A stretch of DNA of 63,939 nt from an uncultured Bacteroidales bacterium (GTDB taxonomy: Bacteria; Bacteroidota; Bacteroidia; Bacteroidales; Paludibacteraceae), in contig CAIWCC010000051.1 of assembly GCA_903911085.1 (NCBI GenBank), positions 1 through 63,939 on the forward strand, given 5' to 3'. This document shows, one piece after another, positions 1-63,939 of the stretch. How positions within the stretch are numbered: the stretch's first letter is position 1; each line of letters opens with the position of its first letter. A program made the position numbers and the translations under genes. The notes beneath the pieces are model-generated. The model made no database searches. It was not told the DNA's origin and saw nothing but the letters and a program-made list of their open reading frames with translations.

Positions 1-62
1 ATCTTAATTCTTTGTTTTTGAGTAAAATAATCATTTAATCAATATAAACTCTAATAGAAAAA

Positions 63-126
63 TGGATTAACGATTTCCAAAAGGCAAAATATTGTACATT
101 TTGCAATTCCTGAAACCGTTAATCCA
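63..126. repeat. Nested inverted repeat at the window's left edge
   Basis: Positions 63-72 (TGGATTAACG) are the exact reverse complement of 117-126. Inside them, 84-90 (GCAAAAT-type arm) pairs with 98-104. The element lies about 20 bp beyond the stop codon of the vWA gene, so it could fold in that transcript as a 3' structure, but no T-tract follows on either strand. The rest of positions 1-143 shows nothing else. Confidence 0.45.
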
Positions 127-143
127 ATGGTTGATGTTTTCTA

Positions 144-2021
144 TTATTTAACTAATTGATCCACAGATTCTACCAAACGAATAAACTCTTTTCGATAGCC
201 ATGAATATCGGTTCCAATGCCATTTTTTGCATAATCGAGTACAGTTTGATAAGTTGCATTTCCCTTAAAATCAGAGTTTTTTAATATTTGTCCAAACATG
301 GCAATTGCCATTACAAATTGAAAATCGGAAGAGGCAGTTACATTACTTTTTTCGACATAAACGGGCACTTCCATTTTTTTACTAATGTTTTCGGAAGGTA
401 ATTTATAGCGTAATTTTACGGTAAGTATTTCGCCAGAATTATTGTTCAGTTTTGGTGAGTCAGTACTGCTTTTTTGTTTTTGGTATTTCAGATCGTCCAC
501 ACCACCAAAAGTATTTTTTACACCTACAGGAATTATTTCATAAAGTGCAGTTACTGTGTGGCCAGAGCCTAATTCGCCAGCATCTTTAGTGTCGTCGTTA
601 AAATCTTCTTTGTTCAACAATCTGCTTTCATATCCAATTAAACGATATGCATTTACATAAGCAGGATTGAATTCAATTTGTAGCTTAACATCTTTTGCTA
701 CAGTGTACATTGTACTTCCAAATTCGTTGACCAACACTTTGTTAGCTTCCTGCAAATTGTCGATATATGCATGGTTTCCGTTGCCTTTTTCCGATAAAGT
801 TTGTAGTTTATTGTCTTTGTAATTCCCCATTCCATAACCTAAAACTGTAAGAAAAACACCTGTTTTGCGTTTCGATTCTATCAGATTTTCCAACTCGGCA
901 GGATTAGAAACGCCCACGTTAAAATCGCCGTCTGTACACAACACAATACGGTTGTTTCCATTAGAAATAAAGTTTTTCTCAGCAATTTTGTACGCCAACT
1001 CAATTCCTGCACCACCAGCTGTAGATCCGCCAGCAGTCAATTTTTCGATGGCTTCAATTATTTTGGGACGGTCGTTGCCCGCTGTGGATTCAAGCACTAC
1101 GCCAGCCGCACCAGCATAAACCACAATGGCTACTCGGTCTTTTGAACGCAAATTGTTACTGAGCAGTTTGAGCGACGATTTTACCAATTCAAGTTTATTA
1201 GGGCTTTGCATTGAACCTGAAACATCAAGTAGAAAAACGAAATTGGAAGCAGGTAAATTTTCTGAAGGAATTTCTTTGGCTTTAACTCCAATACGTACCA
1301 ATTTATGTTTTTCGTTCCACGGACAAGTGGCTGATTCAGTGACAATATTTACTGGATTGTCGCCTGTAGGAGCATCATATTTATAGCTAAAATAATTTAT
1401 CAGTTCTTCAATGCGAATTGCATCTTTTGGAGGTATTTGACCCTGATTCACCATTCGGCGCATATTGCTGTATGATGCTGCATCCACATCAAGCGAGAAA
1501 GTGGACAGTGGCTGATCATTGGCAGTAAAAAATCGATTTTCCTTGTAAGTGCTATATTCTTCAACGTCTTCTTTTAGTTGAGAATAGGTAAAGTTTGATG
1601 CTTTACAATCGGCGACACTAATTGATTGATGATGACCAGAAAATGAGCTAACACTTCCACAAACCGTACTGCGTTTTTGACACCCATAAGCAACAACTAC
1701 CACTTCATTTAATGAGGTTGTATCATCTTCTAAATAAACATCATGTAGTGAATTTGTAACTTTAATTTTTTTAGTATTGCAACCAATAGATTTAAAAATT
1801 AGCGTTTTTCCAATTTCAGTTTTAATTTTGTAAGTGCCATCGGTGCTCGTTATTGTTCCAGTATTGCCGCCTTTGACTAAAATAGTGGCGCCTACAATTA
1901 CTGTTTTTGACTTCGACTCAAATACTTTTCCGCTAACTTCTATTACTTGTGCTAACATTGAAAGGGAAATACCGCAGCAAATCATTGCCACAACTAGAAT
2001 TCTTTTTGCTCTTGTTTTCAT
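144..2021 (-). CDS. von Willebrand factor A domain protein with CarboxypepD_reg-like N-terminus (YfbK-like)
   Basis: Probable exported surface protein of about 625 residues. The start at 2021 (MKTRAKRILVV) opens directly on a signal peptide ending near LAQ; an upstream in-frame ATG at 2072 would add 17 unlikely residues. After the signal comes a CarboxypepD_reg-like domain (GATILVKGGNTGTITS, then the SusC-type linker LNEVVVVAYGCQKR), next a YfbK-type N-terminal region (FSLDVDAASYSNMRRM), then a vWA domain with the MIDAS motif FLLDVSGSM, and a C-terminal DUF3520-like region ending in YRKEFIRLVE. This family is common in Bacteroidota; its ligand is unknown. It diverges from the sigma/anti-sigma pair, and shares two short motifs with the anti-sigma, which suggests a functional unit. 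Confidence 0.85.
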   Translation of the reverse strand: MKTRAKRILVVAMICCGISLSMLAQVIEVSGKVFESKSKTVIVGATILVKGGNTGTITSTDGTYKIKTEIGKTLIFKSIGCNTKKIKVTNSLHDVYLEDDTTSLNEVVVVAYGCQKRSTVCGSVSSFSGHHQSISVADCKASNFTYSQLKEDVEEYSTYKENRFFTANDQPLSTFSLDVDAASYSNMRRMVNQGQIPPKDAIRIEELINYFSYKYDAPTGDNPVNIVTESATCPWNEKHKLVRIGVKAKEIPSENLPASNFVFLLDVSGSMQSPNKLELVKSSLKLLSNNLRSKDRVAIVVYAGAAGVVLESTAGNDRPKIIEAIEKLTAGGSTAGGAGIELAYKIAEKNFISNGNNRIVLCTDGDFNVGVSNPAELENLIESKRKTGVFLTVLGYGMGNYKDNKLQTLSEKGNGNHAYIDNLQEANKVLVNEFGSTMYTVAKDVKLQIEFNPAYVNAYRLIGYESRLLNKEDFNDDTKDAGELGSGHTVTALYEIIPVGVKNTFGGVDDLKYQKQKSSTDSPKLNNNSGEILTVKLRYKLPSENISKKMEVPVYVEKSNVTASSDFQFVMAIAMFGQILKNSDFKGNATYQTVLDYAKNGIGTDIHGYRKEFIRLVESVDQLVK

Positions 2022-2111
2022 AATGCGTTTTTTTTGATGATTAAATAATTTCATTTTTCCTATTAGATACATTTAATCCACCGATTCCATAAATGGCACG
2101 ATATTTTTTTC

Positions 2112-2119
2112 TAATTTTG
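2112..2119 (+). promoter_or_regulatory. Candidate -7 box (TAATTTTG) for the ECF sigma gene
   Basis: The octamer matches the Bacteroidota -7 consensus TAnnTTTG and lies 31 bp before the TTG start of the sigma gene. No TTTG box is visible 19-21 bp upstream, so this is only half of the consensus. Confidence 0.35.
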
Positions 2120-2150
2120 CCAAATAAAAATTCAACCATAAGCTAAAACA

Positions 2151-2723
2151 TTGAAATTCAATAAAAACATATCCACCCTAAATGACGAAGAGTTATTAAA
2201 CTTGTTTCAACAGGTTGGTGACATCGCCTATTTTGGTGAATTGTATCGGCGGTATATTCCCCTTGTTTATGGTTTGTGTTTAAAATATTTGGGCAATAAA
2301 GACAATGCGCAAGATGCAGTAATGGATATTTTTGAAAAACTGCAAGCTAAAATAGCTCAATATGAGATTAATAACTTCAACACATGGCTTTACAGTGTTG
2401 CCAAAAATCATTGTTTGCAGGTTTTGAGAAAAGAAAAACAAACTGTTTTTGTAAATTTTGAACAAGCCCTTGTGGAAAATGACGATTTTTTTACTCTAAT
2501 AGACAAACCACAAACGCCCGAAGAAATTACTGCTTTGGCGCATTGTATGGATTTATTGACAGAGGCTCAGCGAATTAGCATTGTTCATTTTTATATAGAC
2601 GAAAAATCGTATTTGGATATTGAAGAAATAACTGGTTTTTCGCTCAAAAAAGTAAAAAGTTACATTCAAAATGGCAAGCGAAATTTAAAAATTTGTTTGA
2701 CAAAGACTTTACAATTATCTTAA
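2151..2723 (+). CDS. RNA polymerase ECF-type sigma-70 factor
   Basis: A 190-residue ECF sigma factor. Region 2 is visible as FGELYRRYIPLVYGLCLKYL followed by AQDAVMDIFEKL and NTWLYSVAKNHC. Region 4 is LTEAQRISIVHFYIDEKSYLDI, then a helix-turn-helix ending KVKSYIQNGKRNLK. There is no in-frame ATG near the 5' end: a TAA lies four codons upstream and the first usable start is TTG at 2151. The anti-sigma-like gene follows 11 bp downstream, the usual arrangement for ECF switches that respond to envelope signals. The target promoters are unknown; the divergent vWA gene is the nearest candidate. Length and domain order are normal for the family. Confidence 0.85.
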   Translation: MKFNKNISTLNDEELLNLFQQVGDIAYFGELYRRYIPLVYGLCLKYLGNKDNAQDAVMDIFEKLQAKIAQYEINNFNTWLYSVAKNHCLQVLRKEKQTVFVNFEQALVENDDFFTLIDKPQTPEEITALAHCMDLLTEAQRISIVHFYIDEKSYLDIEEITGFSLKKVKSYIQNGKRNLKICLTKTLQLS

Positions 2724-2734
2724 ATATCAGCAGA

Positions 2735-3904
2735 TTGAAATTAATTGACTACATACAAGGCAATCGCCGCGGAAAAGAAGCAAACAGATTGGAACGCAAG
2801 GCCATGAATGATTTGTTTCTCAATGATGCCATCGATGGATTTGATGCAGTTAATGATAATCATATTGATGCCATTCAGCAACTTGAAAACCGGCTCAAAT
2901 TAACTGTCGTTTCAAAAAGAAAGTCCAACAACAATCGTTGGCGAAACTTATCAATAGCAGCTAGCATTGCCCTGTTGATAGGGGTTGGTGGATTTATTTT
3001 TACAAAATATCAAGCTCCATCAAATTTAATAGTAAGCAAAACTGTAAAACCCAATCAACCAATTATTATTGCCGAAAATAAAGTTCCACAAGCAAAACCA
3101 ACAGCTCCAATGCATTCAAAAACTGTTTCCCGGAAACCCATTTTAGCAACTCCAATAGCAGAAAAAACAGACACATTAGAAGTAGCAGAAAATATAAATT
3201 CTGTAAATGAATCAATTAGTGTTGCAGATGTTAAGGCATCATCTGATATGCAAGTGTCTGATATAGCGGATATTAAAATTGATACCGAATTGGCAAAAGG
3301 AAAAGTGCTTAATAATGCATCATTTAGTGGGAGTAATCCAAATGTCTTTGGACGAATTGTTGACGAAAAAGGAAAGCCAATTTTTGGTGCTACTATTTTG
3401 ATACAAGGAACAAGTAAAGGGGTGGTGACAGATACTTCAGGCAAATTTGAACTGAAAATTCCGAATGAAAAACTAGAAAAAACAATGTTGGTTGCTAATT
3501 ATATTGGTTATTATAAAAAAGAATTTCCCGCTATATCGCTACCAAAAGAAATAACCTTAAATCCTAACAATTTGGCATTGAATGAAGTAGTGGTAGTAGC
3601 TTATGGTTCGCAGAAAAGAACATCCACTCTTGGTTCAATAAGTTCTATTGCAAAACCAACAATGCCTTTTGGCGAAAAAGAGTTCATACAATATTTTGAA
3701 AAGAATAAGAAATCAACACTTTGTGAAGGTGCTAAAGGCAAGATAAAAGCAAGTTTCTATATTGATAAAGCAGGAAAACCTACTGATATTGAAATTACCA
3801 AATCACTATGCGATGAGGCCGATGAAGAATTAATTAGGCTGCTCAATTCATCTCCACGATGGACTAAAACTGATAGAAAAGAAAAGTTGTCGATTAAATT
3901 ATAA
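2735..3904 (+). CDS. Membrane anti-sigma-like protein with CarboxypepD_reg and TonB-C-like domains
   Basis: About 389 residues if it starts at TTG 2735, 11 bp after the sigma stop; a further TTG at 2693 would overlap the sigma gene. The short cytoplasmic N-terminus (LIDYIQGNRRGKEANRLERK, then NDLFLNDAIDGFDAV) resembles the sigma-binding segment of Bacteroidota anti-sigma factors. One membrane helix lies near residues 71-90 (IAASIALLIGVGGFIF). The periplasmic part has a low-complexity linker, a CarboxypepD_reg-like domain (GATILIQGTSKGVVTD), the linker LNEVVVVAYGSQKR, and a C-terminal region like TonB-C/energy-transducer domains (KGKIKASFYIDKAGKPTDIE). Inferred role: holds the upstream sigma factor inactive at the membrane and senses an envelope signal. 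The sensing mechanism is not established by sequence. Confidence 0.7.
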   Translation: MKLIDYIQGNRRGKEANRLERKAMNDLFLNDAIDGFDAVNDNHIDAIQQLENRLKLTVVSKRKSNNNRWRNLSIAASIALLIGVGGFIFTKYQAPSNLIVSKTVKPNQPIIIAENKVPQAKPTAPMHSKTVSRKPILATPIAEKTDTLEVAENINSVNESISVADVKASSDMQVSDIADIKIDTELAKGKVLNNASFSGSNPNVFGRIVDEKGKPIFGATILIQGTSKGVVTDTSGKFELKIPNEKLEKTMLVANYIGYYKKEFPAISLPKEITLNPNNLALNEVVVVAYGSQKRTSTLGSISSIAKPTMPFGEKEFIQYFEKNKKSTLCEGAKGKIKASFYIDKAGKPTDIEITKSLCDEADEELIRLLNSSPRWTKTDRKEKLSIKL

Positions 3905-3987
3905 CACTTCGGATAATTAAAAAAATACAACTTTTTCAGATTGAGCTATTTTCAGATTTGAAGTGACGCATTGCTGCCGCAGTACAA

Positions 3988-4022
3988 AAACAAAAAACGT
4001 TGTATATCATTGATATACAACG
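3988..4022 (-). terminator. Rho-independent terminator of tRNA-Ser
   Basis: A 12-bp perfect inverted repeat (3998-4009 with 4011-4022) lies 17 bp past the tRNA 3' end. On the minus strand it is followed by a T-rich run (TTTTTTGTTTTTGT). The central base gives an effective tetraloop or smaller with about 11 pairs. Confidence 0.8.
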
Positions 4023-4039
4023 CTTTAAATACATGTTTG

Positions 4040-4124
4040 CGGAGAGAGAGGGATTCAAACCCCCGGTACCTTGCAGTACGGCGGTTTTCAAGACCGCTGC
4101 AATCGATCACTCTGCCATCTCTCC
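4040..4124 (-). tRNA. tRNA-Ser(UGA)
   Basis: Reading the minus strand gives an acceptor stem GGAGAGA/TCTCTCC, a D-arm, the anticodon stem-loop GCGGT-CTTGAAA-ACCGC with anticodon TGA, a long type II variable arm (CGTACTGCAAGGTACC) as expected for serine, and a T-arm with loop TTTGAAT. The discriminator base is G. CCA is not fully encoded (the next bases are CA then A). Short open frames overlapping this locus on both strands are artefacts of the tRNA. Confidence 0.96.
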
Positions 4125-4152
4125 AGAGCACGTCTTTTTTTCTAAGACGGTG

Positions 4153-4183
4153 CAAAGATACTGAATTTTCTGAAACTACCAAA
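4153..4183 (-). promoter_or_regulatory. Promoter of tRNA-Ser (TTTG - 19 bp - TATCTTTG)
   Basis: On the minus strand a TTTG box (4180-4183) is separated by 19 bp from TATCTTTG (4153-4160), a full match to the Bacteroidota housekeeping promoter consensus. The -7 box is 28 bp upstream of the tRNA 5' end. The remaining bases up to 4255 are AT-rich and show nothing else. Confidence 0.75.
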
Positions 4184-4255
4184 AGGTTTTTCGATTAATA
4201 ATTTCAAATTATAAATTAAAATTTTAATTCCATTTGGTAATCAGATGTTTATTCC

Positions 4256-5203
4256 TTATACATTTTTCAAATATTCCACCACATTTTTTTCAATACGTGC
4301 TGTAATGTTGGCAATATCGGCTTTATCGAACGCTTCCCCACTAATGTTTTCGAACAATTCTATGTAACGTTCACTGATTCCTGCTACAATTTCGGGTGTC
4401 ATTTCTGGAACTTGTTGTCCATCTTTTCCTTGAAAACCGTTTTCCATAAGCCATTCACGAACAAATTCTTTCGAAAGTTGTTTTTGAGCTTCGCCTTTCT
4501 CAAAAAGTTCTTGATAGCTTTCGGAATAGAAATAACGTGATGAATCGGGTGTGTGTATTTCGTCTATCAAATAGATTTTTCCATCGCGTTGTCCGAATTC
4601 ATATTTGGTATCAACCAAAATTAAACCACGTGATGCAGCCATTTCAGTTCCTCGCATAAACAATGCCATAGTATATTTTTCCAACATTTCGTATTCTTCA
4701 ACCGAAACTAATCCTTGGCTAAGAATTTCCTCACGAGTAATATCCTCGTCGTGGCGACCTAATTCAGCTTTAGTAGTTGGAGTAATAATTGGCTGTGGAA
4801 AACGTTGGTTTTCACGCATACCATCAGGGATTTTTACGCCGCAAATTTCGCGTGCACCACTTTTGTAAGTTCTCCATGCACTACCACAAAGGTAACCACG
4901 TACTATCATTTCTACAGGATAACCTTCGCAGCGTAGACCTACAGTTACCATAGGATCGGGACTTGCCAGTTTCCAATTTGGTACAATGTCAGCTGTAGCA
5001 TCAAGGAATTTGGCAGCTATTTGGTTCAACATTTGACCTTTGTAAGGTATTCCTTTTGGTAAAACCACATCGAATGCCGAGATACGGTCGGTGGCAACCA
5101 TAACTAGTAAATCGTTTTTTACTGTGTACACATCACGTACTTTGCCGTGATACACATTTGTCTGTCCATCAAAATGGAAATCGGTGTTTGTTAGTGCGTT
5201 CAT
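4256..5203 (-). CDS. purC: Phosphoribosylaminoimidazole-succinocarboxamide synthase (SAICAR synthetase)
   Basis: Joins aspartate to carboxyaminoimidazole ribotide using ATP, in purine synthesis in the cytoplasm. The 315-residue protein begins with the family hallmark GKVRDVY and continues with [20 protein letters not shown], the catalytic-core block [31 protein letters not shown], and [11 protein letters not shown] near the C-terminus. Length fits the larger form typical of Bacteroidota and fungi. The start codon is one base from the stop of the upstream unknown membrane gene, so the two are almost certainly co-transcribed with phoH further upstream. Confidence 0.97.
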
Positions 5204-5204
5204 A

Positions 5205-5873
5205 TTATTGAGTTGTTTTGATTTTTGTATAACGTAATGATATTATAGTAAATACAATGAAAATTACAAAGAAAGGCCAAAGTTTAAGAATGATTCTTTG
5301 ATTATCAATCCAATCTTTAAATTTATTATTAAAGTTTGTTTTGTGTTTTATTTCAATAATTTGTATTTGACATTCCCAATCTGTATTTTTAGTTTTGTGA
5401 TAACTTTTGTTTGAAAACCATAAATGGTTTTCAAACAAAAGAAAATCAGTATTGTAATGGTAAAATGTTTTTGTTAAATTATATGGCTTCCTATTTTTAT
5501 AAAAGAAGTCTAATGTTTTTATATATTGGTTAAAATTTATATTATCACCAAAAATTACATGAATACCGTTCAAAGTATCTTTTGTTTCGATTATTTGTTT
5601 GGCATTCAACCTGTAATTAAGCTCTTTAATTGAATCAGATTTTAAATCTCCTGTTAAAATATATATTTTATATTGCCTTTTTTCATCAGATTTAGAAAGA
5701 ATTGAAGTATCTAATTTTAACGGAATGTTATCATTTAAATCGTATTTTCTTGCATAAGTAACTTCTAAACATCTTTGAATATTTTTGTGTTCTTTTAAAT
5801 ACCATACACATAAAATCGGCAAAAAAATTAAGCTAATCATACCTGGAACATAAAATATTTTACTTCGTTTCAT
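5205..5873 (-). CDS. Unknown protein with N- and C-terminal membrane segments
   Basis: A 222-residue protein I cannot assign. It has a membrane helix near residues 9-26 ([17 protein letters not shown]) and another near 198-216 ([16 protein letters not shown]). The region between is about 170 residues, polar, rich in Asn/Lys/Tyr, and would lie on one side of the membrane. The middle ([18 protein letters not shown] and [13 protein letters not shown]) has a faint resemblance to ExbD-like periplasmic domains, which is only an impression. It sits between phoH and purC, with 1 bp to purC. The coding sequence is noticeably AT-rich and contains a near-perfect 36-bp palindrome. Confidence 0.6.
5405..5440. 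repeat. 36-bp near-perfect palindrome inside a coding region
   Basis: A 17-base arm at 5405-5421 is the exact reverse complement of 5424-5440, with two bases (AA) between. It lies within the unknown membrane gene, where it encodes residues around [10 protein letters not shown]. Such a hairpin in mRNA would be very stable. Confidence 0.85.
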
Positions 5874-5906
5874 TAGATATTAGCTTAATAATTGAATTGC
5901 AAATGC

Positions 5907-6917
5907 TTATATTTCAACGTCACTTTTAGTAATTGTATTCGAATTTTCGTTGGTCTTAATCAGTTTAAATTTTTCAATTGTTTCCGATCTTTTTTCATAT
6001 GCTTCCACAATTCGTTGCACCAATTTATGCCGCACAATATCCTTAACATCAAATTCTATTTTGGCAATTCCTTTTACGTTTTTCAACACTTCAAGCGCAT
6101 CGATTAGTCCCGATTTTTGAGCATAAGGTAAGTCTATTTGGGTCATGTCACCAGTAACTATCATTTTGGTATTCAATCCCATACGTGTCAGAAACATTTT
6201 GATTTGCATGGTGGTAGTATTTTGTGCTTCGTCCAGAATAACCACCGCATCGCTCAATGTTCGTCCACGCATAAAGGCAAGTGGAGCAATTTGAATAGTG
6301 CCGTTTTCCATGTATTCCTTTAGTTTCAACGGTGTAATCATATCTTGCAAAGCATCATAGAGTGGTTGCAGATAGGGATCAATTTTTTCCTTCATATCGC
6401 CAGGTAAGAATCCAAGTTTTTCACCCGCTTCTACTGCCGGACGACTGAGAATAATTTTCTTTACTTCACGGTTTTTCAAAGAGCGAACTGCCAATGCAAT
6501 GGCTGTGTAGGTTTTGCCAGAACCCGCTGGTCCAATGGCAAATAGAAGGTCATTAGTATCAAAATCTTTGACTAATTTTTGTTGATTGGCAGTGCGTGCC
6601 ATTATGGATTTGCCATTAACACCGTGCAAAATTAAATGTTCAAATTTTATTTCATCGGGCGAATTTCCCTTTACCAACTCAATAATATTTTCTTCGCTTA
6701 ATGCATTGTTATCTAGGCAAAAACGTTCAATTTTTTCAATATTTAAAATAAATTTGGTTACTTCATCTTCACTTCCATCAATTTTTATAGTATGACCACG
6801 TGCCACAATTCTTAAATTGGGATGTAAATTTTTAAGAATTTGAATGTTAGAATTGTTCACACCGTAAAAAACGGTTGTATCTGTATGGGAAGTTAATTCA
6901 AAAATAGTTTCAAACAT
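5907..6917 (-). CDS. phoH: PhoH family ATPase
   Basis: A 336-residue PhoH-like P-loop ATPase. The Walker A motif GPAGSGKT is at residues 129-136 and the Walker B region is VVILDEAQNTT. Arg-rich and sensor-type motifs follow (TGDMTQIDLP). The N-terminal 100 residues match the usual PhoH leader with a KH-like fold. Family members are tied to RNA metabolism and phosphate stress in other bacteria; the molecular substrate here is not shown by the sequence. It is followed 33 bp later by the unknown membrane gene and then purC, and in related genomes phoH and purC are often neighbours, so this is probably one transcript. Confidence 0.92.
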   Translation of the reverse strand: MFETIFELTSHTDTTVFYGVNNSNIQILKNLHPNLRIVARGHTIKIDGSEDEVTKFILNIEKIERFCLDNNALSEENIIELVKGNSPDEIKFEHLILHGVNGKSIMARTANQQKLVKDFDTNDLLFAIGPAGSGKTYTAIALAVRSLKNREVKKIILSRPAVEAGEKLGFLPGDMKEKIDPYLQPLYDALQDMITPLKLKEYMENGTIQIAPLAFMRGRTLSDAVVILDEAQNTTTMQIKMFLTRMGLNTKMIVTGDMTQIDLPYAQKSGLIDALEVLKNVKGIAKIEFDVKDIVRHKLVQRIVEAYEKRSETIEKFKLIKTNENSNTITKSDVEI

Positions 6918-6932
6918 AGAATAGTTTTTAAT

Positions 6933-6995
6933 AATACACGAAAAACACAGAATAAATACAATTGATTTTTGTAAAATATGTGTTTTTCGTGTATT
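6933..6995. repeat. 17-bp inverted repeat between glyA and phoH
   Basis: Positions 6933-6949 (AATACACGAAAAACACA) are perfectly complementary to 6979-6995, separated by 29 bases. It occupies nearly all of the 84-bp gap between glyA and phoH. It may act as a terminator for glyA on the minus strand, but the following bases (TATTATTAAAAAC) are a poor U-tract; it could equally be a dispersed intergenic palindrome. Confidence 0.75.
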
Positions 6996-7001
6996 TAATT
7001 T

Positions 7002-8282
7002 TTAGTCAGCAAACAGTGGGAATTTTTCCATTGTTTTGTTCACTCGTTCACGAACAGATTTGATAACTTCCTCGTTTTCAACATTTGAAAGCACTGTTTC
7101 AATCATTTCGGCAATTTCTATCATTAAATCTTCTTTGGCACCTCGTGTAGTAATAGCAGGTGTTCCCAAACGAATTCCTGAAGTTTGGAAAGCAGAGCGG
7201 CTGTCGAATGGAACCATGTTTTTATTCACCGTAATATCGGCTTCTACCAATACTTTTTCTGCGACTTTACCAGTCAATTCTGGAAATTTAGAACGAAGGT
7301 CTACTAACATTGAATGGTTATCAGTTCCACCAGAAATAATGGTAAAGCCACGAGAAATTAATGCATTAGCCAAAGCAGCAGCATTTTTCTTTACTTGAGT
7401 TTGATATGCTTTATATTCTGGTTGAAGACATTCACCAAACGAAACAGCTTTTGCAGCAATAACATGTTCCAGCGGACCGCCTTGAATTCCTGGAAAAACT
7501 GCCGAATCGAGCAATGCAGACATCATTTTCACTTCGCCTTTTGGAGTAGTTTTTCCCCAAGGATTAGGAAAATCTTTTCCTAACAAAATAACCCCACCAC
7601 GAGGACCACGAAGAGTTTTATGAGTTGTAGAAGTTACAATATGTGCCCATTTTAAAGGGTTTTCTAATAATCCAGCAGCAATTAATCCAGCAGGATGCGC
7701 CATGTCAATCATTAAAATTGCACCCACTTTGTCGGCAATTTCGCGCATACGTTTGTAATCCCATTCGCGTGAATAAGCTGATCCACCTCCTACAATTACT
7801 TTTGGTTGTTCGCGGATAGCTACTTCTTCCATTTGATCGTAATCCACACGTCCAGTTTTTTCGTCTACATTATATTCGCATGGTTTGTAGAGAATTCCTG
7901 AACTATTTACCAATGAACCGTGCGACAAGTGTCCACCGTGCGAAAGATTCAATCCAAGGAATTTATCACCTGCATTCATACATGCTAGAAAAACAGCAGC
8001 ATTGGCTTGTGCACCTGAATGAGGTTGTACATTTGCCCATTCGGCACCAAAAATTTCTTTCAAGCGGTCGATAGCAATTTGCTCGCTTTGGTCAACTACC
8101 TCACAACCACCATAATAGCGTTTGCCAGGATAACCTTCGGCATATTTATTGGTTAATACCGAACCCATTGCTTCCATAACTTGCTCACTTACAAAGTTTT
8201 CTGAAGCAATTAACTCAATTCCTTTCAATTGACGCTGTTTTTCGCGTGCAATGATGTCAAAAATAACTTGGTCTCTTTTCAT
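7002..8282 (-). CDS. glyA: Serine hydroxymethyltransferase
   Basis: PLP enzyme that interconverts serine and glycine with tetrahydrofolate, supplying one-carbon units. The 426-residue sequence is full length. It shows the N-terminal block [19 protein letters not shown], the [14 protein letters not shown] motif, HGGHLSHG, and the PLP-lysine segment [14 protein letters not shown] with Lys at residue 222. The ATG at 8282 gives the standard N-terminus. It stands alone between two intergenic gaps of 84 and 111 bp; the upstream gap carries a small palindrome (TTCCTCGTAGAGGAA). No anomaly. Confidence 0.98.
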
Positions 8283-8302
8283 TTTTTTTAATTCTTAGCC
8301 CT

Positions 8303-8400
8303 TAAATTCCTCGTAGAGGAATATTAAAGGCGTTATTTATATGATGTTTGTTTTAATTCTTGTTACTATTCTTAAACTCCATCGCTAGAGGATTTAGGTG
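8303..8400. repeat. Two copies of a short palindromic intergenic element
   Basis: The stretch 8303-8337 and the stretch 8372-8405 align as imperfect direct repeats. Both start CTTAAA, carry an internal small palindrome (TTCCTCGTAGAGGAA in the first, degraded in the second), and end in a TTATT motif. The second copy runs into the stop codon of the CAT-like gene. Similar small palindromes occur near 18546 and 29290. Confidence 0.4.
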
Positions 8401-9020
8401 TTATTCAACAATTCTTGAAATCTTTCCACAAATTTCCCAACATGAAATCCATCCATAAGTGCATGATTAACATGAACATCCACAGGCATCCACATTTTAT
8501 CTCCTTCGCGTGTAAGCTTCCCAAAAGTAATTTTCGGAATGCTTCGTCCACTATCTAATCTACGTGCGTGATTTACTGACGTAAAATTAGCCCAAGGAAG
8601 TGTAGAATAATGGAGAATATCTTCGCCAGTGTATGGAAATTTTAAACCTCGTTCGACTTTTACTCGTTCCACTTCGGGTGTGGCTTGTAACATAAATGCC
8701 TCAATATCTTCGTTGAATGGTAAATAGGCAAACCCAAATGTTTCATCTTCTCTGAATATTGTTGGCCCCGCTCCCACTTTATCATAGCAAACCACTTTGT
8801 TGCTTTCTATTCTATACCGAAATTCTTCAATTTCGTTCGCCGCTTTCATAGATAAATACAAGTAATACAATGAAAACGAATATCCCAGCTCTTTGGCTTT
8901 TTTATAAGGTGCAGTGCATTCAACCCGAACTGTTAATCCAAAAAGAGGTTCATCAAAGTTCTTAAAAACATCGAAATGCTCACGTCGTTTCCATGTTGAA
9001 AGATTAATTTCGTGTTTCAT
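8394..9020 (-). CDS. Chloramphenicol acetyltransferase-like acyltransferase
   Basis: About 208 residues, close to the 210-220 usual for the CAT family. The start at 9020 (MKHEINLSTWKRREHF) matches family N-termini; an in-frame ATG at 9065 would add 15 atypical residues. The active-site region is VNHALMDGFHVGKF, which keeps the catalytic His and Asp of the HxxxDG signature but has Asn instead of the first His of the usual HH pair. PWANFTSVNHA also matches the family. Many chromosomal CAT-like proteins in Bacteroidota do not confer resistance, so the natural acyl acceptor is unknown. It lies in the same orientation as, and just downstream of, a flavin reductase gene. Confidence 0.85.
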   Translation of the reverse strand: MKHEINLSTWKRREHFDVFKNFDEPLFGLTVRVECTAPYKKAKELGYSFSLYYLYLSMKAANEIEEFRYRIESNKVVCYDKVGAGPTIFREDETFGFAYLPFNEDIEAFMLQATPEVERVKVERGLKFPYTGEDILHYSTLPWANFTSVNHARRLDSGRSIPKITFGKLTREGDKMWMPVDVHVNHALMDGFHVGKFVERFQELLNNT

Positions 9021-9074
9021 AATTTGAGTAAACAAGTTTTTAGTAAACGAGTAAACAAAATTCAAAAATTCTTT

Positions 9075-9680
9075 TTATTTCTTTTTTTGGACTGTCCACC
9101 CAAATTTTCCAATCTCTTCGCCCAATTTATAATAATGACCGTGCGAATATGCAATTAGTTTTGCTTTTGCCAAATCGAAAGTATCAGTCTCTGCATCAAT
9201 GTATTGTGTGTCGGCTTGCACATTTAATACTTCGGCAATAAACATATCGTGCGAACCCAATGGAATAATTTCTTTTACCCTACATTCGATACATAGCGGT
9301 GATTCTTTGATGATTGGTGCATTTACCATTTCGCCTTTCTCAGGTGTGAGTTTCATTTCCTCAAATTTATTGAAATCTTTCCCACTTTTCACGCCACACC
9401 AATCGGTTGCAAATGACATTTCTTCGTTGGTAAGATTAATAACAAATTCACCAGTTTCATTGATGATATTATATGAATGTCGCTCTGGACGAACTGATAT
9501 ATAACACATTGGTGGATTAGTGCAAATTGTACCAACCCAACTGATTGTAAGTAAATTAAAGTTTTCGGGAGAATTTCCACACGAAATTAAAACTGCTGGA
9601 AGTGGGTAAATTAATGTGCCTGGTTTCCATGAAACGTGTGAATTTGATTCTGTTTGTAAGAGCGTTTTTTTATTGTTCAT
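9075..9680 (-). CDS. Flavin reductase family protein (FMN-binding)
   Basis: A 201-residue protein with a flavin reductase-like split-barrel. Visible features are the early segment YPLPAVLISCGNSPENFNLLTISWVGTI, the flavin-contact region NPPMCYISVRPERHSYNII, and ETGEFVINL. Family members bind FMN and reduce it, or use it for electron transfer to a partner oxygenase. Nothing in the sequence names a partner. It sits 54 bp upstream of the CAT-like gene (using its 9020 start), likely in the same transcript. The 179-bp stretch 9681-9859 upstream of it shows only AT-rich DNA. Confidence 0.9.
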   Translation of the reverse strand: MNNKKTLLQTESNSHVSWKPGTLIYPLPAVLISCGNSPENFNLLTISWVGTICTNPPMCYISVRPERHSYNIINETGEFVINLTNEEMSFATDWCGVKSGKDFNKFEEMKLTPEKGEMVNAPIIKESPLCIECRVKEIIPLGSHDMFIAEVLNVQADTQYIDAETDTFDLAKAKLIAYSHGHYYKLGEEIGKFGWTVQKKK

Positions 9681-9859
9681 AAATTTTTAATATTATTACT
9701 TTAACTTATCCAAAAATGGACTTATTAGGTTAGAGCAATTTTAGTGTTCGAGCTTTTCAACACTCAATTCTTAAGTGATATGTCTCAGATTTTTGACTTT
9801 AAATAATTTTTAACAACCAGTAATAACTAAGATAATTTCATGGTCGAAAATTTTCCTAT

Positions 9860-10315
9860 TTATTTTATTTTTACCTTATCACGTATCACTTCCCTTTCGC
9901 AATAATGGCATTTAAGCATTATTTCTTCATCATGCATTATTACATGAAATTTTGTTGCAACAGGTTGATTATTAGTTATACAATTGGGATTTCCACATTG
10001 AATTATCTCCCTTATTTCTGATGGCAAACTTAATGGACGTTTTTCAACTACCACATAATCGCGGATAATGTTGATTTTTGCATTAGGTGCTATAAGTGCA
10101 ATTTTGTTTGTTTCATCTTCGGCAAAAGCTCTATCAGAAATCTTGATAATTCCTTTTTTGCCCACTTTGGCACTGTCTAAGTTGTTACCAATTGTAATTT
10201 GTTGTTCGCAATTATCTAAATGTAAGATTGATACAACTTTATATAATTTATCTGCTGGAATATGGTCAATAACCGTTCCATTACGTAGTGCTGCTACTTT
10301 TAATTCTTTTTCCAT
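9860..10315 (-). CDS. pyrI: Aspartate carbamoyltransferase regulatory chain
   Basis: Regulatory subunit of aspartate transcarbamoylase; in the enteric enzyme it binds CTP/ATP and links catalytic trimers. The 151-residue protein has the N-terminal nucleotide-binding domain (ALRNGTVIDHIPADKLYKVV) and the C-terminal zinc site made of four cysteines in CGNPNC and CHYC. It ends a tight operon in which pyrB is first and an unrelated methyltransferase gene is in the middle; the gap to that gene is 3 bp. Normal length for the family. Confidence 0.96.
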   Translation of the reverse strand: MEKELKVAALRNGTVIDHIPADKLYKVVSILHLDNCEQQITIGNNLDSAKVGKKGIIKISDRAFAEDETNKIALIAPNAKINIIRDYVVVEKRPLSLPSEIREIIQCGNPNCITNNQPVATKFHVIMHDEEIMLKCHYCEREVIRDKVKIK

Positions 10316-10318
10316 TTT

Positions 10319-11188
10319 TCAGATTTGCGATTTGCGAATAATAGTTTTAATCCTTGCTTTGAAGTTAAAACTAAAAAACTGCATAATAAAATGAATTAGA
10401 GAATACCATCTAAATTTTAGGTGATATTTTAAAACAAATGACACAGACGATAAATCTTGTGTGAAATTCAACATATTCTCACATAAGAACTTTTTATCAT
10501 CACTATCATTAATAAAACTTCTATTAGTGTTTTTAGTTTTTTTGATTACTGCAGTTGGTTCATTGCCTGTAAAATCAGTAATCACTTCTGCAAAGTCAGC
10601 AAACAATTCATTTATATTATATTTATCTTTTTTATTCCAAATAATTAGTTGATTATCAATTATAGTAATATTAAATTGGTGAAAGCCACGATAGCTTTCC
10701 GTTACTGCCTCATTATTATGATGTTGTAAATAGATAACTCCACCAATTTCTAATGCTTCAAAACATTCAAAAAGGCCTTTTATTGGGTTTTGAGAATGAT
10801 CAAGTGCATTAAATATGAAGATTAATGAGATATTATTTGTTGGATAAAAAGCTGATAAATATTCCAACATGCCAAATTTAATTGTTGGTACATTTACTTT
10901 ATTTTTAATTGCAATTTTATTAAAATAATCTGCTAATGGGTCAATATATTGTAAATCAACGTCGTAATTTTCAAGTAGGTATTTAGTTCTAAAACTCATT
11001 CCACAACCAACATCAAGAACTATTGACTGTTTTTTATTTGATAGAAATTCTTCTAAATTTAATATTTTGTCATTGATTCCATAATTTTTCTGTGTCCACA
11101 AAAACAAATTTTTTCTTGATTTTTTATTTCCATAAATTGAAGACCAAAATGCAATTTCGTAGGGTATGCCATTTAACCAATCTTTCAT
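10319..11188 (-). CDS. SAM-dependent methyltransferase-like protein inserted between pyrB and pyrI
   Basis: A 289-residue protein with a class I Rossmann methyltransferase core. The SAM-binding glycine motif is VLDVGCGMSFRTKYLLE, followed by IDPLADYFN (acidic loop after strand 2) and IFIFNALDHSQNP (motif IV-like). The next block is GGVIYLQHHNNEA, typical of methyltransferase_11/25-type proteins. The C-terminal 90 residues are basic and aromatic-rich, ending in a hydrophobic helix near YSLIHFIMQFFSF, so membrane association is possible. Acceptor unknown. It is packed 2 bp after pyrB and 3 bp before pyrI and looks more AT-rich than either, which suggests later insertion into the operon. Confidence 0.75.
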   Translation of the reverse strand: MKDWLNGIPYEIAFWSSIYGNKKSRKNLFLWTQKNYGINDKILNLEEFLSNKKQSIVLDVGCGMSFRTKYLLENYDVDLQYIDPLADYFNKIAIKNKVNVPTIKFGMLEYLSAFYPTNNISLIFIFNALDHSQNPIKGLFECFEALEIGGVIYLQHHNNEAVTESYRGFHQFNITIIDNQLIIWNKKDKYNINELFADFAEVITDFTGNEPTAVIKKTKNTNRSFINDSDDKKFLCENMLNFTQDLSSVSFVLKYHLKFRWYSLIHFIMQFFSFNFKARIKTIIRKSQI

Positions 11189-11190
11189 TG

Positions 11191-12099
11191 TTAAGTAGTT
11201 TTAAGTAGTTTACTAACTATCGCCTGCCTAACATACAATCCATTTTGTGCTTGACGGAAATAATATGCTTTTTCATTGCTGTCCACATCGGGGTCAATCT
11301 CTGTTACACGTGGTAGTGGATGAAGTATTCGCAGATTTGATTTAGTATTTTCTAACATTGAATTTTTCAAGGTATAAACGTTTTTCACACGTTCATATTC
11401 CATCAAATCCTGAAAACGCTCCTTCTGAACACGGGTCATATAAAGAATATCAGCGTCGTTAAAGTTGTCGTTCAACTCATTAACTTCTGTAAATGGTATA
11501 TTTTTTTTGCGACAAAAAACCTTATATTCGTCGGGCATTTTCAATTCATCTGGTGCAATAAATTTGAAGGTAGGATGAAAATGCGACATTGCCATAATTA
11601 ATGAATGAACTGTTCGTCCATATTTTAAATCGCCAACCAAACAAATTGTAAGATTCTCAAGTGTTCCTTGGGTTTTCAAAATTGAATATAAATCGAGTAA
11701 GGTTTGAGAGGGATGTTGATTGGCACCGTCGCCAGCATTTATAATAGGCACTGGTGCAACTTCAGAAGCATAACGGGCGGCACCTTCGAGTGGGTGGCGC
11801 ATTACAATAGCGTCGGCGTAACAACTCACCATGTGAATTGTATCATTTAACGTTTCTCCTTTAGATGAACTGCTAGTTGCAGCATCCGAAAATCCAATAA
11901 TTGAACCTCCAAGACGAACTACTGCGGTTTCAAAACTGAGTCGTGTACGAGTTGATGGTTCGAAAAACAAGGTGGCTATTACTTTGCCATCCAATGTTTT
12001 GCGGTTCGGATTGGTTTCAAAATCGGCTGCCGAATCCAATATTGCTAGAATTTCTTCTTTGCTATAATCTGCTATTGATACTAAACTATTATTGCTCAT
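11191..12099 (-). CDS. pyrB: Aspartate carbamoyltransferase catalytic chain
   Basis: Catalytic subunit that condenses carbamoyl phosphate with aspartate, the first committed step of pyrimidine synthesis. About 302 residues from the ATG at 12099 ([13 protein letters not shown]); the more distal ATG at 12120 adds seven unlikely residues. The carbamoyl-phosphate loop is [15 protein letters not shown], followed by [14 protein letters not shown], the conserved [20 protein letters not shown] and [10 protein letters not shown]. The last 20 bp include a tandem 10-bp repeat covering the stop codon. The leader upstream has a terminator hairpin and a small ORF, described separately. Confidence 0.97.
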
Positions 12100-12209
12100 A
12101 ATTTGACCCCAAACCCCCAAAGTGACTTTTGTAAGTTTGTACTTTTATTTTAAGTATTTTAATAATCATAATGCCATACTCTTACTTTTTTCTAAGTCAG
12201 AGATAGTTT

Positions 12210-12258
12210 TTCAAACAAAAAAACCAATACAAACCCTTCATAGATTTATATTGGTTTT
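12210..12258 (-). terminator. Strong intrinsic terminator in the pyrB leader (possible attenuator)
   Basis: On the minus strand the arm at 12249-12258 (AAAACCAATA) pairs with 12220-12229 (TATTGGTTTT). The stem extends inward through a U-G pair and five more pairs to a 7-base loop, about 16 pairs in all, and a T-rich run (TTTTTTGTTTG) follows. It lies 200 bp past the dehydrogenase stop and about 110 bp before pyrB. It may end the upstream transcript or control pyrB. Confidence 0.75.
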
Positions 12259-12345
12259 CGTATTTCTAAGGGGCAAGTTCTCATTACAACTTATTGACAG
12301 TGAGTTGCTTTGTGCGAAAAAGTATTTGTAGTTTCTCGTTTTCAT
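12238..12345 (-). CDS. Possible 35-residue pyrB leader peptide
   Basis: A small ORF (starts MKTRNYKYFFAQ, ends TKTNINL) on the pyrB strand. Its last codons lie in the 5' arm of the terminator hairpin and its TGA stop falls in the hairpin loop. This is the geometry known from the enteric pyrBI attenuator, where a ribosome close behind RNA polymerase blocks the hairpin. No clear ribosome-binding site is visible, and two promoter candidates differ in how much leader they give. It could be a chance ORF. Confidence 0.35.
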   Translation of the reverse strand: MKTRNYKYFFAQSNSLSISCNENLPLRNTKTNINL

Positions 12346-12355
12346 TTTTCGACTA

Positions 12356-12468
12356 CAAAGATAGTAGAAATTTTGCGATAATAAAAGAGCATATTTGATT
12401 GTTTTACTATGAATTTTTTTATTGAAAACAATTTTAAACTTAGTTACTTTTTTTTATCTACAAAGCTA
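12356..12468 (-). promoter_or_regulatory. Candidate -7 boxes for pyrB (TATCTTTG and TAGCTTTG)
   Basis: Minus-strand matches to TAnnTTTG occur at 12356-12363 (TATCTTTG) and at 12461-12468 (TAGCTTTG, inside the 3' end of the dehydrogenase gene). Neither has a clear TTTG partner at 19-21 bp. The first would leave only a few bases before the leader ORF; the second would leave about 110. This and the terminator are the only signals I see in the 358-bp gap 12100-12457. Confidence 0.4.
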
Positions 12469-13624
12469 ATTTATAAATTTGCTCTATATCTTTTTCTGTT
12501 AATTTTACAAAACTACCTATTGTGTTTGACCCAACTCCAGCAGTTTTTACCATTGTAGGTATATCTTTTTCATTTGCGCCTAGATCTGAAAAACGAACGG
12601 GCATTCCAATTGACAAAAGAAACTGTTCAAATTTGGCAATTCCTTGTATAGCTGTAGTTTGTGGATTCTGAAAATCCATTTCGCACCCCCAAACTCGCAC
12701 AGCAAATTGTGCAAATCGCATTATATCATGATGCATCACAAACTTCATCCAAGCAGGAAACATTACAGCTAATCCTGCACCATGTGCTACATCATAAAAT
12801 GCTGAAAGTTCGTGTTCCATTTGGTGCGAAGACCAGTCTTGTTCGCGCCCCACACCACAAATATCATTGTGTGCCACCATTCCTGCCCACATTAAATTGG
12901 CACGCGACTCATAATCGTTGGCATTGGCTAGTGCTTTTGGTGTTTCTTTAATCACAGTAAGTAATATGGCTTCACAAATTCTATCGGTAATTTCTACGTT
13001 TTTTGTATTAGTAAAATATCGTTCCAGCACATGAGCCATCATGTCTGTTGCTCCACAAGCTAATTGATAATCAGGCAATGAGCATGTCAATTCTGGATTC
13101 ATAATTGAAAAAACTGGACGTAATGCATCGCTATGAGCCGACCGTTTAATCATTCCATTTTCATGAGTTATAACAGATGCAAATGAACCTTCGCTACCAG
13201 CTGCCGATATTGTTAAAATCACACCAACAGGTAATGCTTTTTGTATGTTTTTTCCAATAAAAAAGTCCCAAAAGTCACCATCGTATACTGCGCCAAGTGC
13301 AATAGCTTTTGCTGAATCGATGGCACTTCCTCCTCCTACTGCCAGTACAAAATCAACGTTTTCGCGCTTACAAATATTGATGCCTTCATATACCAAACCG
13401 CTCCGAGGGTTTGGTTTTGCGCCACCCAATTCAATAAAAGAAATATTTTGCGCTGTCAATGATGATTTTACACGGTCAAGTAATCCACTTTTAATTACTG
13501 ATCCACCACCAAAATGAATTAAAACCTTTGTTCCGCCGTAACGTTTTACGTATTTTCCAGCTTCGTTTTCCCGTTCTTTTCCAAATACAAAAAAGGTAGG
13601 ACTATAAAAATTAAAATTATCCAT
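12458..13624 (-). CDS. Iron-containing alcohol dehydrogenase (butanol dehydrogenase / YqhD-like)
   Basis: NAD(P)-linked aldehyde/alcohol oxidoreductase of 388 residues, full length. The nucleotide-binding signature AVGGGSAIDSAKAIA and the GGAKPNP loop match the butanol-dehydrogenase branch. Likely metal ligands are Asp194 and His198 (GATDMMAH), His267 (SSHQMEH) and His281 (DVAHGAG). The likely role is reduction of aldehydes during fermentation or detoxification; the physiological substrate cannot be read from sequence. It is a monocistronic-looking gene between DUF4954 and pyrB. Confidence 0.94.
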   Translation of the reverse strand: MDNFNFYSPTFFVFGKERENEAGKYVKRYGGTKVLIHFGGGSVIKSGLLDRVKSSLTAQNISFIELGGAKPNPRSGLVYEGINICKRENVDFVLAVGGGSAIDSAKAIALGAVYDGDFWDFFIGKNIQKALPVGVILTISAAGSEGSFASVITHENGMIKRSAHSDALRPVFSIMNPELTCSLPDYQLACGATDMMAHVLERYFTNTKNVEITDRICEAILLTVIKETPKALANANDYESRANLMWAGMVAHNDICGVGREQDWSSHQMEHELSAFYDVAHGAGLAVMFPAWMKFVMHHDIMRFAQFAVRVWGCEMDFQNPQTTAIQGIAKFEQFLLSIGMPVRFSDLGANEKDIPTMVKTAGVGSNTIGSFVKLTEKDIEQIYKLAL

Positions 13625-13707
13625 GTTGAATTAATAAAGTAAATAATTGAAATTGTGAAATTAGAGAATTTACAAAAAAAATATTGACCAAAGTATCAAA
13701 AACGTTT

Positions 13708-15699
13708 TTATGATTTATGTGTTAATTCTAGTCTTTTAATTAGTTCATCTCCTAATTCCGTTTTGATTTTTATATGATTAAGTACTTCTAGCACAAAAGG
13801 ATTTAGATCGAAGTTGCCACGAACGTTTTCAAAATCAAGTTGTTTTTGTTCTTCATTGCCATCAACTCCAAAACCTATTTTTGAATTCAAATCAAATTCT
13901 TTTTTTGCATCATTATATATTAGTTGGTCTAACTTCACAACTGACTTTTTCCAAAGTTCCACCATTTTAACTAGATCATCATAAGATACTTGATTTATAT
14001 TTTTTCCCCAGTATTCTTCGAGTTTTTGTCGTGCCCAAGTCCATTCATACTGATAATATTCTTTATGCATGATTTCAAATTTAGATTGAATATCATCAAG
14101 TGAAATTGGTTTACTCTCTATTTCTTTTAGAAGAAATTCAATTTCATTTTTAGGTGCAATCAACCCCGAAAGATCAATCCATTCACCTAAACCTTTATTG
14201 TTGTCAGTATTTAATTGTTCACGCACTTGTTCGATGCTAGTGAATTGAGTTTCTTTCAACCTGTTTATTAGTGAGTTACCCAAAAATTTATATATTGCAA
14301 TATTGTACAATTCAATTCCATTTTTCAATGATGAATTTTTTATATTACAATTTTTATAAGTATATATATCTTTAGATATGCCCGAAGTACTTTGCAAATC
14401 TTGTAAAACCTCCACTCCTTTCATCATTTTTTGTATGGTGTATGGATTTAGAAGATTGAAATTAATTTGGTCTAATTTTTTGTTGTCTTTTCGGTTATCA
14501 CGTTTTGGCCATTTTTGTGCATCACGTATTGTTCCAACACTTCTGAGGTTTACTCCAGGCACTAAAAAACTTTCATTAGCATTTTCTATTAAGTACGAAA
14601 AAGGTAAATCTGAAGTGTCAGAATGTTTGTAATGCCGTCCCATAACCAACGTAAAAGCTCCAATTTTTGCTGGCCAAAGTAAATATGAATCGCTTGTGGT
14701 TTTGACTCCTCGTTCTGCAATTCCTTGATGAATTGGACCAAGTTTATACATGTGGTTGCTTTGGTTTGAACCACTTCCAGCATTAAAAAACGAGAACATA
14801 CCTGCAATAAGCAATGTTGATTTGTGATGTGTAACAGTATAAGGTCCTGCAAATATGGCAGTTGCTTCACCATGTAACCCTTGACAATTGGAGAAAAAAA
14901 GCGAATCGAGTGCTGAATAATGTTTCCCCATTTCACAACCTTGTCCGATAAAACAGCGCGAAATTATGGTAGAATCAGTTACAGAAACTCCAGAACTCAA
15001 AATAAAATCGGTACATTTAACGCCAGAGCCTACAAAAACCGGTGCTGCAACATTACTAATAATAGTGCCATTTTCGAGTAACGATGCTCCTTCTAGCCTT
15101 GCATAATCGCCTATTCGAACATTTTTAATACTACCACAATTTACTATTTGCACATTTTTGCCTACCACACCCTTGTCCGATTGTTGCTCGGCTGCGTATG
15201 AATATATTAGGTTTTGAATGTTTTGTATCACATCAGTGCGATGACGATAAAGCGTAAGAATATATGCCAAAGGAGCTGATAAATAATCGAATATTGGAAC
15301 CTCGCGCCCACCTCTTTCATTTAAAACTGGGACTTTTACACCGTTACCAAAGGTTGATAATGTATCAACAACCATTATATTTACATTTTCGATATATGAA
15401 CCTTCACCAATGGTATAATTTGCAATATAATTGTTAATTTTATCAATGAAAACATTATTTTCAATAGTGCAATTATGTAATAAACAATTGTAAATTCCAG
15501 CATGTTTTTTAACTCCACCAGCTAATTCGAAAACTTTTTGGAAAGTTCCTATAAATACTTTACCCGAAAAATGCACATTGCATACAAAATCAGTAGAAAA
15601 ATTTTCTACAACCATTACTTTTTTCCAATCATCGGCCGAACAACCATATACAGTTAAAGTTGCTATCTCTTTTTCAGTCAGTTGACGATAATTTATCAT
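13708..15699 (-). CDS. DUF4954 family protein with left-handed beta-helix repeats
   Basis: About 663 residues from ATG 15699 (MINYRQLTEKEI); an in-frame ATG at 15738 would overlap hflX. Hexapeptide-type repeats run over roughly residues 80-350 (for example VFIDKINNYIANYTIG, VGKNVQIVNCGSIKNVRIGDYA, GSGVKCTDFILSSGVSV), as in sugar-nucleotide acyl- or nucleotidyltransferases. GSNQSNHMYKLGPIHQGIAERG and LMGRHYKHSD-like segments are conserved within the family. The C-terminal 200 residues are helical. The family is widespread in Bacteroidales and has no assigned reaction that I know; I infer a sugar-metabolic transferase. It lies 31 bp downstream of hflX. Confidence 0.85.
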   Translation of the reverse strand: MINYRQLTEKEIATLTVYGCSADDWKKVMVVENFSTDFVCNVHFSGKVFIGTFQKVFELAGGVKKHAGIYNCLLHNCTIENNVFIDKINNYIANYTIGEGSYIENVNIMVVDTLSTFGNGVKVPVLNERGGREVPIFDYLSAPLAYILTLYRHRTDVIQNIQNLIYSYAAEQQSDKGVVGKNVQIVNCGSIKNVRIGDYARLEGASLLENGTIISNVAAPVFVGSGVKCTDFILSSGVSVTDSTIISRCFIGQGCEMGKHYSALDSLFFSNCQGLHGEATAIFAGPYTVTHHKSTLLIAGMFSFFNAGSGSNQSNHMYKLGPIHQGIAERGVKTTSDSYLLWPAKIGAFTLVMGRHYKHSDTSDLPFSYLIENANESFLVPGVNLRSVGTIRDAQKWPKRDNRKDNKKLDQINFNLLNPYTIQKMMKGVEVLQDLQSTSGISKDIYTYKNCNIKNSSLKNGIELYNIAIYKFLGNSLINRLKETQFTSIEQVREQLNTDNNKGLGEWIDLSGLIAPKNEIEFLLKEIESKPISLDDIQSKFEIMHKEYYQYEWTWARQKLEEYWGKNINQVSYDDLVKMVELWKKSVVKLDQLIYNDAKKEFDLNSKIGFGVDGNEEQKQLDFENVRGNFDLNPFVLEVLNHIKIKTELGDELIKRLELTHKS

Positions 15700-15730
15700 A
15701 TTATTTTTTTTATTTAGAAGAAATCTTTCT

Positions 15731-16936
15731 CTATTCAATTATATCAGAATAATCTTGAAATAAAAAGTCATTATAAGGATATCTTTCCACATGAATTGTT
15801 TTGATTTTTTCATACAGTAATGCTTTCAGTTCATCAATATTCTGTTTGTTTTTAGCCGAAATAAAGATACAATTATCGTTCATTTTAGCCATCCAGGTTT
15901 TTTTGAGTTCTTCTAAACTAATATTTTCTCTTTTTTCGGAGGACAAATCATCTTCTTCTTTTGGAACATACGAAAACGCATCTATTTTATTAAATATCAA
16001 AATCATAGGCTTTGCAATTGGATCTAAATCCAGCAATGTTTGATTCACTACTTCTAATTGTTCTTCAAAATTTGAGTGTGAAACATCCACAACATGTAGC
16101 AATAAATCAGCCTCACGTACTTCATCTAATGTTGATTTAAATGATTGAATTAAATGATGAGGTAGTTTTCGTATAAATCCCACTGTGTCTGAAAGTAAAA
16201 ATGGTAAATTGTCAATAATTACTTTTCTTACAGTAGTATCTAATGTTGCAAAAAGTTTATTTTCGGCAAAAATATCCGATTTACTTAACAAATTCATTAA
16301 AGTTGACTTACCAACATTGGTATATCCAACCAACGCTACACGTACCATTTTGCCTCGGTTTTTGCGCTGAGTTGCCATTTGTTGGTCGATATCTTTCAAA
16401 TTATCTTTCAAAAGTGAAATCTTTGTAAGAATAATTCTTCTATCGGTCTCAATCTGAGTTTCGCCTGGGCCTCGCATTCCGATACCACCTTGCTGACGTT
16501 CCAAATGCGTCCAAAGACGTGTCAATCGAGGTAACATATACTGACACTGAGCCAATTCAACTTGAGTTTTGGCACTAGCTGTTTGAGCGCGTTTGGCAAA
16601 AATATCCAATATTAGGCTTGTTCTATCCAAAATCAACACCTTTAGTTCCGCTTCAATATTCCGCAATTGCTTGGGAGATAATTCATCATCGAAAATTACA
16701 ACACCAATTTCATTCTCATCTACAAAATTTTTAATTTCGATTAGTTTTCCAGGTCCAACATAAGTTTTGGGATTTGGATATTCCAAGCGCTGCAAGTATA
16801 TTTTTTCGGGCCAAGCACCTGCTGTTTCCGAAAGAAAAGCCAACTCATCTATATATTCCTTTGCTCGTTCTTCGTTTTGTAACTGAGTGATAACACCTAC
16901 TAAAACGGCTTTTTCCTCATATATTTCTGTTTTCAT
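15731..16936 (-). CDS. hflX: Ribosome-associated GTPase HflX
   Basis: GTPase that binds the 50S subunit and can split stalled ribosomes. About 401 residues from ATG 16936 (MKTEIYEEKAVLVGV); the ATG at 16978 would add 14. The N-terminal HflX domain shows TYVGPGKLIEIK and FDDELSPKQLRNIE. A coiled middle carries the signature RLTRLWTHLERQQGGIGMRGPGE. The G domain has G1 GYTNVGKSTLMN, G3 DTVGFIRKLPHHLI and G4 NKID. It is probably transcribed together with the DUF4954 gene downstream. Confidence 0.96.
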   Translation of the reverse strand: MKTEIYEEKAVLVGVITQLQNEERAKEYIDELAFLSETAGAWPEKIYLQRLEYPNPKTYVGPGKLIEIKNFVDENEIGVVIFDDELSPKQLRNIEAELKVLILDRTSLILDIFAKRAQTASAKTQVELAQCQYMLPRLTRLWTHLERQQGGIGMRGPGETQIETDRRIILTKISLLKDNLKDIDQQMATQRKNRGKMVRVALVGYTNVGKSTLMNLLSKSDIFAENKLFATLDTTVRKVIIDNLPFLLSDTVGFIRKLPHHLIQSFKSTLDEVREADLLLHVVDVSHSNFEEQLEVVNQTLLDLDPIAKPMILIFNKIDAFSYVPKEEDDLSSEKRENISLEELKKTWMAKMNDNCIFISAKNKQNIDELKALLYEKIKTIHVERYPYNDFLFQDYSDIIE

Positions 16937-17433
16937 ATTTTTCAATTTGTATTTTGGTGTTAATTGGCTGATAAACATTGTATTGACATTTTTTTATTGA
17001 CAATAAGAGTAAAAATGTGTGAAAGTTATATTGTTCAGCATAATAATATTTTTATTTTAATAAATACATCTAATATCATTTTTACCAGTTGCAAAATTTT
17101 TAGTTTGTTTAAGACAGTTTTGGCGATTTTTTTGTCCATTTTAATATAAGGAACATTTTTTTTTCTACAGTACAAATGTAGCATTTTTTTTTAAGATTAC
17201 TTGCCCAAAGGAATTTTTTTTATTTCTCATTTCAAATTATTCGTTAATAAAATTGTATTTTTGTTCTTTAATACAATTTTTTTCTAATTCGACGTTAAGT
17301 GAAGTAGAAAAATTAATAACTCATTTCGGGAATAATAAATAATGAGTATCTTTGGCAGTTTTTTGAAATTTACAAAAAATTAGTGCCGTATTTTTACATT
17401 TTGCACCATTTTTGATAACATTATTTGAATTGA
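16937..17433. other. Divergent intergenic region between hflX and porQ
   Basis: About 500 bp of AT-rich DNA without a convincing gene. It holds the porQ promoter candidate (listed separately). A minus-strand TACATTTG (17173-17180) could serve hflX, but its nearest TTTG-type box is 25 bp away rather than 19-21. The repeated pentanucleotide ATTGAC near 16983-17000 is the only other pattern I noticed. Confidence 0.5.
17324..17354 (+). promoter_or_regulatory. Candidate promoter of the porQ operon
   Basis: TATCTTTG (17347-17354) is a full -7 match. TTTC (17324-17327), one base off the TTTG consensus, lies 19 bp upstream. The porQ ATG is 79 bp downstream. Confidence 0.5.
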
Positions 17434-18480
17434 ATGAATAAAAAAATAATTGTATTAATATCGATATTAAGCTCATTTACTGCAATTTATTCGCAAGCAG
17501 GTCGCGGCGTATATCAATTTTTAGATTTGCCAATTTCTTCGCGTTTGGCAGCTATGGGTGGCACAAATATTTCGCTACATGACAATGATATAAATTTTGC
17601 ATTTCAAAATCCAGCTTTATTATCGGCCGAAACGCACAATGTAATTGGATTGAATATGGCTAACTATATGTCAGACATAAAGTTTGGATCGGCTGTATAT
17701 GGTCGAACTTTTGGCTGCGATAATTATACCGCAATTGGAATTCAATATATAGATTATGGAACATTTAAAAAAGTTTCGGAATTGAATGTTGTAACACCTG
17801 GGGATGAGACTTTTACCGCTAAAGATTTTGCCATAAACATAATTTATTCACGACCATTAAACGACAATATTTCTGTAGGTGGAACTCTCAAACCTATTTA
17901 TTCTGTTTTCGAAAGGTATACAAGTTACGGTTTGGCTTTGGATGCTGGAATAAATTATAGTTCCCACAAACTGTTTTCGGCAGGTATGGTTTTTCGGAAT
18001 ATTGGAACTCAATTTAAAGGATATTATTCCGATGAGGATGGTCAACATTTGGAATCACTACCGTTTGATATTCAATTAGGTATGACTTATAAATTGGCAC
18101 ATGCCCCACTCCGATTTTCATTTACTTTACAAAATCTTCAACAATGGGATTTAAGCTATCAATCAACAAATCAACCAGCATCTGATTTAAATACAATTAT
18201 AACAAACACGGATATTTCATTTATCGATAAAGCATTTCGTCACGCGTTAATTGCTGCAGAGTTTGTACCTAATAAAAATTTCTATCTCACAATGGCATAT
18301 AATCATCGTCGACAAAAGGAAATGGCAATGAGCGGATTTAAGAGTACTGCAGGATTTTCGTTTGGTGGTGGAATAAAGTTATCAAAATATCATGTTGGAT
18401 TTGGTATAACACAATTTCAGGTGGGAAATACTGCATACCAATTTTCTATAAGTACTTCATTGACAGAGTTCAAATTATAA
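17434..18480 (+). CDS. porQ: Type IX secretion system protein PorQ
   Basis: A 348-residue outer-membrane beta-barrel of the PorV/PorQ type. It has a signal peptide (cleavage near IYS/QAG) and the hallmark N-terminal segment of PorQ (QFLDLPISSRLAAMGG, then FQNPALLS). Alternating amphipathic strands run to the C-terminus, ending in an aromatic-rich final strand (AYQFSISTSLTEFKL). Related proteins work with PorZ/PorU/PorV in processing and attaching secreted substrates at the surface. The downstream order cmk-ispH-pfkA is one I recall next to porQ in related Bacteroidales. Two probable type IX substrates are in this window (36289-38115 and 41925-44003). Confidence 0.88.
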   Translation: MNKKIIVLISILSSFTAIYSQAGRGVYQFLDLPISSRLAAMGGTNISLHDNDINFAFQNPALLSAETHNVIGLNMANYMSDIKFGSAVYGRTFGCDNYTAIGIQYIDYGTFKKVSELNVVTPGDETFTAKDFAINIIYSRPLNDNISVGGTLKPIYSVFERYTSYGLALDAGINYSSHKLFSAGMVFRNIGTQFKGYYSDEDGQHLESLPFDIQLGMTYKLAHAPLRFSFTLQNLQQWDLSYQSTNQPASDLNTIITNTDISFIDKAFRHALIAAEFVPNKNFYLTMAYNHRRQKEMAMSGFKSTAGFSFGGGIKLSKYHVGFGITQFQVGNTAYQFSISTSLTEFKL

Positions 18481-18577
18481 ATTGCAAATAACTTGTTTCA
18501 GCTAATACAATCAATATTAAATTTCTCAAAATAGTGTATCATCATCTCGTTGTGGCGAGAATATTTCAAAATATTTT

Positions 18578-19264
18578 ATGAACAAAATAATTGTTGCAAT
18601 AGATGGTTTTTCATCATGTGGAAAAAGTACAATGGCTCGAGAATTAGCTCAGCAAACAGGCTATATTTATGTTGATACGGGTGCAATGTATCGTGCTGTG
18701 TCGCTTTATTGTATTCAAAACGGCTGGTTGAATGATTCCGAAATGAATGAATCTGAAATTTTAGCAAATATTAGTGCAATAAAAATTGATTTTAAGACAA
18801 ATAATTTAGGTGTTTCGGAAACATATTTGAATGGTAAAAATGTGGAGTCAGAAATCAGAACTTTGGAAGTGGCAAATGGTGCAAGTCGTATAAGTACTTT
18901 GGGTTTTGTTAGGCGCGAATTAGTTCGTCAGCAACAACTTATGGGATTAGAAAAGGGTATTGTAATGGATGGTAGAGATATAGGTACAGTGGTGTTTCCA
19001 AATGCTGAATTGAAGATTTTTCTTACCGCTTTGCCAGAAATTCGTGCTAAAAGACGTGCAGATGAGATGACAAGAAAAGGCGAACTGGTAAATTATGAAG
19101 AAGTTTTAGCAAATGTAATTGAACGTGATGAGCGTGATCAAAATCGAGCTGAAAGTCCTTTGAGAAAGGCCGACGATGCAATTACTATTGACAATTCCAA
19201 CTTATTACCTGCCGAACAAACTGAAATTTTACGAACTTTGTTTGCTGAAAAAACGTTTTCATAG
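18578..19264 (+). CDS. cmk: Cytidylate kinase
   Basis: Phosphorylates CMP and dCMP with ATP. The 228-residue protein has the P-loop GFSSCGKST at about residues 10-18, the family motif YVDTGAMYRAV, the GLEKGIVMDGRDIGTVVFP segment with the conserved DGRDIGT, and the LID-like segment RAKRRADEM. It is full length. A 97-bp gap separates it from porQ and contains a small palindrome (TCTCG-TTGTGG-CGAGA, 18545-18560). ispH follows 90 bp later. Confidence 0.97.
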   Translation: MNKIIVAIDGFSSCGKSTMARELAQQTGYIYVDTGAMYRAVSLYCIQNGWLNDSEMNESEILANISAIKIDFKTNNLGVSETYLNGKNVESEIRTLEVANGASRISTLGFVRRELVRQQQLMGLEKGIVMDGRDIGTVVFPNAELKIFLTALPEIRAKRRADEMTRKGELVNYEEVLANVIERDERDQNRAESPLRKADDAITIDNSNLLPAEQTEILRTLFAEKTFS

Positions 19265-19354
19265 TTGTCGATTTGCAATTTAATTATGATCTGAATTTGT
19301 AATTCGACAGAAAATTATTATTTGTAAATAAATTTTTAAGTCGAAAGTATTATT

Positions 19355-20221
19355 ATGTTGAATATTGAAATAGATAAAAAATCAGGATTTTGTTTTGGAG
19401 TTGTAAAAGCCATTTCGAAAGCTGAAGAAGAATTAGCAAATGGCGGAGTTTTGTATTGTTTGGGTGATATAGTTCACAATGAACAAGAAGTTGAACGTTT
19501 AACAAATTTAGGTTTAATAACCATTGATTATAAGCAATTTGCTTTACTTCGTGATGTCAAAGTATTGCTTCGTGCTCATGGAGAGCCACCTAGTACATAT
19601 CAGATTGCAGCACAAAATAATATAACATTAATTGATGCTTCTTGTCCCGTTGTTCTTAAATTGCAATCGAGGATAAAAAATGCATATCAAACTCGCCCAA
19701 CAGAAGACACACAGATTGTAATTTATGGACATATTGGTCATGCCGAAGTAAATGGTTTAGTGGGTCAAACCAATGAAAAAGCAATTGTTATAGAAAATGA
19801 AGATGATATTTCAAAATTAGATTTGACCAAAAATATCCGCTTGTATTCTCAAACAACAAAATCGTTAGACGGTTTTAATAGTTTAATATCTACTTTATCC
19901 AAAAAGATAGATAGTAGGCTACAATTTGAATATTTTGATACTATTTGTCGACAAGTTGCTAATAGAATTCCAAATATTACTACCTTTGCAGAGCAAAATG
20001 ATATTGTGGTTTTTGTGAGTGGAAAAAAAAGCTCAAATGGAAAAGTTCTTTTTGAACACAGTAAAAAAGTAAATAAAAATACTTTTTTGGTTTTTGAGCC
20101 ATCAGATGTGGATGATTTAGAACTTGATTTGAAAAAAAAGATTGGAATATGTGGCGCAACTTCTACTCCACTATGGTTAATGGAAGCCGTGGCTGAAAGA
20201 ATTCGAACAAAGCAAAATTAA
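19355..20221 (+). CDS. ispH: 4-hydroxy-3-methylbut-2-enyl diphosphate reductase
   Basis: Last enzyme of the MEP isoprenoid pathway; an iron-sulfur protein that makes IPP and DMAPP. The 288-residue sequence contains the three cluster cysteines expected: in SGFCFGV (residue 13), ASCPVV, and TICRQVANR. Substrate-binding motifs are also present: YGHIGHAEVNGLVG, and the C-terminal VFVSGKKSSNGKVLFE and CGATSTPLWLMEAV. Normal length. It lies between cmk and pfkA in the same direction. Confidence 0.97.
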   Translation: MLNIEIDKKSGFCFGVVKAISKAEEELANGGVLYCLGDIVHNEQEVERLTNLGLITIDYKQFALLRDVKVLLRAHGEPPSTYQIAAQNNITLIDASCPVVLKLQSRIKNAYQTRPTEDTQIVIYGHIGHAEVNGLVGQTNEKAIVIENEDDISKLDLTKNIRLYSQTTKSLDGFNSLISTLSKKIDSRLQFEYFDTICRQVANRIPNITTFAEQNDIVVFVSGKKSSNGKVLFEHSKKVNKNTFLVFEPSDVDDLELDLKKKIGICGATSTPLWLMEAVAERIRTKQN

Positions 20222-20272
20222 TATATATAAACAGCTAAAATATAGGTTATTAGCAAACAAAATAAAAAAGAT

Positions 20273-21256
20273 ATGAAATACGAAATTAAGTGTATTGGAT
20301 TATTGACATCTGGAGGAGATGCTCCAGGAATGAATGCTGCAATACGATCAGTAACACGTGCTGCAATTTTTAACGGCATACGTGTAAAAGCCATTTATAG
20401 AGGATATAGAGGTTTAATTACAAATGAAATTATTGAGTTTCAAACACAAAATGTAAGTAATATCATCCAACAGGGTGGTACGATTTTGAAAACTGCACGT
20501 TGTGCTGAGTTTCGCACTCCCGAAGGACGAAAACTTGCTTACGATAACATGAAAGCTGCCGAAATTGATGCTTTGGTGGTAATAGGTGGTGATGGAACAT
20601 TTACTGGCGCTCGTATTTTTGCACAAGAATTTAACGTACCAATTGTAGGACTTCCAGGTACAATTGATAACGATTTATATGGAACCGATTCTACAATTGG
20701 TTATGATACAGCGCTAAACACTATTGTAGAAGCTGTGGATAAAATTAGAGATACAGCTTCATCGCACGAACGATTATTTTTTATTGAAGTTATGGGACGC
20801 GATGCTGGCTTTTTGGCTTTGAATAGTGCACTTGCATCGGGAGCTGAAGCGGCTATAATTCCCGAACGCGAAACTCAAGAAGATCAACTTGAGGAACTTA
20901 TTAAGAATGGTTTTAGAAAATCAAAAAATAGTAGTATCGTAATTGTTGCTGAAAGCGAAATTACAGGAGGTGCTAATGCATTGGCCGAATTGATGCACAA
21001 AGAACATCCAGAATACGATGTTCGGGTTACTATTCTTGGACATATTCAACGTGGAGGTTCACCTACTGCTTACGACCGAATTTTGGCCTCACGCATGGGA
21101 GTTGCAGCCATTGATGCATTGCTTGATGAACAGCGAAGTATTATGATTGGTATAGTTAATGACGTAATTGTTCACGTGCCTTTTACCAAAGCTATTAAAG
21201 ACGATAAACCAGTGAACGAAAAGTTATTAGGTGTTTTACAAATACTATCTATTTAA
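20273..21256 (+). CDS. pfkA: ATP-dependent 6-phosphofructokinase
   Basis: Glycolytic kinase for fructose 6-phosphate. The 327-residue protein shows the ATP-binding [28 protein letters not shown], catalytic [32 protein letters not shown], and [15 protein letters not shown]. These make it a classical bacterial ATP-type enzyme: GGDGT has the small Gly that favours ATP over pyrophosphate. Start ATG 20273 gives the expected N-terminus. The 3' flank carries a 12-bp inverted repeat. Confidence 0.97.
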
Positions 21257-21310
21257 CAAAAAAGCATTAAACGCTGTTCAATTTTTGCCATTGTTTTATT
21301 AAAAAAATAT

Positions 21311-21342
21311 CGTCAATATTGAATTTTTAATCAATATTGACG
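21311..21342. repeat. 12-bp inverted repeat after pfkA
   Basis: Positions 21311-21322 (CGTCAATATTGA) pair perfectly with 21331-21342, with an 8-base AT loop. It lies between pfkA and the phosphatase gene. There is no downstream T-tract on the plus strand, so it may be a binding site or a weak terminator. Confidence 0.6.
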
Positions 21343-21365
21343 TATTCTAACAAACAAAAGTTATA

Positions 21366-21833
21366 ATGATATCTATACTCTTTGTCTGCATGGGCAATAT
21401 ATGTCGTTCGCCAATGGCGGAAGGAATTTTTCTTTCAATACTTAAAAAAGAAGGACTAACATCAAAATTTAGTATCGATTCGGCTGGTACGCTCGGCTAC
21501 CATCAAGGCGAATTGCCAGATAGTAGAATGCGTTTCCATGCTGAAAAACGAGGCTATAAATTAACACATATTTCTAGAAAGTTTACAAGAATGGATTTTG
21601 AAAACTTTGACTGGATAATAGCAATGGACGATTCTAATTTTGAAGATATAAATGATTTGGTAGTTAATAACGAAGATAAATCAAAAATACACAGAATGGT
21701 CGATTTTTGTAAAGAATTGGAAGCTACGCATATCCCAGATCCATATTATGGTGGTGACAAAGGTTTCGATAATGTTATTGATTTGCTTGAAGATGCTTGC
21801 CAAGGATTGTTTGAAAAAATATATAAAAAGTAA
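21366..21833 (+). CDS. Low-molecular-weight protein-tyrosine phosphatase
   Basis: A 155-residue phosphatase with the P-loop signature CMGNICRSPMAEG (CX5R) right at the N-terminus and the general-acid segment HIPDPYYGG. SAGT and the FDWIIAMDDSNFEDI block match bacterial enzymes of this family. In other bacteria these act on tyrosine-phosphorylated capsule regulators, but no such kinase is in this window, so the substrate is unknown. A bidirectional terminator separates it from the convergent RlpA-like gene. Confidence 0.95.
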   Translation: MISILFVCMGNICRSPMAEGIFLSILKKEGLTSKFSIDSAGTLGYHQGELPDSRMRFHAEKRGYKLTHISRKFTRMDFENFDWIIAMDDSNFEDINDLVVNNEDKSKIHRMVDFCKELEATHIPDPYYGGDKGFDNVIDLLEDACQGLFEKIYKK

Positions 21834-21838
21834 AATAA

Positions 21839-21878
21839 AATGCTCCTTGAAAATTGAAATTTTCAAGGAGCATTTTTT
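21839..21878. terminator. Bidirectional terminator between LMW-PTP and the RlpA-like gene
   Basis: A 16-bp perfect stem (21839-21854 with 21859-21874) with a 4-base loop and a T-tract on the plus side (A-tract on the other). The two flanking genes converge on it. Confidence 0.88.
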
Positions 21879-21911
21879 ATTAAAAGTTTTGAATTATTAG
21901 TATTTTACAAT

Positions 21912-22349
21912 TCAAAACTTGATGATTTTTTGCAATATGCTATCGGTTTTACGTGTAAGGATTGAATTATTTATCGAGTCAAATTTCCAAATTGGCACTG
22001 AATCCAGTCGTGTAATTTCAACTTGAGCAAAACCTTGATGAATAATATCCAATTCTTTAGCTGCTTTATACGACAAATCAATCATAAATCTCTTATTATG
22101 AGGTCCTCTATCTGTAACTTTTACAATTACTTCTCTGTTGTTTTTTGGATTTTTTACTTTTAAGATACTACCAAAAGGATAAGTTAGATGAGCGCAAGTC
22201 ATACTGTCGGGATGATATTTTCCACCGTCAGAAGTGTGCCTACCATGCAAATTATTGTTGTAATAAGTGGCATTTCCATAATGTTGGGCTATAATAAATA
22301 CAAAAGCAGTATGGAAAAAAAATGCTGTTAATAGTATGTGCTTTTTCAT
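21912..22349 (-). CDS. RlpA-like double-psi beta-barrel protein
   Basis: A 145-residue exported protein with an N-terminal signal (HILLTAFFFHTAFVFIIAQ). The rest is one RlpA-like double-psi beta-barrel domain: GNATYYNNNLHGRHTSDGG, AHLTYPFGSILKVKN and VKVTDRGPHNKRFMIDLS. The domain is that of septal-ring lytic transglycosylases acting on bare glycan strands. There is no SPOR domain, unlike the full-length enteric protein. I infer a cell-wall glycan hydrolase or binding protein. No lipobox Cys is seen, so it is probably periplasmic. Confidence 0.85.
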   Translation of the reverse strand: MKKHILLTAFFFHTAFVFIIAQHYGNATYYNNNLHGRHTSDGGKYHPDSMTCAHLTYPFGSILKVKNPKNNREVIVKVTDRGPHNKRFMIDLSYKAAKELDIIHQGFAQVEITRLDSVPIWKFDSINNSILTRKTDSILQKIIKF

Positions 22350-22371
22350 ATCTTTCGATGTATATCTTGTA

Positions 22372-22403
22372 CAAATATAACCTTTTTCTTTTTGGTGGAC
22401 AAA
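22372..22403 (-). promoter_or_regulatory. Promoter of the RlpA-like gene (TTTG - 20 bp - TATATTTG)
   Basis: Minus-strand TTTG (22400-22403) and TATATTTG (22372-22379) are spaced by 20 bp, a full consensus match, and the -7 box is 22 bp upstream of the start codon. Confidence 0.7.
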
Positions 22404-22514
22404 CCATTATATAAAACAAGGAATTATAAGTATCGAAATATTAAGCAAAATAGAGTTCAAATTCAATCAATTTTTACTTTAGATAATTTGAACTTCTCAA
22501 TCTCAATAATTTCA

Positions 22515-22546
22515 ATTGTCTATTTCAACAAAAAATTGTAACTTTG
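22515..22546 (+). promoter_or_regulatory. Promoter candidate for the DUF1599 gene
   Basis: ATTG (22515-22518), then 20 bp, then TAACTTTG (22539-22546). The -7 box is a full match and the upstream box is one base off. With the RlpA-like promoter this explains the 313-bp divergent gap 22350-22662; the remaining AT-rich DNA shows nothing else. Confidence 0.5.
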
Positions 22547-22662
22547 CCATTCAAAAATAAATAATTAAATATACACTATAATTTTTATCGTTTTGATATT
22601 TTTTCTAATATCTATAAATAATATAACGACTAAAAATTTCAATTAATTTATATCCAATTTTT

Positions 22663-23208
22663 ATGAGCCATACCGACCAACAGTTCGATCAAGTAGCTAC
22701 TATATGTCGCAATATTTTTTCAAAAAAAATGAAGGATTATGGTTCGTCATGGCGCATTTTACGTCCACAATCAGTTACTGACCAGATATTTATAAAAGCC
22801 AACCGAATTCGTAGTATTGAAATTAAGGGAGTGTCGAAAGTGGATGAAGGCATTCGTTCTGAACTTATAGCAATTGTAAATTACGGCATAATAGGTTTAA
22901 TACAATTGGAGTTAGGTTTTTCGGAAACTGACGATATTAACTTTGAACAAGGCCTAGAATTATATAATAAATATGTGCTGGAAGCAAAGAAATTGATGAT
23001 GGATAAAAACCATGATTACGATGAGGCTTGGCGAAGCATGCGTATGGAATCGTATACCGATTTAATACTTATGAAAATTTACAGAACAAAACAAATTGAA
23101 GATAATCAAGGTAAAACATTAATATCCGAAGGTGTTGATGCGAATTATTTCGATATGATTAATTATGCAGTCTTTGGTTTGATCAAAATGGAAGAGCTTG
23201 TTAGTTAA
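22663..23208 (+). CDS. DUF1599 domain protein
   Basis: A 181-residue all-helical protein made of two similar halves: FSKKMKDYGSSWRILR with SVTDQIFIKANRIRSIE in the first, MMDKNHDYDEAWRSMR with SYTDLILMKIYRTKQIE in the second. Each ends in an NY(A/G)(V/I)(F/I)GLI(K/Q)(M/L)E motif. This internal duplication is characteristic of DUF1599 (nucleotide-modification-associated domain). Function is not established. It often lies next to the DoxX-like gene and tpiA in related genomes, as here. A full -7 box TAACTTTG lies upstream. Confidence 0.85.
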   Translation: MSHTDQQFDQVATICRNIFSKKMKDYGSSWRILRPQSVTDQIFIKANRIRSIEIKGVSKVDEGIRSELIAIVNYGIIGLIQLELGFSETDDINFEQGLELYNKYVLEAKKLMMDKNHDYDEAWRSMRMESYTDLILMKIYRTKQIEDNQGKTLISEGVDANYFDMINYAVFGLIKMEELVS

Positions 23209-23329
23209 TTGTACAAGAATGACTAAAAATGCAAGTTACAAAATGAAATAAAAGTGTGAAAAATTATTTGCATATGATGCATATAAATTTAACTACAGCT
23301 TTTAATTATTAAGTCAATAATAAAATGTC

Positions 23330-24520
23330 ATGATTAGAAAACCAATTAGAAAACCGATAAGAAAACCAGTACGAAAGCCATTAAGAAATAATTTTGTAAA
23401 AAGTGAAAAGTCTTTTAATTTTAAAATTATAAATATTTCTTTATTTATTATTCGAGTTTTATTGGGCTGCGTTTTTATTTTTTCGGGATTTGTAAAAGCA
23501 ATTGATCCACTTGGATTTACCTATAAAATAGACGATTATCTACGTTCATTTGGAGGCTTTTTTGAATCATTATCTGTGGTTGCATTTCCAGCAAGCATTG
23601 CATTATCCACATTAGAGTTATTGATAGGACTTAATTTAATTTTCAAAATACAGCTTAAGCGCACTGGTTTCCTTGCATTATTATTTATGTTGGTAATGAC
23701 ACCACTGACATTGTATATTGCACTTTATAACCCAGTTAGCGATTGTGGTTGTTTTGGAGACGCCTTGGTTATTAGCAATTGGGCAACTTTTTATAAAAAT
23801 CTGGTGTTAATTTTAATGGTTGTAATTATACTTTTCAATTATCACAATTTAGAATCAAAAATTCAACCACGACTTCAATGGATTATTGCAGGATTATTTG
23901 TTTTTTTTGGCATTGGAATATCAATATATAGTTTCCGACATTTACCATTAATTGATTTTATGCCTTACAAAATAGGTGTAAATATTCCAGCAGCGATGGT
24001 GATTCCTGAAAATGCATTATCTGACAAATATGAAACTACATTTATATATGAAAAGGATGGTCTTAAAAAAGAATTTACGCTCGAAAATTATCCAAAAGGA
24101 GATTCAACGTGGAAGTTTGTAGATCAAAAATCGGTGTTATTAGTTAAAGGTTATACCCCGCCAATTCACGATTTCTCGATAGTTAATTCGCAATACGAAG
24201 ACATTACAAATCAAATTCTTAGCGATTCGCTTCAGACCTATTTACTAATAATGTATGACTTAACACAAACTAATGATGAAGGCGCAAAACTTGTTGAAAG
24301 TAAATATCAGAAAGCGTTAAAATCAGGAATCCAATTTTATGCATTAACAGGTTCGTCGGATGAAGAAGTTGAAAAATTTAAGCTTAAGAACAAAGTAACA
24401 TTTCCATTTTGCAAAACCGACCCAATTACTTTGAAAACGATTATTCGTGCTAATCCAGGATTGGTATTGATAAAAAAAGGTACAGTTGTAGGAAAATGGA
24501 ATTGGAGAGATATTGAATAA
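23330..24520 (+). CDS. DoxX-like membrane protein (BT_3928 family) with thioredoxin-like C-terminal part
   Basis: A 396-residue inner-membrane protein. The N-terminus is a run of basic IRKP-type repeats, then a DoxX/MauE-like domain: SGFVKAIDPLGFTYKIDDY and four to five helices containing the cysteine pair SDCGCFGDA, as in MauE/DoxD-type subunits of thiol-oxidising systems. After a last helix near residues 180-200, the C-terminal part (VDDxx-less, with DLTQTNDEGAKLVESKYQKAL and FKLKNKVTFPFCKTDP) looks like a degenerate thioredoxin fold without a CxxC. Likely role is redox in the periplasm; the partner is unknown. The 12-bp coding repeats at the start are unusual. Confidence 0.8.
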   Translation: MIRKPIRKPIRKPVRKPLRNNFVKSEKSFNFKIINISLFIIRVLLGCVFIFSGFVKAIDPLGFTYKIDDYLRSFGGFFESLSVVAFPASIALSTLELLIGLNLIFKIQLKRTGFLALLFMLVMTPLTLYIALYNPVSDCGCFGDALVISNWATFYKNLVLILMVVIILFNYHNLESKIQPRLQWIIAGLFVFFGIGISIYSFRHLPLIDFMPYKIGVNIPAAMVIPENALSDKYETTFIYEKDGLKKEFTLENYPKGDSTWKFVDQKSVLLVKGYTPPIHDFSIVNSQYEDITNQILSDSLQTYLLIMYDLTQTNDEGAKLVESKYQKALKSGIQFYALTGSSDEEVEKFKLKNKVTFPFCKTDPITLKTIIRANPGLVLIKKGTVVGKWNWRDIE

Positions 24521-24622
24521 TGTCAGTTAAATATTTAAAAGACTTTGATATTTTTTCGAAACTTTAAAAATATTATAATTCAATAAATTATTGAGAGCAT
24601 TTGAATAAAAAAACAATCGATT

Positions 24623-25282
24623 ATGAAGAAAAATATTGTTTTTGTTTTCTTGTTTTTCGCAATAGCAAAATTATATTCTCAAGAAGCTTATGAGCCAGAA
24701 AAATCAAAGTTTGCTCCTATAAATGATATTCGGATAGGTATAGGATGGAAACCTTTTGAAGCTGCTGTGGCACTCGAAAATATTAGAAATTGGAATTATT
24801 CGGATTGGGATGGAGTATTAATCGACTTTGAATCAAAAGATTATTATAAAGGTGCTAGATATACAACTAATGCCATTTTTACTGAATATATTTCGCAACA
24901 AAATAAAACTTTTGGTTTAGGTGCTACATTTGTTTACTTTTCGTATTTTAATAAATATTTCGACCAAAACACTGACTTGCAGGTTGGTAATAATATTGCT
25001 AGTCATTTTTCAATTTATCCAACAATGCGATTTTCTTGGATAAATAACCCCAAATTTAGTATGTATACTGCATTTGGATTAGGTCCACGTATTGTGTTTC
25101 AAACAGATATTCTTAGAGGCATTAGATATGATACAATAAGATATAATATTGCTGGACAATTTACATTGTTAGGCTTTACTTTTGGAAAAAAGATATATTG
25201 CTTTACTGATCTTTCAACGCTTGGTAGTCAGGGGTTTATGACATTTGGAATTGGTTATAGGTTTATAAATACTCAAAAATAA
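24623..25282 (+). CDS. Unknown outer-membrane beta-barrel-like protein
   Basis: A 219-residue exported protein with a signal peptide ending near LYSQ and many alternating aromatic/polar strands ending in GFMTFGIGYRFI, which has the aromatic C-terminal strand of outer-membrane barrels. I do not recognise a family. The motif DIRIGIGWKPFEAA follows the signal. It is 6 bp from the next gene (a lipoprotein), so the two form an operon. Their position between the DoxX-like gene and tpiA interrupts an arrangement that is usually compact. Confidence 0.6.
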   Translation: MKKNIVFVFLFFAIAKLYSQEAYEPEKSKFAPINDIRIGIGWKPFEAAVALENIRNWNYSDWDGVLIDFESKDYYKGARYTTNAIFTEYISQQNKTFGLGATFVYFSYFNKYFDQNTDLQVGNNIASHFSIYPTMRFSWINNPKFSMYTAFGLGPRIVFQTDILRGIRYDTIRYNIAGQFTLLGFTFGKKIYCFTDLSTLGSQGFMTFGIGYRFINTQK

Positions 25283-25288
25283 TCGACC

Positions 25289-26101
25289 ATGAAAAAAGCA
25301 GTAAATAATTTATTTCTATTGATTACTTTGTTTGTGTTTTGTTCTTGCGTAATTAGGGAGCCTGAAACAAAACCAGATGACACTAGAGTTGGACTTCAGA
25401 TGTTCAATTACAGCGAAACATCAATTTTTTATATGGTTAGATGTTTTGATAAAATGCTATTTTTGAATAGTTATATTAACAAAACTGATTCAGCGAAAAA
25501 TATTTTTCGTAAACAATATTTTCAACAATATAAATTTACACAACCAACTGTGAATAAATGGTTTATTAAAAGGGAAACAGATGGTGACACAATTTACACA
25601 ATTTATACTGACGGCAATTCTATTCATAAAATTGGGTCGATTTGGAAATTAAAAGAAAAAAACGATTCAATACTCTATACAATAACTTGTAAATCAGCAA
25701 ATAAGTGGGAAATTGAAGCGTTAAATAAACGAGTTGAATCGTGGAATGTAAATGCAAAAATTACGATTAATTGTATTGATTCTTTTGCGCCAGTTATGTA
25801 TCAAACGTCCAATTTTGTTATCAAAGGTGGTGGTATTTTAACTTCAAACAATGAAAACAAAGAGCAACAACAATTGCAAATCAATTATTCAATAAAAGAC
25901 TCGCTGATACATCGAAAACCAATTTGGATATGTACTAGTGGAAGTCTTGATTTAGAGGTAAAAGAATTTGACACAGGTCATACGGAAAAAGCTGTGGGAA
26001 AGTATTATAATATTGAACGAAACGTAAATTCTTTAGAAATTACATATCACAATAAAGTAAATACTTATACAAATAGAATTAACACTTCGTATTTATGGTA
26101 A
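25289..26101 (+). CDS. Unknown lipoprotein
   Basis: A 270-residue protein with a lipoprotein signal: hydrophobic run LFLLITLFVF followed by the lipobox CSC at residue ~20. No domain recognised. The mature part is beta-rich with Asn, Lys and Tyr (TIYTIYTDGNSIHKIG; WNVNAKITINCID). It starts 6 bp after the barrel-like gene and probably acts with it. tpiA begins 52 bp downstream. Confidence 0.6.
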   Translation: MKKAVNNLFLLITLFVFCSCVIREPETKPDDTRVGLQMFNYSETSIFYMVRCFDKMLFLNSYINKTDSAKNIFRKQYFQQYKFTQPTVNKWFIKRETDGDTIYTIYTDGNSIHKIGSIWKLKEKNDSILYTITCKSANKWEIEALNKRVESWNVNAKITINCIDSFAPVMYQTSNFVIKGGGILTSNNENKEQQQLQINYSIKDSLIHRKPIWICTSGSLDLEVKEFDTGHTEKAVGKYYNIERNVNSLEITYHNKVNTYTNRINTSYLW

Positions 26102-26153
26102 ATTTTTAAAAGTGAAATAAATAATTACAAACTAAATATTTAAAATTAAAAAG

Positions 26154-26909
26154 ATGAGAAAAAACATTGTTGCAGGAAACTGGAAAATGAACAAAACCCT
26201 GCAAGAAGGGTTGGCATTAGCAACCGAATTAAATGAAGTATTGGCTGGTGCAGAATTAAAATGCGATGTGGTAATTGGTACGCCATTTATCCACTTGGCA
26301 AGCGTAGCAGCTACTATCGACACTAAAGTAATTGGAGTTGCTGCTCAAAACTGTGCCAACAAAGAATCTGGCGCTTACACAGGTGAAATTAGTGCAGCTA
26401 TGGTAAAATCAACTGGTGCTAACTATGTAATTTTAGGACACTCAGAACGTCGTGCTTACTATGGCGAAACAGCTGAATTATTGAAAACAAAAACAGAATT
26501 GGCTTTGGCCAATGGTTTAACTCCAATTTTTTGTATAGGCGAAGTGTTAGAAGAGCGCGAATCGGGTGTTTTCTTTGATGTTGTAAAAGGACAAATCGTT
26601 GATTCTTTGTTCGATTTATCAGCAGAAGATTTTGGTAAAATTGTTTTGGCATACGAACCAGTTTGGGCAATTGGAACAGGTAAAACTGCATCTGCTGCAC
26701 AAGCACAAGAAATTCATGCATTTATCCGTGCTACAATAGCAGCTAAATATGGCGAATCTGTAGCTCAAGAAACATCAATTCTTTATGGTGGTAGCTGTAA
26801 CGCTAGTAATGCTCAAGAATTATTTTCGAACCCAGACGTTGACGGTGGTTTAATTGGTGGTGCAGCGCTAAAAGTAGCAGATTTTAAAGCAATTATTGAC
26901 GCATTTTAA
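26154..26909 (+). CDS. tpiA: Triosephosphate isomerase
   Basis: Glycolytic enzyme interconverting DHAP and glyceraldehyde 3-phosphate. The 251-residue protein has NWKMN with Lys, the histidine motif LGHSERR, the catalytic-glutamate loop [15 protein letters not shown], and the phosphate-binding end [10 protein letters not shown] and GGLIGGAAL. Full length and typical. Codon use is richer in G+C-containing codons than the two unknown genes just upstream, consistent with high expression. A terminator follows at 26982. Confidence 0.98.
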
Positions 26910-26981
26910 ATTATTGTTAAAATATAAATGATGCAAACCTTTAATAAAGCTTTGCTTTATTATGTGTTTGAAAGAAAAAAC

Positions 26982-27012
26982 ATCCTGTAAATCATATTAC
27001 AGGATTTTTTTT
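26982..27012 (+). terminator. Terminator of tpiA
   Basis: A 9-bp stem (26982-26990 with 26997-27005), loop ATCATA, followed by a T-tract. A second small hairpin (26943-26950 with 26954-26961) precedes it. TACTTTTG at 27014-27021 may start the next transcript (27122). Confidence 0.85.
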
Positions 27013-27121
27013 GTACTTTTGTAGTCTGATTTCCAAACAAGAAAGAGAAAACTGACTGTCTTATTTGTATTCCAGACCATGTTCTTTTTGGGGACATAAA
27101 CTTCAAAACACATAAAATATT

Positions 27122-27730
27122 ATGTTGATTAAAATTTACGATACAAATCCCAATCCTGCCGAGATACGTCGTGTTGCAGAAATTGTTCGTAAAGGTGGAA
27201 TTATAATTTTTCCTACCGATGGGGTTTATTCCTTTGGATGTGATATCTTTAATGGTGGGGGCGTAGAGTTTATATCTAAGTTAAAAAATAAAGATTTACG
27301 TAAGTCAAACCTTTCATTTATTTGTTACTCAATGAGCCAAATAAGTGAATATGCCAAAATGGATGATGTATCATTTCGTTTGATGAAGAAAAATTTACCT
27401 GGTCCATTTACTTTCATTTTGAATGGTAGTAGCAAATTACCAAAACTTTTTAAAAATAAGAAAACAGTTGGTATTCGAATGCCCAACAATTCTATTGCTT
27501 TGGATATTGTGCGCGAATTGGGAAATCCGATGATGACAAGTTCTATTTTTACCGACGAAAAAACAACTGAGTATATTACTGATCCAGAGCTAATTGAAGA
27601 AAAATATGGCCATCAAGTTGATTTGGTAGTTGATGGTGGTTTTGGCGGACTTGAACATTCAACCATTGTAGATTGTACTGACGATGAACCAGTTATTACT
27701 CGAGATGGAGCTGGTAACTTGATGTATTAA
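27122..27730 (+). CDS. YrdC/Sua5 family protein, YciO-like
   Basis: A 202-residue YrdC-fold protein. The nucleotide-binding face is visible as GGIIIFPTDGVYSFGCD and LRKSNLSFIC. However the segment PMMTSSIFTDE lacks the SAN motif of true threonylcarbamoyladenylate synthases (TsaC) and instead matches the YciO branch, as do TDPELIEEKYGHQVDLVVDGG and STIVDCTDDEPVITRDG. The exact activity of YciO is not settled, so I do not call it tsaC. It is probably transcribed alone from a site near 27014. Confidence 0.85.
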   Translation: MLIKIYDTNPNPAEIRRVAEIVRKGGIIIFPTDGVYSFGCDIFNGGGVEFISKLKNKDLRKSNLSFICYSMSQISEYAKMDDVSFRLMKKNLPGPFTFILNGSSKLPKLFKNKKTVGIRMPNNSIALDIVRELGNPMMTSSIFTDEKTTEYITDPELIEEKYGHQVDLVVDGGFGGLEHSTIVDCTDDEPVITRDGAGNLMY

Positions 27731-27923
27731 TTCATTTTTCACAGATTAAGCTCAACGTTTTATATCATTTTGTAAATGTTCTTCAATAATAGAAACCAAA
27801 TATCGGGAATTTACATTTAGAACAATTTATTTTTTGTAATTCTCTAATTACAAGATGAATAAGTATCGTAATTTATAAAAAAATTAAAATCATGTTATCC
27901 TAATTGGGATAAAGTATCGTTAT

Positions 27924-29132
27924 ATGAATTCAGTTTATAATATTGGTATTTACTTTTACAAAATTGCTATTTATATTGCTTCATTTTTCAATGAAAAAGC
28001 TCAAAAGCTGAAAAACGGACAAATCGATGCATTTACTGTTCTTGAAAATGAAATTGAACCAAACTCCAATTATGTGTGGTTTCATGCAGCTTCTTTGGGT
28101 GAATTTGAACAAGGTCGACCAGTAATAGAACAATTGAAAAGTCAACAACCAGACACAAAAATAATACTAACTTTTTTCTCGCCTTCAGGTTTCGAAGTTC
28201 GTAAAAATTATGCACATGCCAACATTGTTTTATACTTACCATTGGACACACCAAATAATGCAAAACGTTTTGTACAATTAGTTAAGCCATCAAAAGCGGT
28301 ATTTATAAAATATGAATTTTGGCCAAATTATTTATTAGCATTACAAGAGGCTAAAGTACCAGTTTTCAGTATTTCAACTATTTTCCGTCCTAATCAGCTG
28401 TTTTTCAAATGGTACGGTGGTTGGTATAGGAATTTATTGAGTACATTCAACCATATTTTTGTTCAAGATAAAGCGTCTTATGATTTGTTGAAATCAAATG
28501 GTTTTTCAAATGCATCAATTTGTGGTGACACCCGTTTTGATAGGGTTTACGACTTATTTTCCAAATCAAAGCAATTGTCTTTAATTGAAGCTTTTTGTAA
28601 TGGAAAAAAGGTTATAGTAGCTGGAAGCACTTGGGGAAAAGATGAAGAATTATTGGTTAATTATTATAAACTACATCCCGATATTAAACTGATATTGGTA
28701 CCTCACGAAATTCATTCAGCACATATTAATTCAATTTCAAAGCTATTGGAAGGGCAATTAGTGCGTTATTCGGAAGCTAATTTTGAGAATCTGAAAACTG
28801 TGAATTGTTTGGTAGTTGATGTAATTGGCATACTTTCGTCCATCTATCGTTATGCAGATATTGCCTATATTGGTGGTGGATTTGGAGTTGGTATACATAA
28901 TACATTAGAAGCAGCTGTTTATGGGATTCCAGTACTATTTGGTCCAAATTATTTGAAATTTCGAGAAGCACGCGAGTTAATTTCTATTGGTGGAGCTTTT
29001 TCTATTACAAACTATAGTTTACTTGAAGCTCAAATAGATAGGCTATTAACAGATACTTTGGCTGGAAAAATTGCTGGTGATTATGTGAAAAAAAATACAG
29101 GTGCAACGGATTTAATTATTCGTAGAATATGA
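27924..29132 (+). CDS. waaA: 3-deoxy-D-manno-octulosonic acid (Kdo) transferase
   Basis: Glycosyltransferase that adds Kdo to lipid A in LPS assembly at the inner membrane (also called kdtA). The 402-residue protein begins with a hydrophobic anchor (IGIYFYKIAIYIASF). It continues with the conserved WFHAASLGEFEQGRPVI, ILTFFSPSGFEV, and KYEFWPNYLLAL of the N-terminal domain, and HIFVQD. The C-terminal GT-B half has AGSTWGKDEELL, LVPHEIH, and IGGGFGVGIHNTLEAAVYGIPVLFGP. Slightly short of some homologues but complete. Confidence 0.95.
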   Translation: MNSVYNIGIYFYKIAIYIASFFNEKAQKLKNGQIDAFTVLENEIEPNSNYVWFHAASLGEFEQGRPVIEQLKSQQPDTKIILTFFSPSGFEVRKNYAHANIVLYLPLDTPNNAKRFVQLVKPSKAVFIKYEFWPNYLLALQEAKVPVFSISTIFRPNQLFFKWYGGWYRNLLSTFNHIFVQDKASYDLLKSNGFSNASICGDTRFDRVYDLFSKSKQLSLIEAFCNGKKVIVAGSTWGKDEELLVNYYKLHPDIKLILVPHEIHSAHINSISKLLEGQLVRYSEANFENLKTVNCLVVDVIGILSSIYRYADIAYIGGGFGVGIHNTLEAAVYGIPVLFGPNYLKFREARELISIGGAFSITNYSLLEAQIDRLLTDTLAGKIAGDYVKKNTGATDLIIRRI

Positions 29133-29332
29133 AATTAAAATATGTTAGTACACAAAATTGTAAATAGATTATTTATAGTTTTTAAAATTTAAAATACAAA
29201 AATTTTAAATGTATTTCATAATACAAAATAACGCAATTAATCCAATATGAAAATTGTTGGATATTTAATTATAATTACTTAAATAACAATCTCTTAATCT
29301 CCTTGTGGAGCTTATTGATTCACTTTTCTATT

Positions 29333-30700
29333 ATGCAGAAACCAACTATTCCAAAAGGAACACGCGATTTTACGCCACAAGAAATGGCAAACCGAAATTA
29401 TATTTTCAATACAATAAAAGATGTTTTTCAACTTTATGGATTTCAGCAAATTGAAACACCAGCAATGGAAAATTTATCAACGTTAATGGGTAAATATGGT
29501 GAAGAAGGCGACAAATTGTTGTTCAAAATATTAAATTCAGGCGACTTCATTTCTGGTGCTAGCGATAACGAATTGTTAGACCGAAATAGTTCTAAATTAA
29601 CAAATAAATTCTCAGAAAAAGGACTTCGTTACGACCTAACTGTTCCATTTGCACGATTCGTAGTTCAACACCAAAACGAAATTAGTTTTCCATTTAAACG
29701 TTATCAAATGCAGCCAGTTTGGCGTGCCGATCGTCCACAAAAAGGTCGCTATCGTGAATTTTATCAATGCGATGTGGATGTTGTTGGTAGCAATTCATTG
29801 CTCAACGAACTTGAACTTATTCAGATAGTAGATGAAGTTTATCGTCGATTGAAAATAAATGTTTGTTTGAAATTAAACAATCGCAAAATACTTTCAGGAA
29901 TTGCAGAGATAATTGGTGAAGCTGAAAAAATTACTGATATCACAGTTGCCATTGACAAAATGGATAAAATTGGTTTGGAGAAAGTAAATGAAGAAATTGC
30001 ATCTAAAGGTATTGCAGCAGAAGCAATTGCAAAATTGCAACCGATTTTGAAATTAAGTGGAACAAATTCGGAAAAACTCATACAATTAAAATCGGTATTA
30101 GCCGAGTCGGAAATTGGACAAAAAGGAATTTCTGAACTTGAAACCATATTCGAACTTTGTGAGGCCATGAAAGTTCAAACTAAAATTGAGCTTGATTTGA
30201 CTTTGGCACGAGGTTTAAATTATTATACGGGTGCAATTTTTGAAGTTAAAGCGTTGGATGTTGAAATTGGAAGTATCACTGGTGGTGGACGTTACGACAA
30301 TCTGACTGGTGTTTTTGGACTTGATGGAGTTTCGGGTGTGGGCATTTCATTTGGTGCCGACCGCATATACGATGTGCTAAATCAATTGGCATTATATCCC
30401 GAAACTTCTGCCGAACAAACTCAAATATTGTTCGTTAGTTTTGGAGAAAAAGAATTGTTATATTGCTTGCCATGGTTGAGTAGTTTACGAGCACAAAAAA
30501 TTAATTCGGAAGTGTATCCCGAATCTACAAAAATGAAGAAGCAAATGACTTATGCTGATAACAAAAGAATTCCTTTTGTGGCCATTGTTGGTGAAACCGA
30601 AATGAATGCTGATAAAGTGATGCTCAAGAATATGAAAACCGGTGAACAAGCTCTGGTTTCGATGGATGAACTTTTGGAAAAAATGAAGTTTTATAGATAG
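29333..30700 (+). CDS. hisS: Histidyl-tRNA synthetase
   Basis: Class II synthetase, 455 residues from ATG 29333 ([13 protein letters not shown]); the ATG-like start 30 bp upstream adds residues not typical of the family. Class II motif 2 is [27 protein letters not shown], HisA motifs include [15 protein letters not shown], and motif 3 is GGGRYDNL... [11 protein letters not shown]-terminal anticodon-binding domain follows ([15 protein letters not shown]). The 200-bp gap upstream contains a small palindrome (CTCC-TTGT-GGAG at 29290-29301) and no clear -7 box. Confidence 0.97.
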
Positions 30701-30737
30701 TTTTATTAAAAAAAACTGATTAAATTTTTTTATAAAA

Positions 30738-30780
30738 TAAAGAGTGTAGATTTTGATAATTCAAAATGCTACACTCTTTA
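30738..30780. terminator. Bidirectional terminator between hisS and the AI-2E exporter gene
   Basis: A 12-bp stem (30738-30749 with 30769-30780) continues into a 7-bp inner stem with a single-base bulge and a TAAT loop. It is flanked by a T-rich run on both sides. The genes on either side converge. Confidence 0.88.
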
Positions 30781-30806
30781 ATATTTATAAGAATTTGGAA
30801 GTGGAA

Positions 30807-31949
30807 TTAATCAAGTGATTTTTCTTCATTTTGCAAATTAATCATTGGTTCATCCGAATCAAAATCACTTGAAGGTTGAATTTCTTTTAAAACAAATCGC
30901 TTGTAATATGATAAGATTAAAGTAGTCATTGGTAATGCAATAATCATTCCTAATACGCCCATTAACGAACCCCAAATAGATAAAGACAACAAAATTACAG
31001 CGGGTTTTAATCCAGTAACACGCCCCATAATTTTTGGAGAAATAACTACATCTTCTAATGTTTGAATTACAAGAAAAACTATTACAATTCCTAACATAAC
31101 TGATCCGAATGGCTGTCCAGTTTCAACAGATTGGAGCCAACCTAAAGTGACGCAAGGTATTATAAGAATTACTTTTAAATATGGAACCATAGTAAAAAGT
31201 CCTACTAATAAACCTAAAACTATTGCAAGTGGTAATTGAATAATACTAAATCCGATTGAGAAAAGAATTCCAACAATAAGTGATACAAGAGCTTGACCTC
31301 TAAAATATCTATTCATTCCATTTTCTAAATCAGACACTATTTCCATAACCAATGTACGATATTTAGATGGAATAATACCAATCCAACTTTCGCTAATTAT
31401 TTCATAATCAAGCAAAATGAAAATGAGATACAAAAAAACAATTATCACTATGGCTAATCCAAGCACAAAATCTAATGAACCATTTACAAAATTCCAAATT
31501 TGTGGAGCAATATTTTTGAGACCGGTCATAATATTCTCATTTTGCAAAACAGATTGGATATTCAAATGATTTAAATATTTTACAACTTCATGTTGCATTG
31601 AATATGGTAGAATAGTGTTCATATCTAATTGATTAGAATAAACCACTATTAAATGAGAAAGTTTAGTTACCTCACTAGTAACCATTGGAGTAAGAAGCCA
31701 TAAAGCACCAAATAAACTAGCGAAAAAGAATAATAAAGTGCTTGCAACCGAAAGAACTCTACTTTTTAACTTCAATTTGTATTGAAAAAAACGAACTATT
31801 GGTTGTAAAAAATAAGCCAATAGCCATGCAATGAAAAATGGTAAGAGCACATTGCTGAGTCTTTGAATAGCCAGAAACAACATTACAAAAATTGTAATTC
31901 CAATAAGTATACGTACTACACGGTCGAAGGTAAATGGTTTATTGCTCAT
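30807..31949 (-). CDS. AI-2E family (PerM/DUF20) membrane transporter
   Basis: A 380-residue inner-membrane protein with 7-8 predicted helices. Family marks are LPFFIAWLLAYFLQPIVRFF near the start and, toward the C-terminus, the glycine-rich block GLLVGLFTMVPYLKVILIIPCV, EDVVISPKIMGRVTGLKPAVILLSLSIWG and GMIIALPMTTLILSYYKRFV. Members export varied substrates; the name AI-2E does not prove autoinducer export. The gene lies 42 bp downstream of tdk in the same direction. Confidence 0.9.
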   Translation of the reverse strand: MSNKPFTFDRVVRILIGITIFVMLFLAIQRLSNVLLPFFIAWLLAYFLQPIVRFFQYKLKLKSRVLSVASTLLFFFASLFGALWLLTPMVTSEVTKLSHLIVVYSNQLDMNTILPYSMQHEVVKYLNHLNIQSVLQNENIMTGLKNIAPQIWNFVNGSLDFVLGLAIVIIVFLYLIFILLDYEIISESWIGIIPSKYRTLVMEIVSDLENGMNRYFRGQALVSLIVGILFSIGFSIIQLPLAIVLGLLVGLFTMVPYLKVILIIPCVTLGWLQSVETGQPFGSVMLGIVIVFLVIQTLEDVVISPKIMGRVTGLKPAVILLSLSIWGSLMGVLGMIIALPMTTLILSYYKRFVLKEIQPSSDFDSDEPMINLQNEEKSLD

Positions 31950-31991
31950 ATAATCAGCACAAGAAGTAAATTAGATATTTAAACAATAAAT

Positions 31992-32564
31992 TTAAATTTT
32001 AGAAAAACAATCTCTACAAATAGGTTCATATTCAGTCATTTCGCCCAAAAGTACACGTTTGTCGCTTTCTACCAATCGGTGCGAAACATACGCCAATGCG
32101 CCACATCTTACACAAATTGCATGTACTTTGAAAACATCTTCGGCAATGGCACAAAGCGCAGGCATAGGACCAAATGGAACTCCTTTAAAATCCATATCAA
32201 GACCTGCTACAATTACACGAACTCCTTGATTGGCTAATTGGGTACATACATCCACTAATCCATCATCAAAAAATTGCGCCTCGTCAATAGCAATTACATC
32301 AACGTCACCCGACATTAACAATATACTTCCAGACGACTCAACAGGAGTGGATCTGATTGCTGTTTTATCGTGCGAAACAACTTCATCTTCAGAGTATCTA
32401 GTGTCAATTTTTGGCTTAAAAATCTCTACTTCTTGCTTTGCAAATTTTGCTCGTTTTAAACGACGTATTAACTCTTCAGTCTTACCAGAAAACATTGAAC
32501 CACAAATAACTTCAATACTGCCTCGTTTTTGTTGAATTGGATGATTACGTTCTGAATAAATCAT
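31992..32564 (-). CDS. tdk: Thymidine kinase
   Basis: Type II thymidine kinase, about 190 residues from ATG 32564 ([15 protein letters not shown]); an upstream in-frame ATG at 32612 adds 16 atypical residues. P-loop [17 protein letters not shown], the DEAQFF Walker B-like motif, and [13 protein letters not shown] are present. Zinc-binding cysteines are in CVRCGALA and CRDCF. It salvages thymidine. A divergent gap of about 157 bp separates it from the acidic protein gene, with a -7 match on each strand. Confidence 0.97.
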
Positions 32565-32618
32565 GATATTTTGTTGTAAATTAGTCCTATAATTAATTAT
32601 TATGTCTGTCAAATATAT

Positions 32619-32679
32619 TACCTTTGCACTCGAATTATTTATTATTCGAAATGAATAGTATTTAGGTTCTGCAAAGTTA
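32619..32679. promoter_or_regulatory. Divergent -7 box candidates between tdk and the acidic-protein gene
   Basis: Plus-strand TACCTTTG (32619-32626) precedes the acidic-protein gene, and minus-strand TAACTTTG (32672-32679) precedes tdk. Each matches the -7 octamer fully but neither has a TTTG partner at the normal spacing. Both start sites would lie within about 60 bp of each other, so transcripts would overlap. Confidence 0.45.
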
Positions 32680-32721
32680 AATAAAAAAACAAGGTTTGAA
32701 ATTTTTTTTACATAAAAAGAT

Positions 32722-33744
32722 ATGAACAGAGAAATAATTGTAACTCTACTACGGAAAGATATTCAAGAATTAGATTTAATAACAGAAAGTTTTATGGAAA
32801 TGACTGAGTACCCAAAAGCTATTATTCTTTTGGCTCAAAGAAAAACGGAAGATATTCAGTCATATATTTCGCAGTTGGCAGCAAATTCTACAGAACTTAA
32901 TAAAGTGATGGATGTTATTGAAGATGAACAAGTCACAACAATTGAAATAGTGAAAAATGAGTTAGAAAATAATATTCAGCCAGATATTGATCATGAAGTT
33001 AATGACAATCTGTCAATTGTTGAAAGTCAGATAATAAATGATGAATTGACTAGAAATGAATTGTTAGATTCTACATTAGATATTGCTGATGATGAGGATG
33101 ATATAATAGATGAAGAAGATGAGGACGATTTTGATGAAGATGAAATTGATGATGAGGTAGAAGAAGAGGATATGGAAGATGAATTAATAATTGAGAATGA
33201 AAAAATTGAACAAACTTTAAGTGAAATTAAAAATGAAGTTGAAGCAGAAATAACTGTTACTCCACTTTTAAACAGTACTTTAGATGAGCAAAAGTCAACC
33301 ATTGAGAATATAAATTCAGTAAAAATAGATGATTCGAAAATAGTAAATGACGATGAAATTGATGCAAAAACAACCGAAATTGATAAATCAGAAATTAAAA
33401 TTACTTCTGATGAACCTAGAAAAACAGTATTAGGAGAAAAAAACAATTTAATCACGCCTACTCGAAATGAATTATTATCTAAAACGGACAATTCAATAAG
33501 TTCCTCGTTGGCTAATAAAAAAATTACCGACATTAAACAAGCTATAAATATTGGAGATCGTTTTCGTTTTCAACGTGAATTATTCCGTGGAAATGGTGAG
33601 GATATGAACAAAAGTATCAACTATATCAATCAATTAGCAACTTTGAATGAAGCACTTTCATTTTTAAAATCCAAATATGAATGGACGGAAGAAAATGAAA
33701 CTGCCGAAGATTTTTATCAAATAATAAGAAGAAGATTCATTTAA
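32722..33744 (+). CDS. Acidic protein with conserved C-terminal segment, unknown function
   Basis: A 340-residue protein whose middle third (about residues 120-175) is a run of Asp/Glu ([18 protein letters not shown]...). The N-terminal 50 residues are helical ([20 protein letters not shown]). The C-terminal 70 residues look conserved: [22 protein letters not shown], then [22 protein letters not shown] and [10 protein letters not shown] have seen this C-terminal arrangement in Bacteroidales proteins next to tdk and rsmI but know no function. No signal peptide or helix suggests a cytoplasmic protein. The acidic stretch may bind basic or divalent partners. Confidence 0.7.
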
Positions 33745-33778
33745 ACGCAAATTACTAAAACTCTTCATTAAAATATTA

Positions 33779-34504
33779 ATGGAAAAAACAACGAATAAAC
33801 CATCTGACTTGACAGCACGACGCACCGATGTAGCAAAACTATTTGTAGTTCCTACTCCAATTGGCAATTTAGAAGATATGACTTTCAGAGCTATACGCGT
33901 GTTAAAAGATGCTGATTTAATTCTAGCCGAAGATACGCGAACGAGTGGTTTTTTGTTGAAGCATTTCGACATAAAAACACCAATGCATTCCCATCATAAA
34001 TTCAACGAACATAAAACAGTTGAAAACATTGTGGAACGCATTAAAAATGGACAAATAGTGGCATTAATATCAGATGCTGGAACACCTGCAATTTCTGACC
34101 CTGGTTTTTTGGTTGTACGTCAATGTGTAGAAAACGGAATTGAAGTAGAATGTTTACCTGGCGCTACAGCTTTTGTACCTGCATTGGTTTCGTCGGGGTT
34201 ACCAAATGATCGGTTTTGTTTTGAAGGTTTTTTGCCTCAAAAAAAAGGACGTCAAACAAAAATAAATCTTCTTGCAAACGAAACTCGTACAATGATATTT
34301 TATGAATCGCCATTTCGATTGGTAAAAACTCTTACACAGCTTTCTGAAGTGTTTGGTTTGGATAGAAAAGCATCTGTATCACGCGAAATATCAAAGATTT
34401 ATGAAGAAACAAAGCGCGGTACTTTACAAGAATTGGCGCAACACTTTACATTGCAAACTCCCAAAGGGGAAATTGTAATAATTGTTGCAGGATTTGAAGA
34501 ATAA
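33779..34504 (+). CDS. rsmI: 16S rRNA (cytidine(1402)-2'-O)-methyltransferase RsmI
   Basis: SAM-dependent methyltransferase of the tetrapyrrole-methylase fold that modifies C1402 of 16S rRNA. The 241-residue protein shows LFVVPTPIGNLEDMTFRAI, ILAEDTRTSGFLLKHF, the VALISDAGTPAISDPG SAM-site block, and VECLPGATAFVPALVSSGLP. C-terminal domain is KGEIVIIVAG. The gene overlaps nothing, but its end lies close to a coiled-coil lipoprotein gene. Length is close to the family norm (about 280 in many species) on the short side. Confidence 0.96.
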   Translation: MEKTTNKPSDLTARRTDVAKLFVVPTPIGNLEDMTFRAIRVLKDADLILAEDTRTSGFLLKHFDIKTPMHSHHKFNEHKTVENIVERIKNGQIVALISDAGTPAISDPGFLVVRQCVENGIEVECLPGATAFVPALVSSGLPNDRFCFEGFLPQKKGRQTKINLLANETRTMIFYESPFRLVKTLTQLSEVFGLDRKASVSREISKIYEETKRGTLQELAQHFTLQTPKGEIVIIVAGFEE

Positions 34505-34508
34505 ATAT

Positions 34509-34516
34509 TACCTTTG
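34509..34516 (+). promoter_or_regulatory. Candidate -7 box (TACCTTTG) for the coiled-coil lipoprotein
   Basis: A full octamer match 53 bp before the lipoprotein start. It lies downstream of the far upstream in-frame start (34482), which supports the internal start at 34569. Confidence 0.45.
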
Positions 34517-34568
34517 TACGCAAAATAACTCAATTCTCACTTACAATTTTGTCAACAATACCCTCAAA

Positions 34569-35438
34569 ATGAAATCAACTTTTTTTTCACTCGCCATTGG
34601 GCTTCTACTTTTGACTTCATGCGGACGTCATTCGTCTGATTATAAGGCATTGAAAGCTCAAAATGATTCATTATTAAACGAAAAAAACAAACTTCAAGCA
34701 GAAGTAGATGGTTATTTTTCGGCCATGAATGAGATTGAACAAAATATCGAAAAAATTAAGGATACTGAAAATACCATTTCGTTGCAACCTGTTGGACAAG
34801 AGTTGGATGACGATATGCGAACAAAAATAAATGAAGACATGGCATATCTAAACGAAATGCTACAGTCCAACAAAGATGAATTGAGTAGATTAAAATCAAA
34901 ACTTAAGAAAAGTGGTTTCAGATCATCCGAATTAGAACGTACAATTTCGCGCTTAACAAAATCATTGGAAGAAGAAACTACCAAAGTAGCATTGTTAAAT
35001 ACTCAATTAGCTGAAAAAGACTCTCTTATTACTCAACTTGGTGCTACAGTGAGCGATTTAGGTAAAAATGTTGAAGTGTTATCATCGGACGTAAAAAGTA
35101 AAGAAATTAAAATCAAAGAGCAAGACGAAACTATTCATACTGCGTGGTATGTTTTTGGAACACGAAAAGAACTTAAGGAACAAAAAATTGTCAGTTCAGA
35201 TGGTTTGTTTAGTGAAACCAAAGTACTACAACAAGATTTTAATAAAAATTATTTCGCACGTATAGATGCTCGTAATACTAAATCAATTCCTTTATATTCT
35301 TCACGTGCTAAAATTTTGACCTCACATCCCAAGTCGTCATATACATTAGAGAAAGAAAATGGAAATTTTGTGTTACTGATTATTAATCCTAATGAGTTTT
35401 GGAGTGTAAGTAAATACTTGGTTATTGAAGTTGACTAA
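34569..35438 (+). CDS. Coiled-coil lipoprotein, unknown function
   Basis: About 289 residues starting at ATG 34569, where the signal peptide begins (MKSTFFSLAIGLLLLTSCG); the lipobox Cys is in LLTSC. An in-frame ATG at 34482 would place 29 residues before the signal, within the rsmI 3' end. A long heptad-rich coiled coil covers about residues 30-185 (LKAQNDSLLNEKNKLQAEVD...), followed by a small globular C-terminus (YVFGTRKELKEQKIVSS; LYSSRAKILTSHPKSSY). Proteins of this shape occur widely in Bacteroidota without assigned roles. Outer-membrane or inner-membrane anchoring is inferred. Confidence 0.75.
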   Translation: MKSTFFSLAIGLLLLTSCGRHSSDYKALKAQNDSLLNEKNKLQAEVDGYFSAMNEIEQNIEKIKDTENTISLQPVGQELDDDMRTKINEDMAYLNEMLQSNKDELSRLKSKLKKSGFRSSELERTISRLTKSLEEETTKVALLNTQLAEKDSLITQLGATVSDLGKNVEVLSSDVKSKEIKIKEQDETIHTAWYVFGTRKELKEQKIVSSDGLFSETKVLQQDFNKNYFARIDARNTKSIPLYSSRAKILTSHPKSSYTLEKENGNFVLLIINPNEFWSVSKYLVIEVD

Positions 35439-35513
35439 ATCAATTTTCTTCAATGACTTAAAAATATTTATGGAACAATAGAGCATCATCATACATATTT
35501 CTACTAACTAATT

Positions 35514-36257
35514 ATGCATGAACAAAGTAACTTAATTATAACTTCTGATAAACTTCGAGAAGGAGTTAAAAGTTACAAACATGTTTTTATCGACTTAGAC
35601 GATACAATATGGGACTTTCATGCAAATGCACGGCTTTCATTAAAAGAAATTTTCGAAAATAGAAATCTGGATAAACTTTTTGAAGACTTCGAACACTTTT
35701 TCAAAATATACGCAAAACGTAATCTGGAATTGTGGGAAATGTATGGTAAAGGTGAGGTTACAAAGGAGTTTTTAATGGTTGAGCGTTTCCGTCATCCTTT
35801 GGCTGTTATGGGTGTCGACAATGTAAAATTGGCTGCCGAAATTGGTGATGAATTCTTAGAAATACTCCCAACAAAGACCACTCTCCTGCCCTATTCAATT
35901 GAATTATTAGATTATCTTCAATCAAAATATTCGCTCACTATTATATCAAATGGTTTTGTAGAAGTTCAGTACAAAAAGTTACGTGCCTGCAATCTCGAAC
36001 ATTACTTTTCACACATTGTGCTGTCTGAAGCTGCAGGAGCCTTGAAGCCCGACAAACGGATATTTGAGTATGCTCTTGAGTTAAACAAAGCTACTGCCAA
36101 TGAAGCTATTATGATTGGTGATAGTTATGCAGCTGATATTATTGGTGCTATTAATGCTGGGATTGATCAAATTTTTTTATCGCAAAAATTCGATACTAAA
36201 AAAAATACTGCTACTTATTGGGTGAAAGAACTTCGCGAAATAATTGATTTATTGTAA
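35514..36257 (+). CDS. HAD superfamily hydrolase, YjjG-type nucleotidase
   Basis: A 247-residue haloacid dehalogenase-fold phosphatase. Motif I is HVFIDLDDTIWDF, motif II is TIISNG, motif III/IV Lys is ALKPDKRIFE, and motif IV is MIGDSYAADIIGAINAG. The layout with a helical cap after motif I (NARLSLKEIFE...) matches YjjG-type noncanonical pyrimidine nucleotidases, which dephosphorylate modified nucleotides. Specificity cannot be confirmed here. It converges on the cysteine protease gene; only 31 bp separate them and no terminator is seen. Confidence 0.88.
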   Translation: MHEQSNLIITSDKLREGVKSYKHVFIDLDDTIWDFHANARLSLKEIFENRNLDKLFEDFEHFFKIYAKRNLELWEMYGKGEVTKEFLMVERFRHPLAVMGVDNVKLAAEIGDEFLEILPTKTTLLPYSIELLDYLQSKYSLTIISNGFVEVQYKKLRACNLEHYFSHIVLSEAAGALKPDKRIFEYALELNKATANEAIMIGDSYAADIIGAINAGIDQIFLSQKFDTKKNTATYWVKELREIIDLL

Positions 36258-36288
36258 TATGAACTGGATTTTGCTTATAATGAAGCAA

Positions 36289-38115
36289 TTATTTTATCAC
36301 CTTTTTATATTCTAAAGTTTTGCCATTCTCAAACTTAATTAAATAAACTCCATTTGCAAATTTATTTGTCAAAACTGTTGTTTTTTCGACTAATATTCCT
36401 TTCGATATTACTTGTCCATAAGTATTTAATATTTCAAAGTTAATTCTTTCTTTATTTCCAAATATTTCAATAATTAATTCATCTGAAATGGGAATTGGAT
36501 AAACATTTATGAATATATTATTTTCAAACCCCAAATTATCAGTACATATCACATTTAAAACATTTGATTTGCTTGAGTAACATTTTGAATTCCAGATAAT
36601 TGTATAGTATTCTCCATCTTCTGTAGGAGTAAAATCTTGATCTGTTGCACCATTAAGCAATCCTTTTTGATTGTACCATTGATTACCCAATGGAGTATCG
36701 GAATGAAGAACAGTACCAACTAAACTAATTGTTGGTGTTGCAGCTATATCGTTCACAGTTATAGCTAAAGTATCAGCAGCACCTTCGCCACAAGAATTGA
36801 CTCCTTTTACGGTAATTTTGCCCGATAAAGCTGATTTGCTAAAGTTTACTTTAATACTATTGGTAGAACTAGTTCCTGAAGTACCTACAGGCAATGACCA
36901 AATATACGAGCTTGCATTTGTAATTAAAGGAACCGAATAAACTACAGAATCTTGAGCCTGACAAACGGTATCTAATCCAACAATTTTGCCAGCTTTTTCA
37001 GGCAACATTTTGAGTGTTATTGCTATAGTATCAGCTGAACCTTCGCCACAAGAATTGACTCCTTTTACGCTAATTATGCCCGATACAGCTGATTTGCTAA
37101 AGTTTATTTTAATACTATTGGTTGAACTAGTTCCTGATGCACCTACAGGCAATGACCAAATATACGTACTTGCATTGGCAATTAAAGGAACCGAATAAAC
37201 TACAGAATCTTGACCCTGACAAACGGTATCTAATCCAACAATTTTGCCCGCTTTTTCCGGCAATATTTTCACAGTGATTGCTAAAGTATCAGCTGCACCT
37301 TCGCCACAAGTATTGATTCCTTTTACGCTAATTTTGCCTGATATAGCTGATTTGCCAAAGTTTACTTTAATACTATTGGTAGAACTAGTTCCTGAAGCAC
37401 CCACAGGCAATGACCAAATATACGAGTTTGCATTGGCAATTAAAGGAACAGAATAAACTACTGAATCTTGACCCAGACAAATGGTATCTAATCCAACAAT
37501 TTTTCCAGCTGAACTTGGAGGGCTTGAATTTGGCGATACAGATAGTCTATTGGTTTGCCTCCAAGTATGAAGTCCACCAGACTGCATCCAAGAATAATCC
37601 CCAATTTTAAGACCTTCACCATACCACGGATCCATATAGTAAACATTATTTCCAACCAATCCATGTCCTACAACAAAATGACCACCACCCGTGCTCCATG
37701 TCCAATAAATCACAAAAACTTTATTCTCAAGTATATCAGCTGTAATTTCGGCTTTTGAAATAGAACTAGCAACACCATAATTTGTTATTTTGCCAAAATG
37801 AACTAGAATGTCTTGAATACTTCCAGCACCGCCCCAATTAAAATTTGTACTATTACAAGTAGCAGGTGATTCACAACAATTTAGATTACCCAAACTTATT
37901 GTTGGAAATGTTTCAACAGTGCGTGTATATTCAGCTATTGCACATTGGGATGTTGGCGTACAATAATAGTCCAAAATGCATGCTGTAATACCAGTCCAAC
38001 ACCATTGGCTTTGCTCCTGAGTTACTTTTTTTACATTTAAAACCTGCGAATATGATTGAAAAACAGATAGTAAATAAACAAAGAATAGTATTGAAAAATT
38101 TTTCATATTGTTCAT
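36289..38115 (-). CDS. Secreted papain-like cysteine protease with repeats and type IX sorting tail
   Basis: A 608-residue exported protein: signal peptide (residues 1-24, ending near SYSQ), then a papain/staphopain/AvrRpt2-like peptidase domain (about 25-195). Proposed triad: Cys39 in QEQSQWCW, His146 in GGGHFVVGHG, Asp162 in MDPWYGE. Cys/Ser-rich loops are present. Three tandem 86-residue repeats (residues 204-461) look Ig/PKD-like. An Ig-type segment follows, then a C-terminal type IX secretion sorting tail (FINVYPIPISDELII ... GVYLIKFENGKTLEYKKVIK). I infer a surface or secreted protease. Its start codon overlaps the stop of the upstream 182-residue gene by 4 bp (ATGA), so the two are translationally coupled. 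Confidence 0.8.
   Translation of the reverse strand: MNNMKNFSILFFVYLLSVFQSYSQVLNVKKVTQEQSQWCWTGITACILDYYCTPTSQCAIAEYTRTVETFPTISLGNLNCCESPATCNSTNFNWGGAGSIQDILVHFGKITNYGVASSISKAEITADILENKVFVIYWTWSTGGGHFVVGHGLVGNNVYYMDPWYGEGLKIGDYSWMQSGGLHTWRQTNRLSVSPNSSPPSSAGKIVGLDTICLGQDSVVYSVPLIANANSYIWSLPVGASGTSSTNSIKVNFGKSAISGKISVKGINTCGEGAADTLAITVKILPEKAGKIVGLDTVCQGQDSVVYSVPLIANASTYIWSLPVGASGTSSTNSIKINFSKSAVSGIISVKGVNSCGEGSADTIAITLKMLPEKAGKIVGLDTVCQAQDSVVYSVPLITNASSYIWSLPVGTSGTSSTNSIKVNFSKSALSGKITVKGVNSCGEGAADTLAITVNDIAATPTISLVGTVLHSDTPLGNQWYNQKGLLNGATDQDFTPTEDGEYYTIIWNSKCYSSKSNVLNVICTDNLGFENNIFINVYPIPISDELIIEIFGNKERINFEILNTYGQVISKGILVEKTTVLTNKFANGVYLIKFENGKTLEYKKVIK
36733..37506 (-). repeat. Three tandem 258-bp coding repeats
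   Basis: Units at 37249-37506, 36991-37248 and 36733-36990 encode near-identical 86-residue modules starting GKIVGLDT and containing VVYSVPLI and GEG-ADT motifs. DNA identity is high, so they are recent duplications and a possible site of recombination or copy-number change. Confidence 0.9.
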
Positions 38116-38660
38116 TTAGTTTCAGTTATAATGTCTTTCAAAACCATTTTTTGTTTTCCTAAGTTTGGAATTGATCTAAATTCCGATACTCCATTTATAT
38201 TGTCGGTAATAAAATAATGTTTTCGAAGTTCGTTTACTCTGAGTAGCCCTTTTAATTTAACATTTCTATTCTCAAGATAAATATCATGAGCTAATATTGT
38301 AGCACCAAATTCAACTATTTTATATTCGTTATCTTTGTTTTTGAAAACTGTAAATAAAGCTTTATAATCGTCATTTATAACTAATGGAACTCTCCATGTA
38401 TCTGTAAAAACCATGCTATCTTTGTATAAACTATATACAGCAATTGGATTTCCAATTGTTGCATTGTCGATTTCACTTTTGGAATTAACTCCATAATTTT
38501 GCAGCATTTCCGAAGGAATACTATCTAAAAACGCCTTCATTGATTTTTGAACTACATCATAAGCTTTCTGATTGTTAGATGTCGAATCTTGCGAAAAAGT
38601 AAGATTGCAATTATACATCAACAATATAAGTGTTAAATGCAGTAAGTTTATCTTTGTCAT
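38112..38660 (-). CDS. Small exported protein coupled to the cysteine protease gene
   Basis: A 182-residue exported protein; the signal peptide runs to near LTFSQ. No known domain recognised. The mature part includes VYSLYKDSMVFTDTWRVPLV and DNEYKIVEFGATILAHDIY, beta-rich in a repeated hairpin style. It is first in a two-gene operon whose start/stop overlap (ATGA) implies linked synthesis with the protease. In other systems such neighbours are propeptide-like chaperones or inhibitors that protect the cell; that is inference only here. Confidence 0.6.
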   Translation of the reverse strand: MTKINLLHLTLILLMYNCNLTFSQDSTSNNQKAYDVVQKSMKAFLDSIPSEMLQNYGVNSKSEIDNATIGNPIAVYSLYKDSMVFTDTWRVPLVINDDYKALFTVFKNKDNEYKIVEFGATILAHDIYLENRNVKLKGLLRVNELRKHYFITDNINGVSEFRSIPNLGKQKMVLKDIITETK

Positions 38661-39026
38661 GGATATTTGATTTAGGTGTTAATGCTTTAATAATTATGTG
38701 ATTATGAATTGAATTCTAATAATCATAATACTTTAACCAAGAATTTTGTTTAATCAATAAAGAAATAGTAAACCATAATATAAAAAAATCTCAACAAAAA
38801 TAATATAAATAGATGAATTACAATGCTACTGTAAAAATTTATTTGAAATAAAATAGAATTAAAACAATATTATAATAATTACAAATTATTTTTGTTTTTC
38901 TAATTTAAACTCAAATTTTTTTTTAAGTTTATTCTAAACACTTTGGACTTTTATGCGTTAAATAACAAGATAGTAAACAACAATATAAAAACAATTAATG
39001 TAAAGTGAAACTTTAAATAATAATTT
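38661..39026. other. Divergent AT-rich intergenic region
   Basis: 366 bp between the small exported protein gene (-) and bcp (+). It is very AT-rich. I see no strong -7 box on either strand. A related pair of segments, 38765-38789 and 38970-38995, share ATAGTAAAC...ATATAAAAA, which could be a repeated binding site. Confidence 0.4.
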
Positions 39027-39482
39027 ATGGCATTAAAAATAGGCGACAATGTTCCATTAATATGGGGTACAAATCAAGATGGTAAAGAAATTAAATTGAG
39101 CGATTATGTTGGTAGAAAAGTAGTTTTGTACTTTTATCCCAAAGACAATACTCCAGGTTGTACAGCGCAAGCATGTAGTTTGCGCGATAATTACGATGCA
39201 TTGAAAAGTGCTGGATATGAAATTGTTGGAGTTAGTACCGACAGTGCAGCGTCTCATCAAAAGTTTATATCAAAACAAAATTTACCTTTCAATTTGATTG
39301 CAGATATTGACAAAAAACTATCAGAAACTTTCGGTACTTGGGGCGAAAAATCGTTGTATGGAAAAAAATATTTAGGCATGTTCAGAACAACGTTTATCAT
39401 TGACGAAACAGGTAAAATAATGCGCATTATGTTACCCAAAGAAGTCAATACTAAAACTCATGCGGAACAAATTTTAAGCTAA
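39027..39482 (+). CDS. bcp: Thioredoxin-dependent thiol peroxidase (Bcp/PrxQ)
   Basis: A 151-residue peroxiredoxin that reduces peroxides. The peroxidatic cysteine is in YPKDNTPGCTAQAC, with the second Cys five residues later as in atypical two-Cys PrxQ. DSAASHQKFISKQNLPFNLIADID and WGEKSLYGKKYLGMFRTTFIID match family members. Normal length. Upstream is the divergent AT-rich region; the inorganic pyrophosphatase lies 257 bp downstream across an AT-rich gap that holds its own candidate box. Confidence 0.96.
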   Translation: MALKIGDNVPLIWGTNQDGKEIKLSDYVGRKVVLYFYPKDNTPGCTAQACSLRDNYDALKSAGYEIVGVSTDSAASHQKFISKQNLPFNLIADIDKKLSETFGTWGEKSLYGKKYLGMFRTTFIIDETGKIMRIMLPKEVNTKTHAEQILS

Positions 39483-39650
39483 ATATTATTTGAATAAAAT
39501 CATATATTTCTAAATCATACAAACTTAAAGTAGTTAATATTATGTTTGTATTATCAATATAACTTATTGAATATATAATACTTATACAAATAAATGGTTT
39601 TTTTCAAACAAAAATATAAACTATTCATATATTAAGTTGATTTTATTGAT

Positions 39651-39658
39651 TAAATTTG
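39651..39658 (+). promoter_or_regulatory. Candidate -7 box (TAAATTTG) for ppa
   Basis: A full octamer match 82 bp before the ppa ATG, without a clear partner box. The rest of the gap 39483-39739 holds only AT-rich DNA. Confidence 0.35.
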
Positions 39659-39739
39659 CAATCTCTAAATACAGATTTTGGTTATGATTACAATAATTTA
39701 GTAATTAGAATAACAAAACATTAACAGTTTTAAAGAATT

Positions 39740-40309
39740 ATGCGAAACAATTTCAATCCGTGGCATCAAGTAGCGCCACACACCGACTCTCCAGAAATAG
39801 TAAAAGGTATAATTGAAATACCAAAAGGAACAAGAGCAAAATACGAATTAGACAAAGAAAGTGGTTTGCTAAGACTGGATCGGGTATTATATTCATCGGT
39901 TTATTATCCAGCTAATTACGGGTTTATTCCTCAAAGTTATTGCGAAGATCATGACCCATTGGATATTTTAATTCTTTCGCAGATAGATGTTGTTCCATTG
40001 TGTATTGTTGAAGCAAAAGTAATAGGTGTTATGCGAATGCTTGATAATGGTGAAGCAGATGATAAAATTATTGCAGTGGCTTCGGGCGATCCTAGTGTAA
40101 ATCATTACAACGATATTTCTGAACTTCCACAATATTTGATTTCCGAAACAATGAGTTTCTTTGAGGATTATACCAAATTGGAGAATAAAACAGTGGTTAT
40201 TGAAAAGTTTTTTGACAAAAAAGTTGCCTTAGATATCATAGATGAGAGTTATAAAATGTATCAGCAACATTATGGTGAATTACATAAATGGTTTTTTGGC
40301 GGAAAATAA
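39740..40309 (+). CDS. ppa: Family I inorganic pyrophosphatase
   Basis: Hydrolyses pyrophosphate to drive biosynthesis. The 189-residue protein has the acidic metal-binding block [26 protein letters not shown], the second acidic segment [17 protein letters not shown], and [17 protein letters not shown] with the conserved Lys residues. Length is typical for bacterial ppa (about 175-215). A stem-loop terminator follows 38 bp later. Confidence 0.96.
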
Positions 40310-40344
40310 CTAATTATCAAATCTGATTATTTCGCTTGAAATTA

Positions 40345-40385
40345 AAAATAAGAGTCTTGCAATTTGTAAGGCTCTTATTTTTAAT
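40345..40385 (+). terminator. Terminator of ppa
   Basis: A 16-pair stem with two G-U pairs (arms about 40345-40360 and 40366-40381) and a 5-base loop, followed by T-rich DNA. It lies between ppa and the methyltransferase gene. Confidence 0.85.
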
Positions 40386-40478
40386 GTATCTGTTATAATA
40401 CTAAGTTTCAAAGTGTTTTTTTTTGAAATTAATTTTTTATAAATAACTTTCATTCTTCTCCCCAAAAAGCAATTAATT

Positions 40479-41660
40479 ATGATTCATATCAACACAAAAA
40501 AACTTTTAGAGAAACTCCAATTGTCAGTTGAGAACAAAGAATTAATAAAATTTCAACTTACAGGAAAACGTAATAAATTATCCGAACTAAAAAAAGTAAT
40601 AATTTCGGCAGTTGAAATCAAAAAAGGTTATTGCCTTAACTTCGTATATCGTTATAATACTAAGGATATTACTAAAAATTTTGATATTGAAGAAGGAATT
40701 AAATTAATCGAAAATGCATTGGAAATTGATTTTTTGAATGCAGAAATGATATCCTCAAAAGAAAATGTAAACTTTTATATTTTACCAAATGGTAAAGCTC
40801 AATTGAAAATGACTTTAACTAGCGCAACCCAATCTTCAACTTTCATTCACAACAAAATAAAAGATAGATTGATAGAACCTTTCGAAAATATTTATTTGCG
40901 TGAGCTTGGTATTACTAATGCCAATTGGGAAATTAGGAGAGAAATGAGCGATAAATACAAGCAAATAAATAAATACATCGAACTGCTTGCACCATATTTA
41001 AATGAACTTGATAACAAAAATAATTTGCACATTGCAGATATGGGATCGGGTAAAGGATATTTAACTTTTGCTCTTTACGAATATTTAACAAATAAACTGA
41101 AATTAAACAATAAAACAACTGGTGTAGAATACCGCGAAGATTTGGTGAATATCTGCAATTCAATTGCACAAAAAGCTAATTTTGAAAATCTCAACTTTGT
41201 AAAAGGAACTATCGAAAAAGCTGAACTTGAGCATATTGACATATTAATTGCGCTTCATGCCTGTGATACTGCCACCGATGATGCAATATTTAGAGGAATA
41301 AAATCGGATGCCGAATTAATAGTTTGTGCACCATGTTGTCATAAACAAATAAGAAATGCATTTAATGTTACAAATGTGCTGAGTAATATAACTAAGTTTG
41401 GTATACTAAAAGAGCGTCAGGCTGAAATAGTTACTGATACATTGCGTGCAATGATAATGGAGGCAAACGGTTACAAAACAAATGTTTTTGAATTTATTGC
41501 TTTGGAACATACACCAAAAAACGTTATGATAGTGGGTAAGAAAAACAAAAAATCAGAGATTGAAAAAAAACAAATACAGGAAAATATTACTGAATTAAAA
41601 AAACTTTTTGGTATTGAGAAGCATTATTTGGAAATACTACTTGAATGTAATAATATGTAA
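40479..41660 (+). CDS. METTL25-like SAM-dependent methyltransferase
   Basis: A 393-residue protein with a class I methyltransferase core in the C-terminal half: SAM motif IADMGSGKGYLTFALYEYL, then VEYREDLVNICNSIA, the distinctive LIALHACDTATDDAI, and a Cys-rich APCCHKQIR. The HACD...CCH combination matches METTL25/RRNAD1-type proteins. The N-terminal 150 residues carry basic, beta-rich sequence. In other organisms some relatives modify rRNA or proteins; the substrate here is unknown. It follows ppa past a terminator and precedes the BspA-like gene. Confidence 0.82.
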   Translation: MIHINTKKLLEKLQLSVENKELIKFQLTGKRNKLSELKKVIISAVEIKKGYCLNFVYRYNTKDITKNFDIEEGIKLIENALEIDFLNAEMISSKENVNFYILPNGKAQLKMTLTSATQSSTFIHNKIKDRLIEPFENIYLRELGITNANWEIRREMSDKYKQINKYIELLAPYLNELDNKNNLHIADMGSGKGYLTFALYEYLTNKLKLNNKTTGVEYREDLVNICNSIAQKANFENLNFVKGTIEKAELEHIDILIALHACDTATDDAIFRGIKSDAELIVCAPCCHKQIRNAFNVTNVLSNITKFGILKERQAEIVTDTLRAMIMEANGYKTNVFEFIALEHTPKNVMIVGKKNKKSEIEKKQIQENITELKKLFGIEKHYLEILLECNNM

Positions 41661-41818
41661 AACATCTATAAAATTATTTGTTAACTACTTGATTTTTATA
41701 CTGGTAAAATTTTATTGCAAATTTTAATTTAATGGAGTTCCATGTAGCTTAATTCACCCATTTACTGATTGAATAATGCTTTTCGCTGAAATAATTTTCA
41801 TTACCTTATTGCCAAATA

Positions 41819-41826
41819 TATCTTTG
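41819..41826 (+). promoter_or_regulatory. Candidate -7 box (TATCTTTG) for the BspA-like gene
   Basis: A full octamer match 98 bp before the ATG, with TTTT 20 bp upstream in place of TTTG. The flanking gap 41661-41924 shows nothing else. Confidence 0.4.
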
Positions 41827-41924
41827 TAATAGAATGAATAAAATCAAATGATTATAAACTATTTTATAATTTGAACTGAACATTTGATTTTTAATTTTCC
41901 GTTATAAATTTCAATATCAATATC

Positions 41925-44003
41925 ATGAAATCAAAATTATTTATTTTCTTGTTGCTTAGTTATGCTGGAACTTTTTTGGCTCAAACTAAAACAGTAAATG
42001 TTACTACAGCGGGCACATTAAGTACGTTACTAACTACTACAGAAGCTAATACGCTTACAAACTTGATTGTGACTGGAAATATAGATGCACGTGATGTGGC
42101 GTTTATGCGTGATAAAATTTTACTTTTATCGGTTTTAGATCTAAGTGCAGCCAAAATAAAGGCATATACAGGCATTGATGGAACTTATGCGCTTGCCACA
42201 ATTGCTTATCCAGCCAATGAATTGCCGTTGTGCGCTTTTTATAATGCTTCAACTATTACATACAAATATTCTCTTACTTCAATTAAACTTCCCACTACTT
42301 TAACTTCAATTGGAGGTTCAGCTTTTTATTATTGTTACGGATTAACAGGGACATTCAATATTCCTGCAACTGTCACTTCTATTGGTAGTTATGCACTTTA
42401 TGGATGTAGTTCATTGTCTGCTTACACTGTTGAAACAGCCAATACACGCTATTCTTCCAATAACGGTGTTTTATTCAACAAGAAACAGGATTCACTTTTT
42501 ATTTGCCCAAGTGCCAAAACAGGTAGTTATACGATTCCCTCAACAGTTGTTTATATTGGCGCCTCAGCTTTCGATTATTGTAGTGGTTTAACTGGAAATT
42601 TAACTATTCCATCATCGGTGAAGTCAATAGGAAGTTATGCATTTTATTATTGTACAGGTTTTACAGGTAGTTTGACGATTCCAAGTTCAATGACTTCAAT
42701 TTCAGAAGGAACATTTTATGGTTGTAGTGGCCTGTCTGGTACTGTAAATATTCCAAAATCAGTTACATCTATCGGAGCATATTCATTTTTTGAATGTAAT
42801 AAATTGTCTTCATTTCAGGTTGATGCATTAAATTCGAAGTACTCATCGTTAAATGATGTTTTATTTACAAAAACACAAGATTCATTACTTATTTGTCCAG
42901 CAGCTAAAACAGGAAGTTATACAATTCCAAGTACGGTTAAAGGTATTGGAAGTTATGCTTTCTATAATTGTAGTGGTTTAAGTGGTAGTTTGGTTATACC
43001 CAAATCAGTCGGTTTAATTGGAAGTTATGCATTTTACGGCTGTACTCTTTTATCTGGTTATGAGGTAGATGCATTAAATACAAAGTATTTATCTAATAAT
43101 GGTGTTTTGTTTAACAAAAATCAAGATTCATTGTTAGTTTGTCCAAGTGGCAAAACAGGGAGTTATTTAATTCCTAATACAGTAAAAAACATTGGAACTT
43201 ATGCATTTTATTATTGCAAAAGCTTAACTGGAAGTATTAATATACCAGCATCGGTTACAAGTATTGGTAATTATGCATTTTATGGGTGCACTCAACTAAC
43301 TGCTTTGCAGGTGGATGCTGCCAACTCAATCTTTTCTTCAATTGATGGTGTTTTATTTAATAAATTGCAAGATTCATTATTTATTTGTCCTTTAGGAAAA
43401 ACAGGAAAATATTCCATTCCAAATACTGTTAAAGCAATTGATTACTCTGCTTTTGATGGATGTGTTGGTTTAACAAGCATTGTTATTCCCAATTCGGTTA
43501 CATCAATTGGTAGTTATGCTTTTGAGTATTGTAGCGGTTTGACAGAGATTTCATTACCTAAAAGTATTGCAACAATAGGTAGCGGTGCTTTTTACAGTTG
43601 TACGAATTTGCAAAAACTTTCCATTCAAAACCCAATTCCTCCAACAATTGATTATTATACTTTCAATTTAGTAAATAAAACAGTATGCCAGTTACTTGTG
43701 CCAATCGGTTCACTTATAGCCTACCAAATTTCGGATTTTTGGAAAGAATTTTCAAAAATATCCGAAAGTAGTTTCACAGCTGTTCCATCGGTATTGTCAG
43801 ATAATGATATTATAATCTATAAAAATGAACAAAACTTAATAATTGAAGGTACTAAATTGGGGGAATTAATTGAGATATATCAAGTAAATGGAAAACAGAT
43901 TAGTAAGTTAATATCAACAGGTAATAAACTAACAATCAGCTTACCACATGACAATATATATTTAATTAAAGCAAATCAGAAAATCAAAAAAGTAATTTTT
44001 TGA
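41925..44003 (+). CDS. BspA-like leucine-rich-repeat surface protein with type IX-style tail
   Basis: A 692-residue exported protein with a signal peptide (ending near FLAQ). Most of it is TpLRR/BspA-type leucine-rich repeats (IGSYAFYGCSSL, TSIGSYAFYYCTG, VIPNSVTSIGSYAF). Four larger modules start with VxALNxxY/VETANT and contain LFNKxQDSLxxCP followed by KTGSY(T/L)IP. The C-terminal 80 residues resemble a type IX sorting domain (GELIEIYQVNGKQISKL; NIYLIKANQKIKKVIF). BspA-like proteins bind host or matrix ligands in oral and gut species; the ligand here is unknown. Confidence 0.85.
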   Translation: MKSKLFIFLLLSYAGTFLAQTKTVNVTTAGTLSTLLTTTEANTLTNLIVTGNIDARDVAFMRDKILLLSVLDLSAAKIKAYTGIDGTYALATIAYPANELPLCAFYNASTITYKYSLTSIKLPTTLTSIGGSAFYYCYGLTGTFNIPATVTSIGSYALYGCSSLSAYTVETANTRYSSNNGVLFNKKQDSLFICPSAKTGSYTIPSTVVYIGASAFDYCSGLTGNLTIPSSVKSIGSYAFYYCTGFTGSLTIPSSMTSISEGTFYGCSGLSGTVNIPKSVTSIGAYSFFECNKLSSFQVDALNSKYSSLNDVLFTKTQDSLLICPAAKTGSYTIPSTVKGIGSYAFYNCSGLSGSLVIPKSVGLIGSYAFYGCTLLSGYEVDALNTKYLSNNGVLFNKNQDSLLVCPSGKTGSYLIPNTVKNIGTYAFYYCKSLTGSINIPASVTSIGNYAFYGCTQLTALQVDAANSIFSSIDGVLFNKLQDSLFICPLGKTGKYSIPNTVKAIDYSAFDGCVGLTSIVIPNSVTSIGSYAFEYCSGLTEISLPKSIATIGSGAFYSCTNLQKLSIQNPIPPTIDYYTFNLVNKTVCQLLVPIGSLIAYQISDFWKEFSKISESSFTAVPSVLSDNDIIIYKNEQNLIIEGTKLGELIEIYQVNGKQISKLISTGNKLTISLPHDNIYLIKANQKIKKVIF
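42429..43430 (+). repeat. Internal coding repeats of about 246 bp in the LRR protein
   Basis: Modules start at residues 169, 299, 381 and 463, the last three exactly 82 residues (246 bp) apart. They encode an insertion of the type LFNKxQDSLxxCPxxKTGSY between LRR units, so three copies are in regular register and one is offset by an additional LRR stretch. Confidence 0.8.
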
Positions 44004-44181
44004 GCATATTGTTAAATATTTATTTTAATCAAATTATTTACATGTATAATTGTAAATGACAATTAATCAATTAGTTAAAACAAAAAAAGTGAATATGATT
44101 GATTAATAGATTAGACTATATCATACACTTAGTAATAATTCCTTTTCACTGAAATGATTTTTTTTTGTTTATAGCATTGCA

Positions 44182-44189
44182 TATTTTTG
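44182..44189 (+). promoter_or_regulatory. Candidate -7 box (TATTTTTG) for the PqqD-like gene set
   Basis: A match to TAnnTTTG 37 bp before the ATG of the PqqD-like gene, with a TTTT tract at the -33 spacing. I see no other start signal for the following genes except weak AT-rich DNA, so this may drive the set. Confidence 0.4.
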
Positions 44190-44226
44190 TTACATAAAAA
44201 AAACAAACAATTAAAATAACCACATT

Positions 44227-44466
44227 ATGACACTCAAGAAAAACATTGCCACCAGCGAAGAAGGATTTGTATTTAATCCAGGCACAGGAGACTCATTTTC
44301 AACTAATACCATAGGAGGTGATATAATTGCATTATTGAAAGATAATAAATCTCTTAAGGAAATAAGTGAAATTATATGTAAAAAATACGATGTCGACAAA
44401 GATCAGTTCGAAAAAGACTTGGACGATTTTGAATCTCAATTGAAAGATTATGCAATTATTGATTAA
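44227..44466 (+). CDS. PqqD-like small protein (RRE-type)
   Basis: A 79-residue acidic protein with the fold signature of PqqD/RiPP-recognition-element proteins: EEGFVFNPGTGDSFSTNTIGGDIIALL, then LKEISEIICKKYDVDKDQFEKDLDDFESQLKDYAIID. Such proteins bind precursor peptides and hand them to modifying enzymes. No PqqA, PqqE or radical SAM enzyme is visible, so this is not PQQ synthesis. It begins a same-strand set with an ATP-grasp enzyme and a PLP decarboxylase; no separate precursor peptide is apparent within the set. Confidence 0.75.
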   Translation: MTLKKNIATSEEGFVFNPGTGDSFSTNTIGGDIIALLKDNKSLKEISEIICKKYDVDKDQFEKDLDDFESQLKDYAIID

Positions 44467-44570
44467 GAAATTAGAAAATAACAAGATAAGAAGTTAACTG
44501 CGTCTGAAACCCTTGTTTGGGCTTGCAGGCAGGGCAAGATATCGAGTTTGAAAAAATTAAGAAAACAAAG

Positions 44571-45647
44571 ATGAAAAAGCAAGAAAACAATAAAGACCTT
44601 TCTCTAAAAAAGAAAATCGTAATAGCTGTTACCGCTTTGAATGCTATCGACAGTCCTGGACCAGGTGTGGCAGTGATTCGTGCTATTAGAGAATGTGAGG
44701 ATTTCGACGTTAGGATTATCGGACTTTCGTATGAAGCATTAGAGCCAGGATTGTATATGCACGATTTGGTGGATAAAACTTATCAAATCCCCTACCCATC
44801 GGCGGGTACAGATTGTTTGTTGGGAAGATTAATTTACATTCATGAAAATGAAAACATTGACGTAATTATTCCAAATTTTGATGCAGAACTTTTCAATTTC
44901 ATCAAACTGAAAGATAAACTTAAAGAGTTAGGTATTGCAACTTTTTTACCTGATTTAGATCAATTTGAAGCTCGCGACAAAGTAAAACTTTATGACTTTG
45001 GTCAAAAGCACGGTTTAATGGTGCCAGCTGACAAAATAATATTTAATACTAGGGAACTTGAGAAGACTGCTAAAGAATTAGAATATCCGCTCGTAGTAAA
45101 GGGTAAATTTTACGATGCTATTATTGCCAACACCTTAGAGCAAGCTGAAAAAGCTTTTTACAAAATTCAAGCTAAATGGGGACTTCCCATTATAGTTCAG
45201 GAGTTTATAAAAGGAACTGAAATAAATATTGCAGCACTTGGAGATGGAAATGGAAATGCAATTAGCGTAATTCCAATGCGTAAACTATATATTACAGATA
45301 AAGGAAAAGCATGGGCTGGCATTACTCTCGATGATGATACTTATATAAAACTTGCACAAAAATTTATTGAAATTACTAAATGGCGTGGAGGATGTGAATT
45401 GGAGATTATGCAAACGGCTGATGGAAAATCGTATATCATGGAAGTGAACCCAAGGTTTCCAGCTTGGATTTATCTAACGGCTGCAGCTGGACAAAATCAA
45501 CCAGCATCATTAGTAAAAATGGCTTTGGGACAAAAAGTGGAAGCATTAAAAGATTATGAGGTTGGAAAAATATTTGTCCGTTATGCATGGGATTTAATTA
45601 CCGATATCAAAGAGTTTCAACAGATTTCTGGAAGAGGCGAACTTTAA
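44571..45647 (+). CDS. ATP-grasp enzyme
   Basis: About 358 residues from ATG 44571; a further in-frame TTG start at 44517 looks less likely. N-terminal domain (KKKIVIAVTALNAIDSPGPGVAVIRAI) is pre-ATP-grasp. The ATP-grasp core has ARDKVKLYDFGQKHGLMVP, YPLVVKGKFYDAIIAN, IVQEFIKGTEINIAALGDGNG, and the metal-binding end CELEIMQTADGKSYIMEVNPRFPAWI. These match carbamoyl-phosphate/peptide-ligase type ATP-grasp proteins. It should join a carboxylate to an amine; the substrates are unknown. It follows the PqqD-like gene after 104 bp and precedes a PLP decarboxylase across a 210-bp gap that contains an inverted repeat. Confidence 0.85.
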   Translation: MKKQENNKDLSLKKKIVIAVTALNAIDSPGPGVAVIRAIRECEDFDVRIIGLSYEALEPGLYMHDLVDKTYQIPYPSAGTDCLLGRLIYIHENENIDVIIPNFDAELFNFIKLKDKLKELGIATFLPDLDQFEARDKVKLYDFGQKHGLMVPADKIIFNTRELEKTAKELEYPLVVKGKFYDAIIANTLEQAEKAFYKIQAKWGLPIIVQEFIKGTEINIAALGDGNGNAISVIPMRKLYITDKGKAWAGITLDDDTYIKLAQKFIEITKWRGGCELEIMQTADGKSYIMEVNPRFPAWIYLTAAAGQNQPASLVKMALGQKVEALKDYEVGKIFVRYAWDLITDIKEFQQISGRGEL

Positions 45648-45660
45648 ATCACCCAAAAAA

Positions 45661-45837
45661 GAACCCCTAACCCCTAAAGGGGAATTAGGCAAGTACTTTC
45701 GACATATTTTTTTAATTAAAATAAATAACCAATACTAACTTCAACTCACATGTAGACAAGTAATTTGGTTGACAAAATATATTAAGAATCACAAATAATC
45801 AATACTAACCTAATTCCCCTTCAGGGGTTAGGGGTTA
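45661..45837. repeat. 28-bp inverted repeat pair in an intergenic gap
   Basis: The segment 45661-45689 (AACCCCTAACCCCTAAAGGGG then AATTAGG) is matched by 45810-45837 in reverse complement, with one mismatch, about 120 bp apart. The left copy begins 13 bp after the ATP-grasp stop codon; the right one ends 20 bp before the decarboxylase start. Together they would fold into a large hairpin or act as a mobile palindromic element. Confidence 0.85.
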
Positions 45838-45857
45838 AAATTAAAATTATTTCAATC

Positions 45858-47219
45858 ATGGAAAAAATAAGATACGAAAGACCGATAATTCAAAAAATGA
45901 ATACGGGACTTATGAATAAATTTGGAACACGTACTGAATATGAGCCAGTTACAAATATTGAAAGTATTTCAGTAAAAAGTTTGATAAATGACTATGGTAC
46001 ACCACTTTTTGTATTATCAGAAAAACAAATTCGCCGCAATTATCAAAATGCAAATCGAATATTTAAAACTCGATACCCTAAAGTTCAGTTTGCTTGGTCG
46101 TACAAAACCAACTATATGAATGCCGTATGTAGCATTTTTCATCAAGAGGGTTCTTGGGCAGAAGTAGTTTCTGGATTTGAGTATGAAAAAGCATTACAGA
46201 ATGGTGTTCCTGGAAATAAAATAATATTTAACGGACCTGACAAAACCGACGATCAATTGGTAAAAGCTGCCAAAAATAATTCATTGATTCACATTGACCA
46301 TTTTGACGAGTTGTATTCTTTGATTCGTTTAAGCGAAGAAAACAGTTTAAAACCACGCGTGGCAATAAGAGTAAATATGGATACAGGCATTTATCCAAAA
46401 TGGGATAGGTTTGGATTTAACTTCGAAAACGGACAAGCTTGGAATGCTATTACCCGTATTATAAATTCAGAAAACCTTGATTTAGTGGGACTTCATTGTC
46501 ATATTGGTACATTTATGTTATCACCGTCAGCTTATGCAATAGCCTCAACCAAATTATGTGAATTGACATGGAGCATTAAAGAAAAATACAATAAAATTAT
46601 TCAATATATTGATCTTGGAGGTGGTTTTCCATCTGCCAACACACTAAAAGGGGCTTATTTGCCTGGTTCTGATACAGTTCCATCAATCGATCAATTTGCA
46701 GATGCTATTACAGATGTGATTCTTGGTTACGGTTTCAAGCAAGAAGACTTGCCATTGCTTATTCTAGAATCGGGAAGAGTACTAATTGACGATGCTGGTT
46801 ATTTGTTGGGGAGTGTGTTAGCTACCAAACGACTATCGGATGGACGAAGAGCCACAATTCTTAATTTTGGTGTAAATACATTATTTACTGCATTTTGGTA
46901 CGATCATAAAATTAGTCCAGCGCAAGCATTTGGAAGTCATACCGAAGAAATGGTAATGTATGGTCCACTTTGCATGAATATTGATATTGTGCGCGAAAGT
47001 ATCACCTTTCCATTACTCGAAAAGGGAGATAATGTAGTGGTGCACAAAGTTGGAGCATATAATATGACTCAATGGATGCAATTTATTACTTTGCGACCAA
47101 ATATTGTTTTGATTGATAATGAAAATAATACGCATATAATTCGTAAAGCTGAAACGTTAGATAATTTGCAAACAAATGAACAACTTCCAGAACATTTAAA
47201 AAAACAAACGTTGAAATAA
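45858..47219 (+). CDS. PLP-dependent decarboxylase (DapDC/ODC-like fold type III)
   Basis: A 453-residue protein with the alanine-racemase-like barrel of diaminopimelate/arginine decarboxylases. The PLP-lysine region is VQFAWSYKTNYMNAV, the His segment is GLHCHIGTFMLSP, the glycine-rich phosphate loop is YIDLGGGFPSA, and LILESGRVLIDDAGYLLG and the C-terminal VVVHKVGAYNMTQWMQF follow. These match diaminopimelate decarboxylase relatives more than ornithine decarboxylase, but the cluster context suggests a specialised substrate rather than lysine synthesis. It sits between the ATP-grasp gene and the urea transporter/M23 fusion. Confidence 0.85.
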   Translation: MEKIRYERPIIQKMNTGLMNKFGTRTEYEPVTNIESISVKSLINDYGTPLFVLSEKQIRRNYQNANRIFKTRYPKVQFAWSYKTNYMNAVCSIFHQEGSWAEVVSGFEYEKALQNGVPGNKIIFNGPDKTDDQLVKAAKNNSLIHIDHFDELYSLIRLSEENSLKPRVAIRVNMDTGIYPKWDRFGFNFENGQAWNAITRIINSENLDLVGLHCHIGTFMLSPSAYAIASTKLCELTWSIKEKYNKIIQYIDLGGGFPSANTLKGAYLPGSDTVPSIDQFADAITDVILGYGFKQEDLPLLILESGRVLIDDAGYLLGSVLATKRLSDGRRATILNFGVNTLFTAFWYDHKISPAQAFGSHTEEMVMYGPLCMNIDIVRESITFPLLEKGDNVVVHKVGAYNMTQWMQFITLRPNIVLIDNENNTHIIRKAETLDNLQTNEQLPEHLKKQTLK

Positions 47220-47301
47220 TTGGCCTAAAACAGGGTCTAAAGACACAGTTTGGGTGGTTTGGTAAAAAATTAAAGAACGAAGCAAAACTTTATTAATCTG
47301 A

Positions 47302-49506
47302 ATGAAAAACTCAATTAAATCCTTCAATAACTTAATTCTACCAGCCACGTTGAATAGTTATTCAGTTATTTTCTTTTTTAATAACAGACTATTGGCAACT
47401 GTATTGTTGCTAGTTTCATTTTTTAATTTTTATGCAGGATTGAGTGGATTAATTGCAGTTTTGGTTACTGTATTGATAGCCAATTCAATGGGATTTGATA
47501 AGCAACAGCTTAAACAAGGGCTTTTTAGTTTCAATGCACTTTTGACTGGTTTAGGCATGGGAACATTTTTTGATCCAGGTTTAGTGTATTTTAGCTTATT
47601 AATACTTGCTGCTTTACTTTCACTTATTCTTTCAGTAACACTTGGGGGTTGGTTAAATAAGTATGGTTTACCAGTGTTAAGTATTCCATTTGTTTTTGCT
47701 TTTTGGTTTATTGTCTTACCATCTTCACAATTCGAAAACCTTGGTTTAACACAACGTAATGTCTACTGGATGAACGAGGTATACGATTTGGGAGGAAATT
47801 CATTATTGAACTTTTTTCAGACTGTCGATTCTTTACCAGTTCATAATTTGGTTGGAATTTATCTCCGTTCTTTGAGCTCAATTTTCTTTCAAGACAATTT
47901 AATTACAGGATTACTTATTGCCATTGGTTTGTTAATTTGTTCGAGAATTACGTTTTCATTATCGATAATTGGTTTTTTATCAGCCTATTTTTTTGCACAG
48001 TTTTCGGGTTCGGAAACTGCAAGTATTACATACTATAATATTGGAGCTAATTATATAATGGTGGCAATTGCCATGGGTGCATTTTTTGTAATTCCATCGC
48101 GTTATTCCTATATGTGGACTATTTTGTTGGTTCCACTTACTTCATTGGTTTTATTGTTTTTCAATAAGTTGTTTGGATTCATACAGTTACCCGTTTTTTC
48201 GTTGCCATTTTCGTTTGTCGTAATATTCTTTGTTTATTTTTTGATTTTACGAAAAAATCCAACCAAACTATTGCTAACACCTATTCAGTATTATTCTCCT
48301 GAAATAAACCTTTATACTTTTAACAATAATAAGGCTCGACTATCACATTTATTATATTATCCACTTTATTTACCTTTTTGGGGTGAGTGGACTGTAACGC
48401 AAGGACATGATGGAAATCATACTCACAAAGGTGACTGGGGAAAAGCTTTTGATTTTATGTTGTTTGATAATGAGTTGAAAACTTATAATTCAAATGGATT
48501 ATTGTGTGAAAATTATTATTGTTATAATAAACCTATTTTAGCGCCAGCAGATGGAATTGTTGAAGCAATTTATGATCACATTGATGACAACGAAATAGGC
48601 AAAGTGAATACCAATAATAATTGGGGAAATACTATCATAATTACACATTTAACTGGACTTTATACTCAAATGAGTCACTTGAAAAAACATTCATTTAAAG
48701 TGAATATTGGTGATTTTGTTCGTAGAGGAGATATATTGGCAGTTTGTGGTAATTCGGGACGTTCGCCCGAACCACATTTACATTTTCAAGTACAGACATC
48801 GCCAATTTTAGGTTCAAAAACAATTGATTATCCTTTTGCATATTACAACCTAAATCAAGATCCGGAACAAAAATTGTTGCAATTTTCTAAACCTATAGAT
48901 GCTCAAGTAGTTTCAGGAATAAACTTGAACAATTTTCTTAAAACAGCGTTTGATATAATGCCTAACACAACATTAAAATTTCAATATAATGTTAGCAATG
49001 GAACTGAATTGAAAGAACAATGGGAAGCATTTACTGATGCTTATAATTACAAATACTTGTATTGTAAAGAAACAGAATCAAGTGCTTATTATGTAGATGA
49101 TGGTTCGATGTTCTACTTTACAGCATTTTACGGAAATAAAAAATCTTTACTATATTATTTCTACTTAACATCATACAAAGTTTTTTTAGGCGAAACAAAC
49201 AATGTTGAAGTTATTGATGCTATGCCACTGAATATCATACAAAATAAGAAAATTAGTATTCTATTACACGATTTCATAGCACCATTTTATAATTATATTA
49301 AAGTATTGTATTCTATAAAAACAGAATCTGTTGATAATCCATTCGACACTTCAAAATTAGTTTTGAATTCAAAAATTCAAATTTCAGTTTTTGGAAAACT
49401 TAAAAGTGAAAGTAAAAGTAGCATTACTTTAAGTGAAAATATCATTAAAGAATTTACATACAAAACAAAGAAAATTAGTATAAAAGCTAGATGTATAAAT
49501 TCATAA
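47302..49506 (+). CDS. Urea transporter fused to an M23 peptidase domain
   Basis: A 734-residue membrane protein. The first 315 residues form a urea-transporter domain with about ten helices and two copies of the family signature LPxx(S/T)xPF: LPVLSIPF near residues 123-130 and LPVFSLPF near 296-303. After a linker, residues about 355-500 are a LytM/M23 zinc-peptidase domain: NHTHKGDWGKAFDF (zinc His375, Asp384 or 378), PILAPADGIVEAIY, MSHL, GDILAVCGNSG and PHLHF (His492, His494). The C-terminal 230 residues are unrecognised. Topology would place the peptidase in the periplasm. Fusions of this kind are known in some bacteria; the substrate is uncertain. Its stop overlaps the next gene by 16 bp. 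Confidence 0.85.
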   Translation: MKNSIKSFNNLILPATLNSYSVIFFFNNRLLATVLLLVSFFNFYAGLSGLIAVLVTVLIANSMGFDKQQLKQGLFSFNALLTGLGMGTFFDPGLVYFSLLILAALLSLILSVTLGGWLNKYGLPVLSIPFVFAFWFIVLPSSQFENLGLTQRNVYWMNEVYDLGGNSLLNFFQTVDSLPVHNLVGIYLRSLSSIFFQDNLITGLLIAIGLLICSRITFSLSIIGFLSAYFFAQFSGSETASITYYNIGANYIMVAIAMGAFFVIPSRYSYMWTILLVPLTSLVLLFFNKLFGFIQLPVFSLPFSFVVIFFVYFLILRKNPTKLLLTPIQYYSPEINLYTFNNNKARLSHLLYYPLYLPFWGEWTVTQGHDGNHTHKGDWGKAFDFMLFDNELKTYNSNGLLCENYYCYNKPILAPADGIVEAIYDHIDDNEIGKVNTNNNWGNTIIITHLTGLYTQMSHLKKHSFKVNIGDFVRRGDILAVCGNSGRSPEPHLHFQVQTSPILGSKTIDYPFAYYNLNQDPEQKLLQFSKPIDAQVVSGINLNNFLKTAFDIMPNTTLKFQYNVSNGTELKEQWEAFTDAYNYKYLYCKETESSAYYVDDGSMFYFTAFYGNKKSLLYYFYLTSYKVFLGETNNVEVIDAMPLNIIQNKKISILLHDFIAPFYNYIKVLYSIKTESVDNPFDTSKLVLNSKIQISVFGKLKSESKSSITLSENIIKEFTYKTKKISIKARCINS

Positions 49507-50663
49507 TAATTCCCTTGTTTTTTGTTTCACAGTTGGTCAATGCTCAACAACCTATTAGCTTTCAATTGGCCGATAGTATTACAAATCAGTGTTATTTGAA
49601 CGGTGATTGGGATAAGTTGATTAATTTTGGTGAAGAAGCATTAAGACAAGATATTGATTTTAAGAAACTTCATAAACGGATAGGTTATGCTTATTTTGCA
49701 AAAGGCAAATATTTTTCTGCTCAAAAACAATTTGAAAAAGCATTATCATTTGATAATTCCGATTTGGATACAAGGGCTTACCTATATTATTGCGGATTAA
49801 ATCTAGGCAACAAAACTTTAACAGGTTTTCATGCAAGTAAATTGCCTTCAGAAACTCAGAAAAAAATGAGTATTAAATCATTTAAATTGATTGATGCACT
49901 TGATGCTGAGTATAATTATAAATCGAATGATGATAGTTTGGGAATTCGCTCAAATCCAAATTATTATAGAATGGGTGTTGATACAAAGTTGTCTAATAGA
50001 ATTAACTTATATCAATCGATTTCACAATATAATCAATATGTGAATGTTACAACCGCTACCAAGCAAACTGAGTATTTCGGTTCTTTAAATTGTATAATTT
50101 CATCAAAATTGAACATGGACGTTGCATTTCACTATTTAAATACAAAAGTTGATACAACATTATTTCCAGGATATATGTATTATGGAAAAATATCATCAAA
50201 ATTTAATCGATTTGATTTTGGCGTGAGTGGTTCTTTAATGACAAATGCATTGGGCAACTTTGGTCAGATAAATGCTCATTTTGGTTTATCATTGCTCGAA
50301 ACCAATTTATATATAAAAACTATTTTAACCAGAATGATAGAGAATAAAGTAAACACTACTTACGATAGCAATAACAATAGATTTGTTTTTTCGCAAGCGG
50401 CAGGAGCTCATATTCTTAAACCACTATGGCTAGAAGCAAATGTAACTTTAGGTAATATAAAGAATTACAACGATAATAATGGTTTGTATATTTATAATTC
50501 CCTCGATCCCACAACTTTCAGAACTGGTTTAACTTCTATAATTAAAATTAACAGTAAATTATCATTGGTTGGAAATTACACTTACGACCTAAAAAAAATC
50601 GAACAAACAACAATAAATTATAATCAACATTCATTTTCAACAGGAATAATATGGAAACTTTAA
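49491..50663 (+). CDS. Exported TPR protein with outer-membrane barrel-like C-terminus
   Basis: A 390-residue exported protein with a signal peptide ending at VNAQQ. It begins with TPR-like repeats (about residues 30-115: GYAYFAKGKYFSAQKQFEKAL). The rest (about 155-390) is beta-rich with repeated aromatic amphipathic strands and ends in an aromatic C-terminal strand (HSFSTGIIWKL), as in outer-membrane barrels. It overlaps the fusion gene by 16 bp and the next TPR gene by 13 bp, so the last three genes are one unit. Function unknown. Confidence 0.72.
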   Translation: MYKFIIIPLFFVSQLVNAQQPISFQLADSITNQCYLNGDWDKLINFGEEALRQDIDFKKLHKRIGYAYFAKGKYFSAQKQFEKALSFDNSDLDTRAYLYYCGLNLGNKTLTGFHASKLPSETQKKMSIKSFKLIDALDAEYNYKSNDDSLGIRSNPNYYRMGVDTKLSNRINLYQSISQYNQYVNVTTATKQTEYFGSLNCIISSKLNMDVAFHYLNTKVDTTLFPGYMYYGKISSKFNRFDFGVSGSLMTNALGNFGQINAHFGLSLLETNLYIKTILTRMIENKVNTTYDSNNNRFVFSQAAGAHILKPLWLEANVTLGNIKNYNDNNGLYIYNSLDPTTFRTGLTSIIKINSKLSLVGNYTYDLKKIEQTTINYNQHSFSTGIIWKL

Positions 50664-51271
50664 AAAGAATCACAATTGTAGCAAGTTTTAGTTTGCTATT
50701 TATCAGTGCAATAGCACAAAGTTCTGCTGTTATGCAAGCTGCATTTTCAAAAAGTTATGTTTCGGAGCAAGCTGGAAACTTTACTGGAGCCATTAGCGAT
50801 TTAAAATCGGTGTATAAAGCCAACGATTATGTGGTAAATGTTCGACTTGGCTGGCTTTATTATAATGCCAAACAATATTCCGAATCCATTAAATATTATG
50901 ACATTGCGGTTGCTCTCAAACCTTACGCCATCGAAGCACGTTTTGGTTGTGTAAAACCATTGAGTGCTATCGAGAACTGGGAAAAAGTGAAAGAACATTA
51001 TTTGCAAATACTTAAAATAGATCCACAAAACACTGTTGCAAACTATTGGATAGGAGTAATTTATTATAACCGAAAAGACTATGCTAGAGCAACAAACTAT
51101 TTTGGAAAAAATTTTAATCTCTATCCTTTGGACTATGATTCGGTAATTATGCTTGCGTGGTCTAAATTAAACAGTGGTAAACAAGCCGATGCAAGTATTT
51201 TATTTAATCAAGCTTTGATTATTCGTCCTGCAGATAGTTCTGCATTAGCTGGATTGAAACAAATAAAGTAA
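50651..51271 (+). CDS. Periplasmic TPR protein
   Basis: A 206-residue exported protein with a signal peptide ending near SAIAQ and about five TPR units (LKSVYKANDYVVNVRLGWLYYNAKQY; LKIDPQNTVANYWIGVIYYNRKDY). Such proteins act as scaffolds in envelope complexes. It starts inside the end of the previous gene (13 bp overlap) and closes the set. A strong terminator follows at 51323. Confidence 0.75.
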   Translation: METLKRITIVASFSLLFISAIAQSSAVMQAAFSKSYVSEQAGNFTGAISDLKSVYKANDYVVNVRLGWLYYNAKQYSESIKYYDIAVALKPYAIEARFGCVKPLSAIENWEKVKEHYLQILKIDPQNTVANYWIGVIYYNRKDYARATNYFGKNFNLYPLDYDSVIMLAWSKLNSGKQADASILFNQALIIRPADSSALAGLKQIK

Positions 51272-51322
51272 ATCTGTAAATATATTATTTTACGTTTTTG
51301 TAATTTAACTTACTAAAATATT

Positions 51323-51372
51323 AATGACCAAAATCAGTACATGTTTTATAGTACGGATTTTGGTCATTTTTT
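51323..51372 (+). terminator. Terminator of the 44-51 kb gene set
   Basis: A 13-bp stem (51323-51335 with 51356-51368), extended by an inner GTAC/GTAC pairing, and followed by a T-run. It separates the set from the DEAD-box helicase gene. Confidence 0.9.
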
Positions 51373-51423
51373 TTAATTGTATTTTTGATGAAAAAATAGC
51401 CATATAAATTCCTAAAAAACAAT

Positions 51424-51431
51424 TACCTTTG
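51424..51431 (+). promoter_or_regulatory. Candidate -7 box (TACCTTTG) for the DbpA-like helicase
   Basis: A full octamer match 49 bp before the ATG, right after the terminator. No TTTG partner is seen at the normal spacing. Confidence 0.45.
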
Positions 51432-51480
51432 TTCGATTATAAAAATAATTAATAGTATTTCAACAAATTACATATAGACC

Positions 51481-52872
51481 ATGACATTTTCGGATTTAGG
51501 GATTAACGCAGCAATCAATCAAGCACTTGAAGAAAATAAAATTTCTGTACCCACAGATATTCAAATTCAAACAATACCGCATATTTTAGAAAACCTTTCG
51601 GATTTGGTGGCTGTGGCTCAAACAGGAACTGGTAAAACAGCCGCTTTTTGTTTGCCTATTCTTCAAACTATCGACCCCAAATTAGCCAAAATTCAAGCTT
51701 TGGTATTGGTTCCTACGCGAGAACTTGGGCAACAAGTGGCACGAGAATTTTTTCTTTTTTCCAAACATTTATCTCGTGTTTTTGCCGAAGCAGTTTATGG
51801 CGGCGCACCAATTGAGGAACAAATACAAAAACTGAAACGTGCAACACATGTGGTGGTAGCAACTCCTGGTCGTCTGCTCGACTTATTAGATAGAGGTGCT
51901 ATTAATCTACAGGATTTGAAATACTTAGTACTTGACGAAGCCGACGAAATGATGAATATGGGTTTTAAAACCGAAATTGATCAAATTCTCAAATCTTGCA
52001 AAAATAATATCACAAAGATGTTATTTACAGCAACGATGTCAAGCGATGTAAATCAAATTATTAGTAATTATTTACGTCCCAAATATATCGAAATTCGTAT
52101 CAATGCTGAAGAATTTATAAATCAAAAAATTGATCATAAGTATCTAATATATAAGCAAGGAGATAAAATTGATTATTTGAAAGCATTTTTGAGTGATCAC
52201 CAAAATCAACGTGGTATAGCATTCTGTCGCACAAAAATTGCTACCAAAAGACTGGCGAAACAATTGGCTGGTTTTGAAGTAGTAGCTGATGCACTACATG
52301 GCAATTTGAATCAGGAGATGCGCGACAAAGTGATGCGTGGATTTAAAAAAGGTAGAATTAATTTGCTGGTAGCCACCGATATAGCAGCACGTGGAATTGA
52401 TGTTAAAGATTTGGATTATATTATTCATTATCATTTGCCCGAAAAGTCCGAACATTATACACATCGAAGTGGTAGAACGGCTCGTGCAGGCAAAACAGGG
52501 GTTTCAGTTTGCATGGTAAAGTCAGATAACTTGCAAGAAATCAAAACCTTAGAATCCGAATTGAAAATACAATTTTCGTCCATAAATATTCAACCAAAGC
52601 CTGAAAAACAAAGTCTACCAATCACTATTTATATAAATATTGGCTTTGCTCAAGGCTTTACCAAGGGCAATCTACGTGAATTTCTTGTTGAAGAAGCAGG
52701 ATTGAATATGGATAGCATTCAAAATATTACAGTGGAAGACAATCGTTCATATTTTACAATCTCACAGAAATACGAACAGCAAATTTACATTAATTTAAAA
52801 GGTTATAAATTAGCTCATCGAAATTTAAAACTTACTTTAGATGGTGCAAATAGTAAACGTAATATTTATTGA
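51481..52872 (+). CDS. DEAD-box RNA helicase with DbpA-type RNA-binding domain
   Basis: A 463-residue ATP-dependent RNA helicase. N-terminal Q motif (IPTDIQIQTIP-like), Walker A AQTGTGKTAA, motif Ia PTRELGQQVA, motif II VLDEADEMMNMGF, motif III SATMS, and in the second domain ATDIAARGIDV and HRSGRTARAGK. The C-terminal 80 residues (ITIYINIGFAQGFTKGNLREFLVEEAGL) match the DbpA RNA-binding domain, which targets 23S rRNA in other species. Cytoplasmic, likely in ribosome assembly or RNA decay. I do not assign a gene symbol without a family search. Confidence 0.92.
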   Translation: MTFSDLGINAAINQALEENKISVPTDIQIQTIPHILENLSDLVAVAQTGTGKTAAFCLPILQTIDPKLAKIQALVLVPTRELGQQVAREFFLFSKHLSRVFAEAVYGGAPIEEQIQKLKRATHVVVATPGRLLDLLDRGAINLQDLKYLVLDEADEMMNMGFKTEIDQILKSCKNNITKMLFTATMSSDVNQIISNYLRPKYIEIRINAEEFINQKIDHKYLIYKQGDKIDYLKAFLSDHQNQRGIAFCRTKIATKRLAKQLAGFEVVADALHGNLNQEMRDKVMRGFKKGRINLLVATDIAARGIDVKDLDYIIHYHLPEKSEHYTHRSGRTARAGKTGVSVCMVKSDNLQEIKTLESELKIQFSSINIQPKPEKQSLPITIYINIGFAQGFTKGNLREFLVEEAGLNMDSIQNITVEDNRSYFTISQKYEQQIYINLKGYKLAHRNLKLTLDGANSKRNIY

Positions 52873-52931
52873 GAAATATCAAGTATAATTTTGTGATTTA
52901 TAATTTCAAATAAAATTATTTTCAAAAAAAA

Positions 52932-53633
52932 ATGAAAATAATAACTAATATAATACTACTTTTTATTGTTATACAAACTGCTGTTTCACAAGAGAATGCG
53001 AAACAAAAGCCTTTTGTATTTTTCCCAGGAGCATATCAAAAGTGGGATTACAAAATTAGTGCGGGTCTAAGTTTAACCAGACTACCAAATGAAATTGTAG
53101 AAGAAGAAATCAATACTTTGCCAATGTTGAATGCAGATTTCAAAATGGGACTTCCTCATAAATTTATGCTAAATACGAAAATTAACACGAATTATATTTC
53201 AAATATGGTTTCATTGGCACTCCAAAAAAATATAATTGATAAGAAATTCGCATTGGCAGCAGGTGTTAATGGTTCAATCTGGTATGGGCAACTTCATCAA
53301 GAAATTTTTAGATTGAATGCTTTTGGTTTAATATTAAATCCATACATAGTTGGTGGTGTACATTTCGATGACATATATTTATCTATGAAACTCGAAAATC
53401 AATTTGGGACTATGAGAACTTTTTCTAATGGAACTGCACTTGGCAAAAGCAATCAACCTAATTCAGCGTATTCCTTCACCTTTAATATCGAGCAACCCCT
53501 GTGGAATAATCATTGGGTGGCGTTGGGTTTAAAACTAAATTATGCAAAGTTCAATTATCAATCTTGGCTTACTTATAGTGCTATTGATCAGTATCTTCTT
53601 TATCCAGAATACTCGTTTACAATTATCTTTTAA
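52932..53633 (+). CDS. Unknown outer-membrane protein
   Basis: A 233-residue exported protein (signal to about TAVSQ) with amphipathic beta strands over most of its length (KFMLNTKINTNYIS; ALGLKLNYAKFNYQSW) and a C-terminal strand YPEYSFTIIF, which suggests a small outer-membrane barrel. No family recognised. It lies 8-14 bp before the glycerophosphodiesterase lipoprotein gene and after a helicase gene, so it is probably first in a three-gene set. Confidence 0.65.
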   Translation: MKIITNIILLFIVIQTAVSQENAKQKPFVFFPGAYQKWDYKISAGLSLTRLPNEIVEEEINTLPMLNADFKMGLPHKFMLNTKINTNYISNMVSLALQKNIIDKKFALAAGVNGSIWYGQLHQEIFRLNAFGLILNPYIVGGVHFDDIYLSMKLENQFGTMRTFSNGTALGKSNQPNSAYSFTFNIEQPLWNNHWVALGLKLNYAKFNYQSWLTYSAIDQYLLYPEYSFTIIF

Positions 53634-53644
53634 TAACAAAATTG

Positions 53645-54886
53645 ATGATGAAAATTAAGTTATTTGGGTTATTTGCAATAATGAATTTGCTTACATCATG
53701 TTACAATGATTATCAGCCACTTGCCATTCCAATGAACGGAACATTGGGTTTGTTGGTTGGCACAATACCCTTAACTGATTCGATGACATCAAAAATTGAG
53801 GGTATTTATACTGTCAATTCTTCATTGTTGGGTAATAAAGTTGTATTTAAAGCCATTGGTAAAAATATTTCTGTTTTTGCTCAAAAAAACGAATCTTATA
53901 TTGTACTTCGATGTGGTTACAAAGATTCTACAATTATAATGGAAGGATATTGGCGATATGCTTCCAATTCAGAAACAGGTCTTATCTCAATGATTATCAG
54001 TCCCGAAAATGGTGCAAAAGAGATTATTAAAGGAGTTAAACCATCGAATATAATTGTTAATGCAAATTCAGGTAACAATGATGATTATCCAACCAATAAA
54101 TTTGATGCAACTTACTCAAAACCTATAATAAAACCTTCTAATTCATTTTGGATTATTGCCCACAGAGGCGGCGGGAGAAATACAGATATGTTACCAGCTT
54201 CCGAAAACTCATTGGGAATAATTAAATATGCTGAAAAATTTGGAGCCAACGCCATCGAAATTGATGTTAGACTTACCAAAGATGGCACTCCTGTACTATT
54301 TCACGACGAAATAATGAGTAAACGATTGATAAATGAAGACTATTTTATTGGCTCTATTTCAGATTATAGCTTTGCTCAATTACGTTCATTTTGCACTTTG
54401 AAACATGGTGAACGAATTCCTACATTGGAAGAAGCATTGAAAACTGTAGTTGATAGTACAAATCTTAAATTGGTATGGTTGGACATTAAAGCATTAGGAA
54501 TGACAAGCAAATTAGTGGAATTACAAACAAAATACCAAAACTTGGCAGCTCAAAAAGGAAAAAAGCTTGAAATATTAATTGGAATACCTGATATTGGGGT
54601 TTTTAATGAAATTACCAATTTCTCAAATTTTCAGAATTATCCAACTGTTTGTGAACTCGATGAAAGTTATGTTACTCAATCAAAATCACTTGTTTGGGCA
54701 CCTCGTTGGTCGTTGGGTTTAATCGACGATAGAGTAAATGCTATGCATAGTAGCGGTTACAGGTGTTTTGTATGGACGATAGATGCCACTGAATTAGTGC
54801 GTTCGTTTGTCAAAAAAGGAAGTTTTGATGGAATTGTTACTAATTATCCAAGTATTGTTGCTTATGAATATTATACATCCGAATAA
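53645..54886 (+). CDS. Glycerophosphodiester phosphodiesterase family lipoprotein
   Basis: About 413 residues. Starts at TTG 53642, ATG 53645 or ATG 53648 are equally possible; I use 53645. The lipobox Cys lies in NLLTSCYNDY. A novel N-terminal region of about 150 residues precedes the GDPD TIM barrel: IIAHRGGG, ENSLGIIKYAEKFGANAIEIDVRLTKDG with TPVLFHDE, IPTLEEAL, and the late VWTID. Substrates of the family are glycerophosphodiesters. The last 23 bp overlap the start of the next gene. Envelope lipid turnover is a reasonable inference. Confidence 0.88.
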   Translation: MMKIKLFGLFAIMNLLTSCYNDYQPLAIPMNGTLGLLVGTIPLTDSMTSKIEGIYTVNSSLLGNKVVFKAIGKNISVFAQKNESYIVLRCGYKDSTIIMEGYWRYASNSETGLISMIISPENGAKEIIKGVKPSNIIVNANSGNNDDYPTNKFDATYSKPIIKPSNSFWIIAHRGGGRNTDMLPASENSLGIIKYAEKFGANAIEIDVRLTKDGTPVLFHDEIMSKRLINEDYFIGSISDYSFAQLRSFCTLKHGERIPTLEEALKTVVDSTNLKLVWLDIKALGMTSKLVELQTKYQNLAAQKGKKLEILIGIPDIGVFNEITNFSNFQNYPTVCELDESYVTQSKSLVWAPRWSLGLIDDRVNAMHSSGYRCFVWTIDATELVRSFVKKGSFDGIVTNYPSIVAYEYYTSE

Positions 54887-55466
54887 ACTCTTTTTGTTTA
54901 TAACTCTATTCTTTGCATCATTGCTATTAACTAAAGCACAGGATAAACCAAGCATTGAGAAGAAGTATGCATTGTCTGCTACTATTGGCAGTGGCTTAAT
55001 TTATAACATTCAAAATAGAGACCCTTTTTTTGACAATCTCTTTTATTCGCCTTCATTACGGATAATGTGGAAGCCTGATCATTTGTTAAATATTGGTTTA
55101 GAAAGTGGTTACTTAACGATTTCAAAGCTAGACTCAATGATTGTTTCAACTCCTTTTGACTCAACAACATTCAAAGCGCGATTAAACGCGATACCAATGT
55201 TGCTGGTATTCAACATGAAAGTATCAAAAATTGATTTATACTACGGAATGGGATTGAGTTATTTAACTACTCATCTAGAAGCATTTGATGAAAAAGTTAT
55301 AGTTGGAAACTGGTATTATTGCTATAATATTGCTCTAGCATATAATTATCCTATATCAAAAAAAATGGAAATTGGTATTGAAGCAAAAAGTTTCTTCTTT
55401 CCCAAACTTCAAACTATAGCTGGTGGTATTGCAATTAATTTTTCGTATCGTTTTTTACAATGGTAA
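54864..55466 (+). CDS. Unknown outer-membrane barrel-like protein
   Basis: About 200 residues from ATG 54864 (MNIIHPNKLFLFITLFF), which gives a clean signal peptide (ending LLLTKAQ); an upstream in-frame ATG at 54807 would overlap the phosphodiesterase gene more. It has amphipathic beta strands (LRIMWKPDHLLNIGLESGYL; IDLYYGMGLSYLTTHLEAF) and a C-terminal strand GIAINFSYRFLQW, as in small outer-membrane barrels. It overlaps the phosphodiesterase lipoprotein and may act with it. A decayed copy of a similar gene may follow at 55486. Confidence 0.65.
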   Translation: MNIIHPNKLFLFITLFFASLLLTKAQDKPSIEKKYALSATIGSGLIYNIQNRDPFFDNLFYSPSLRIMWKPDHLLNIGLESGYLTISKLDSMIVSTPFDSTTFKARLNAIPMLLVFNMKVSKIDLYYGMGLSYLTTHLEAFDEKVIVGNWYYCYNIALAYNYPISKKMEIGIEAKSFFFPKLQTIAGGIAINFSYRFLQW

Positions 55467-55485
55467 ATTTTCGCACCTAGTTAAT

Positions 55486-55682
55486 ATGAAAAAAATCATA
55501 TCATTAGTTTTACTATCTGTTTCTTTATTGATAAACCTTCTTTCTAGCAACGCATTAGTCTTAAATATCATATCAACGAACAGTATTTTGTAGCAATAAC
55601 ACTTTGAGATGCTGCTAAACATGCCGATTTTATTGAATGGACTTTGGGTTATCGGATAACTAGAGAAAAGAAATATAAATGA
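55486..55682 (+). pseudogene. Remnant of an exported protein gene
   Basis: An ATG at 55486 opens a signal-peptide-like run (MKKIISLVLLSVSLLINLLSS) that stops at TAG 55591. A C-terminal-like piece (FIEWTLGYRITREKKYK) ends at TGA 55680-55682 in another frame. The spacing is too short for a full gene, so this looks like a decayed outer-membrane or exported protein gene with internal deletion and frameshift. It fills most of the 296-bp gap before the RhlE-like helicase. Confidence 0.45.
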
Positions 55683-55762
55683 AAACTTAAAAGCAATCTT
55701 ATAAGTTTAAGACAGCAATTCTAACTGCAAATAACTATTTATCAATGTTTTGAATAAAATTA

Positions 55763-56989
55763 CTATTTTCTGGTTTTATTTCTTTTAAATGACCCCTTTC
55801 CTTTGGAAAAAGTCTTTTTTGCATGTTTATATTTATCTGGGTTATACTCAGGTGCTTCGCCCAATTCTTCGGGAAGAGGAATTTTATAAATGCTTTTTTC
55901 TAAAAATATTTCAATTTGTCTGAACTTATATTGCTCCTCTGTCGATACAAAAGTGATAGACATACCCTTGGCACTGGCACGTGCAGTACGCCCAATACGA
56001 TGAACATAATCTTCGGCATCGTGAGGCACATCGTAGTTAATTACTAATGAAATATCATCAATGTCAATACCACGAGAAACAATATCTGTAGCCACTAAAA
56101 TATTAACACGACTGTTTTTAAACTCATGCATAATATGCTCGCGCTGAGACTGTTCTAAATCTGAATGCATCTCACCAACAGATAACCCCATTTGTTTAAA
56201 TGTTTTGTAAAGTTCCTTTACTTTAAGTTTAGAACCCGAGAAAATTATTACCTTGTTTGCATCCTGTTCTACAAATAAATGCCTAATAATGCCCAATTTT
56301 TGAGCTTCATAACAAATATAAGCAGTTTGCATAATACTCTCTGGAGGTCGCGATATCGCAATTTTCACTTCTACAGGATTATTCAAAATCGTTTTAGCAA
56401 GTTGACGAATTTTTGGTGGCATGGTAGCCGAAAACATAATGGTCTGACGATCTTTAGGTAAACGATTGACAACTTGCATTATATCATCGAAAAATCCCAT
56501 ATCTAACATTCTGTCAGCTTCATCAAGAATAAAGTATTTAACATGAGAAAAATCGATTTCATAAAGATTAAGGTGTGACAACAAGCGCCCTGGAGTGGCA
56601 ATTACAACATCCGCTCCTTTTTGTAAACCCCGTCGCTGAATATCCCAAGCATTGGCATCGCTACCACCATAAACAGCTACTGACGAAAACGAAGTGAAGT
56701 ATGAAAAACCTTCCATTTGTTGGTCAATTTGTTGTGCAAGTTCACGTGTAGGTGCCATTATAATAGCATTTACGGCATGGTCGGCATGTTTTTCAGACTG
56801 CAAATTGTGTAACAATGGTAAAATAAAAGCCGCAGTTTTTCCAGTACCTGTTTGTGCACAAGCAATTACATCGCGTTTTTGTAAAATTACTGGAATAGTT
56901 TCGGCTTGAACCGGTGTGGCTTCTTGAAAATTCATTGCACTCAAACCGTCAAGCACAGCATCGCAAAGTGGAAGTTCGTCAAATCTCAT
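55763..56989 (-). CDS. DEAD-box RNA helicase (RhlE-like)
   Basis: About 408 residues from ATG 56989 (MRFDELPLCDAVLDGL); an ATG-like start at 57013 would overlap the TATCTTTG promoter box. Motifs: Q motif TPVQAETIP, Walker A AQTGTGKTAAF, PTRELAQQ, DEADRMLDMGF, SATMP, GEMHSDLEQSQRE, ATDIVSRGIDIDD and HRIGRTARA. The C-terminal tail is short, basic (SKGKGSFKRNKTRK), which is typical of RhlE-type proteins. RNA remodelling is the established role of the family. Confidence 0.92.
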   Translation of the reverse strand: MRFDELPLCDAVLDGLSAMNFQEATPVQAETIPVILQKRDVIACAQTGTGKTAAFILPLLHNLQSEKHADHAVNAIIMAPTRELAQQIDQQMEGFSYFTSFSSVAVYGGSDANAWDIQRRGLQKGADVVIATPGRLLSHLNLYEIDFSHVKYFILDEADRMLDMGFFDDIMQVVNRLPKDRQTIMFSATMPPKIRQLAKTILNNPVEVKIAISRPPESIMQTAYICYEAQKLGIIRHLFVEQDANKVIIFSGSKLKVKELYKTFKQMGLSVGEMHSDLEQSQREHIMHEFKNSRVNILVATDIVSRGIDIDDISLVINYDVPHDAEDYVHRIGRTARASAKGMSITFVSTEEQYKFRQIEIFLEKSIYKIPLPEELGEAPEYNPDKYKHAKKTFSKGKGSFKRNKTRK

Positions 56990-57010
56990 GTGAAATATAT
57001 TAATATGCTG

Positions 57011-57018
57011 CAAAGATA
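57011..57018 (-). promoter_or_regulatory. Candidate -7 box (TATCTTTG) for the RhlE-like gene
   Basis: A full minus-strand octamer match 22 bp upstream of the 56989 start, which supports that start. No TTTG partner is visible at 19-21 bp. Confidence 0.5.
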
Positions 57019-57368
57019 CACATTTTAAAATGAAAATTCTTTAATAATGGCTTTTTGACATCTATTTTGAGCTTGAAGTTTCGTTTTATTGCAACTACTT
57101 AACCATTGAAATTTAATATCATCATTTTTTTATTTCACTAAATTTTTTTTTACTCTCATTGTGCTCACTCTATATTGTTAGGATTTAAATTTCTTATTAT
57201 CAACACAACATTCATTATGTATAAAAAAGTTTCATTTTTATATGTTTTTTATTGCACAATAGTTATCAATTCATACTTTATTACTAAATTTGACGCTTCA
57301 AACTTCGTAATAGATTATTACCACTGTCTTGTTTTAATATTTCACATCATTCACAATTAATCAATTTC
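57019..57368. other. Divergent intergenic region between RhlE-like and kinase genes
   Basis: About 350 bp, AT-rich. A plus-strand TAAATTTG (57285-57292) lies 77 bp before the kinase start but lacks a TTTG partner. A short open frame on the plus strand (57175-57360) looks like chance. Nothing else is visible. Confidence 0.45.
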
Positions 57369-58538
57369 ATGCTCCATATCAACAAGTTATACGAAATATC
57401 ACAACGATTAAAGCTGATATTTATTCTAATTGCAATTGCTATAATTCTCGTTTCAACGCTTTTTACCAATCGTCTAGCAAAATCGTTAGCCACCGAAGAG
57501 CGCAAAAAAGTTGAGATTTGGGCTGAAGCTACTCGACAATTAATTCAATCGAATGATCAATCGAATATCAATTTTTCATTAAGTATAATTGAAGCCAACA
57601 CCACCATTCCTGTTGTAATAATTGATGATAAAGACAACATCATGCAATCGCGGAATTTTAATGAGCCCACCAAAAACATAGATGAATTTTATAAAAAAGA
57701 ATTGAAAAGGCTTAAATCAAAAAATCTTCCAATCGAATTGCATCTCGACAATAATACAGTTCAATTTTTTTATTATGATGATTCATCACTATTAAAACAA
57801 TTGTATTATTTTCCATACATTCAGTTTGGAGTAATAATCATATTTTTACTCGTTGCATTTTTTGCATTTTCGGGTACAAAAAAAGCTGAACAAAATCAAG
57901 TATGGGTAGGACTTTCGAAAGAAACAGCACACCAATTAGGTACTCCAATTTCATCATTATTGGCTTGGGTTGACTTACTCAAAATGAAACACAAGGATGA
58001 CAAATTAATAGATGATATGGAAAAAGATGTAAATCGATTGGGAATAATTGCCGAAAGATTCTCAAAAATTGGTTCAAAACCCGATTTACACATGGTTAGC
58101 CTTAATGAAACTGTGCTAAATGCTGTACAATATATGACTAAACGTTCGTCACAAAAAGTGATAATTGAATGTCATTTTTCGATTGATGAACCTATATTTA
58201 TTAAACTAAATGTACCATTATTTGAGTGGGTAATAGAAAACCTTTGTAAAAATGCTATCGATGCTATGGATGGTATTGGACGAATTGATATTACTATACA
58301 ACATAAATATAATGATGTATTTATCGACGTTAAAGATACTGGTAAGGGAATGGACAAACGAAAGTTTAAAGTAGTTTTTACACCTGGGTTTACAACCAAG
58401 AAAAGAGGATGGGGATTAGGTCTTTCTCTTGCAAAACGCATCATAGAAGAGTATCATGGAGGTAAAATATTTGTTAAACAATCTGAAATAAATGTTGGAA
58501 CCGTGTTCCGAATAATACTAAAAGCTAATTCGAAGTAA
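57369..58538 (+). CDS. Sensor histidine kinase (orphan)
   Basis: A 389-residue membrane kinase: membrane helix near residues 13-35, an extracytoplasmic sensor region (about 36-148), a second helix near 150-168, then the kinase core. The H box is GLSKETAHQLGTPISS with His188. The N box is NLCKNAIDAM, the D box DTGKGMD, the F box FKVVFTPGFTTKK and G box RGWGLGLSLAKRI. I see no HAMP domain. No response regulator lies within several kb in either direction, so its partner must be elsewhere. The signal is unknown. Confidence 0.9.
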   Translation: MLHINKLYEISQRLKLIFILIAIAIILVSTLFTNRLAKSLATEERKKVEIWAEATRQLIQSNDQSNINFSLSIIEANTTIPVVIIDDKDNIMQSRNFNEPTKNIDEFYKKELKRLKSKNLPIELHLDNNTVQFFYYDDSSLLKQLYYFPYIQFGVIIIFLLVAFFAFSGTKKAEQNQVWVGLSKETAHQLGTPISSLLAWVDLLKMKHKDDKLIDDMEKDVNRLGIIAERFSKIGSKPDLHMVSLNETVLNAVQYMTKRSSQKVIIECHFSIDEPIFIKLNVPLFEWVIENLCKNAIDAMDGIGRIDITIQHKYNDVFIDVKDTGKGMDKRKFKVVFTPGFTTKKRGWGLGLSLAKRIIEEYHGGKIFVKQSEINVGTVFRIILKANSK

Positions 58539-58674
58539 AATTGCGGGTCAATAATTTATACAAAATAGATTAGCTGTACATTATATATTTATGTAATTCA
58601 ACAAGTTATATTTATTTAAATAATAAATTCAGCAAAATCCAAACGAAACTATTTTTTAATAGAACATATTTTCG

Positions 58675-58682
58675 TACCTTTG
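58675..58682 (+). promoter_or_regulatory. Candidate -7 box (TACCTTTG) for the DUF177-rpmF-fabH unit
   Basis: A full octamer match 25 bp before the DUF177 ATG. There is no TTTG partner at the normal spacing, only TTTTTT tracts. Confidence 0.5.
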
Positions 58683-58707
58683 CGCGATTTTTAATATGAA
58701 GTGAATA

Positions 58708-59292
58708 ATGTCAAAATTTGAGCAATACAATATAGTTTTAAAGGATATAGTTGATGAAACACGTTTGTACGAGTTTGACTTGGACAATGCGTATTTCAAA
58801 AAAATTGATAGCCCCGAAGTACAAATAGGAAACATTAAAGCCAAAGTAAGTGTTCAAAAAAAGATGAATACTTACGATTTAAAATTTGAGCTTAATGGAA
58901 TAGTTAATATTCCTTGTGATAGGTGCTTAGATAATATGGAGCAACCAATTCAGTACAAAGAAAAGCTCCAGGTAAAATTTGGAGATAAGTTTTCGGAAGA
59001 AGATGAAATTGTAATTGTACCTGAATCGGATGGTGGAATAAATATTGCATGGTTTTTATACGAGTTTATTGTTTTAAATATTCCAATTAAGCATGTACAT
59101 GCAACCGGAGAATGTAATAAAACAATGGTTTCGAAGTTAAAAAAACACATCACACGTCAAAAAAATGATGATGATGACGATGACGATGATAGCACCGCAT
59201 TGGACTTTGAAAGCGAAGATGATTTTTCAATATCAGATAATCAGACAGATCCACGTTGGGACAGTCTACAAAATATAATAGAAAACAATTAA
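58708..59292 (+). CDS. DUF177 (YceD-like) protein
   Basis: A 194-residue protein of the DUF177/YceD family, which is usually found just upstream of rpmF and is linked to 23S rRNA or ribosome metabolism. The central cysteine pair CDRCLDNM and the block LQVKFGDKFSEEDEIVIVPESDGG are characteristic. The C-terminal region has a short acidic run of seven Asp encoded by a GAT/GAC trinucleotide repeat. rpmF starts 12 bp downstream. Confidence 0.9.
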   Translation: MSKFEQYNIVLKDIVDETRLYEFDLDNAYFKKIDSPEVQIGNIKAKVSVQKKMNTYDLKFELNGIVNIPCDRCLDNMEQPIQYKEKLQVKFGDKFSEEDEIVIVPESDGGINIAWFLYEFIVLNIPIKHVHATGECNKTMVSKLKKHITRQKNDDDDDDDDSTALDFESEDDFSISDNQTDPRWDSLQNIIENN

Positions 59293-59304
59293 ATAACAAC
59301 TAAG

Positions 59305-59490
59305 ATGGCACATCCAAAGAGAAAAATTTCCAAACAAAGAGCTAGAAAAAGAAGAACGCATTATAAAGCTGAAGCTCCAACATTAGCTACATGCTCAAAT
59401 TGCGGCGCAGCTCATATTTATCACACTGTTTGTGGCGAATGTGGCTACTACAGAGGCAAGTTAGCAATCGAAAAAATGGCAACAGCTTAA
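59305..59490 (+). CDS. rpmF: 50S ribosomal protein L32
   Basis: A 61-residue ribosomal protein. It begins MAHPKRKISKQRARKRRTH, as expected for L32, and has a Cys-type zinc pair set (CSNCGA and CGECGYY). The MAHPK start and Cys motif are standard for the zinc form. Co-transcribed with the DUF177 gene 12 bp upstream. A strong stem-loop follows before fabH. Confidence 0.98.
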   Translation: MAHPKRKISKQRARKRRTHYKAEAPTLATCSNCGAAHIYHTVCGECGYYRGKLAIEKMATA

Positions 59491-59522
59491 TTTTAAGCAG
59501 CTAGAAGATAATAATAAAGACA

Positions 59523-59562
59523 ATTGAGCCCAAAGATCAAATGCTTTTGGGCTCAATTTTTA
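59523..59562 (+). terminator. Terminator-like hairpin between rpmF and fabH
   Basis: A 12-bp perfect stem (59523-59534 with 59546-59557), loop of 11, then a short T run. It lies 33 bp after rpmF and 20 bp before fabH. It may lower transcription into fabH, which would set the expression ratio of rpmF to fabH. Confidence 0.8.
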
Positions 59563-59582
59563 TGTACTTAATATTGTAATTT

Positions 59583-60572
59583 ATGTCTAAAATTCAAGCA
59601 GTTATTACAGGTGTTGGTGGATATGTTCCAGATTACATTCTAAATAACCAAGAACTTAGTACTATGATGGATACAAACGATGAGTGGATTACCACCCGCG
59701 TAGGTATTAAAGAACGTCGAATTTTGAAAGGTGAGAACCTTGGTACTTCTTTTTTAGCAGCAAAAGCTATAGAGGATTTATTTTCTAAAACTGGTACAAA
59801 ACCCGAAGAGATTGATTTGATTATTTGTGGTACTACCACACCCGATCATATTTACCCTTCATGTGCTTCTATGGCAGCCGAAAGAGTTGGTATCAAAAAT
59901 GCTTTAGCTTTCGATTTGCAAGCAGCTTGCTCTGGATTTATTGTATCGCTTGCAACAGCTGCTAGTTTTGTTGAATCTGGAAAATATAAAAAAGTATTGG
60001 TGCTGGGAGCCGAAAAGATGTCAGCAATTACAGATTATACCGACAGAACCACTGCCCCATTATTTGGTGATGGTGCTGGTGTAGTACTCCTAGAACCTAC
60101 AACAGAAAATTACGGTGTTATAGATTCAAGAATATATACCGATGGTGTAGGTATGAAACATTTGCACGTAAAAGCAGGTGGTTCAGCTATTCCATCCTCG
60201 CAAGAAACAATTGATAACCGCCTACATTTTACCTACCAAGAAGGTACAAATGTTTATAAATATGCTGTTACAAATATGTCGGAGGTTTCTGCTGAAATTA
60301 TGGAGAAAAATAACCTAACCAACGAAAACGTTGCGTGGCTTATTCCTCATCAAGCTAACTTACGTATTATCGACGCCGTAGTACAACGTACAGGACTTGA
60401 TTATGATAAAGTTACAATTAATATTGAACGATTTGGCAATACCTCTGCCGCAACAATTCCTCTTTGTATTTGGGAATGGGAGAAGAGGTTTAAAAAGGGA
60501 GACAACATCATTCTTACTGCTTTTGGAGCCGGTTTCACTTGGGGTTCATTATACTTGAAATGGGGTTATTAA
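59583..60572 (+). CDS. fabH: Beta-ketoacyl-ACP synthase III
   Basis: Starts fatty acid synthesis by condensing acyl-CoA with malonyl-ACP. The 329-residue protein has the catalytic Cys at residue 116 in AACSGFIV, the His motif PHQANLRI, and the Asn motif GNTSAATIP; the start [20 protein letters not shown] is normal. [16 protein letters not shown], an acyl-CoA contact region, is present as [18 protein letters not shown]. It follows DUF177-rpmF, a widely conserved arrangement. Confidence 0.97.
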
Positions 60573-60632
60573 GCTAAAAAATATTTTAAGTCTAAGAGTT
60601 AATTGCATAATGCATTGATTTATAGTTATATT

Positions 60633-60673
60633 AAAAAAAGCAAGAACTGAATTATTTTAGTTCTTGCTTTTTT
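60633..60673. terminator. Bidirectional terminator between fabH and the DUF4249 gene
   Basis: A 15-16 bp stem (about 60633-60648 with 60659-60673), containing GCAAGAACT, with a 10-base loop. Each strand ends in a run of T. The genes on the two sides converge. Confidence 0.9.
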
Positions 60674-60706
60674 ATTTGTTGAAGTTAGGTGAAAGAATAA
60701 CCTTTA

Positions 60707-61528
60707 CTATTTTATAATAATTTTTTTCTTTTGAGAAGTATGTGCTTTAAAAAAACCCAAAGCACCATTGCTGATATTAGAAAGTGGATTCGATGGAGTA
60801 GCACTAAACTGACCTACATTTGCATTTATTTCCATTAAATATTCGAAGGCTGATTTTTCCATAAACCGCATATCAAAATATATTGTATCATTTTTCTTTG
60901 CTTGTAGATATAAAGGAAAATCTATTGGAATTGGATTTGAAACTATATCCATACCTGCAATAATCCGATTAAGTAGTGAATCATTTTTGGCAATTACATA
61001 TTGATAATATTTATCGGTATTTATAGATTTTTTGTAAACAGGCAACAACTGAACTATTTTACCTGCAGCAGGAGTTCCAGCTGGTGGTCCGCCTGGAAAA
61101 ACTGTTCCCGCAAGGTTAAGCTGTTTGAGCGAATCAAGTCTTTGGCTATAGGGCATAGTAGAGGTTGCGATAAATGTATCGGAACCGATTTTTACATACA
61201 TCTTATATGTATGTCCTTCTTTTCCAAAAAATGATATCTTTCCATAGATTCCTGATTTTAACTCTTTTAGAGTATCTATTACGTTGGTTACTGTATCGGT
61301 TATTGTTACAAAAGCTCCACTAACTTTCGGATATTGAATTGTTTGATCAAAATTTAGTGTCCTAGAAATGATAATTTTTGAAGTATCATTTTTATCATTA
61401 CTAATATTTCCTTCTATTACATATCGAGGATTACTTTTATTGAGATCAATTGTTATTTCTCTTTCGCAACTACTAATTAATAGAAGCATTAGAGTTACAA
61501 CTAAATTGGTTGTGTTAATTATTTTCAT
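60707..61528 (-). CDS. DUF4249 family lipoprotein
   Basis: A 273-residue lipoprotein with the lipobox in LLISSCEREI. The mature part has the DUF4249 layout: ITIDLNKSNPRYVIEGNISND near the start, VSGAFVTITD, then a beta-rich domain and a C-terminal NISNGALGFFKAH. Such proteins are paired with TonB-dependent receptors in Bacteroidota and are thought to sit at the outer surface as partners. It lies 18 bp after the receptor gene, so they form one operon. Substrate unknown. Confidence 0.9.
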   Translation of the reverse strand: MKIINTTNLVVTLMLLLISSCEREITIDLNKSNPRYVIEGNISNDKNDTSKIIISRTLNFDQTIQYPKVSGAFVTITDTVTNVIDTLKELKSGIYGKISFFGKEGHTYKMYVKIGSDTFIATSTMPYSQRLDSLKQLNLAGTVFPGGPPAGTPAAGKIVQLLPVYKKSINTDKYYQYVIAKNDSLLNRIIAGMDIVSNPIPIDFPLYLQAKKNDTIYFDMRFMEKSAFEYLMEINANVGQFSATPSNPLSNISNGALGFFKAHTSQKKKIIIK

Positions 61529-61546
61529 ATTTGAGTGACAATTTTT

Positions 61547-63844
61547 TTATTTGAAAGTAAAATTCCATGAAATTGAAGGAATCCATTTAAACAAGGATGT
61601 TTGAACTGCCACTGTTTTATTTGGTTCTGTTTCGCTTTTTTGGAAAGTGATTATATAAGGATTTTCTCGTCCATATGCATTGTAAAGGCTGAATGATAAC
61701 TCTGAATTTAACTTCTTATGTTCTTTAAATTTATAAGTTGCTCCAAGATCTAGTCGATGATAAGCAGGCATTCGATATCCATTTCGCTCGGTGTATAGCC
61801 AAATTGTTTGACCTGCAATTTCATATTTTCCACTTGGAAAAGTTACAGCATTACCTGTTTGATATACCCATACAACAGAAACATTCCAGCGTTTTGTTAT
61901 ATCGTACATTGTTACAATTGATAAATCGTGGGTTCTATCTTGTCTGGCAACGTACCAGCTATTGTTATTTATTCCATCAATTTTTTTTTCGGTACGCGAA
62001 AGTGTGTAACCAAGCCAACCTGTAAATTTTCCTTTATTTTTTTTGAGTAATAATTCCAAACCATAAGCACGCCCTTTCCCATTCAATAATTCTGTTTCAA
62101 CAATAGGCGTCCTATCATTCGCATTGTCCTTATAATCAATTTGATTTTGCATTGCTTTGTAATATGTTTCAGCACTGAATTCGTACATATTATCATTGAA
62201 ATTCCGAAAATAGCCAATAGTAATTTGATCACCAATTTCAGGTTTTATATTATTGGTATTCATTATCCATTTATCAGTAGGACTTCCAGATACTGAATTA
62301 GTAATCAGGTGCATATTTTGAGTATTGCGGGTAAAAGCTAATTTCAAAGAACTTGCTTCATTGAGCGTATAACTAAGTGATAATCGCGGCTCAAAATTAA
62401 AAAAACTAGCCACAGGTTTACTTTGATTAATTGTATCAGTCACAGTTTTAGTATTACTTAGAACATAATAATCGCTACCACCTAATACCAGAAAATTACT
62501 TATACGAACCCCATAGTTTACTTTCAAATTGTCCGTTGCCTGCCAATCATTGTTTGCATATAACGCTGATTCTAAACCAGTTTTAATTTTACGTTTATCC
62601 AATGGAATAGTATCGCTTATTATTTGCCCTGGTGTAATAGTGTGATGAATTATATTGTAACCAAATTTCCATTGATTATTTGAATTTGGAAAATACTGAA
62701 GTTCTTGTTTAAAATTCAAATCTTTTATTGTTGAAAGAATTGAAATTTGATCAGAATCATTTTTAATATTAATACTATAGTTATAGCTGCTATAAATTAA
62801 AGACGTATTTGCAAATAACTTAGTGTTATAGAGGTGATTCCATCTCATAGTGGCAGTTGTATTTCCCCAATCAATACCAAAACGATTACTTATTCCTAAA
62901 ATATCTCTCCCAAAATACCCCGAAACAAAAAGTCTGTCTTTATCGGAGAATTTATAATTAAATTTGGCATTGAAATCATAAAAATACAATTGATTATTTT
63001 TAAATCGATCGTCTAATTTAAGAAATATGTCTGCATAAGTCCTTCTACCAGAAAGCAAAAATGAAGATTTTCCTTTTTGAATTGGACCTTCAATATTCAA
63101 TTTGGATGAAATAAGACCAATGCCACCACTCACTCCATAATGTTGATTATCACCCTCATTCATTTTTACATCAACTACCGACGAAATTCTTCCACCAAAT
63201 TGCGAAGGAGCTGTTCCTTTATATAGAGCTACATCCTTTATAGCATCCGAATTGAAAGTAGAAAAGAAGCCTAACAAATGTGATGCGTTATAAACAGGAG
63301 CGTCATCTAATAAGATAAGATTTTGGTCGATGGTGCCACCCCGAACTGTAAAACCACTTTGTCCATCGCCTCCCGATTTAACACCTGGAAGTAATTGAAT
63401 AATTTTCAAAATATCTCTTTCACCAAAAATAACAGGTAATTTACTTACTGTTTCAACAGAAATTTTTTCCATCCCCATTTGCGATTGTCTTACATTATCG
63501 TTGTTGCGATTTGCAGAAATAACTACTTCGCCCAAATCATTTGAATTATCAATCAGACTAACATTCAACGTTTTATTACTGTTGAGATTTACAACTTGTG
63601 ATTGCTTCACATGACCAACATAAGAAAAAATTAGTTCATAGTTTCCTTTAGGTAATGTGAGAGAGTAAAAGCCATAGTCGTTAGTTGCTCTGCCTAACTT
63701 ACTATTGTTTTTAACCATTGTGACAGCGCCTATTAGTGACTCACCGGTTTTATTATCAGTAACATAACCACTAATTGTATATGATTGTGCAGATAAAAAG
63801 GAAGAGAAAAAAAGAAGTAAAAAGAATATGTGGAAATTTTTCAT
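61547..63844 (-). CDS. TonB-dependent outer-membrane receptor
   Basis: A 765-residue receptor with signal peptide (ending near FLSAQ), an N-terminal CarboxypepD_reg-like domain (SGYVTDNKTGESLIGAVTMV), a plug (GERDILKIIQLLPGVKSGGDGQSGFTVRGG) and a 22-strand barrel with a final aromatic strand (IPSISWNFTFK). The plug motif and barrel match the FecA/receptor class that pairs with DUF4249, not the SusC class with a SusD partner. The substrate is not read from sequence. The 95 bp upstream to the window end contain no clear promoter. Confidence 0.94.
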   Translation of the reverse strand: MKNFHIFFLLLFFSSFLSAQSYTISGYVTDNKTGESLIGAVTMVKNNSKLGRATNDYGFYSLTLPKGNYELIFSYVGHVKQSQVVNLNSNKTLNVSLIDNSNDLGEVVISANRNNDNVRQSQMGMEKISVETVSKLPVIFGERDILKIIQLLPGVKSGGDGQSGFTVRGGTIDQNLILLDDAPVYNASHLLGFFSTFNSDAIKDVALYKGTAPSQFGGRISSVVDVKMNEGDNQHYGVSGGIGLISSKLNIEGPIQKGKSSFLLSGRRTYADIFLKLDDRFKNNQLYFYDFNAKFNYKFSDKDRLFVSGYFGRDILGISNRFGIDWGNTTATMRWNHLYNTKLFANTSLIYSSYNYSINIKNDSDQISILSTIKDLNFKQELQYFPNSNNQWKFGYNIIHHTITPGQIISDTIPLDKRKIKTGLESALYANNDWQATDNLKVNYGVRISNFLVLGGSDYYVLSNTKTVTDTINQSKPVASFFNFEPRLSLSYTLNEASSLKLAFTRNTQNMHLITNSVSGSPTDKWIMNTNNIKPEIGDQITIGYFRNFNDNMYEFSAETYYKAMQNQIDYKDNANDRTPIVETELLNGKGRAYGLELLLKKNKGKFTGWLGYTLSRTEKKIDGINNNSWYVARQDRTHDLSIVTMYDITKRWNVSVVWVYQTGNAVTFPSGKYEIAGQTIWLYTERNGYRMPAYHRLDLGATYKFKEHKKLNSELSFSLYNAYGRENPYIITFQKSETEPNKTVAVQTSLFKWIPSISWNFTFK

Positions 63845-63939
63845 AAGTTTTTAAACACACTTAAATACATTTTGATTTAAATAAGAAACTAATATGTATA
63901 ACGTGTGAAATTGTTTTTTACTTTATATTTTATTAAAAT

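Follow-up and report, generated by a model that had tools for sequence, protein, structure and literature searches.

What does an operon make, or move, when it sets a peptide-binding-type protein, a ligase and a decarboxylase before a urea-transporter/M23 peptidase fusion (UT-M23) and two TPR proteins? The question is raised by six genes in a 63,939-nucleotide stretch of DNA (the window) from an uncultured Bacteroidales bacterium. The original prediction, made from the letters of this DNA, knew of no described system with such a composition. Our search of the open-licence literature likewise turned up no account, among the papers listed, of this operon or of any UT-M23 fusion.

Six genes forming one unit

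The six open reading frames lie where they had been placed, all on the forward strand (Table 1), and Pfam bears out each family call (PqqD, ATP-grasp, Orn/DAP/Arg decarboxylase, UT plus M23, TPR and TPR). The ATP-grasp frame has a longer form beginning at a TTG at 44517; the start in relatives is near 44571. The 16-bp and 13-bp overlaps joining the last three genes are exact and are kept in relatives: across 68 full loci the median spacings were -16 and -13, and the genes overlapped in 67/68 and 56/68 loci, respectively. The terminator proposed downstream is well supported and is followed by a U run. The promoter proposed at 44182 did not rise above chance, as 57 sigma-70-like sites were found between 42000 and 53500 where 60.8 were expected. 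TTTG-N17-21-TAnnTTTG, which we take to be the Bacteroidota promoter consensus, had no match in this region and eight in the whole window (6.2 expected). Rfam, at gathering level, returned only a tRNA for the window. The MITE-like element between the ATP-grasp and decarboxylase genes is probably not part of the operon's system.

Table 1. Features of the operon and their positions in the window.
Feature	Position	Strand	Basis
PqqD-like protein (79 aa), a small domain of peptide-binding type	44227..44466	+	Pfam PF05402
ATP-grasp ligase, 358 aa, PRK12767-like	44571..45647	+	profile matches
MITE-like inverted-repeat element, ~175 bp, in the gap between ATP-grasp and decarboxylase genes	45662..45836		arms of 34 nt, 91% complementary
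Alanine-racemase-fold PLP decarboxylase, 453 aa	45858..47219	+	Orn_Arg_deC_N
UT-M23 fusion, to residue 734	47302..49506	+	Pfam UT and Peptidase_M23
Outer-membrane TPR/barrel protein	49491..50663	+	signal peptide by eye; AlphaFold2 model
Secreted TPR protein, 206 aa	50651..51271	+	TPR match; signal peptide by eye
Intrinsic terminator, stem-loop then T run	51323..51368	+	-20.5 kcal/mol, z -6.6

The same gene order was sought across Bacteroidota, and order and strand were identical in all 68 six-gene loci, with median spacings that were short or negative. These loci were picked for six near-full-length genes and therefore test order, not presence. Presence was assessed on loci fetched with the decarboxylase alone, using the best 80 of at least 580 relatives in public genomes, all 80 of Bacteroidota type by record title, and counting contigs that reached far enough. 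Among these, the ATP-grasp gene lay upstream of the decarboxylase in 73/75 loci and pqqD in 67/71; downstream were UT-M23 (71/72), the barrel gene (55/56) and the final TPR gene (54/55). Two exceptions (L124 and L127) hold the decarboxylase alone, with the ATP-grasp gene on other contigs of the same genomes. The pqqD exceptions also include L084 and L100, both on contigs with undetermined bases; an apparent fusion of the ATP-grasp gene to another gene in L084 (727 aa) was rejected as an artefact of these bases. The six genes are thus real and form one unit. All six occur in Pedobacter nototheniae 36B243 and Mucilaginibacter myungsuensis KCTC 22746. Alignments were built from one locus per 75%-identity group, with some rows removed by hand, and held 52 (A1), 53 (A2), 54 (A3), 46 (A4) and 37 (A6) sequences.

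Upstream neighbours differ between loci. A LytTR response regulator plus His_kinase pair, identified by a Pfam check of one locus, is a cluster found in 43/99 loci, and in 29/99 it is a same-strand pair no more than three genes upstream; a GNAT acetyltransferase is a neighbour in 14 loci and an AraC-type regulator in five. In the window, a BspA-type LRR protein is encoded directly upstream (41925-44003), and seven relatives, several of them labelled Paludibacter, have an upstream homologue with 41-59% identity to it. A second tandem copy of the terminal TPR gene was seen in seven loci.

Two modules and a replacing ligase-decarboxylase pair

The operon consists of two modules: A, with the PqqD-like protein, ATP-grasp ligase and decarboxylase, and B, with UT-M23, the TPR/14-strand barrel protein and the TPR protein. 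UT-M23 was matched in 67/295 genomes of the class, or 65 after removal of two (G075 and G262) that were excluded because the M23 part alone had matched. The decarboxylase was found in 60/295 (57 with UT-M23), the ATP-grasp ligase in 61/295 (58 with UT-M23), and both enzymes together in 60/295; about one fifth of the sampled genomes (58/295) thus carry both UT-M23 and the ligase. Eight UT-M23 genomes gave no decarboxylase match. One of them (G253) has the ATP-grasp gene and a decarboxylase broken by a contig end, and seven have neither gene. In G026 the module A genes and module B are on different contigs, and G151 appears alike. One genome (G304) has two copies of the operon's ATP-grasp gene, one of them on a contig apart from UT-M23 (contigs C126 and C71).

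Six of the seven genomes with module B but no module A ligase carry an unrelated OKR-type decarboxylase together with another ATP-grasp enzyme. The lone B modules adjoin a divergent set encoding a protein of 145-162 aa, a decarboxylase of 913-941 aa and an ATP-grasp enzyme of 489-495 aa. The decarboxylase matched PF01276 (1.9e-77), and one copy (L135:11915-14656) aligned with PDB 9n0o over residues 10-893 at 785.9 bits. The ligase is PRK06524, scoring 707.3 on NF005096 where 684 is required, and the small protein matched no Pfam family at E 1. Like module A, the pair combines a ligase with a PLP decarboxylase beside the same UT-M23/TPR/barrel module; unlike module A, it has another decarboxylase fold, a different ATP-grasp enzyme and no PqqD gene beside it.

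The replacing ATP-grasp gene was found in 23/295 genomes, comprising six of the seven with lone module B, none of the 61 with the module A ligase, and 17 without UT-M23. It or its decarboxylase adjoins UT-M23 on the same contig in five genomes, in one of which (G168) UT-M23 is itself divided between two contigs. In a sixth (G164) both genes lie at contig ends, and the seventh lone-B genome (G209) is 68% complete. A second sample comprised the 36 genomes of the family of one lone-B genome (G100). UT-M23 occurs in 19 of these, the module A ligase in seven (all with UT-M23) and the replacing ligase in 12, 11 of them with UT-M23; in 6/11 a single contig carries both, separated by 3.5-3.9 kb. In one genome (G310) UT-M23 lies at the edge of a contig and neither ligase is present, and another (G300, 83% complete) has the replacing ligase and no UT-M23. 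Module A and the replacing pair never shared a genome, either among the 295 of the class or among these 36. Fisher and hypergeometric values calculated from such counts take no account of relatedness between genomes. The unit, its two modules and the replacement of one of them are well supported. That an unrelated pair stands in for module A suggests ligation plus decarboxylation as the chemistry, with module B handling the product. The non-homologous replacement also makes this chemistry testable with purified enzymes.

PDB 9n0o was deposited only as 'Probable amino acid decarboxylase', and a gene name considered for it is absent from the papers listed. The Bacteroidota context of such long decarboxylases could help to find the substrate. 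At other loci the replacing pair belongs to a separate cluster (17 loci) with varying subsets of a class-III aminotransferase, a carbon-nitrogen hydrolase, the OKR-type decarboxylase, the PRK06524 ligase, a C45 hydrolase and an aldehyde dehydrogenase. The aminotransferase in example loci without UT-M23 is near GABA transaminase (TIGR00700, 502.5 bits against 506.65). BLAST with these examples as queries placed one or both amide hydrolases in the fetched stretch at 17/17 loci without UT-M23 and at 0/7 UT-M23-linked loci, the stretches reaching up to 19 kb and several UT-M23-linked ones being shorter or cut. The cluster looks like a route that breaks down an amide-protected amine or amino acid. 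The hydrolase counts suggest one amide intermediate that may be either degraded or passed to module B.

A proposed route from amino acid to product

We propose that the operon makes a small amine or amide from an amino acid and exports it, a reading for which we judge the case to be evenly balanced. As read from the sequences, ligation and decarboxylation followed by export would be the most economical mechanism. The ATP-grasp ligase, which the PqqD-like protein would position or assist, would use a side-chain group of the amino acid to make an amide, leaving the alpha-amino and alpha-carboxyl groups free, and the PLP decarboxylase would then take off that alpha-carboxylate. UT-M23 would carry the product over the inner membrane, and its M23 domain on the cytoplasmic side would hydrolyse an amide in the substrate or product, either immediately before transport or coupled to it. 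The product would cross the outer membrane by way of the TPR-capped 14-strand barrel and the secreted TPR protein. The barrel protein's AlphaFold2 model (pLDDT 94.1) has helices at 24-125 and then 14 long strands within 132-389; its TPR scores are under the Pfam cut-offs. A named barrel family was considered and rejected, as the NCBIfam matches of 52 members were mostly TPR-type, with VexE in 5/52.

The ATP-grasp ligase falls below every curated cut-off listed, its best submodel being PRK12767 (121.4 against 390). BtrJ is the ATP-grasp enzyme of the butirosin side-chain module. According to PMC7857480, that module pairs BtrI, a small carrier protein, with BtrK, a decarboxylase of alanine-racemase fold whose substrate is an amino acid bound to the carrier. 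The operon resembles BtrI/BtrJ/BtrK in combining a small protein, an ATP-grasp enzyme and an alanine-racemase-fold decarboxylase. It differs in that its small protein is PqqD-like, with no carrier-protein family among its Pfam matches, and in that its enzymes are coupled with a channel and an outer-membrane barrel. An amino-group-carrier role, with the substrate attached at the C-terminus of the PqqD-like protein, was also considered and dropped because this C-terminus is not conserved; the N-terminal hairpin is.

The PqqD-like gene is the sole PF05402 match in the genome (44.8 bits against a gathering cut-off of 23.4). PQQ synthesis had been set aside in the original prediction, and the score against TIGR03859, 13.9 where 46 is required, agrees. 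Could the protein instead recognise the leader of a precursor peptide, which the ATP-grasp enzyme and decarboxylase would modify and M23 would cut? Its profile (A6) best matches the lasso-peptide proteins TbiB1 (5v1u, 7e-12) and TfuB1 (1e-6), and fusion of a cytosolic protease with a transporter would suit leader removal. Such a RiPP system is nevertheless unlikely. The conserved small frames looked for at 44467-44570 and 45648-45857 did not appear in the 68 full loci. The pqqD to ATP-grasp gap is 100 bp or less in 65/68 and an overlap in 24/68, too small for such a frame, and the gap before the decarboxylase is 100 bp or less in 51/68. Short frames of 18-65 aa were clustered from the 800 bp flanking the operon on each side, and none of the eight largest clusters was a forward-strand one; the biggest covers 8/69 loci, and the listed members of all eight are on the reverse strand. 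In addition, the UT fold is a narrow channel for small solutes, the decarboxylase comes from an amino-acid-type family, and the replacing pair adjoins no PqqD gene. A precursor could, however, be encoded elsewhere in the genome.

The channel-peptidase fusion

UT-M23 comprises a urea-transporter-fold channel (residues 1-349; Pfam UT, 179.6 bits), an M23/LytM peptidase (approximately 350-530; Peptidase_M23, 58.3 bits against 28.7) and a beta-rich part to residue 734. Among the best 120 of its 2647 relatives, the only names were 'urea transporter' and 'urea transporter/MepM'.

M23 enzymes are usually peptidoglycan hydrolases. The structural neighbours of this domain include DipM, EnvC, ShyA and LytM, and its zinc and catalytic residues, with roles presumed from the M23 motifs, are intact in 53/53 aligned sequences. 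An envelope system would follow if M23 were periplasmic and cut peptidoglycan, with the barrel and TPR proteins helping to process the wall or surface and a wall component coming from the cytosolic enzymes. The predicted topology makes this improbable. The whole UT domain superposes on urea transporters over 307-315 residues at 2.1-3.0 A, and the C-terminus of urea transporters is cytoplasmic. With the sides as we assigned them, K/R averaged 0.4-2.7 in inside segments; on the outside, the averages were 0.04-0.13 in the three short loops and, in the long one, 1.8 K/R but 3.7 D/E. No segment past residue 318 is hydrophobic enough for a further helix. It is a good prediction from these models that M23 faces the cytoplasm, not the wall, unlike DipM, EnvC and ShyA. 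Relative to what we take to be the canonical M23 motif, about five residues are inserted, by eye, between HxG and D. The original prediction is partly upheld: an amino-acid-derived product made in the cytoplasm fits the proposed route, and wall processing by M23 does not, as M23 is predicted to be cytoplasmic.

Export of urea or another neutral amide by-product through the UT domain is quite unlikely, although the whole fold is that of dvUT, UT-A and UT-B. The second-repeat polar ligand, which we take to bind urea, is E in dvUT and Q in human UTs; at this position the 53 aligned sequences have S (24), A (27) or G (2), and the first-repeat Q is Q in just 15/53. Judged by this alignment, the pore is without the second-repeat urea-binding position. 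The TIGR03441 score was 124.1 against 274.6. Pfam found neither agmatinase nor urease in the operon, and no linkage of urease to UT-M23 was detected, in line with the earlier view that this is not urea breakdown.

Within the proposed amine or amide route, UT-M23 might be a bifunctional release-and-export protein, in which the channel carries a new small amine or amide and cytosolic M23 frees it from an amide handle during exit; we offer this tentatively. If true, peptidase-containing exporters would have in UT-M23 a counterpart for small molecules, which would be supplied by one or the other of two unrelated ligase-decarboxylase pairs. A peptidase family regarded as a wall enzyme would then have a cytoplasmic role, and the fold of a urea channel would serve another substrate.

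The decarboxylase of module A matched Orn_Arg_deC_N at 101.9 bits, and its PLP catalytic positions are conserved in 46/46 aligned sequences. FslC (NF041039) is the best curated match (229.6 bits against a cut-off of 500) and 7kh2 the best PDB match of its profile, with BtrK (7ru7, 2j66) also among the PDB matches. The nearest known relative is thus N-citrylornithine decarboxylase, FigC/FslC of rhizoferrin synthesis being the closest curated and solved relatives. A siderophore-like route with an N-citryl-amino-acid-type decarboxylase and export through the barrel is highly unlikely all the same, given the sub-threshold score, the replacement of FigC R387/H357/T330 by Q405/I375/W347 in 46/46 sequences (R387 and H357 are among the citrate-binding residues; PMC7857480), and the lack of an IucA/IucC match, and hence of a NIS synthetase, among the 14 flanking window genes scanned. 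Against LysA (TIGR01048) the decarboxylase scored 214 where 297.9 is required, and the same genome has a separate LysA at 401 bits.
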